NCBI GenBank assembly: GCA_031282205.1
Contig: JAITEE010000039.1
Span: 1-36,387 of the forward strand
DNA: 36,387 nt
From: Candidatus Methanovirga aequatorialis
GTDB lineage: Archaea > Methanobacteriota > Methanobacteria > Methanobacteriales > Methanobacteriaceae
Direction: 5' to 3'
Part shown: piece by piece, positions 1 through 36,387 of the stretch
Position numbering within the stretch: the stretch's first letter is position 1
Layout: each line of letters begins with the position of its first letter
Translations under genes and position numbers: made by a program
The notes under the pieces: model-generated
The model's input: only the letters and a program-made list of their open reading frames with translations
Told to the model about the DNA's origin: nothing
Databases searched by the model: none

Positions 1-519
1 AATGTTCAAGGAACACATTTCGACAATAATAAAGCCACTGGTGGTGGTGGAGGCATATGGAACTATGAACATTCCATCACAGTATCAGACTCCACCTTCA
101 ATAACGGAGAAGGTTTTAACGGTGCTGGTATAGGTAATTATTTAGGTGATGCTAAGTTATCCAATTGTAATTTCACCAATAATAAAATTGCAACTAATGG
201 TGGAGCAATAGAAAATTGGGGAAGTACATTGAGAATAGAAAACTGTAAATTCAACAACAACGAAGCAAAACAATCTGGAGGAGCTATTGACTCATACTCA
301 AGCACATTAACCATCACAGGTTCCAGTTTCACGTATTGTAAAGCTGGTAATTTGGGTGGAGCTATAAACAACATTGACTCATGGAGTAATAGTATTGGAT
401 CAAGTGGTTTCACTAGTAACACTGCAAATAATGGTGGTGCAATAGCCACGAATAAAGCAATAGATACAGGTGCTTGCACATTCAGTAACAACAAACCTAA
501 CAACATATACAAGCATTAA
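1..519 (+). CDS. C-terminal part of a beta-helix adhesin-like protein (truncated by window start)
   Basis: Frame 1 is open from base 1 to the TAA at 517-519. Translation NVQGTHFDNNKATGGGGGIWNYEHSITVSDSTF...GGAI... shows repeated 'FxNNxAxxGGAI' coils typical of methanobacterial adhesin-like proteins. Confidence 0.85.
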   Translation, partial: NVQGTHFDNNKATGGGGGIWNYEHSITVSDSTFNNGEGFNGAGIGNYLGDAKLSNCNFTNNKIATNGGAIENWGSTLRIENCKFNNNEAKQSGGAIDSYSSTLTITGSSFTYCKAGNLGGAINNIDSWSNSIGSSGFTSNTANNGGAIATNKAIDTGACTFSNNKPNNIYKH

Positions 520-534
520 AAGAAGTGAGTTCCT

Positions 535-1104
535 TTGAAAATAAACATATCAGTAGAAACCGTAGTGCTTATCGCAATTCTCACAGCCATTGCTTCTGTG
601 GGAAGAATAGCATTTGCGTCTATACCATCAGTACAACTTGCTTCATTTATCATCATAATATCAGGCATATTTTTTGGTGAAAAAGTAGGTTTAATCACAG
701 GTCTGCTGGTTCCTATCGTTACAGATATGTTAGGAATGGGAATAGGTTCATGGACAATATTCCAGATGATCGGATGGGGATTAATGGGCTTAAGTGCAGG
801 AACCCTATCACAACTACTAAATAAAAATGACCTCTATGGATACTTATCCAGAGGAATTTTCGGTTTCCTGTGGGGATTTCTCTTCGGTTGGATAAACGAC
901 ATCTCAATGATATTTTTCATGAGCGTTCCTAATTTGAATACTTTCATGGGTCTGTTTGCTGCAAGTTTCACCTTTGATTTGATTCATGGCTTGGTGAATT
1001 TATTGGCTTTGACTCTGTTATTTGAAAGATTTAAGAGAATATTCATAAGAATAAAAAAAAGATACTTACATGAAAAATCCCTTGGCACTGAAATAGACAC
1101 TTAA
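535..1104 (+). CDS. ECF transporter S component-like integral membrane protein
   Basis: 189 aa, several TM helices; 'VLIAILTAIASVGRIAFASIPSVQLASFIIIISGIFFG' and 'GLITGLLVPIVTDMLGMGIGSWTIFQMIGWGLMG' resemble ECF S-component proteins. TTG start in the ORF track. Confidence 0.75.
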   Translation: MKINISVETVVLIAILTAIASVGRIAFASIPSVQLASFIIIISGIFFGEKVGLITGLLVPIVTDMLGMGIGSWTIFQMIGWGLMGLSAGTLSQLLNKNDLYGYLSRGIFGFLWGFLFGWINDISMIFFMSVPNLNTFMGLFAASFTFDLIHGLVNLLALTLLFERFKRIFIRIKKRYLHEKSLGTEIDT

Positions 1105-1135
1105 TATTTTTTTATTTTTTTTTTTATTATTAGAG

Positions 1136-1245
1136 TGAGAGGTGGACAAAAGTCTAAATTTTAAAATTAAAAAGCTCTAAAAATGCTTTAATTTAGAAAA
1201 TAAGAAAATTTTTTCTTAAAAAAAATTAGTTTTGACCACATCTCA
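1136..1245. repeat. MITE-like element, copy A (~110 bp)
   Basis: Left end TGAGAGGTGGACAAAAGTCTAA; right end is the reverse complement of TGAGATGTGGTCAAAACTAA. No ORF inside. Confidence 0.6.
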
Positions 1246-1391
1246 GAGTGTTAGATTTATGAACAAAAAATCAAAAACATAATCGGAACCTTTTTTGCCA
1301 TGTTTTAAGACTATAAATATTTCACTTTTCCAAAATAGTACATTTTTTTTATATCGGAGTTTAATCATAGTACGCATTTTTTTTTATATAT

Positions 1392-1460
1392 TGAGAGGTA
1401 GTCAAAACTAATTTTTTTTTTAAGAATCTAAAAAAAATTTAGACTTTTGTCCACCTCTCA
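1392..1460. repeat. MITE-like element, copy B (~69 bp), inverted relative to copy A
   Basis: TGAGAGGTAGTCAAAACTAA...TTTAGACTTTTGTCCACCTCTCA. The right end is the exact reverse complement of the copy A left end (TGAGAGGTGGACAAAAGTCTAAATTT). Confidence 0.6.
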
Positions 1461-1501
1461 GTGTCTATTTTATTAAAAAGACAGGTTGAGGAAGTTATTA
1501 T

Positions 1502-4093
1502 ATGAAAATACTAAATAAATTTATGAAATTTAAGAGTAGTAAATATTTTTTAGGTAAGAGAAACCCACCCATATTATTATATCTCTATCCCATTATTCTT
1601 TTAAGTGTATTATTATTGGTTGCTGCACCTAACACGCTTGTTAACGACACAGGTGATAGTCAAATATACACTGATAATAGTAGTAGTGTGGTGTTTAATT
1701 GCACTGCCACACCAATTAGACAAGATTTTAATAATAATGGTCTGGTTCAAATGAATATAACCTCATCAGAGACAGTAAATAAAACATTCAAAATTATCAT
1801 GGACGATAAACAATACACAACCATGTTAAATGGTAACAATAGCAATAATATAACTTCTGATGTATTCACAACGGAGAATAGTATTAATAAAACCATAACT
1901 GTACTGGATCCAACCAACAATAATACTATTAACTTGAATGTGAATTTTGAAAATATTAAACTCATAAACTACGATATAACACCAAACACTAAAACCATTA
2001 CTATAACTCAAGATACTCCTAATGGAATCCAAGAAGCTATTAACAACTCTAATGATGGAGATACAATAATATTAAAAAATGGAATCTACAAACAATGTAA
2101 TATTACTGTTAATAAGGGCGTGACTATAAAAGCAGAAACAAAAAGCGGAGCAATAATAGACGCAGAAGGACAAGGACGAATATTCAATGTAACAAACACC
2201 AATGCAGTCTTAGATGGGTTAAACATAACAAACGGAGAAGCACCTAATATTAGTGTTGGTGGTGGTGATGGTGGTGGTGTATACCTTAATGGTGGTAGTG
2301 TGACAAATTCTACTATCACCAACTGCAATAGTACTCATGGTGGTGGTATATACATTAATAATGGTAATGTGACAAATTCTACTATCACCAACTGCACTAA
2401 TCGTGGTGGTGATGGTGGTGGTGTATACCTTAATGGTGGTAGTGTGACAAATTCTACTATCACCAACTGCACTGGTGGTGGTATAAACCTTAATAATGGT
2501 AATGTGACGAATTCTACTATCACCAACTGCACTAGTGATCGTTATGGTGGTGGTATAAACCTTAATAATGGTGGTGTGACGAATTCTACTATCACCAACT
2601 GCCATAATGGTGGTGTATACATTAATAATGATGGTAGTGTGACGAATTCTACTATCACCAACTGCACTGGTTATGGTTGTGGTGGTGTATACATTAATAA
2701 TGATGGTAGTGTGACGAATTCTACTATCACCAACTGCAATGCTTATTATGGTTGGAGTGGTGCGAGTGGTGGTATACACCTTAATAATGATGGTAATGTG
2801 ACGAATTCTACTATCACCAACTGCACTAGTGATCGTTATGGTGGTGGTATACACCTTAATAATGATGGTAATGTGACGAATTCTACTATCACCAACTGCG
2901 CTAGTTATAATCGTGGTGGTGGTGTATATCTTAATGGTGGTGGTAGTTTGATGAATTCTACTATCACTAACTGCACTAGTAGTAATGAGGGTGATGATGA
3001 TGCATGGGGTGGTGGTGTATGCCTTGATGGGAGTGGTAATGTGACGGGTTGTACTATCACCAACTGCACTAGTGATCATTGTGGTGGTATATTCCTTAAT
3101 GGTAGTGGTAGTGTGAGTTATTGTCGTATTGTTGATAATAATGCACTTGATGGAAAAGAAGCTTATATTAATAATAGTGGCAGTGCTGACTTTAATTGGT
3201 GGGGTGCTAATAATATCACTCAGCTCATAAATGGTAGTGTTGTGCCTAGTAGTTATTATCAACTCCTATTAACAGCTGGAAATGTTTCAACGGTTGATGA
3301 GGTTAAAGATTATTTTGGAATGGTACCAATATCTTTGGGTTGTGGTTTGGTTCTTAATGGGACCGATGATTCTACTGGTAGTAATAATTTGCCTGATTTC
3401 ACTGGTAACACTACATTAAGTAATGTTTCGAGTCATGATCTACTATTATTTAGAGATGTTGTGAGGAGTTTTACTCCAGGTAAATCCAATAGTTTTAATG
3501 TTCCTAATGGATGGAATGACACTCTAAACAGTCAGGGTAGGTATAATTATACTGGTGTTGTTGACAATCAAATTTTAGATATTAACATTATTGATAAAGA
3601 TCTTAAGAGTGTGAATCTTGTTATTTCTAAGACTTGTAATGTTACTAATGTTGTTGTTGGTGATGTTATTGGTTACACAATCAAGGTAGTGAATAATGGT
3701 ATGGTGTCAGTTGCTAATGTTACTGTGAACGATACAATGAGTAATGATCTTAAATATATTAATAGTAATAGTAACAATGGAGATTATAATAGTAATTCTG
3801 GTTTATGGAGTATTCCTATTTTGGGTGTTGGTGAAATTGCTAATTTAAATATGACTTGTAGAGTTGTGGGTGTTGGTGATGTGATTAATAGTGCTCATCT
3901 GTTTTTAGGTGATAATAATTATATTAATGTTGGGGTTAATGATTCGAGTGTTATGATTAATAGTAAATCAGTTCTACATCCTGGTGATGATTCTAATTTG
4001 TTTTGGAGTGGTTTGCCTTTGACTGGTTTGCCTTTAGTTGTTTTGATTCTTTTTGTTTGTGCTTTGTTCGGTTATTTCCTTAGGAGAAGATAG
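1502..4093 (+). CDS. large adhesin-like protein: N-terminal membrane segment, right-handed beta-helix with VTNSTITNC repeats, DUF11-like domain, C-terminal LPLTG-TM-RRR
   Basis: 863 aa; N-terminal hydrophobic segment ILLYLYPIILLSVLLLVAA; 11 coils with V-T-N-S-T-I-T-N-C or close variants; DUF11-like 'LVISKTCNVTNVVVGDVIGYTIKVVNNGMVSVANVTVNDTM'; terminus SGLPLTGLPLVVLILFVCALFGYFLRRR. Confidence 0.9.
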   Translation: MKILNKFMKFKSSKYFLGKRNPPILLYLYPIILLSVLLLVAAPNTLVNDTGDSQIYTDNSSSVVFNCTATPIRQDFNNNGLVQMNITSSETVNKTFKIIMDDKQYTTMLNGNNSNNITSDVFTTENSINKTITVLDPTNNNTINLNVNFENIKLINYDITPNTKTITITQDTPNGIQEAINNSNDGDTIILKNGIYKQCNITVNKGVTIKAETKSGAIIDAEGQGRIFNVTNTNAVLDGLNITNGEAPNISVGGGDGGGVYLNGGSVTNSTITNCNSTHGGGIYINNGNVTNSTITNCTNRGGDGGGVYLNGGSVTNSTITNCTGGGINLNNGNVTNSTITNCTSDRYGGGINLNNGGVTNSTITNCHNGGVYINNDGSVTNSTITNCTGYGCGGVYINNDGSVTNSTITNCNAYYGWSGASGGIHLNNDGNVTNSTITNCTSDRYGGGIHLNNDGNVTNSTITNCASYNRGGGVYLNGGGSLMNSTITNCTSSNEGDDDAWGGGVCLDGSGNVTGCTITNCTSDHCGGIFLNGSGSVSYCRIVDNNALDGKEAYINNSGSADFNWWGANNITQLINGSVVPSSYYQLLLTAGNVSTVDEVKDYFGMVPISLGCGLVLNGTDDSTGSNNLPDFTGNTTLSNVSSHDLLLFRDVVRSFTPGKSNSFNVPNGWNDTLNSQGRYNYTGVVDNQILDINIIDKDLKSVNLVISKTCNVTNVVVGDVIGYTIKVVNNGMVSVANVTVNDTMSNDLKYINSNSNNGDYNSNSGLWSIPILGVGEIANLNMTCRVVGVGDVINSAHLFLGDNNYINVGVNDSSVMINSKSVLHPGDDSNLFWSGLPLTGLPLVVLILFVCALFGYFLRRR
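2296..3080 (+). repeat. intragenic near-identical repeats (GTGAC[A/G]AATTCTACTATCACCAACTGC) inside the adhesin
   Basis: The 27-bp core recurs with almost no mismatches nine times, with two further degenerate copies, separated by variable Gly/Asn-rich linkers. Confidence 0.9.
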
Positions 4094-4261
4094 ATTTATG
4101 GAGTGGGTAGGATTTTCTTTATGAAATCTTGTACTTTCTTTCTTAAAATTTTCCTTTTTTTAAGATCAAATAAGATTTCATTGAATATTCTACTGTCATG
4201 CGGTGAACCTTCATGGATTAATATGGTTAATGGTTTACAGGGTCTTTTGATCCATTGTAAT

Positions 4262-4556
4262 TGTCATTTTAAAACCTGAATAAAGCCCAATACTTGCAAT
4301 AAGCTCTTTTATAGTCTTTAGTAGGCAACATTTGCTTTACTATAAAAACTTCCCACTAAACTTCAAATTCAATGCGATTGAATTTGAATCAATTATTATG
4401 GCCTTAATATTCCTTATTTTTTTAAATTGAAGCTATATTTAATGTTTTTAAAGCTAATTCCAAGTATTTTGTACCTTACTACGTTGAATAAATCTCTCTT
4501 ATTTGTTCTATACTTTGGTAAGTCTTTAATACCAAGAAATTTCACGAAGCCTAAAC
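4262..4556 (-). pseudogene. degenerate transposase/IS remnant, copy 1
   Basis: About 300 bp strongly similar, in the same orientation, to 32338-32640 (shared AATAAGCTCTTTTATAGTCTTTAGTA[G/A]GCAACATTTGCTTTACTATAAAAACTTCCCACT). The reading frame is broken by stops. Confidence 0.75.
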
Positions 4557-4795
4557 CCTCCAGTTGTGGCAGATTTCATCAGACGATTGGGTAAAAATTT
4601 AGATAGAGGGATTAATCACATGAAATATAAGTTTTACCTCACACTAATAATAAGATTGAATGTTACAATTGTGTTTCTTTGACTAATGAGCAGAAAAAGA
4701 TTTATAGGACCTTTGAAGGACTTGATAGAGCAATTAAATTGGGTAGAATTAGATGGCATTTAAGAAATAGAAAAGAAATTTCTTTTTGTGAATAA
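4557..4795 (+). pseudogene. fragmented ORF, possible transposase remnant on the opposite strand
   Basis: Two open pieces in different frames: VVADFIRRLGKNLDRGINHMKYKFYLTL... and NNKIECYNCVSLTNEQKKIYRTFEGLDRAIKLGRIRWHLRNRKEISFCE*. Begins exactly where copy 1 of the other IS remnant breaks off. Confidence 0.4.
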
Positions 4796-5001
4796 TTTTC
4801 CAACTTATCACCATAATTTTTTCACAAAGCCACGTAACTCCATGAAGAATTTTATCATTTCTTTTTTCCTGGAATTAGGTGGAAAAGATATGTATAACTT
4901 CCCGTTTATTGATTGTACTCTATTCATGTTCTTGAAAACCCCATAGGATTCTGTCTAAGAGTGTTTTTTCTTGATTTTTTAAACAAATGGTTTTAGGAGA
5001 A

Positions 5002-5205
5002 TTAGAAAGATTTTGACAAGCTACTTGATCTAAATACATATCCTCCTTCATTCCATTCATCCAACCATCTATGCCCAGTTGATAAACTAATCTCCATTAA
5101 TTCACAAGCTTCTTCAACAGTCTTTTTTCTATATAAAAAACGAATAAAGATTAATTTTTTTAAAACATCACCTTCTTGCTGATGCCTACTGATAATTTTA
5201 TTCAA
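5002..5205 (-). pseudogene. IS630-like transposase N-terminal HTH fragment
   Basis: MNKIISRHQQEGDVLKKLIFIRFLYRKKTVEEACELMEISLSTGHRWLDEWNEGGY resembles the HTH of IS630-type transposases; no DDE domain follows. Confidence 0.65.
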
Positions 5206-5295
5206 CTGAGTTTTCTTAATACACTTTTTAACTTTTTTTAAACTTTATTTACCATATATAACAATTAACAAACATTACTCTTAAACTTTTCGATT

Positions 5296-5384
5296 TAAAC
5301 TATATATTAACAAAGTTACTATAAACAACGTGTACAGTCATAGAGGCAACTCTATAATTAATTTTGTATTATGGTGATAATTTA
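5296..5384. repeat. ~80-bp dispersed repeat, copy 1
   Basis: ATTAACAAAGTTACTATAAACAACGTGTACAGTCATAGAGGCAACTCTATAATTAATTTTGTATT matches 11490-11573 in the same orientation. Confidence 0.8.
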
Positions 5385-5404
5385 TCAAATTATTAATTTA
5401 ACTT

Positions 5405-5728
5405 TTATTCTACCATGACTAACTTTCCTGTTTTTGGATCTTTATAAACCTTTCCTACTTCCACCATGCCTTGACCTGAACCGTTTGACGTGTCTGGCAT
5501 CTGATCTAATTCTTTTCCTTGATCAATTTGAGAAACTGATTTCATTTGATCTTTTTTTTGTTCTTGAGTCATATTCCCATTGAAAGCTATTGATTGCATA
5601 TTCCATGACATTACTAAAAAAATTAATAAACCTACCGAAATAACTAACATTACATCAACTAAGTTTGTTGTTCCTGCCATCGGATCTTCTTCTATTCTTT
5701 GAGAACGTTTTTTTCTACGTTTAACCAT
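5405..5728 (-). CDS. small single-TM protein, DUF2149-type / ExbD-TolR-like
   Basis: Likely start MVKRRKKRSQRIEEDPMAGTTNLVDVMLVISVGLLIFLVMSW at 5728 (ORF track start 5767). A basic N-terminus followed by 'LVDVMLVISVGLLIFLV' mirrors the Asp-containing TM of ExbD/TolR. Confidence 0.75.
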   Translation of the reverse strand: MVKRRKKRSQRIEEDPMAGTTNLVDVMLVISVGLLIFLVMSWNMQSIAFNGNMTQEQKKDQMKSVSQIDQGKELDQMPDTSNGSGQGMVEVGKVYKDPKTGKLVMVE

Positions 5729-6013
5729 ACTATCTCGACATTGTAAAAAATTCACATGATGGTACATAATTTTTTATGTGTATTTTTTGAGTGCTACTGA
5801 ATTAAAATCGTTAAATATATAATGTTGTAAAAGACAAATTATTTGTAGGTGTGGGTTTAATTTTGATCATATTAATATTCATTGACATACACCCATTTAA
5901 AGATTATTAACCAATTAAATTACTATTTAAACTAAAATAAAAACACAATGCAAAAATCCACAAACCCCTTTAGTCTATCATGGATCTTTTACAGTATCTT
6001 TTTTTTATTATTT

Positions 6014-6673
6014 TCATATTTTTTTATTGCTTTTTAGAAAATCTAATACTGCGTCAGATAAAACATCTAAATTAGATAAATACTCATCATACCATCTTTT
6101 TCTAATTTTAGAGACAAAGTAACCTACAGCTCCTGAAGCTACACCTACAACTGTTGTATCAAATGCAATAATAATTGATTGTGCGAGGGTATTAACATCC
6201 CCATTACCAAGTGCTGCTAATCCTGGACCCATTGGAATTAAGGTCCCCATTAATCCTAATGTAGGCCCAATACGAGTCATAATATCTGTTTTCTCAAGAA
6301 CTTTATCTATTGAATTTTCTTCATTTTCAATTAATTTACGAGCTAAAGCTTCACTAGATTCTTTCGATAAATCGTTTGCAGAAACTAACTGAGTTAAATC
6401 ATTTTTTTGCATATTAGAAATAAAAGAAGCAGATATGATATCCTTAACATACTTTTCATTATCTGCCAATGAAATATCATGAATTAATTTTTCTATATGA
6501 GAAACAGGTATTTTTTTTCTATTTATATATTCATATATCAACTCTCCAATAACCATAACCGCATAAAGTATAAAAATTAATAATAAAATTATTACAGGAA
6601 TTAATAAATTCTGAGAAATTAAATTTAAAGAACCATTTAAAAATTCACTGCCAGGAATAATACTTGAAACCAT
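6014..6673 (-). CDS. MotA/TolQ/ExbB proton channel family protein
   Basis: 219 aa; 'IGPTLGLMGTLIPMGPGLAALGNGDVNTLAQSIIIAFDTTVVGVASGAVGYFVSKIRKRW' is the hallmark ExbB/TolQ TM2-TM3 region. Confidence 0.9.
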   Translation of the reverse strand: MVSSIIPGSEFLNGSLNLISQNLLIPVIILLLIFILYAVMVIGELIYEYINRKKIPVSHIEKLIHDISLADNEKYVKDIISASFISNMQKNDLTQLVSANDLSKESSEALARKLIENEENSIDKVLEKTDIMTRIGPTLGLMGTLIPMGPGLAALGNGDVNTLAQSIIIAFDTTVVGVASGAVGYFVSKIRKRWYDEYLSNLDVLSDAVLDFLKSNKKI

Positions 6674-6706
6674 AAAAAAACTCCTATTTATTAAAATAAT
6701 AAAAAA

Positions 6707-8149
6707 TCATAATCTACTTTTATGCCCCATATATCCTAAAGCAAATAAACTCATTATTAAGAATATTAAAGTTAATACCATTGATAAAGGAGAATCGTTG
6801 CCAGAATTAGGAGAGTTAGTTATTTCATGAACTTTCCCTTGCTCCCCTGAATCTGCTTTTCCTTGCTCCCCTGAATCTGAAGCATCAGACGCCCCATCTA
6901 CATTGCTATGCGAACCTGACATTGATAATGATTCTGGTGATGATGGATCAGTTCCTGGCGTAGGATCAGTTCCTGGCGTAGGATCAGGATTAGGTGTAGG
7001 ACCAAATTCAGGACCACCCAATGTAAATCTTCCAATTAAATTATTATTATTTTGTAAATTAGTTAATGTTGTATTGTTAAATTTAGCACCTGTTGCATTA
7101 TCAACAATTGCTGCTCGATCACCTGAAGCCTTAAAAGTATTATTCATAAATCTATCAACAACCTTATCAAACCCAGAGCCTTTAACTGCATAATAGTAAA
7201 TCGGTTGACTAGGATCATCTAAAACTTTAGAACCTTTATCAGAAACTGAGATTACATTATTCTCCACTTTAAAAATATTCGTTAAAACATTATTAATACC
7301 AATAGCTTCATAAATATGACTTTCTGCAATTGCGAGATAATCATCAAGATCATGAATACGATTATTAGTAATAATAGCATTATCACATCTACCAACCATA
7401 TTAATACCTATTGAAGCACCACTAATATCATTACCATTGATAACTGAATTACGAGCATCTAATTTAACACCCCAGCAAGTATTAGAAGGTGAACCAACAA
7501 TGGTATTAGTGTTAATATTATAATTTGATCCTCGTGCATCCACTACATTTCCTCCTTGATGAGTTTTATTACCAGAAGAGATATAATTACTAATTACATC
7601 AATGTTTTTATTATCATCATGCATATAAAGACAAGTACTTGCTCCAGTTTTCTTAAAAGTATTAGATTCCATAGTTATAAAAGAAGAATCACTCACCTCT
7701 ACTGCATATCCAGTAAAAGCACCTTTAAAATCAGTGATACGAGAAACAATGTTGTTTTTTAATGAAATATGATCAGTGCCAGTTATATAAATGAGACCAT
7801 GTTCATTAATCCCTGTAGAAGTTAATCTTATCCCAGACAAACTTGATCCTTGACTTCCACCCACAAATTCAAATCTTCCTTCAATAATTTGATTATTTGG
7901 AGCGTTACTTGTGATTATCAATCGTTTATTGATTATAAACACTTTAGGATTATCAGGAGTTCCATGTATATCACCAATTTTAAGGGTGTCTCCATCATTA
8001 ATACCTGAAGTTGGTTTAATATTTCCATTATCATCAAAATAATTTGAATAATTTGAATCATCAATTACATGCACAGCTCCACTAACAGAACTCATACATA
8101 AAATCATACAAAAAATAGTTAATAACCCTATCGACTTTTTAAATCTCAT
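6707..8149 (-). CDS. adhesin-like beta-helix protein with signal peptide, Pro/Thr-rich stalk and C-terminal TM
   Basis: Signal MRFKKSIGLLTIFCMILCMSSVSGA; repeated 'I..N.I'/'NTF' coils; NPDPTPGTDPTPGTDP stalk; SGEQGKADSGEQGK duplication; C-terminal PLSMVLTLIFLIMSLFALGYMGHKSRL. Confidence 0.85.
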   Translation of the reverse strand: MRFKKSIGLLTIFCMILCMSSVSGAVHVIDDSNYSNYFDDNGNIKPTSGINDGDTLKIGDIHGTPDNPKVFIINKRLIITSNAPNNQIIEGRFEFVGGSQGSSLSGIRLTSTGINEHGLIYITGTDHISLKNNIVSRITDFKGAFTGYAVEVSDSSFITMESNTFKKTGASTCLYMHDDNKNIDVISNYISSGNKTHQGGNVVDARGSNYNINTNTIVGSPSNTCWGVKLDARNSVINGNDISGASIGINMVGRCDNAIITNNRIHDLDDYLAIAESHIYEAIGINNVLTNIFKVENNVISVSDKGSKVLDDPSQPIYYYAVKGSGFDKVVDRFMNNTFKASGDRAAIVDNATGAKFNNTTLTNLQNNNNLIGRFTLGGPEFGPTPNPDPTPGTDPTPGTDPSSPESLSMSGSHSNVDGASDASDSGEQGKADSGEQGKVHEITNSPNSGNDSPLSMVLTLIFLIMSLFALGYMGHKSRL

Positions 8150-8366
8150 CTTACTTCACCTCTTCATTATTTCGACTAAAAGCATTTAAATTTAATTATT
8201 TTTTATAAAAATTCTCTAAATTAAATTTAAATAGATTATATTGGATATTTTATAATTAACAAACTTTACCAAAATCATTATAATATAAAATAGAAAAAAT
8301 AAAAGAAATATAAATTTTTAAAACTTGTACCTCATTGGAAACGTCTGCTGGGCAACAATACACAAA

Positions 8367-9938
8367 CTAATTAACATTAAAAATATCTGTTGGTCTATTA
8401 TTCCTAAAATTTCCATTAGTAGCATTATCTATGTTTAGAATTCCATGATCATGATAAATTGCCCCACCTTTATCTGTTGCCGTATTAGAACTCAATATAG
8501 AATTAATTAATGTTAAATTTGCATAATAGCTATTAATCGCACCACCATTATGTGCTTGATTCATGCTCATATTACATTTATTAATAGAAATATTATTGGC
8601 ATTCATAATGTTGATTCCACCACCAACATTAGCTTTATTGTCTTCAAATTTACTATTGGTCACGTTCACATTCTTTGGATAAACACTTTGAGTATTGAAA
8701 GCAGGAGGTGCTATACAAATTGCTCCACCATAGTCCGTTGCAACGTTATTAATAAACTCAGAATCCATTATTTTTAATTCCTCATTATTTGATCTAAATG
8801 GTTGGGTTTTTATAGCTCCACCTTCACCAGCACAATTATTAATAAACGAACATTTAATAACCTCTAATTTACCATTATTACAAATTGCTCCAGAATTACT
8901 ACCAGAACTATATCCACTGGTAACCCTGTTATTAATAAACTTTGAATTTAAAACAACAGCACTACCATCAACATCAATAGCACCACCAGAGTGCGGTGCA
9001 TAATTTTCATTAAAGAGTGAATTATTGACTGTAAGTTTTGCATTTCCTCCTGCATTAGTTATTACACCACCACTGTAACCATCCTCAGATAATCCATTTC
9101 TTGTAAAATTAGAATTATCAATATTCAAATTACCCTCTTCATTAGTTATGGCTCCAGAATAACCAAATCCACTACCTCCTGCACTATTATTTATAAATGA
9201 AGATGATTTTATATTAACATTAGATGAACCACCCTGAAATATAGCTCCAGCCTGTGAATCAGCATGATTATTACTAAAATTAGAATATTCAACAAACAAA
9301 TTAGTTCGATCAGCCATATATACAGCACCACCAATTCTATAATTACCATTAACTTCACCATCATTTACATTATGATCAAAAGAACTACGAATTATAGTCA
9401 AATTAGATTTTCTTGCACTGTATATTGTTCCACCATAAACGTCTCCATCACATTCTGCATGATTATCAATGAATTCTGAATCATTAAGACTAAGATCACC
9501 ATAGTTAGAAATACATCCGCCACAAGCATAGTAACCATTAGGGTCTGTTACACTGCAATTATATAAGTGACATTTATTCAGTGACAGAACTCCTTTATTA
9601 AGTATTCCACCGCCTTCTTCTAAGTCTTTACCATTTTTTATTGTTAAACGACATATGGTAACTTTAACACCTTCACCTACATGGAATACTCGATTGTATC
9701 CTTCTGCATCAATGATCGCATCATTACCATTAATATTAATATTCTTGGTGATGCTAATATCACGACTTCCATCACCTTTATACAAATTTAAATTTTTTAA
9801 ATTGATTGTTGTCCCATTTGGTGCATCATCAATTAATTCTTGTATTGTTTTTACTTTTGACTCATTTTGTGGTAATGCACAAAGAGTAGAAGATAAAAAA
9901 ACAATCAATATTATTATTAAACTCATTTTTTTCTTCAT
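8367..9938 (-). CDS. adhesin-like beta-helix protein, secreted, no C-terminal TM
   Basis: Signal MKKKMSLIIILIVFLSSTLCALP; many 'SxFxNNxAxxGGAI' coils; ends FRNNRPTDIFNVN. Confidence 0.88.
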   Translation of the reverse strand: MKKKMSLIIILIVFLSSTLCALPQNESKVKTIQELIDDAPNGTTINLKNLNLYKGDGSRDISITKNININGNDAIIDAEGYNRVFHVGEGVKVTICRLTIKNGKDLEEGGGILNKGVLSLNKCHLYNCSVTDPNGYYACGGCISNYGDLSLNDSEFIDNHAECDGDVYGGTIYSARKSNLTIIRSSFDHNVNDGEVNGNYRIGGAVYMADRTNLFVEYSNFSNNHADSQAGAIFQGGSSNVNIKSSSFINNSAGGSGFGYSGAITNEEGNLNIDNSNFTRNGLSEDGYSGGVITNAGGNAKLTVNNSLFNENYAPHSGGAIDVDGSAVVLNSKFINNRVTSGYSSGSNSGAICNNGKLEVIKCSFINNCAGEGGAIKTQPFRSNNEELKIMDSEFINNVATDYGGAICIAPPAFNTQSVYPKNVNVTNSKFEDNKANVGGGINIMNANNISINKCNMSMNQAHNGGAINSYYANLTLINSILSSNTATDKGGAIYHDHGILNIDNATNGNFRNNRPTDIFNVN

Positions 9939-9985
9939 ATTTAAACCTCACTTTTATTAATATCAATGAAATTTAATCATTAAAC

Positions 9986-11074
9986 CTACCTACAGAATAT
10001 AGGACCTTTAAGTTTACTATTTCCTATGGTGTTACATTTTTTAAACACATTTATATTTGTATTATTATATGTTTCCTCATCAAAAACCCAAGAATCAGTA
10101 CTTTCCATGAAGATATTATTCATTTCATATACTGTTTCAATATTTTGTATGTTTGGACCATAGGTTGATTTAAAAGCAAGATATTTGACTGGATGGCCAG
10201 AGAAAATATTTGTACTATTTTTATTGACGGTTATAGTATTGTTAAATATATATTTAAGATTACCAAAAATTCCTATAGCCCAAAAATTATCCGCACCATG
10301 ATCAACCGCTAAAGTAGCATCAAAATCATGAATATAATTGCTAAAAACCTTAGTATCATCACTTGCCATAATTCCAACTTGAGCGTTACTAATGTCATTA
10401 TTTTCAATGACTGAATGATATCCATCAAAATTAATTCCCCAACATATATTAGATGGAGAACCAACAACTTTATTACCACTAATATTAGCATTATAAGAAT
10501 GATAGACAGTTAATACGTTTCCTCCTTGATCCGTCATATTTCCAGAATAAAAAGTATTATTAATTATATTAACATTAGCAGTTCCAGAATAAAAACCTAT
10601 AAGACAACATGTGGTTGGTGCAGATCCTTTAAATGTATTATTTGTTAATCTTAAATTAGAACATCCATTTGCCTCAAATGGTCTAGCATCTGCAACAACA
10701 GTATTATTACTTAATGAAATATCATCACAGTCGTTGACACGAACAGCACCTGTTAAATTTAGTCCAGATAAAGTTGATCCTTTACTTTCTCCACTAAAAA
10801 AGAAATTACAGTTTGTAAATTTGCTACTTGCATTATAACTTGTGATAAATAGCGTGATATTATTATTATTAAAATTTTTATCATGCATATCCATAAGTTT
10901 TAATGTGTCTCCACTTTTAAAAGGTGAATTTGCTAAGAGATCTCCATTTGCATTAAAATATTGTGAATAATTATTATCACCAATTATGTAAACAGACCCT
11001 CCACTAACAGAACCTAAATACATCGTTGTCATTAAAGAGCTTAAAACTAACATTAATCCTAACTTTTTAATCAT
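9986..11074 (-). CDS. adhesin-like beta-helix protein, paralogue of 6707-8149 lacking stalk and TM
   Basis: VYIIGDNNYSQYFNANGDLL...SGDTLKLMDMH parallels VHVIDDSNYSNYFDDNGNIK...DGDTLKIGDIH; shared QGGNV...VGSPSN[TI]CWG...N.DIS.A..GI. Confidence 0.85.
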   Translation of the reverse strand: MIKKLGLMLVLSSLMTTMYLGSVSGGSVYIIGDNNYSQYFNANGDLLANSPFKSGDTLKLMDMHDKNFNNNNITLFITSYNASSKFTNCNFFFSGESKGSTLSGLNLTGAVRVNDCDDISLSNNTVVADARPFEANGCSNLRLTNNTFKGSAPTTCCLIGFYSGTANVNIINNTFYSGNMTDQGGNVLTVYHSYNANISGNKVVGSPSNICWGINFDGYHSVIENNDISNAQVGIMASDDTKVFSNYIHDFDATLAVDHGADNFWAIGIFGNLKYIFNNTITVNKNSTNIFSGHPVKYLAFKSTYGPNIQNIETVYEMNNIFMESTDSWVFDEETYNNTNINVFKKCNTIGNSKLKGPIFCR

Positions 11075-11155
11075 TTATCCCCTCTCCATTCAAATTACAA
11101 CAATTTTACCTTATTTATTTTATTGAACAAAAAATTTTTTAGTTCAAATCCCCCA

Positions 11156-11255
11156 GATAGGTGGACAAAAATCTAAATTTTAAAATCAAAACAACCAGAA
11201 AATGCTTTGATTTATAAAAAAAAGATTTTTTTTCTTAAAAATAATTAATTTTTCA
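11156..11255. repeat. MITE-like element, copy C (right end degenerate)
   Basis: GATAGGTGGACAAAAATCTAAATTTTAAAATCAAAA...AAAATGCTTTGATTTATAAAA...TTTTTTTTCTTAAAAATAATTAATTTTT aligns along copy A (1138 onward). Confidence 0.6.
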
Positions 11256-11489
11256 TGACACTATGTTACATGTTTAATGGTTGTACTATATAAACTTTTC
11301 AATGAAATTGAATTTTTAACAAATAACCATTACCTCATCTTTTAAAGTGATGCAAAGAATTTTCATAATACCATTAAAAGTGAGTATTTCAGATATTAGG
11401 TATTTATATGGTTGATATAAAGTAATCAAAGTGTTAAACAGGACAAATCTAAAAAAAAGTTAAAGATCTTTTTGAATTGTACTTTTTAC

Positions 11490-11573
11490 CAAACTATTAA
11501 CAAGGTTACTATACACAACGTGTACAATCATAGAGCAACTCTATAATTAATTTTGTATTGTCATGACAATTTA
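11490..11573. repeat. ~80-bp dispersed repeat, copy 2
   Basis: ATTAACAAGGTTACTATACACAACGTGTACAATCATAGAGCAACTCTATAATTAATTTTGTATT; see 5296-5384. Confidence 0.8.
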
Positions 11574-11669
11574 ATTTTAAATATTTATATGGTTGAAATT
11601 ACATGAATAATAAATAGTAAAATAAGCTGGAATTTCACAAAAAAACGCAGATGAAATATTATGTTTGAA

Positions 11670-11783
11670 TTAAACAATAAGAATTAAGTTAAACAATAAG
11701 AATTAAGTTAAACAATAAGAATTAAGTTAAACAATAAGAATTAAGTTAAACAATAAGAATTAAGTTAAACAATAAGAATTAAG
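11670..11783. repeat. perfect tandem array, 6 copies of 19 bp (TTAAACAATAAGAATTAAG)
   Basis: Read directly: six consecutive identical 19-mers, followed by TTGTCTT. Confidence 0.97.
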
Positions 11784-11793
11784 TTGTCTTAAC

Positions 11794-11914
11794 AGTATTA
11801 TAGTATCGGACACAACTTTTGAAAATACTATTTTATTTAATTAATGATTTAAAAGATTTTAAACAAGTTTAAAATTATCATCATTTTCAAATCAAATGTC
11901 GAATACTATAGTAT
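11794..11914. repeat. MITE-like inverted-repeat element E (~120 bp)
   Basis: Left AGTATTATAGTATCGGACA...TTTTGAAAAT; reverse complement of right end ATACTATAGTATTCGACA...TTTGAAAATG. Confidence 0.55.
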
Positions 11915-12002
11915 TTCTTATATTTTTTAGTTTTTATTTATATGTTTAATATAGCTAAAAATTGCGTTTAGAAGATATTATATAAATATTTTGCTATAAA
12001 AA

Positions 12003-12100
12003 GAGGGTGTAAATTTTTGTGGAGTTTTTTTAATTTTTCACATTTTCTTTATAAGTAAATGTTGATTTTTATGAAAAACTCCACACTTTTTTACACCCTC
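12003..12100. mobile_element. 98-bp MITE-like element with 8-bp direct flanking repeat TATAAAAA
   Basis: TIR GAGGGTGTAAATTTTTGTGGAGTTTTT / GAGGGTGTAAAAAAGTGTGGAGTTTTT (22/27 identical). Flanked on both sides by TATAAAAA (11995-12002 and 12101-12108). Confidence 0.75.
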
Positions 12101-12205
12101 TATAAAAATAAAGAAAAAATAAAATTATAAAATATACAAATCGCTATATAATAAACAAACATTTTAAGATATACTTACCACAAAATCTATCTTTTTTTTA
12201 TAAAT

Positions 12206-12416
12206 TTGAGTCGTGGCCAAAAGTCGTTTCACTAAAATTTTGAATTTATTTATTTTAAATTCAATCGTTGAAATCATATTAATTCAATTTAAAGTTTTAT
12301 TATAACTATATTCTTATAATTATGGATAAATTCATGGATTAAATAAAATTTAAAGAGTAAATATTGGAATTAAATTTAGCAAATCTTTAAAAATTTGATT
12401 TTTGACCACGACTCAA
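12206..12416. mobile_element. ~211-bp MITE-like element D, related at its ends to copies A-C
   Basis: TTGAGTCGTGGCCAAAAGTC...; reverse complement of right end TTGAGTCGTGGTCAAAAATC (18/20). Shares the GTGGxCAAAA core with copies A-C. Confidence 0.6.
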
Positions 12417-12554
12417 TTTAAGAAAACAAAAAATTCCATTTTCAAAAATCAAATCCTAAAATAGCTACTGGTTAGCTTAAAGAAAAAGATATAAACAAAA
12501 AATATTTTAATTGATATATTAATAATATTAAAAAATGAGATTTATAGGTGAAAC

Positions 12555-13691
12555 ATGCCGATTCTATCGTTTGGAAGTCAGAATATTGACCTTATAACAG
12601 GGGTAAAAACAAGCACAATACGGAAGTTATGGAAAATTCCTTTGAAAAAAGGGGACAGGTTACATTGCTATTGGAACTTGGTATCTAAAGAAAAGAAAAA
12701 GATATTTGAAGCCAAAGTTGTAGAAGTGGTTATCGTAGAATATAAAGATTTGAAAAGTAACAATGAAATAGCCATCAAAGAAGGATATAGTAGTGCCAAA
12801 GAAATGGTAAAAGAATTCAAGAAAATGTATGTTGATAAGTTGAAAAACGATGATAAATTCCAGATTATACACTTTAAAAAACTAAGTGTGGATGAGTGGG
12901 AAGGGGAAAAGATTGATGAGAAGGCAATGATAACACAAAGAGCGGATATTTTATTTGACAGTGGGAAATATGACAAATCTGAACTTTGTTATTCTGCCGC
13001 TTTAAAATTTGATCCCAATGATGTCTATCTCTTAAATAAAAAAGGAGATAATTTAAGTAGAATAGGTAAATTTCAAGAAGCTGTTGAATGTTATGATAAA
13101 GCATTGACCATTGAAAAAAACAATGAACATATATGGAATAACAAAGCCATTGTTCTTTTAAACCATGAAAAACCAAAGGAGGCATTGGAAAATAGTGACA
13201 AAGCAATGAGTTTAAATTCAAAAAATCCTTCTATATTGTATTGGAGAGGATTTATTCTCCAAGTTTTAGGAGAACTTGACGGTGCACTTGAAACCTATGA
13301 TGCCCTTATTAAAATCGATGAACGAAACCCAGAAGCATGGAATGCAAGAGGTAATCTTTTAGCAGAAATGGATAGACACGAAGAAGCATTGAAATCTTAC
13401 AATAGAGGATTAGAACATTGTTTTGATGTAAAAGATATCGATCCAATAGCTCAAAATAGGAAAGGAAATGCTCTTCTTGATCTTGGAAGATATGGGGAAG
13501 CGTTAGAAGCTTATGATGAAGCCATTAATCTCGATAAAAATAATGAATGGTTTTGGTTAAATAAAGGTGTTGTTCTTTTAGAATTGAGAAGATTTGAAGA
13601 AGCGAACACAACATTTATCAAGGTTCTTTCAATAAATCCCAACAACGATGATGCTCGGGTTTTAAGAGATGAATGTTTAGAAAATATGTGA
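12555..13691 (+). CDS. ASCH-like N-terminal domain fused to TPR repeats
   Basis: N-terminus 'LSFGSQNIDLITGVKTSTIRKLWKIPLKKGDRLHCYWNLVSKEKKKIFEAKVVEV' looks like an ASCH domain; C-terminal TPRs such as 'GKFQEAVECYDKALTIEKNNEHIWNNKAIVLLNHEKPKEALENSDKAMSLN'. Confidence 0.8.
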   Translation: MPILSFGSQNIDLITGVKTSTIRKLWKIPLKKGDRLHCYWNLVSKEKKKIFEAKVVEVVIVEYKDLKSNNEIAIKEGYSSAKEMVKEFKKMYVDKLKNDDKFQIIHFKKLSVDEWEGEKIDEKAMITQRADILFDSGKYDKSELCYSAALKFDPNDVYLLNKKGDNLSRIGKFQEAVECYDKALTIEKNNEHIWNNKAIVLLNHEKPKEALENSDKAMSLNSKNPSILYWRGFILQVLGELDGALETYDALIKIDERNPEAWNARGNLLAEMDRHEEALKSYNRGLEHCFDVKDIDPIAQNRKGNALLDLGRYGEALEAYDEAINLDKNNEWFWLNKGVVLLELRRFEEANTTFIKVLSINPNNDDARVLRDECLENM

Positions 13692-13726
13692 GAACTGTTT
13701 AAATTAATGGAGATAAATACTAAAAT

Positions 13727-13993
13727 TCACTCTGTGACTATTATAAACTCCCCAACCTTTTCAACTCTTGAAAAGGGAATGAACACATAATCACCTTTTG
13801 TCTTAGATCCTTTAATATTAATATTTTTATCACTGTTTGCTCTAACAACGATATCGACAATTTTTCCAGTTTTTTCATTGACTATCAATTCTTCTAACTG
13901 ACCAAGAATACGTGCATTATTTGTAGCAACTCTATATCCTCTTACATCAGCCCACAGCTTTTCTTCTTTTTTGACGGTTATATTTTCTTCCAT
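13727..13993 (-). CDS. PRC-barrel domain protein
   Basis: 88 aa: GYRVATNNARILGQLEELIVNEKTGKIVDIVVRANSD...YVFIPFSRVEKVGEFIIV, the PRC-barrel pattern. Confidence 0.8.
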   Translation of the reverse strand: MEENITVKKEEKLWADVRGYRVATNNARILGQLEELIVNEKTGKIVDIVVRANSDKNINIKGSKTKGDYVFIPFSRVEKVGEFIIVTE

Positions 13994-14422
13994 TGTCCCA
14001 CCAACTTATTTACGTTATAAAAATGAAATATTCAAGTGTTACCAATATATCCTTTGTATAGTTATATATGATCTCGTTGGGTATATATAACTAACCATTG
14101 AAATTTTTTTTAATTATGGTGTATTAAATAATGTTTGTAAGTAATAAAAATGTTTAATAATTTATTATAAACATTAAATTTTTAATTAAAGAAATTATAA
14201 TTATATATTTTTAAAAATAAAAGTATTTTAATGGTTATTTTAATAATTAATAAGATTTAAATAAAAATTAATTAAAAATAATATTTTAAAATCAAGTGAA
14301 TAATTACAAATATTTTTTATTCCACTTTATGTTAAAAAACAAAAATTTTTAATATTTAAGAGATGTGAGAGTGGTGACCATCAAATTAAATATTAAAAAA
14401 AGAAAAGAAAGGGGGTTTATAA

Positions 14423-14932
14423 CTAATCGGTTATGGTACCATCCTCAACTATGTATAGATAAAATGATCTGTTATTGTTGAAATTAAAAACAGGAACCCT
14501 AAACCCATATTCCCCATAATGAACATTGGACATGTATATTGGAGTTTGTGGAACAACACCATAGCCTTCCTTAGGGAAATGATCTTTAATGTAGTCATAT
14601 ATTTGTCTTCTTGCTTCATCTCTAGTTAAAAAGTCTGATGTGCAGTTACCATTCTCACCATCAACATAAACATTGCCAACGATCTTATGGACTCTCATAT
14701 CCACAACAGGAAAAACGTAATTCTTGGTATCATTACAGTAAGCCCCATCTTGAACAACGACTCCCTCAGATCCAATGAAAATGTCAACGTTATAAATCGC
14801 TATATCTCTTGCATCATTCATGTCTAATTCTGGATTGGATGCAGATATAGATCCTACTACGGCAACAAAGCAAAAAATAGCTATTGCCATTACGAAAAAT
14901 CTTTTTAAATTTTGTGATTTCATTTTAAACAC
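14423..14932 (-). CDS. secreted hypothetical protein
   Basis: 169 aa with signal FFVMAIAIFCFVAVVGSISAS followed by a soluble domain containing a Cys pair (YCNDTKN, NCTSDF). No family recognised. Confidence 0.7.
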   Translation of the reverse strand: MFKMKSQNLKRFFVMAIAIFCFVAVVGSISASNPELDMNDARDIAIYNVDIFIGSEGVVVQDGAYCNDTKNYVFPVVDMRVHKIVGNVYVDGENGNCTSDFLTRDEARRQIYDYIKDHFPKEGYGVVPQTPIYMSNVHYGEYGFRVPVFNFNNNRSFYLYIVEDGTITD

Positions 14933-15052
14933 CGATTCAAGATTTATTTAAAATATAGATCTTTATTTTCAATATTTTAAAATAGCTCCTATCCTCCAAA
15001 CATAATAAAACATTAAATCTAAAATCGGGTCAAAATAGATAATAAAATTATA

Positions 15053-15256
15053 TTATGATGAAAGATGGATTAATTCTTCTATCATTATGTCATTTTCACT
15101 TACAACTTCAACGCTATTAGTCAAGGAATTACTACAACCAAAACATGGACAGTTGATGATAAATAAGCTTATTAGACATAAAGTAACAATAAGACTTCTT
15201 ATGTTACTTTCTCCAAACAACATATAAACCCATTCAATTTTATTTTTCACTACCAA
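15053..15256 (-). CDS. possible small secreted/membrane peptide, 67 aa
   Basis: Single ORF with hydrophobic segment SLIVTLCLISLFIINCPCFGC. No homology recognised; may be spurious. Confidence 0.25.
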   Translation of the reverse strand: MVVKNKIEWVYMLFGESNIRSLIVTLCLISLFIINCPCFGCSNSLTNSVEVVSENDIMIEELIHLSS

Positions 15257-15647
15257 TGCATTTAAATAGACATTTCTACATTGTTATAAAATAATTCACC
15301 TTTTTTAAATGATTTAACAATTCATTAAAAGCTTTATACAAAATATCGAAGGTATAACTCTTCTTAATTTTTCTATACCTTCACTCAATAGCCATTTACA
15401 AATTGTCAAGTATACTATCTACCACATAATATATAAAGTTTTCTGTTTTAATAAGAATATAAGTTATAGAATTTAACAATGTAAATCATTGTATTAGCTA
15501 TTTAAAACCCTAAAAAACTCAATATAATAAAAATACGAAAAGTTTATATAAAATAAAGTGAAAATAACCCGTAAAAACTAAAAAAAAGTTTGGATGATTC
15601 TTAAAAATATTGTCAGTCATGATCAAAGAAATGAATTGTTCGTTATT

Positions 15648-16364
15648 TTATTGTTTAAAATATTTATTCAAAAGGTTCAAATCGTCAAGTGTGTTAATGT
15701 TGAAAGCCAGCTCCAATTTAGAGACAACCAATAACTCTTCATCTTGAACCGTATCTTTACTAACTAAAATGTTAAGTCCCGAAGGTACTAAATCATTAAT
15801 AACGATTGAATATTTGATATTATATCGTTTAAAGATATTAACTGGAACCATTAAAGATAATGCTTCTTTATCACTATTTAAATAATATTCAATAGTATTA
15901 TCAACAGTATTTGATGAAATTAAAGGCAAATCAGAATTTATAAATAATAACACATCTTTATTAGAATATTTTTCTAACGTTCTCAATATATAAGACAAGT
16001 CTTCAATGTATCCTAAACCAAAAGTGTTAAATATATGTAAAAAAGGTTTTTTAATCTCTTCATCATGTTCTCCAATTCCATGATCGGTTTCATCATATAT
16101 CTCTACTTCATCGAATCCATTAGCCTCGTCATGGCGATGAAAATTATAGTTGAAGTCGGTGTTATATCCATCCAATAGATATTTTTTTGTTTTAGAAGTG
16201 TTTGGACTAACTGCAACAAGTATTTCATCAATATATTTGGAGCTATAAAGAGTCTGAACAACGTGATCAATTAAAGCCATATTTTGAAATTTAAGAAGAG
16301 GTTTTTCAACCTTAGCCTTTAATCGTGTCCCCTTACCACCCGCCATTAAAATAGCTATTATCAT
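15648..16364 (-). CDS. cobY: CobY-like adenosylcobinamide-phosphate guanylyltransferase (NTP transferase)
   Basis: MIIAILMAGGKGTRLKAKVEKPLLKF...SPNTSKTKKYL...GLGYIEDLSYIL...VPSGLNIL...ELAFNINTLDDLNLL matches CobY motifs (MAGGKGTR, SPNTxKTK, GKGYIEDL, LVPxGxN, FNINTxDDL). Confidence 0.85.
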   Translation of the reverse strand: MIIAILMAGGKGTRLKAKVEKPLLKFQNMALIDHVVQTLYSSKYIDEILVAVSPNTSKTKKYLLDGYNTDFNYNFHRHDEANGFDEVEIYDETDHGIGEHDEEIKKPFLHIFNTFGLGYIEDLSYILRTLEKYSNKDVLLFINSDLPLISSNTVDNTIEYYLNSDKEALSLMVPVNIFKRYNIKYSIVINDLVPSGLNILVSKDTVQDEELLVVSKLELAFNINTLDDLNLLNKYFKQ

Positions 16365-16433
16365 GTTTAAACCTGTAATATATCGTTAGAAAAAGAGAGA
16401 ACAGTAACCATTAAATTTAATAGTCGTATTAAA

Positions 16434-17909
16434 CTATGAATCATTTTTCTGTAAATTAACTCTTTCAGTTAGTATGCAACGTTTTCCTTGATTACCTCCA
16501 ATTGGTACTTTAGGAGTCCCCATCGAATTCATACATCTTGCCATAATAGATGTTCCCAAGGCTAATCCATCAGATACGAATATTGTATCTTTAAATTTGT
16601 CTTTAACAAGATCAAGAATTAATTCTGGTTTTTTACCTGTGATTCCTGCTCTTCCTGTGATTCCAAGCACGGAGCCTTCAGATATAATATTCTCCTTAAA
16701 TGCAATATCGAGAACTCTTTTTACTATCAAAGCCGTCACATGATCCATTGTGGCAAATAGAGTAGGTAAACCTGATTCATTATAAAGCTCTCCACCTAAA
16801 TCTATGAGATCCTGAAGCTTATCACCATTGAAACCAACATCACATCCAATTAACGTTGTTCCTGCAGATTCAGCTGCAACAGGATCTAAAGGAACGGTTC
16901 CAAATCTATCAACATCCATCGGTACCCTCCTAATATCAATCAACTTATGAACTCTATCTGCATTTAACTTAGCTTTTTTCCAATTAGCTTTCTTTAGTAT
17001 ACTCTTTGAATATAAATCTATTGCCGCTCCTCCACTCTTATCAACTTGACCTGAGCCCTTAACAAGTGAATCAGCTATTACACCAGCCAAACCTAAAAAA
17101 TTCCCAACGGTATTGGCATATGGTTGAAAATCGTTCACTACCCTTCCAGCCAAAGTTGATCCAAAATCAATAGAAACACAGGGATTTCTATAATCTATAT
17201 CTGTCCATTTTGCACCCAATTTTATACCCGCAGTTATAAGTTCTCCTTCCATCTCATTAGCAACAACCTCTTTTCCTTTAGGTGGTAAAACACTGACAAC
17301 CGCACCATCAAACATCACCATATCCAATAAAGAATATTCTCTAATTCTCTCTGGTAATGAACTTGCAAACATTGCTGGAGCCATTTTACTTGGAGGAATA
17401 CCTGCATCCAAACATCCATTAGCCAAAGCAATGATTAATTTACCCCCTTCTTCTGCGGTTTTAAAACCAGCGGTTACACCTGTAGATCTAACAACAAAAT
17501 CCAAATTTTCATTTACATCAATATTTGCAGTTTTTAAACACTCATTAATTGTATTTTTAACCATTTCAGCTACCGATTCTTTTGTTAATTCAATACCCCA
17601 AACAGTCTTACCAAAAATCTCTTCTCCTTCTTTAGGAAGACGTATTTCTCTGGTCATTTTAACCGTTTTATTAATTATATAGCTATGACTGGTATTTAGG
17701 TTAGTCGCAGTAATGATACATTTTGTAGTCGTATTTCCAAGTTCAACTGATGCTGAAATATAATAAACATCAGGTTTCATTGCATATCCTGCACCTACAG
17801 TTTTAGAAGTGAATCCAGAAGCTAAAACATCAGAAATCTTCCTATATTTACTCTCTGCAATAACTGGCTTAGATCCAAAAAATTTTGTAATAAAAGACAT
17901 TTTAATCAC
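16434..17909 (-). CDS. methanogenesis marker protein 14
   Basis: 491 aa: 'SASVELGNTTTKCIITATNLNT', 'VVRSTGVTAGF', 'ALANGCLDAGIPPSKMAPAMF', 'GRAGITGKKPELILDLV'. Confidence 0.88.
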   Translation of the reverse strand: MIKMSFITKFFGSKPVIAESKYRKISDVLASGFTSKTVGAGYAMKPDVYYISASVELGNTTTKCIITATNLNTSHSYIINKTVKMTREIRLPKEGEEIFGKTVWGIELTKESVAEMVKNTINECLKTANIDVNENLDFVVRSTGVTAGFKTAEEGGKLIIALANGCLDAGIPPSKMAPAMFASSLPERIREYSLLDMVMFDGAVVSVLPPKGKEVVANEMEGELITAGIKLGAKWTDIDYRNPCVSIDFGSTLAGRVVNDFQPYANTVGNFLGLAGVIADSLVKGSGQVDKSGGAAIDLYSKSILKKANWKKAKLNADRVHKLIDIRRVPMDVDRFGTVPLDPVAAESAGTTLIGCDVGFNGDKLQDLIDLGGELYNESGLPTLFATMDHVTALIVKRVLDIAFKENIISEGSVLGITGRAGITGKKPELILDLVKDKFKDTIFVSDGLALGTSIMARCMNSMGTPKVPIGGNQGKRCILTERVNLQKNDS

Positions 17910-18325
17910 TATTCATCAATTAAATTCAATTGTTTCATGAATTCAGGGTCTGTATTTTCTTTGAATTAGATTATTTTTTCTATATATTGGGGGCCTTCAT
18001 AGATTCTTTCTTCTTATCAACTTCGTCAAAAAGTGTTTTACTACATTTAAATGGGTGTCTGTAAAAATATACTGAGACTATTTCCACCTTCTTGTAAAAA
18101 TACTCGTTAAAATCACTTGTTGTCTATGTTTTAAGGATTGAAAACTTAAATATATAATCGTAGTTATATAATAATAACCATATAAATCTATGTACCGTAT
18201 CCATGTCATGAACGTTAAATTTTAGATGTCGTCTTGTTTTACAAATAAATTTTTTTTTATTTGAATATTTTTTACGATTTTAAATAATAAGTAGTTCAAA
18301 AAAATAACAAATAAAGTCATATCAG

Positions 18326-19432
18326 TCAAAAATAAATTTCATGAAGTCCTAATGTTGGAATAAATGAAAGTCGTACAACAACATAAACAAAATAAATCAA
18401 TAAAAGAATCGTCCCATGGATCCTGGTCAATTTAAATTCATTAAGTTTCATTAAAAATAATATTAACATCATGACTCCTATCATCACTGGAAGGTCAAAT
18501 ATAATAGATTCAAGTTCAATTGGGATCTTAACAAATAATGTAGGTACACCTACACCTACAAGTATATTAAATATACAGCTACCAAATACGGTTCCTAACG
18601 ATATATCCTGAAGTCCTTTTATAGCAGACGTTAAGGTTACAAACAATTCAGGAAGCGTTGTAAATAGTGCCAATACAAATAATCCCATTGTGAGTTCAGG
18701 AACATGAAAATAACTTCCAAAATTCTCAATAGACCAAACTAAAGCTTCACATCCAATTGCTAAACCAACGATCCCCATTACAGATAATAAAATAGTTTTT
18801 AACAAAGAACTTTCTTTATCTTCATCAGAAGATAAAACTTCACAAACATCCGAAGTGGTTGACTTAGAATTGTTAGTCTTTAACTCGTCATCACATTCAA
18901 CAAGGATTTTATCTACAGTTTGACTGGAACCATCCTTTAATTTTAGAATTTGAAGTTTTTTCTCAGACTTGATTAAAACATTAAAATAACAAACGTAAGC
19001 TACGATCATGATAATGGACGCAACGAAAGAAATTGTTTTGTCTGAGAAGAAATATCCATAAGAGATGAAAGAAAAAAATATTAAACCAGTGATAACAGCC
19101 ATGACCCCATCTCTGTTTACAGACATTTCATCCGACTTAACAACACCAGCCACAATAGCTGTTATTCCAAGAATTCCAAGAGTATTCCATATATTTGCAC
19201 CAACAACAACACCAATACCTAACTCTCCTTCACCCTGTAAAGAAGCTATAAGGGCCGATCCAAATTCAGGTAGAGAAGTTCCAATAGCTGACGCTGTGAC
19301 CCCCAATATAATGTTTGATATGCCCAACGTCCTCCCAATAACCACAAGGTTATCTACAAACATACTCGCAGATTTTAAAATTAATAAAACAGATATTACA
19401 AATACAACACTCCACGCTAACAAATCCAGCAT
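18326..19432 (-). CDS. sodium/calcium exchanger (CaCA) family protein
   Basis: Two alpha-repeat motifs: 'GVTASAIGTSLPEFGSALIASLQGEGELGIGVVVGANIWN' and 'ALFTTLPELFVTLTSAIKGLQDISLGTVFGSCIFN'. Confidence 0.9.
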   Translation of the reverse strand: MLDLLAWSVVFVISVLLILKSASMFVDNLVVIGRTLGISNIILGVTASAIGTSLPEFGSALIASLQGEGELGIGVVVGANIWNTLGILGITAIVAGVVKSDEMSVNRDGVMAVITGLIFFSFISYGYFFSDKTISFVASIIMIVAYVCYFNVLIKSEKKLQILKLKDGSSQTVDKILVECDDELKTNNSKSTTSDVCEVLSSDEDKESSLLKTILLSVMGIVGLAIGCEALVWSIENFGSYFHVPELTMGLFVLALFTTLPELFVTLTSAIKGLQDISLGTVFGSCIFNILVGVGVPTLFVKIPIELESIIFDLPVMIGVMMLILFLMKLNEFKLTRIHGTILLLIYFVYVVVRLSFIPTLGLHEIYF

Positions 19433-19468
19433 TTATACATATCTCCAAAAATCCATATTATCAATATT

Positions 19469-19918
19469 TTACCCAGTGAACTCATTATCAACAGTTCTTA
19501 CTAAAAATATATCACATGGAGCATGATGCACAACCTTCTCAGATACACTGCCTAAAATATGTTTATCAATAATATTTTTCCCAGTTCCCAATATTATAAT
19601 TTCAACGTTCTTTTCTTTTGCAAAGTCAACAATTATCTCATTGGGTTTTCCTTTTTTCAAAACCTTTTTAAGGGAGATGTTAGGCTTATCTTCCAAATCA
19701 ATTAACTCCTCAAATTTATCCAGAAAATATCCCCCTCTTAATTTAAGCTCTTCAATCATTTCGTCTTTCACAGTTTGAGGAGTTAAAAAAGGAACAGAAT
19801 CATCCACCACGTATAGTGCAATGATTTCAGCATCTCTACCATCAATAAAGTTTATAGCGTGGTCAATTAATTGCTCCATATATTTACCCATAGTAGGAAT
19901 TAAGATTTTATTGTACAT
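19469..19918 (-). CDS. universal stress protein UspA family
   Basis: Probable start MYNKILIPTMG at 19918 (ORF track start 19999); 'IILGTGKNIIDKHILGSVSEKVVHHAPCDIFLVR' is the Usp ATP-binding/C-terminal motif. Confidence 0.88.
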   Translation of the reverse strand: MYNKILIPTMGKYMEQLIDHAINFIDGRDAEIIALYVVDDSVPFLTPQTVKDEMIEELKLRGGYFLDKFEELIDLEDKPNISLKKVLKKGKPNEIIVDFAKEKNVEIIILGTGKNIIDKHILGSVSEKVVHHAPCDIFLVRTVDNEFTG

Positions 19919-20087
19919 TAAAAAAACACCAACCAGTTGTTTTAATATAAAATTAACATTATTTTCATCTTTAAAAATATCCATGACAGTTAAATTCATT
20001 GTATTTGCAATATGAATAATAGTTTATTTCTTTTTCATGAAACAAACCATGTCTAATCTATGTAAAGCCGTTATACTCGCATAACAC

Positions 20088-21296
20088 CTACAAAAAGAAA
20101 ATTCTTACATAGGCGTATACAATATAGAAACCTATGAGAAGCAAACCTGAAATTCTATTAAGTTTCATATCATTAAATTTAAATAAAAGAATGGCTAATG
20201 CAATAACCAACAGCATTATGGGAGTATCAAAATATAGGGAAAGTGTTTCAACATGGATATTGTCAAAGAATGATAGAAGTCCAATTGGTATTAATATGTT
20301 AAAGGTAACGCTACCAAATATTGTTCCTAAAGATAAGTCATGAAGACCCTTCATAGCCGAAGATAAGGTTACAACCAATTCAGGAATACTGGTACCTATA
20401 GATAATGTGAACAATGCCATTATAGTCTCAGGAATACCTACAATACGGGACAGTTCAGTTGCACTATAAATTAAAAAATCACAAGCAACACCCAACGCTA
20501 CTATGGATACAGTCACTAAAATAACGTTCTTCAATTTGATTTTTTCCTTTTCTTCTACACCAACAGTACCATTTTCCATAAGTGATGAATCAACAATAAT
20601 CTCCTGTCTTTCATCTATAGCCCTTTCTTTTATATGACTAAGATCTTTCCTTTGATCTTTAATCAAAATCCTAAAATAATATAAATAAAGCAGTACCATG
20701 ATTAAAGATCCAACAACGATGGGGAAATTATGTGATATAATACCAACTTCCCCATCAGATAAAGTTGAAGGATTTGTAAACTCGGCAGCTAAAATCATGA
20801 CAAACAGCAACAGCACTCCTGTAACAACAGATACCAAACCATCACGATTTAAAGATTTCCTGTCCGCTTTAACAATACCTGTCACCGTAGCGGTTATACC
20901 AAATATTCCAGCTACATTCCATATATTAGATCCAATAACTATTCCAACACCAATATTAGAACTATGGTTTAGAGTTGCTAAAAGAGCCGAACCAAATTCG
21001 GGCAAGGAAGTTCCAATTGCTGAAGCAGTGACTCCCAATAATATTTGTGATACTCCAAGAGCAGCTCCAATTAAAGAAATATTTTCTATAAAAATATCTG
21101 CCGCTTTAATAACAACCATCAAAGACGCAATGAGAATTACTACATTAATGATAACATCTAACAAAAAAGAACTCCTTAATGCAATGGGATTATATGGTAT
21201 ACAATTATAATGAACTATAACAAAATTAAAACATAGATAAATCAAGCTATAAGAAATAATCAAGATATTTAATAAGTTTATTAATATAATCAACAA
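20088..21296 (-). CDS. sodium/calcium exchanger (CaCA) family protein, paralogue of 18326-19432
   Basis: 'LLGVTASAIGTSLPEFGSALLATLNHSSNIGVGIVIGSNIWN' and 'TLSIGTSIPELVVTLSSAMKGLHDLSLGTIFGSVTFN'. True start probably internal, near DVIINVVILI. Confidence 0.9.
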   Translation of the reverse strand: MLIILINLLNILIISYSLIYLCFNFVIVHYNCIPYNPIALRSSFLLDVIINVVILIASLMVVIKAADIFIENISLIGAALGVSQILLGVTASAIGTSLPEFGSALLATLNHSSNIGVGIVIGSNIWNVAGIFGITATVTGIVKADRKSLNRDGLVSVVTGVLLLFVMILAAEFTNPSTLSDGEVGIISHNFPIVVGSLIMVLLYLYYFRILIKDQRKDLSHIKERAIDERQEIIVDSSLMENGTVGVEEKEKIKLKNVILVTVSIVALGVACDFLIYSATELSRIVGIPETIMALFTLSIGTSIPELVVTLSSAMKGLHDLSLGTIFGSVTFNILIPIGLLSFFDNIHVETLSLYFDTPIMLLVIALAILLFKFNDMKLNRISGLLLIGFYIVYAYVRIFFL

Positions 21297-21504
21297 AGAT
21301 ATTTAGATTTGAGCATCATATTCAAGCTTATTCTAAAATTTGAACTCATTTACAGTATTATAAAATATTCTAAAACTTTAAAATAAAAATCTATAAAAAA
21401 CTATTACATTAAAGCCTATAAGAGAATATTACATTAAAGTTTAACTTTTTAAATATTTAATTAATAAGTTTTTCTATTTAACAAATTTTGAAAAATAAAA
21501 ATAA

Positions 21505-21552
21505 AAAAATTGGTTGGATGAAAAAATATAATATCTTAACATCCGAACCAAG
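21505..21552 (-). terminator. terminator-like hairpin downstream of mtrH
   Basis: ATTGGTTGGATG...CATCCGAACCAA inverted repeat (one bulge), followed in the minus direction by a T-rich tract (complement of AAAAATAAAAATAAAAAAA). Confidence 0.6.
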
Positions 21553-21578
21553 ATTTAAATTAACAGAGACATGGTTAT

Positions 21579-22520
21579 TTAAAGCATGACGTTTATTGGG
21601 TGGTCTTCTACAGTCTCAGTACCTATATCCTTAGCCGCTTCAGCTATAAATATATCTGCCATAGCACATGCAGGAAATGCAGTTTTAGCATTTTCAATAG
21701 GACCAAAAAGTACAAAATCACCGCCAGCCATTTGCTGAACAAGGTTTGAGCCAACATCACAAACAGGCCATGCTTTCATATTTTCCTCATTTTCCTTCTT
21801 GTACGTTCTTAACCAATCCCAAGCAGAAGGTACATTGTGAATACCAGAACCAACAGGTAATCCCCATTTACTTTTGACAGCGAAAGAAGTTCTTACAGCA
21901 ACTCCAGCACCTTGACCAAGAGGAGTTATAGCAACATCCATCAATGGTTTAGTAATACCACAGGATTCAGCCAATGGAAGTAAACCTTGATCGATTGTTC
22001 CAGCACCATCTTCCCATATTCCAATTTTACCCTCAACGGTAGGATTCATTGGGTTAAAACCTAAAACAATGGAAGCTGATAAGTCAGATTCTTTAACAGA
22101 TTCAATCTCATCTGCTTCTGCTGCCATGTTGATGGAGTTATAAATAGCTCTTTCTGAAATACCAGCTTCAGATGCATATTTAGCACCAGCAACTCTTGCA
22201 GCACCAGAAGTTGAATCTATAAGGAAAGGTGCATCTGTGAAATCACCTACAAATTCCAAGTACTTAACCAAAGCCTCTTCTGTTTGTCCAAAAACTTGAA
22301 CTAAACATGGATTTTTAGTCACGTCAGACATTTCCTCCATTGTTTTTATTCTTTCCTCTGCAGCATCTTTATCAAAAACACCTGCTTTTTCATCACTAAT
22401 AATATTATGACCACCATAAAAGATGGTTCCTGCTAAGACCGTTGGATATTCTCCTGGTTGACCTCCAATTTTCACACCAGCAATATCCAAAACTTCTTGT
22501 TCTTTATCAAATCTAAACAT
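21579..22520 (-). CDS. mtrH: tetrahydromethanopterin S-methyltransferase subunit H
   Basis: MFRFDKEQEVLDIAGVKIGGQPGEYPTVLAGTIFYGGHNI...; last gene of mtrEDCBAFGH. Confidence 0.97.
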   Translation of the reverse strand: MFRFDKEQEVLDIAGVKIGGQPGEYPTVLAGTIFYGGHNIISDEKAGVFDKDAAEERIKTMEEMSDVTKNPCLVQVFGQTEEALVKYLEFVGDFTDAPFLIDSTSGAARVAGAKYASEAGISERAIYNSINMAAEADEIESVKESDLSASIVLGFNPMNPTVEGKIGIWEDGAGTIDQGLLPLAESCGITKPLMDVAITPLGQGAGVAVRTSFAVKSKWGLPVGSGIHNVPSAWDWLRTYKKENEENMKAWPVCDVGSNLVQQMAGGDFVLFGPIENAKTAFPACAMADIFIAEAAKDIGTETVEDHPINVML

Positions 22521-22544
22521 TTATAAAAACCTCCACCTTAGAAT

Positions 22545-22778
22545 TTAAAGCCCTTTAAAAAAGTACATAAAGAAGTAATTAAATACAACAATTATTATTA
22601 TGCCTATTAATATACCGTATACTATACCTATATCTCTACCAAGTTGGTGACCCAATCTTTGATAGTATTCACCAACGGCGAACTCAACGTTCTCTTCAAT
22701 TTCATCTAGTTTTTCATTAGCTTTATTGAAGTCATCAGCAGAAACAAGTACTCTTGGTATTGCGTTTTCATCAGACAT
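22545..22778 (-). CDS. mtrG: tetrahydromethanopterin S-methyltransferase subunit G
   Basis: 77 aa, [40 protein letters not shown]; operon position. Confidence 0.95.
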
Positions 22779-22795
22779 TTAATAGCACCTCTTAA

Positions 22796-23002
22796 TTAAC
22801 CGCCACATAACTTGACCAACAATGGAATTACTAAAGCCAAAACAAAAGCAATTGTTACACCATACGTCATTCCAGTTACTCGTGTGCTGATTAAACCAGC
22901 GAATAATCTTCCATCTCTACCAATTAATTTGGATTTGTAATTAGCATCTTCAGCAACACTTCTAATGCCTTTTATATTAGGTTTATTTGAGAATTTAACC
23001 AT
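22796..23002 (-). CDS. mtrF: tetrahydromethanopterin S-methyltransferase subunit F
   Basis: 68 aa, NKPNIKGIRSVAEDANYKSKLIGRDGRLFAGLISTRVTG; operon position. Confidence 0.95.
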   Translation of the reverse strand: MVKFSNKPNIKGIRSVAEDANYKSKLIGRDGRLFAGLISTRVTGMTYGVTIAFVLALVIPLLVKLCGG

Positions 23003-23018
23003 TAATAAAACCTCCTAT

Positions 23019-23741
23019 CTATATAAACATAGCTATGCATCCAAATATTATGGTCATAACAAGTCCAATCATTATGCCTTGAACTTTTCCTGCGTAGGTT
23101 CCAGCGAACGTTCTTTGAACAGCACCAACCAATTTGATTTGAGTTTGAATATTCCTCATACGTGCTTCAATTAACGCTGTTTCAGCAGATACAGGTCTGA
23201 CTTCTTCACCATCATCTTCATCTTCACCATCATCATCCACAGAAATGAGAAGAGCTTCTTCTTCAAAGGCACCTGGATCTTTTTCTATACATTCTTTTAC
23301 TTTAGCTTCGATTTGACCAGCGTCTTCTACATCAATTAAATTTACAATTTCAACCTGTTGTTGGAATCTTTCAACTCCTTCATCGGGTACATTTTCAACA
23401 TAAGGAATAGCACCAGTCGCACCAACAATACTTCTTTTTTCAGGATCTACACCGTTTTGATGTAGTGCTTCAATACTTTGACCTGTAATATGTCCTTGAA
23501 CTTCAGATCCACATAATATTAGAAATCTAATATTTGGGTTGGAAATAATGTTAGCAACAACCTTCTCAACACCAAGATTTTCTGTTTTACAAGGTCCTGC
23601 AATAGCAGCACCAGCTGCAGCAGGAACATCTTCATTGTGAGATGCGAGTGTTGCAACAGCAACAGGACTCTCAGGATTTCCTGCAATATAATCTCCATTT
23701 ACAGGAGGCCAAGTATCTATAGTATCTTTCTTATCTACCAT
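23019..23741 (-). CDS. mtrA: tetrahydromethanopterin S-methyltransferase subunit A (corrinoid-binding)
   Basis: 240 aa, [79 protein letters not shown]. Confidence 0.97.
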
Positions 23742-24074
23742 CTATAAAACCCCCAAATAAAAGTGTAATACTGGAATTACAGCAAACAATATCAAAAGAC
23801 CTAATAAAAACCCATAAACTATATTAGTTAAGATACCAGCAGTTAAAAATACACCTTCCCTTTTTGGAAAAGCATCAATAGGAACCGTATTAGGATCCAA
23901 AGAATTAACTAACTCATTTGCCGCTAATTCCAAAGTTCCGATTTCTTTATTTATATCATCCATCGATAAAATTAAAACTTCCCTTCCAAGAGCTGCACCA
24001 ATTGAACCAGTAGATGGATCAAGTGTTAAACTATATTCAGGAACAATTTTAATCAAAGGTAACATTTCAACCAT
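23742..24074 (-). CDS. mtrB: tetrahydromethanopterin S-methyltransferase subunit B
   Basis: 110 aa with C-terminal TM; between mtrC and mtrA. Confidence 0.95.
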
Positions 24075-24085
24075 GATTTTACCCC

Positions 24086-24919
24086 CTATTCCTCAACTTT
24101 AGGCCATAACCCTGCCCATTTAACAGATGCGGCCTCTTTATAGGATGCTGAAACATAGACTTTAAAGAGCACTATCCAGCCAATCAAACCAACAACGGAT
24201 ATAACCAAAGATGTAGGAATTCCAGCCCAATGAAGATCTGGATTTCCAATAGAGATAATACCAGTAATAACCATTGATAAAAATCCAGTTGCACCTGCCA
24301 ATTTAAGAGTTCTCATTTGATTTTCATTTGGACCAAGACATGCATTGAACGGGTGTTGAATAGCCATTGTATTCATTATAAAGAATAATGCTATGTAACC
24401 AGGACCTACTACAAGAGATAATATTTTAACAAAGTCATAACTACCTGCAAAAGCTGCAGAAAAACCAAGAACAGATAACGCAGCAGCACCAGCAATTTCA
24501 GCAGTACATCTTTCCAAAACAGCGATTTTCATTTTAACAATCACTTTCGCAATAACGGCAACAATTAAACCCAAAAGCATAGATAAAACTAAGGCAAGAA
24601 CAGGACCAGCAATTGCAAATCCTTTTAATAAAGAACTTGATGCTATCGCAAGACCAGCCAAAGCCCCTATAATACCAATAGAAAGGGACATATAACCTAT
24701 AGAAGGTACACCAGTACCTAATCCATAACTTGCAACTCTTCTAATTGCATCAGCACCCCACACTATAGCACAAACTGCTCCAAGAGAAGCGAATGTTGGA
24801 CCAATAACAGGATTAATAGGAGCTAAGTATATACCAATCAATCCTCCAATTATACCTATGGCAATTAATAATTCACCAGAGATTGCAGAACCAGTAGAAC
24901 CTCCACCAGCAGCAGACAT
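24086..24919 (-). CDS. mtrC: tetrahydromethanopterin S-methyltransferase subunit C
   Basis: Likely start [18 protein letters not shown] at 24919, overlapping the mtrD stop (TAATG); the ORF-track start at 24985 lies inside mtrD. Confidence 0.95.
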
Positions 24920-25623
24920 TATACAACACCTCCAAGAGTTAAAGCATATACAAATACAGCCATAATAACAGAAGCTATACCACAAGCAACGATTCCACTA
25001 CCAACTCTCTTAAATTTAGGATCATGGAATCCTTCAATAGTACCTCCAATATTATAGGAAGCAATAACAGAATTTATGAAAAATATACTCACGGATACGA
25101 TGGCCGCTAACCCACCAGCAATTTCGGGGCTGATTCCTGATAATCCACCAAAAGTATTATTAAGTGAATAGTACAATAATCCTCCACCAGCACCACCAAG
25201 TAAACCACCGATGATACCACTGACAAAACAGACCGTAGGAATACCATGACCTTCAGTACCAGAAGTCACGTATTTTTCTTGATTTCTACCAGTGATTGGG
25301 TCAAATTCAACCTTAGCAGAAGAAGGCACAACACCAACACCAAAAATGTAGATTATGTTAGCAACCAACATTGTAATTCCCATCATCATCATCGCTCCAA
25401 CTGCACCACCCAAAGCAATCATCCAAGGTGGTTGGCCTGTCATAGATGCAGCAGTGATTAAACCAGTTAATCCAGCACCTGCTGCAAGCATTGCAGTACC
25501 AGTTCCAACACCAGTAGCTGTAGCCATAGCCGCAGGAGCACCTCCTACAGGTATGAAGTGTACACCTCCACCAATGAGAATTCCACCAACAGTAATGAAA
25601 ATAATTAAAGTTATAGGATCCAT
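24919..25623 (-). CDS. mtrD: tetrahydromethanopterin S-methyltransferase subunit D
   Basis: Likely start MDPITLIIFITVGGILIGGGVHFIPVGGAPAAMATATGVGTG at 25623. Confidence 0.95.
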   Translation of the reverse strand: MDPITLIIFITVGGILIGGGVHFIPVGGAPAAMATATGVGTGTAMLAAGAGLTGLITAASMTGQPPWMIALGGAVGAMMMMGITMLVANIIYIFGVGVVPSSAKVEFDPITGRNQEKYVTSGTEGHGIPTVCFVSGIIGGLLGGAGGGLLYYSLNNTFGGLSGISPEIAGGLAAIVSVSIFFINSVIASYNIGGTIEGFHDPKFKRVGSGIVACGIASVIMAVFVYALTLGGVV

Positions 25624-25636
25624 AAATGAAAACCTC

Positions 25637-26515
25637 CTAATCCTCTTTATATGGTCCATATTTATTTCTTGCAAAATTCTCAAGCCTCTCATTGAGAACA
25701 AAAACTATAAGAACTATAATAAGACCAGCAATTAAACCACCGAACAATCCAAAAACAGCAGTTATCCAAAAACTTAAAAAGACAATAGCACCGAAACAAA
25801 AACCAGTTAAAGGTCCACCAAACTTAGCACAGAAATTACCAACATCAATAGAGTTTCTTGCACCTAATTCAGCTTTAGTGGTAATGTCTCCATGAACAGC
25901 TACTGGAATACCTCCACCAAACGGATATTGTTGAAATTCTCTTTCAGCACCATAATGTACATCTCCAGTTGAAGAACCAATTGCACCAAGAGTAATACCC
26001 CATAAAACAGCCAACAATGGAAGAGGGAATGGATTTAAAGGGTTACCATTAATTGGCATGATCATCAAAGAACTAATACCTACAATACAAAAGTAGGTTA
26101 TAAAACCATGTCCAGCAATAGGACCTAAGGATTGCATTAAAGCATCCATAAACAATGGTTGTCCAAATTGGGATTGACTTACAATCCTACCCATATGAGA
26201 AGTGACTGTATAAACTACATGAACTAAAGCACCAACTGCAGCACCAACAGCTACTGCAAGAATCGGTATTAAATGTAAATTCATTAAAACAAATGCAACA
26301 GTTCCTGCAATACCACAAAAAGCACCATAAGCAAGTGGTTCACCAGAAATAGCTTTATTTAAAAACCGGTGTAAATGTCCCATCTGAGGAGCAAGCTGAA
26401 CTTGTGAGTTAGGGTTACTCTGAGAACCAACATCAGATTCTAAATCTTCTGATGCTCCAGCAATAGTAGCAGCCGCACCCATTAATGCAACAACACCTAA
26501 TGTCAAAGGATCCAT
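25637..26515 (-). CDS. mtrE: tetrahydromethanopterin S-methyltransferase subunit E
   Basis: Likely start MDPLTLGVVALMGAAATIAGASEDLESDVGSQSNPNSQVQLAPQMGHLHR at 26515. Confidence 0.96.
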   Translation of the reverse strand: MDPLTLGVVALMGAAATIAGASEDLESDVGSQSNPNSQVQLAPQMGHLHRFLNKAISGEPLAYGAFCGIAGTVAFVLMNLHLIPILAVAVGAAVGALVHVVYTVTSHMGRIVSQSQFGQPLFMDALMQSLGPIAGHGFITYFCIVGISSLMIMPINGNPLNPFPLPLLAVLWGITLGAIGSSTGDVHYGAEREFQQYPFGGGIPVAVHGDITTKAELGARNSIDVGNFCAKFGGPLTGFCFGAIVFLSFWITAVFGLFGGLIAGLIIVLIVFVLNERLENFARNKYGPYKED

Positions 26516-26631
26516 ATTTTTTTCCTCCAAAATACAAAATTTCCATTTAATCAAATATTTAACTAACCATATTTTATCTAAAAGAGAACATTAAGTTGCT
26601 TTTTGACAAGCTTAAATGTTTTCTAATTATT

Positions 26632-26676
26632 TCAAAAAAAAAGAAAAGAAAATAAATAGGTGTTCTAACACCTATT
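26632..26676 (-). terminator. intrinsic terminator/attenuator-like hairpin between mcrA and mtrE
   Basis: Perfect 10-bp inverted repeat AATAGGTGTT-CT-AACACCTATT (26655-26676) overlapping the mcrA TAG stop. In transcript orientation it is followed by a U-rich tract (complement of AAAAAAAAAGAAAAGAAAATA). Confidence 0.75.
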
Positions 26677-28327
26677 TAGCAGGTATAATTAAAGATCTTT
26701 CACCATCAGGCATGAATTCTCTTAATGCTCCTTTTGCAATTTCAGCACGAGGTTGAGAGAAGTCGAAACTTAAGTTTTTATCTGCAAATGCGATTTTAAC
26801 CAATGGGTTAAATGTAAATGCATCTTTTCTTGCTGCATGAGGAGCTTGAGCAATACCTGCATATTCACCTTGGTGACCTACATTCATAGCATAGTTAGGA
26901 TAGTTTGGTCCTCTTAATTCAACAGGTAAACCTTCATCATTCCTTATAGAGAATACATTAGATGCACCACATTGATCTTGTAAATCGTAACCATAGAATC
27001 CTAATCTTGAATGTTGTTCTTTGTGTAGGTACATAGATAGGTACCATGCACTTAAACCAGTTTGGGAGTTTCCAGTTGCAAAGGCAGTTGAAATACCCGC
27101 AGCTGCTGAAACAATAGAAGCTCTTTGAGAACCACCGAATTGAGTTTCAAGTAAAGCAGGATATTCTTCATATTGTTCTAATCCGTAGAAGGTAACTTCA
27201 GAACCAACATCAAGGACTGTATCCATGTTGTTAGGAGCCTTGGTTAATCCACCATATTTATCTTCCACGTACTCTTTACCGTAGTAAGAAAAGTCATCAA
27301 GAACGTTGTCTGTGTATGCGGCAGATGCATATTGAGTAAATCCTACTCCACCAGACATGTATGAACCCAACCAAATTTGGTCGTAAAGTGCGGCTGACAT
27401 AGCAACAACATCCAATGATACTCTAACAGGATCATCAGAGTTAACTCTTGAGGATTGACAAATATCAGCCATGTATCCGAATGGAATTCCTCCAGGTTCA
27501 TTTTCAGCTCTTGCTCTTCTAACAGGTAAATATGTACCCATGTGAATGACTTCTGCATGTTTAGATGCGTAAGCAAAGTCACCAGTAGCTCCTTCACCAG
27601 CACATTGGTTGTAAGCCGAAATCATTGACATACCGATTTGCATTGCAGACCATCTGGAAGTTGTACCTCCATCACAGACTCTTCCTACGATAGAAGGAAT
27701 TCTTACTACCTGCCAAATTTTGTCTCCAACTTCTGCTTTTAAAGTTTCAGCTTGCTCAGATGGGAACTCCTTGTTAATATCCAAAACAAATGCAGAATCA
27801 ATTTCATCAGCTAACTCATCATCACCAGTGAATACTTTCACATAACTGTCTGCAACCAAAGAAGGGTTGGTTTCAACCATGTGCTCTTGTACAACAGCTG
27901 CACCTGGCATAGCGTGATTAACAGTTTCTAAGTAATTTGTAATAGTTTCTGGAGTAACTTCCATACCCAATCTTTTTTCAAGAACTGTGTGTGCTGTGTT
28001 TAAACCAACGACAACGGTTCTTCTAATATCATCCCACATCTGTTGGATAGCCGCATTGTTAACAAAATGGAAATCGTCACCTTCAACAAAGGTATCCGTG
28101 GTTGATACTTGGTAAGGCATTAATGCTCTCTGACCTAACGGAGAACCAACATCTGGGTTGTATTGAGGAATTCCTCTTTTTGCAGCTATTTCTTTACCTG
28201 CATTATAAAATTCAGTTTTCCTTTCAGACTGTTTCCATCCACCTAAGTTATAAAAGGTGGTGGTTTTATCTTCAGGATCTTCTTTAAATTTCTCTGTTAA
28301 TGCTTTTAAGAACTTTTTATCCGCCAT
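26672..28327 (-). CDS. mcrA: methyl-coenzyme M reductase subunit alpha
   Basis: 551 aa; [40 protein letters not shown]..., [51 protein letters not shown]. Confidence 0.99.
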
Positions 28328-28341
28328 AATAATTACCTCCC

Positions 28342-29091
28342 TTATTCAGGGCAGAATCCTCCTTCGGATCTTGTAACATGGATTTTATGTAAAATTTCCA
28401 CGGCATCTTTATCGTCTTTGTAAGCTTCACCATCTACTCTGTAGATTGTAGTTTTACTCTTCAAAGTCTCTTCATCCAATGGTTCACCAAGAACAACAGG
28501 TTCGTCAAGTTCTTTACCTATTTGATCCTTTACCATTTCAACCTTGCCAGTTTGTTTGTTGAAAACTTGTCTTCTGAGCATGTCGAACATGACACCATTT
28601 TCATCAAGTCTTAAAGAGTGACCATGAACTGATTTTCCTCTGATACCTGTTCTTGCAGGGTCAAAATATTCAGTTTCTAATAATTCTTTAGAAATTCTTT
28701 CTAAATCTCTTTCCCTTGCTTCTATAATCTGTCTACCAGATAAAGTACCAGCATCTACACCCCTATATCTGTTTAAGTAAGATCTTGATCTTAAGTAAGG
28801 TTGAGCTGGAGCAAAATACATTGAATCTACAAACTGTATGTATCTTACCCTATCACCAGCTTTTGCACCGTCAATAGGTTCAACAATTTCTCTAATGTAA
28901 TCATCAGGCTCATCCATTTCATCTAATGGTGGGTGAACACTTTTATATTCTTCACCTGGAGCTCTGTGACCTAATATTTTTACTACACTCTCATCAGAAA
29001 TTTCTCTTAGTTTCTCTAATTTATAGTTAGGATCTGTGAAATTTCTTCTATTTTGAGCAACTTGTGTAGTTCCTGGATAATATTGCACCAT
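28342..29091 (-). CDS. mcrG: methyl-coenzyme M reductase subunit gamma
   Basis: 249 aa; [57 protein letters not shown]. Confidence 0.98.
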
Positions 29092-29094
29092 AAA

Positions 29095-29691
29095 TCATAC
29101 ACCTCCTAATGCTAACTTAATTTTTCTAATAATCTCATCTAACTTATCTTGAGGGCAAGTTTCTCCCCTAATAACCCCAGTAACAATATTCAAAATTTGA
29201 CCTTTAGTTTTGACCTCATCAGGCATTACCTTAGATGTCTTAACACCTATCTTAGCAAAGTCTTCAAAGTCAACAGGATACTCGCAAATGATTACACAAG
29301 GTCTATTCGTATTTCTTAAAATTAGTCTTGCCTTGTAAATAAGATGATTTCTAACTCCTCCTAAATGTATTGCAAGAAGTTTAAATCTATTCATTTGAAG
29401 AATTTCTTTTTCTGTTAACCCAAACAGACTTCCTCCACCTACATGAGGAACATCACCTGGAACACCAGCACCAGCATTTAATATCATTGTACTCGTTAAA
29501 ATGTTGGCTTCACGGAGGGCGAAAGTTATTTCACAAACTGGTTTTGTAATATGTCTTTTACCTGGAGACATCCCAATGGCCAGTAAATCCGATCCACATT
29601 CAGCAAATGTACCTCTTTGGGCAATTCCTCCACCTTCACCGAGACCCATTGTCTCTCTACAGTCAACAACGTGAGTAGATTTTCCAATCAT
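29095..29691 (-). CDS. mcrC: methyl-coenzyme M reductase operon protein C
   Basis: 198 aa; [54 protein letters not shown]. Confidence 0.97.
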
Positions 29692-29861
29692 GATATCTAT
29701 TATATATATGCAGTATGGTTTTTATAATGAATAACTTAAATTTTTAATATTAAAATTTCTTAAAACCTTATAAGAATATTTTTAAAATCTTTATAAGAAT
29801 ATTTTTGAAAGTTCATATCAAAATATTTAAAATTGTGTACCTTTGATAAAACCAAATATGA

Positions 29862-30314
29862 CTAACCTCTTTTAAGAATCGTCACTCTGTCTTTAAGTTT
29901 TGCTGATTGATCAGTCATTCCAATTAATTCATCAGGAATATTCCCATTACCATACTTTATATTATCAGAAACGGTTTTTTGAGTACGAATAAATTTCCCA
30001 ATATCGATATCGAAGCCAAAAGGCAATAACTCTCTACATACTTCATCGATGTTATCCTTAACCTCAGAAACATCGAAGTCATCAGAAACATCAATAAAAA
30101 TACGACCCGTTTTTACCTTGAGATCAATTTCTTTACCATGAACATTGATGACGCGTCTTTCAGCATATTTTGGATTTTCATTAGGATCTTCAGGTGGAAG
30201 TCTTGGTCCTTGAATTATCGTTCTTTTAACACCATCAAGGGCTTCAATTTCATTTAACAACATTTCTGTTCTATCTGAACCTAAAATCCTATGTGGGAAC
30301 ACTTGTAAATCCAT
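29862..30314 (-). CDS. mcrD: methyl-coenzyme M reductase operon protein D
   Basis: 150 aa; DLQVFPHRILGSDRTEMLLNEIEALDGVKRTIIQGPRLP. Confidence 0.97.
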   Translation of the reverse strand: MDLQVFPHRILGSDRTEMLLNEIEALDGVKRTIIQGPRLPPEDPNENPKYAERRVINVHGKEIDLKVKTGRIFIDVSDDFDVSEVKDNIDEVCRELLPFGFDIDIGKFIRTQKTVSDNIKYGNGNIPDELIGMTDQSAKLKDRVTILKRG

Positions 30315-30367
30315 GTTTTTTTCCTCTAAGATTCATTAGATTTTTTTTTATTTTATTTTGAGATTAC

Positions 30368-31702
30368 TTAGATTTGGCCTTTAATATCGGCAGCTGCCTC
30401 CACAACATATTTGAGTGGTTCTCTAAATTCATCTACACTACTAAATACTTCTTTAATTAATCCAGAAGTTGATTCTGGTGAGAAAAGTTGAGTACCTGCA
30501 TCTAAACACATTGCAGCCACAACACAAGGGATACAGAATCCTTTACTGTGTCTTGTAACAACATGGTTACCATTGAATAGACCAGGACCTCCTCCACCAT
30601 AGATAGAGTGGCTAAAGAACGAAAATCCTACAGCTACACCTTCAGCTCTACCGAAATCTACTCCTGGAAGACCAGTTGCAAACTCGATTGAATCATTGAA
30701 ATATAGAATACTGGAAGGTACACCTTGAGCAGCTCTTGCAGCTCCAACATTTACCATAACAGCAGCAGCTGAACCAGCAGCAGCATAAGCATTCCATTTC
30801 GCTAAATCATTAGCAGCATATTCAGTGAATCCATTAAGATCTTTTTCTGCTTTAATTACACCATCAGCTGAAGCTTTTTCAATGGTTCCATTAATCACGT
30901 TACCAATGGTTCCCTCTTTAGCAGAATCATTAACCAAATCTAAAACAAAGTTGTCTGCATTCATACCTTGATAAGCTAAACCTAATAAATGTAGTCTTTC
31001 AAAAGCACCAACAGCATCTCCCATTTCAAACATAGCAGTTTGTTCTAAAATAGAAGAAAGTGCAGTTCCTTGTAAAGTATTTTTTAAAGTAGCAGCAGCT
31101 ATATGGTTAGCCATAATATTTCTTAAAGCATATCCTCCACCTTCAAGCTTTTGTGGAATATCCAGCATAGTTGCAAGGTTAGAACCCATATAATCAACAG
31201 ATTGAGGATATCTACCTAAAATCGCTGCTTTTACCATGTTAGCATTGTACATATCCACTTCATCAAACTGGTTAATGATGGCTTGTACCAAAGCAGTAGA
31301 TGTAGCCAATGTAGATACAGAATATTCTGCTGCAACATTTAACCTAGCATTTGGAATTTGGACTAAAATTCTTTTTCCACCAGCTAAAAGTTCTACCTTT
31401 GTATCATCACCTTCAGTTACTTGAATCATTTCTTTGATTGACTCTGCAAGAGCACCAGCATTTCCTAAAAGATCAAGGTCAACTTCTCTTCCTAAAATCT
31501 TACAAGCTTTTCCACCGACACTAGCAGTCCTCAAAGCATTTTCTATACCTTCTAAGTTCACAGCTACAGTCCTTTTAATACCATTTACGATACTTTTAAT
31601 AGCAGGATTACGTAGTGGACTTAATGCTTCGATAGGTACTCCAGATTCAACTAAGTTACCTCTGTCGTCGTATAGATCGACTTTATCATCAAACTTCGCC
31701 AT
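30368..31702 (-). CDS. mcrB: methyl-coenzyme M reductase subunit beta
   Basis: 444 aa; [54 protein letters not shown]... [29 protein letters not shown]. Confidence 0.98.
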
Positions 31703-31858
31703 TTTTTCCCTCCTAACTAAATATAGTTAACAAATATACCATACAAGCAAGACACTAAAATTTAAGTCAGAATTGCTAAATTTAGGCATCATTGAATCAG
31801 CTATAAAGCAAGCTTACAATATAACCTAACTTTTGGTATACAAAAGTTAATTTTATTC

Positions 31859-31876
31859 AACGTATATAATAAAGTT
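31859..31876 (-). promoter_or_regulatory. candidate TATA box of the mcr operon (long leader)
   Basis: Minus-strand AACTTTATTATATACGTT about 160 nt upstream of the mcrB ATG; intervening sequence is non-coding. Confidence 0.35.
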
Positions 31877-32337
31877 TATCTTTAAGATTAATTAGTAAAG
31901 TTTATAAAGGATAATGTATTTGAAATTTACATGAAACTAACAATAAGAAAATGAAACCAACAATAAGAAAAAGAATAAATGAAGTAATACTCTTTAATGT
32001 AGTGTGAAATTCTATTCACATTTTTATATATACAATAACGTAGTAATCCACGTTTAATGACCCAGGTGTCTGATTTATTGGTGATCAACGAGTCCTGTAA
32101 TTTCTTGAATTTCTTTGTAACCTTTGAAAATCAGTATCCCTATTAAAAATACATTCAAATACACATATTTATAAATATATCCCTTCGTATAGGCATGAAT
32201 ATCCTTATAAATCTATTTCATTTTTCAAAAATTTGAAAAATTGAAGATTTTCCATCTTGTTCGCCTGAAATCCTCCCATTTAAGATAAATCAAATAGTCT
32301 ACCTCTTAAAGATTTGTAAAATTGGATTTTTGGGATT

Positions 32338-32844
32338 ATTATCATTTTAAAGCCTGAATAATACCTAATACTCGCAATAAGCTCTTTTATAGTCTTTAGT
32401 AAGCAACATTTGCTTTACTATAAAAACTTCCCACTGAACTTCAAATCCAATGCGATTGAAGTTGAATCAACTATTATGGCCTTAATATTTCTTATTTTTT
32501 GAAATTTTAGCTTATTTAATGTTTTTAAAGCTAATTCCAAGTATTTTATACCTCACTACGTTGAATAAATCTCTCTTATTTGTTCTATACTTTGGTAAGT
32601 CTTTAATACCAAGAAATTTACGAAGCTTAAACTTACTATTCACTTGATTGTAAACATTACTCAGCTTTAATTTAAAAAATATTGATAATAATACCAATTC
32701 TAACATTATTTGATAGCTTTCAATCTTTTTTAATCCATTTCAAGCTAATTCATCTTGAAAAGTTCTAGAATCGATAAGTTTAAGTACTTTGCCAAACAAT
32801 ATCCATACAGGGTCTTTTTTATCAGGATTTAATGGGATTTTCAT
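32338..32844 (-). pseudogene. degenerate DDE-type transposase (IS remnant, copy 2)
   Basis: Broken frames read [109 protein letters not shown]... then [17 protein letters not shown]. In-frame stops and frameshifts. Confidence 0.8.
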
Positions 32845-33077
32845 TTAAATCACCAATTAAATATATAATCCCGATAATATTTAAATCTCTCGATTTTAAA
32901 GACCCTAAACTTAAAATCATTCGTAAAAAATTTGTACTTTTAATGAAGTGTCATGATTGATTGTTCTTTATGAGGAAATACCTTTAAAGAAATCGTGAAA
33001 TTTTCATGAAAATCAGGCACCATGTTTAATAGCGTAGTGAGTTTATTAAATTTATTAAATAACAGTGGTTAAAATAT

Positions 33078-34574
33078 ATGTCAAACATATTAAAAAACGG
33101 TTTAAACATATTTAAAAATGATATAAAAACTATCGTTCACAGTCCATTTGTATTGCTTGTTTTAATAGTTATAATCTTAATTCCATCTCTCTATGCTTTA
33201 ATAAACATCGAAGCTAATTGGGATCCTTATAATAATTTGAATCAGCTGAAAATAGCTGTTGTAAATAATGATGTTGGTTATTTAACCAATGGCACAAACG
33301 TTAACCTTGGCGAAAACCTAGTGAAAGAATTAAAAGGAAATGAAGGATTTAAATGGGAATTTGTAAACTATACCACTGGTATGGAGGGATTAGAAAATGA
33401 AAAATATTATTCCATGATTGAAATTCCCAACAATTTTAGTGCAACTGTGTACTCCATCGAAGAGGGTAACAACGCTAAAAGGTCTCAAATTATTTTTTGG
33501 GATAATGAAAAAATAAATCCTGTCAGTCCAAGAATAATTAATTCTGGATTAGATCAAGTACAGACAGGAATCAACGGACAAATAAGTGAGACTATAGCTA
33601 GTATTGTCTCAACTAAATTACATGATGTTGGAGTGAAAGCTGAAGATAACGAAAATGATTTTATCAGGATAAAAACTCGTCTAAATCAATTAAATGATAT
33701 TTTTAATCTCTTAGAACCTATTTTAGAAGGTTCAAATATTACTCAAATTGTACCTGAAGAAGTTTTAGATAGGATCGAATATCTTGTTAGATTGGTAGAA
33801 ATAGACACCATGAAGGTTAACTCCATAGACTACAGTGAGTTGACTCAACTTGCAAATATAAACCCTGAAGACGTGGAGTACTATATCCAAAGTCCAGTCA
33901 CATTAGAAAAAAGAAGTCTACATCCGATCGATAATTATGGTGCAAGTGTTTCTCCATTTTATATATGTCTATCTTTATGGATTGGTTCTATTGTAAGCTT
34001 AGCCATGATTAGCAATAGAGTTCAAAGAAAGATTAAAAGAAAGAATGATCTCAAACAGGAGCATTATAATGAAGACGGTTCATTGAGTGTCTTTTTCGGA
34101 CGGATGGGACTGTTTATAACGATAAATATATTCCAATCATTGGTTATGACCGTTGGACTAATATCACTCCACCTACAAATTAGTTCAATCCCACTATTTT
34201 TGGTTACGATTGTCTACATCGGATTATGTATAATCACAATTATCTACTCATTAATCTCTACATTTGGAAACGTTGGCAAGGTCATGACCATCGTTCTCTT
34301 AGTTTTACAGATCCCTGGAAGTGGGGGAATTTATCCCATTGAACTTATGTCACAATTCTTCAGAATAATCACCTCCATTCTACCTATGACCTACGCTATA
34401 AAGGTATTTAGAGAAGTTATATATGGAATTTCATGGAACCACTATTTTTACAACCTTGAAATATTAAGTTTAATAACCATTTCAGTGTTCATTTTAGCAA
34501 TACTTTTTAAAGAAAAAGTAGATAAATACTCTAAAGGCTTTGAAAATAAATTAAAAGAAAGTGGATTGTTTTAA
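33078..34574 (+). CDS. YhgE/Pip-type membrane protein (ABC-2-like permease fold)
   Basis: 498 aa; N-terminal TM then 'LKIAVVNNDVGYLTNGTNVNLGENLVKELKGN', and C-terminal multi-TM region with 'VLLVLQIPGSGGIYPIELMSQFFRIITSILPMTYAIKVFREVIYG'. Confidence 0.88.
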   Translation: MSNILKNGLNIFKNDIKTIVHSPFVLLVLIVIILIPSLYALINIEANWDPYNNLNQLKIAVVNNDVGYLTNGTNVNLGENLVKELKGNEGFKWEFVNYTTGMEGLENEKYYSMIEIPNNFSATVYSIEEGNNAKRSQIIFWDNEKINPVSPRIINSGLDQVQTGINGQISETIASIVSTKLHDVGVKAEDNENDFIRIKTRLNQLNDIFNLLEPILEGSNITQIVPEEVLDRIEYLVRLVEIDTMKVNSIDYSELTQLANINPEDVEYYIQSPVTLEKRSLHPIDNYGASVSPFYICLSLWIGSIVSLAMISNRVQRKIKRKNDLKQEHYNEDGSLSVFFGRMGLFITINIFQSLVMTVGLISLHLQISSIPLFLVTIVYIGLCIITIIYSLISTFGNVGKVMTIVLLVLQIPGSGGIYPIELMSQFFRIITSILPMTYAIKVFREVIYGISWNHYFYNLEILSLITISVFILAILFKEKVDKYSKGFENKLKESGLF

Positions 34575-34638
34575 ATCCAAGCCTTTAAAAACAGAGATTT
34601 AAAAAAGTTTGAATATAAGAAAAAGAGGTTTGAATAAC

Positions 34639-35061
34639 ATGCCCATTTTAGAATTCTGGATAATATTGGCTCTTGCCTGTGTTTTAGGAGAACTTTTAAG
34701 TGTAAATTTCTTTTTATTATCCGTAGGTGTGGGTGCTGGATTCGCAGCATTAACCAACCACTTAAACTATGATTTTACAACTCAATTAATTGTTTTTGTA
34801 GTCGTTACAACAATCTGTGTTTTACTTTCAAGACCCTTAGCAAAGAAGTTAACAAAAAAGTCTCCTTCAAAGAAATCCAACACAGATAGATTAATTGGAG
34901 AAGAGGCAATTGTAATCGGGAAGATAGTGCCTGATGAAATGGGAACGATTAAAATCTTAGGAGAAACCTGGAGGGCAATATCCAATGAGGAAATAGCTGT
35001 TGGAAAAAAAGTAATCGTTGAGAAGATTGATGGTGTGAAGTTAATTGTTAAAAAGGAGTAA
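34639..35061 (+). CDS. NfeD-like membrane protein
   Basis: Likely start MPILEFWIILALACVLGELLSVNFFLLSVGVGAGFAAL; C-terminal OB-fold 'LIGEEAIVIGKI...GTIKILGETWRAISNEEIAVGKKVIVEKIDGVKLIVKK'. Confidence 0.88.
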   Translation: MPILEFWIILALACVLGELLSVNFFLLSVGVGAGFAALTNHLNYDFTTQLIVFVVVTTICVLLSRPLAKKLTKKSPSKKSNTDRLIGEEAIVIGKIVPDEMGTIKILGETWRAISNEEIAVGKKVIVEKIDGVKLIVKKE

Positions 35062-35161
35062 TTATTTAATATTGAACAACCTACATGACGTTAATAATTA
35101 TAATATATATAAATAAAATCAAATATTAATAAATAAAAAAAAAGTAATACGAAAAGGTGAT

Positions 35162-36133
35162 TTGATGGATTTGATAATAGTCGTTATAATACTCGTAGTG
35201 GTGATCGTCATCGCTGCAAAGTCATTAAATATTTTAAGACCCTATGAAAAAGGTGTTGTCGAAAGATTAGGTAAATATCAGAGAACCGTTGAAAGTGGTT
35301 TGATATTCGTGATCCCCTTTATCGAAACCATTAGAACCGTTGACCTTCGTGAACAAGTAGTGGACGTTCCACCTCAAGAGGTTATTACAAAAGATAATAC
35401 TGTAGTCATCGTTGACTGTGTAATTTTTTATGAAGTTATAGATCCTTTCAACGCTGTTTATAACGTTGTTAACTTCTACCAAGCCATTACAAAATTAGCC
35501 CAGACAAACCTAAGAAATATTGTCGGGGATTTAGAGCTTGATCAAACCTTGACCTCAAGAGAAATGATCAACACACATCTCCGTGAAGTTCTCGATGAAG
35601 CCACTGACAAATGGGGAACTCGAGTTGTAAGAGTTGAAATTCAAAGAATTGAACCTCCAAAAGATATTGTTGATGCGATGAGTAAGCAGATGAAAGCCGA
35701 AAGAATGAAAAGAGCATCCATCCTAGAAGCAGAAGGATATAAACAGTCTGAAATTAAAAAAGCCGAAGGTGATAAACAGGCAGCTATCCTTGAAGCAGAA
35801 GGTAATGCCGAAGCCATCAAAAAAGTAGCAGAAGCTAATAAATACAAGGAAGTAGCTATTGCAGAAGGTGAAGCAAAAGCGAACATCTCCATCTATGAGT
35901 CCATCCATGAAGGTAATCCCACAAATGAGTTAATAGCTATTAAGTATTTAGAATCCCTTGAAAAAATAGCCAATGGTAATTCCACGAAGATATTCCTTCC
36001 AGCTGAACTCTCTGGAATCCTAGGTTCTGTTGGTGCAATAGCAGATCTATTTAACAAAGAAGACTTAAACAAAAAAATCGTGAAACTTGAAAATAAGGAA
36101 AAAAATAGTAATGAGTTAGATAACAAAAAATAA
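35162..36133 (+). CDS. SPFH/stomatin/prohibitin family protein
   Basis: N-terminal TM; 'LRPYEKGVVERLGKYQRTVESGLIFVIPFIETIRTVDLREQVVDVPPQEVITKDN'. Start may be the ATG at 35165. Confidence 0.93.
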   Translation: MMDLIIVVIILVVVIVIAAKSLNILRPYEKGVVERLGKYQRTVESGLIFVIPFIETIRTVDLREQVVDVPPQEVITKDNTVVIVDCVIFYEVIDPFNAVYNVVNFYQAITKLAQTNLRNIVGDLELDQTLTSREMINTHLREVLDEATDKWGTRVVRVEIQRIEPPKDIVDAMSKQMKAERMKRASILEAEGYKQSEIKKAEGDKQAAILEAEGNAEAIKKVAEANKYKEVAIAEGEAKANISIYESIHEGNPTNELIAIKYLESLEKIANGNSTKIFLPAELSGILGSVGAIADLFNKEDLNKKIVKLENKEKNSNELDNKK

Positions 36134-36284
36134 TCTAACCTACCTCTTTTTTTTGAATCTATGATGTGTAAATCTTGTAATTTTTTAACAAAGTCTTAAA
36201 CAGTTTTAAAGATTATATTCTAATGATGATCATTATCCTCTTAATAATATTATATTTATAGTATAACACATTTATAGTGATAAC

Positions 36285-36303
36285 TGAAAGGTTTATAAAT
36301 AAC
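36285..36303 (+). promoter_or_regulatory. candidate archaeal BRE/TATA promoter
   Basis: GAAAGGTTTATAAATAACA, with a downstream ATG ORF at 36323. Confidence 0.5.
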
Positions 36304-36322
36304 AATTTATATACTATATAAT

Positions 36323-36387
36323 ATGAATTTTAGAGATTTTAAATCATGGCATGCTCCAAGTATTATTAAAATACCATCTAGTCAAAA
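36323..36387 (+). CDS. start of a CDS truncated by window end
   Basis: ATG at 36323 open to the end: MNFRDFKSWHAPSIIKIPSSQ; preceded by a TATA-like box at suitable spacing. Confidence 0.45.
   Translation, partial: MNFRDFKSWHAPSIIKIPSSQ

Follow-up and report, generated by a model that had tools for sequence, protein, structure and literature searches.

The locus analysed here belongs to Candidatus Methanovirga aequatorialis, whose genome assembly is 85% complete and whose closest named relative is Candidatus Methanovirga australis; known members of the lineage come from termite guts, and among the members of the genus are intracellular partners of flagellates from termite guts (PMC13135261). 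Within the window, i.e. the whole analysed stretch of 36,387 nucleotides, three genes of the minus strand follow one another, encoding a beta-helix surface protein, an ExbB/TolQ/MotA-family channel subunit and a DUF2149 protein. These three ORFs lie where an earlier note on this DNA had placed them, and the 33 bp that it gave between the surface-protein gene and the ExbB gene is correct. The features of the locus are listed in Table 1.

Table 1. Features of the surface protein-ExbB-DUF2149 locus (window coordinates)
Feature	Position	Strand	Basis
DUF2149 protein, putative ExbD-like stator subunit	5405..5728	-	PF09919
Intergenic dispersed (MITE-like) repeat between the ExbB and DUF2149 genes	5729..6010	.	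Repeat matches, inverted repeats
ExbB/TolQ/MotA-family channel subunit, 219 aa	6014..6673	-	PF01618, conservation, fold match
Secreted right-handed beta-helix surface protein, 480 aa	6707..8149	-	Signal peptide, model, Foldseek
C-terminal tail of the beta-helix protein, proposed to couple to the stator	6710..6829	-	CobN-only tail model
Tail parts: HEI; spacer; TM helix; GY; basic end	HEI 6821-6829; TM helix about 6722-6790; GY 6731-6736	-	
Secreted beta-helix protein with PMP-type repeats, no tail	8367..9938	-	PF02415, E 9.2e-13
Secreted paralogue of the 6707-8149 ectodomain, without linker, tail or TM helix	9986..11074	-	36% identity

Surface proteins and stator-type subunits of the locus

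The description of the first gene product as a secreted, TM-anchored beta-helix protein is borne out: in the AlphaFold model the signal peptide is followed by a beta-helix ectodomain (pLDDT mostly above 80 and in large part above 90), then by a disordered linker and lastly by a TM helix at the C-terminus (residues 454-476). Foldseek matches of this fold include polysaccharide lyases, phage tailspikes and the adhesin PfbA. An identity as a NosD copper protein (PF05048) was rejected, the match of 21.2 bits being under the cut-off of 23.6. The two further adhesin-like genes announced upstream on the same strand do encode secreted proteins of beta-helix type. The nearer one, a counterpart of which occupies the same position in Ca. 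M. australis, probably encodes a co-secreted partner; the farther one resembles the tailed protein over 390 alignment columns, the similarity stopping before the linker, and this tailless paralogue does not adjoin the ExbB gene. Beyond them, positions 12555-13691 encode an unusual protein in which TPR repeats are fused to an N-terminal ASCH domain. On the same strand as the surface-protein genes and some 10 kb upstream of them, mcr and mtr genes are found at 21579-31702 (Pfam-confirmed: MCR alpha, MCR beta, MtrH, MtrA, MtrC and MtrE); Mtr is a primary sodium pump of methanogens.

The assignment of the second gene to the ExbB/TolQ/MotA family was confirmed by profile search (PF01618, E 9.2e-11, 42 bits against a cut-off of 22.9) and by fold comparison, the best PDB match of its AlphaFold model being E. 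coli ExbB (5sv1; Foldseek E 2.6e-4, TM 0.62). The confidence of this model is moderate only (pLDDT 61); taken with conservation, it indicates the three-TM fold with long TM2 and TM3 helices and channel threonines, and Thr144, Thr173 and Thr174 are invariant in 124 relatives.

The third protein matches PF09919 (DUF2149) with an E value of 3.8e-22 (78.9 bits against a cut-off of 27.1) and comprises a basic N-terminus, one TM helix with Asp25 (..NLVDVMLV..) and an extracellular C-terminus of about 65 residues, the final residues being GKVYKDPKTGKLVMVE. Conservation of the ExbD-like TM Asp had been set in advance as a check on the earlier reading: Asp25 and its flanking residues are invariant, Asp being found in 124 of 124 relatives. 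In a profile comparison of DUF2149 with ExbD (hhalign), Asp25 aligns with the ExbD Asp25 (P 5.4e-4, probability 30%). However, an hmmscan of all Pfam at E 0.1 returned DUF2149 only, without any match to ExbD/TolR (PF02472), and sequence searches of the PDB gave no ExbD match. We therefore refer to DUF2149 as ExbD-like in form and position; at the sequence level, homology to ExbD is only suggested.

One coordinate has to be corrected. The DUF2149 gene, whose start was initially taken at 5767, most likely begins at 5728: it is Met14 of the longer ORF that lines up with the first residue of almost every relative, and the 13 additional codons in front of it fall within or next to inserted sequence, at the edge of a dispersed repeat. 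This repeat largely makes up the 246 bp between the ExbB gene and the DUF2149 ORF as called, is matched 54 times in this genome, the longer matches being 74-85% identical, and contains imperfect inverted repeats; it is probably a MITE. In Ca. M. australis the repeat is absent and the gap between the two genes is only 46 bp. Because of this insertion, joint transcription of the ExbB and DUF2149 genes in the window is uncertain, and the repeat may alter DUF2149 expression. A remnant of a helix-turn-helix transposase-type gene (PF13384) lies just downstream of DUF2149, at 5002-5205.

Gene neighbourhoods in related genomes

A contig scan with a single DUF2149 protein gave only six loci and was replaced by a whole-genome search, which found DUF2149 in 123 of the 139 genomes of the family, often in multiple copies. 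The neighbourhood survey covers about 125 loci from these 139 genomes, with genes called as simple longest ORFs. In its commonest full form the order runs from a CobN-like surface protein (PF02514), with a signal peptide and a C-terminal TM helix, through DUF2162 (PF09930) and ExbB to DUF2149; many loci have DUF2162-ExbB-DUF2149 with no adjacent CobN. An outgroup family of the same order has an FmdE-domain protein, CobN, DUF2162, ExbB and DUF2149, and the CobN/DUF2162 arrangement is thus probably the older state. In a second type of locus, DUF2162 is missing and the gene immediately upstream of ExbB, in the same orientation, encodes a surface protein. A surface protein holds this position in 26 of the 28 DUF2162-less ExbB-DUF2149 pairs, compared with 8% of genes further away, although these rows are related and the binomial p is not to be taken literally.

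The window locus is of the second type, with the beta-helix gene directly upstream of the ExbB-DUF2149 pair, and neither CobN (PF02514) nor DUF2162 was detected in the whole source genome, at its 85% completeness. The conserved adhesin neighbourhood that the earlier note expected in other genomes was found, the same three-gene order being present in Ca. M. australis and its equivalent in the DUF2162-less loci; the sister species and the family survey together rule out a chance adjacency of the three genes. As the usual partner is a CobN-like chelatase accompanied by DUF2162, partners of the adhesin type are best seen as derived replacements. On a joint ExbB-DUF2149 tree, obtained by a quick search, the second type is scattered, well-supported branches forcing at least five independent changes, one of them at the window locus, and the window pair groups beside DUF2162-type relatives such as M. 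cuticularis. One clade of about 10 loci deviates: its direct upstream partner has no C-terminal TM helix, and the TM-bearing protein encoded one gene further up does not have the full YEV/GY motif.

Several individual loci illustrate the variety of these arrangements. In the locus L053, a run at 3399-9885 comprises a tailed FmdE surface protein, a small anchored protein, CbiM, another small anchored protein, DUF2162, ExbB and DUF2149, so that an FmdE protein is here the tail-bearing partner beside cobalt uptake genes. Two loci of the outgroup family (L209 and L210) have tail-bearing surface proteins upstream of DUF2162-ExbB-DUF2149, namely CobN, split in L209 into two overlapping frames by a possible frameshift, and an FmdE-like protein judged by its tail and position. 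Another locus (L058) is a tandem of two ExbB-DUF2149 pairs from one genome that hardly differ from each other; no surface-protein gene adjoins the second pair. On an Aquabacterium plasmid (L199), a DUF2341-domain protein precedes two ExbD genes, possibly a bacterial stator with surface-type domains; a DUF2149 search of plasmids, aimed at bacterial hmu loci, gave no match.

A C-terminal tail shared by the partners of ExbB-DUF2149

Almost every partner that has a TM helix at its C-terminus carries a tail resembling the C-termini of the CobN proteins. Its common plan is a Ser/Gly-rich linker, a [K/N][A/S][Y/H]E[V/I/L] segment, a spacer of about 30 residues, a TM helix ending in GY, and basic residues; at the Tyr position, one large group of the CobN tails conforms less strictly (..KKSIEINP..). 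Of 47 tails, 44 have a spacing of 30-34 between the conserved E and GY, the value being 32 in 26 of them. We define the stator-linked tail class by E[VIL], an interval of about 28-36 residues and a GY ending the C-terminal TM helix, in a protein encoded beside ExbB-DUF2149, and the beta-helix protein of the window belongs to it. The tail is found on ectodomains as different as CobN, FmdE, beta-helix and DUF11 domains and giant PKD/propeller/beta-helix proteins.

With a tail model built from CobN proteins only, the 14 non-CobN proteins that are direct partners and have a C-terminal TM helix score 8.7-25.9 bits, versus a median of 3.0 bits for 68 other anchored proteins (Mann-Whitney p 1.6e-7); the window tail scores 17.3 bits and that of the sister species 24.0. 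Ten of the 68 non-adjacent proteins reach 8.5 bits or more; some of them have the full motif and may be unlinked clients, and others are probably noise. In its own genome the beta-helix protein is the only convincing tail carrier according to a model that includes the window sequence. With a model built without the beta-helix partners of the second type (A2), the window tail gave no genome-wide match at E 0.1, and the best match in the sister genome G128 had an E of 2.3e-4.

Across the family, strong tails (A2 model, E <1e-5) are present in 96 of 123 DUF2149-positive genomes versus 1 of 16 DUF2149-negative ones (Fisher p 2.6e-8, uncorrected for relatedness); a strongly scoring tail on CobN occurs in the fragmented DUF2149-negative genome G004. 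Of the six genomes of the genus, two have all of ExbB, DUF2149, the tail and the beta-helix family and the other four have none of them, a co-absence that concerns one linked locus in incomplete assemblies.

Discussion

Based on the comparative evidence presented here, we consider that, on balance, ExbB and DUF2149 probably form an ion-driven stator which acts directly on the tail-bearing surface protein, as if a TonB-like transducer had been fused to its load. In such a scheme, an ExbB ring around a DUF2149 pair would constitute the stator in the archaeal membrane, with an ion path lined by DUF2149 Asp25 and the ExbB threonines. The TM helix of the tail would dock beside ExbB, and the [Y/H]E[V/I/L] segment, just outside the membrane, would meet the outer part of DUF2149. 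Ion flow would then move or pull the tail and make the ectodomain cycle, the direction of movement and the ion being themselves conjectural. The load would be a CobN-like chelatase or an FmdE-domain protein in most relatives and, in the present species, a beta-helix protein of glycan-binding type; with no outer-membrane receptor, the motor would work directly on surface proteins. The glycan-binding type of the ectodomain in this archaeon suggests a powered engagement or release of glycan, and the purpose would most likely be to engage and release, or to retract, a glycan-binding protein in the pseudomurein wall, the least certain step of the scheme. An ion-driven stator working on surface proteins in a cell without an outer membrane had already been proposed in the earlier note. 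That idea gains from the recurrence of the neighbourhood, the invariant Asp and threonines, the shared tail and the joint absence of the components within the genus; what it had missed is that the usual partner is CobN with DUF2162, and that the link runs through a specific tail and not through adhesins as such.

The scheme borrows from several known systems. ExbBD and the sodium stator PomAB have both been described as combining an Asp with two threonines (PMC6677748, PMC12215075), and the match of this arrangement in DUF2149 Asp25 and the ExbB threonines supports the stator assignment. In TonB-ExbBD, the TonB TM helix binds ExbB, the D-box binds the periplasmic ExbD dimer, and rotation of ExbD has been proposed to pull on TonB (PMC12215075); the docking proposed here for the tail mirrors these contacts. 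Like ExbBD-TonB and TolQR-TolA, the archaeal system has an ExbB/TolQ-family subunit with channel threonines, a one-helix partner with a TM Asp, and a third component that combines a TM helix with a short extracytoplasmic motif. In contrast to them, it would operate in an archaeon without an outer membrane, with DUF2149 in place of ExbD as the small subunit; moreover, TonB and TolA are separate proteins with an N-terminal helix, whereas the proposed archaeal transducer lies at the C-terminus of the surface protein itself, as a fused tail (N-out, C-in). MotAB and PomAB belong to the same superfamily, and the resemblance of ExbB T144 and T173-T174 to PomA T158 and T185-T186 makes sodium coupling possible, but DUF2149 is too short to contain a peptidoglycan-binding domain, and a flagellar rotor partner is not to be expected in an archaeon. 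The adhesin-like proteins of Methanobrevibacter and Methanosphaera share a signal peptide, a beta-helix or Ig-type ectodomain and an anchor with the protein studied here; many of them, however, have other anchors, while the stator-linked class is recognizable by its YE[V/I]-TM-GY tail.

The usual Methanobacteriales arrangement resembles the hmuYRSTUV operon of Bacteroidota, in which a CobN-like protein with terminal TM helices is likewise encoded beside MotA/TolQ/ExbB and DUF2149 genes, and it additionally has DUF2162. The bacterial hmuSTUV genes, encoding CobN, ExbB and DUF2149, serve to take iron from heme (PMC12583661, PMC10434189). This precedent opens the question of whether the archaeal locus is devoted to metal or tetrapyrrole acquisition, with a NosD-like beta-helix capturing the ligand and the stator powering the uptake of cobalt, nickel, heme or corrinoid. 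The FmdE-CobN-DUF2162-ExbB-DUF2149 order of the outgroup genomes, the presence of the cobalt-uptake component CbiM within the same gene run in L053 and the weak NosD match of the beta-helix protein would all agree with such a function. Nevertheless, we regard it as unlikely for the window locus, which differs from hmuYRSTUV in having neither CobN nor DUF2162, both undetected in the source genome as a whole, and a beta-helix protein as partner. No TonB-dependent receptor or HmuY was found among the genes scanned around it, and no CbiM was seen beside it; the NosD match stays below the family cut-off, the beta-helix fold resembles glycan lyases, tailspikes and an adhesin, and large PKD/propeller/Ig proteins make up the other replaced partners.

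Archaea commonly use C-terminal sorting signals, and tail carriers also exist away from ExbB genes. The tail could accordingly be a membrane anchor or sorting signal and nothing else, ExbB-DUF2149 having another task and the linkage reflecting co-regulation or history. This is quite improbable in our opinion, because the tail and DUF2149 co-occur across genomes, the partners beside ExbB have been replaced repeatedly, and the NCBIfam models of C-terminal sorting signals did not match the tail. A generic anchor devoid of specificity is also at odds with the results of the CobN-only tail model and with the different anchors used by other surface proteins of the same genomes, including an 863 aa adhesin in the window which scores 3.0 bits in that model. 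Finally, it is very improbable that the stator powers the export, folding or pseudomurein passage of large surface proteins, in the manner of GldLM in type 9 secretion: the partners include many very large proteins (up to 2187 aa) and several tailless secreted surface genes occur in the same runs, but no secretion channel was recognized nearby, the CobN partners are enzymes that look permanently anchored and, judging from copy numbers, most surface proteins of these genomes have no linked ExbB.

The direct action of the stator on a tailed surface protein thus remains our preferred reading. Both the class of motor and the hmu-type group of genes were known before; the arrangement of the partners is new. 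In the open-licence papers searched, the archaeal arrangement, the replacement of partners and the tail were not described, and no literature on DUF2162 was found. ExbB/TolQ-type motors are understood mainly as machines acting across the Gram-negative periplasm. A 2025 survey of stators and stator relatives was based on genomes of bacteria, from 27 bacterial phyla (PMC12505986), and the use of archaeal HmuS/CobN homologues was called unclear in the 2025 HmuS paper (PMC12583661). To both studies the comparative pattern offers a concrete, testable answer: the partner bears a short coupling tail.

A broader proposal, to which we give somewhat less than an even chance, is that of a general Methanobacteriales motor, in which the ExbB-DUF2149 stator actuates any ectodomain equipped with the portable YE[V/I]-TM-GY tail, a transducer of TonB type acting in cis. 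If this is true, proteins of the CobN, FmdE and beta-helix types are interchangeable loads, and the same principle may explain what HmuU and HmuV do for HmuS in bacteria. The powered movement of archaeal surface proteins thereby becomes testable, with two mutable sites, DUF2149 Asp25 and the E and GY of the tail. These findings suggest that a TonB-like motor can serve a cell envelope that has no outer membrane, by working directly on its surface proteins.
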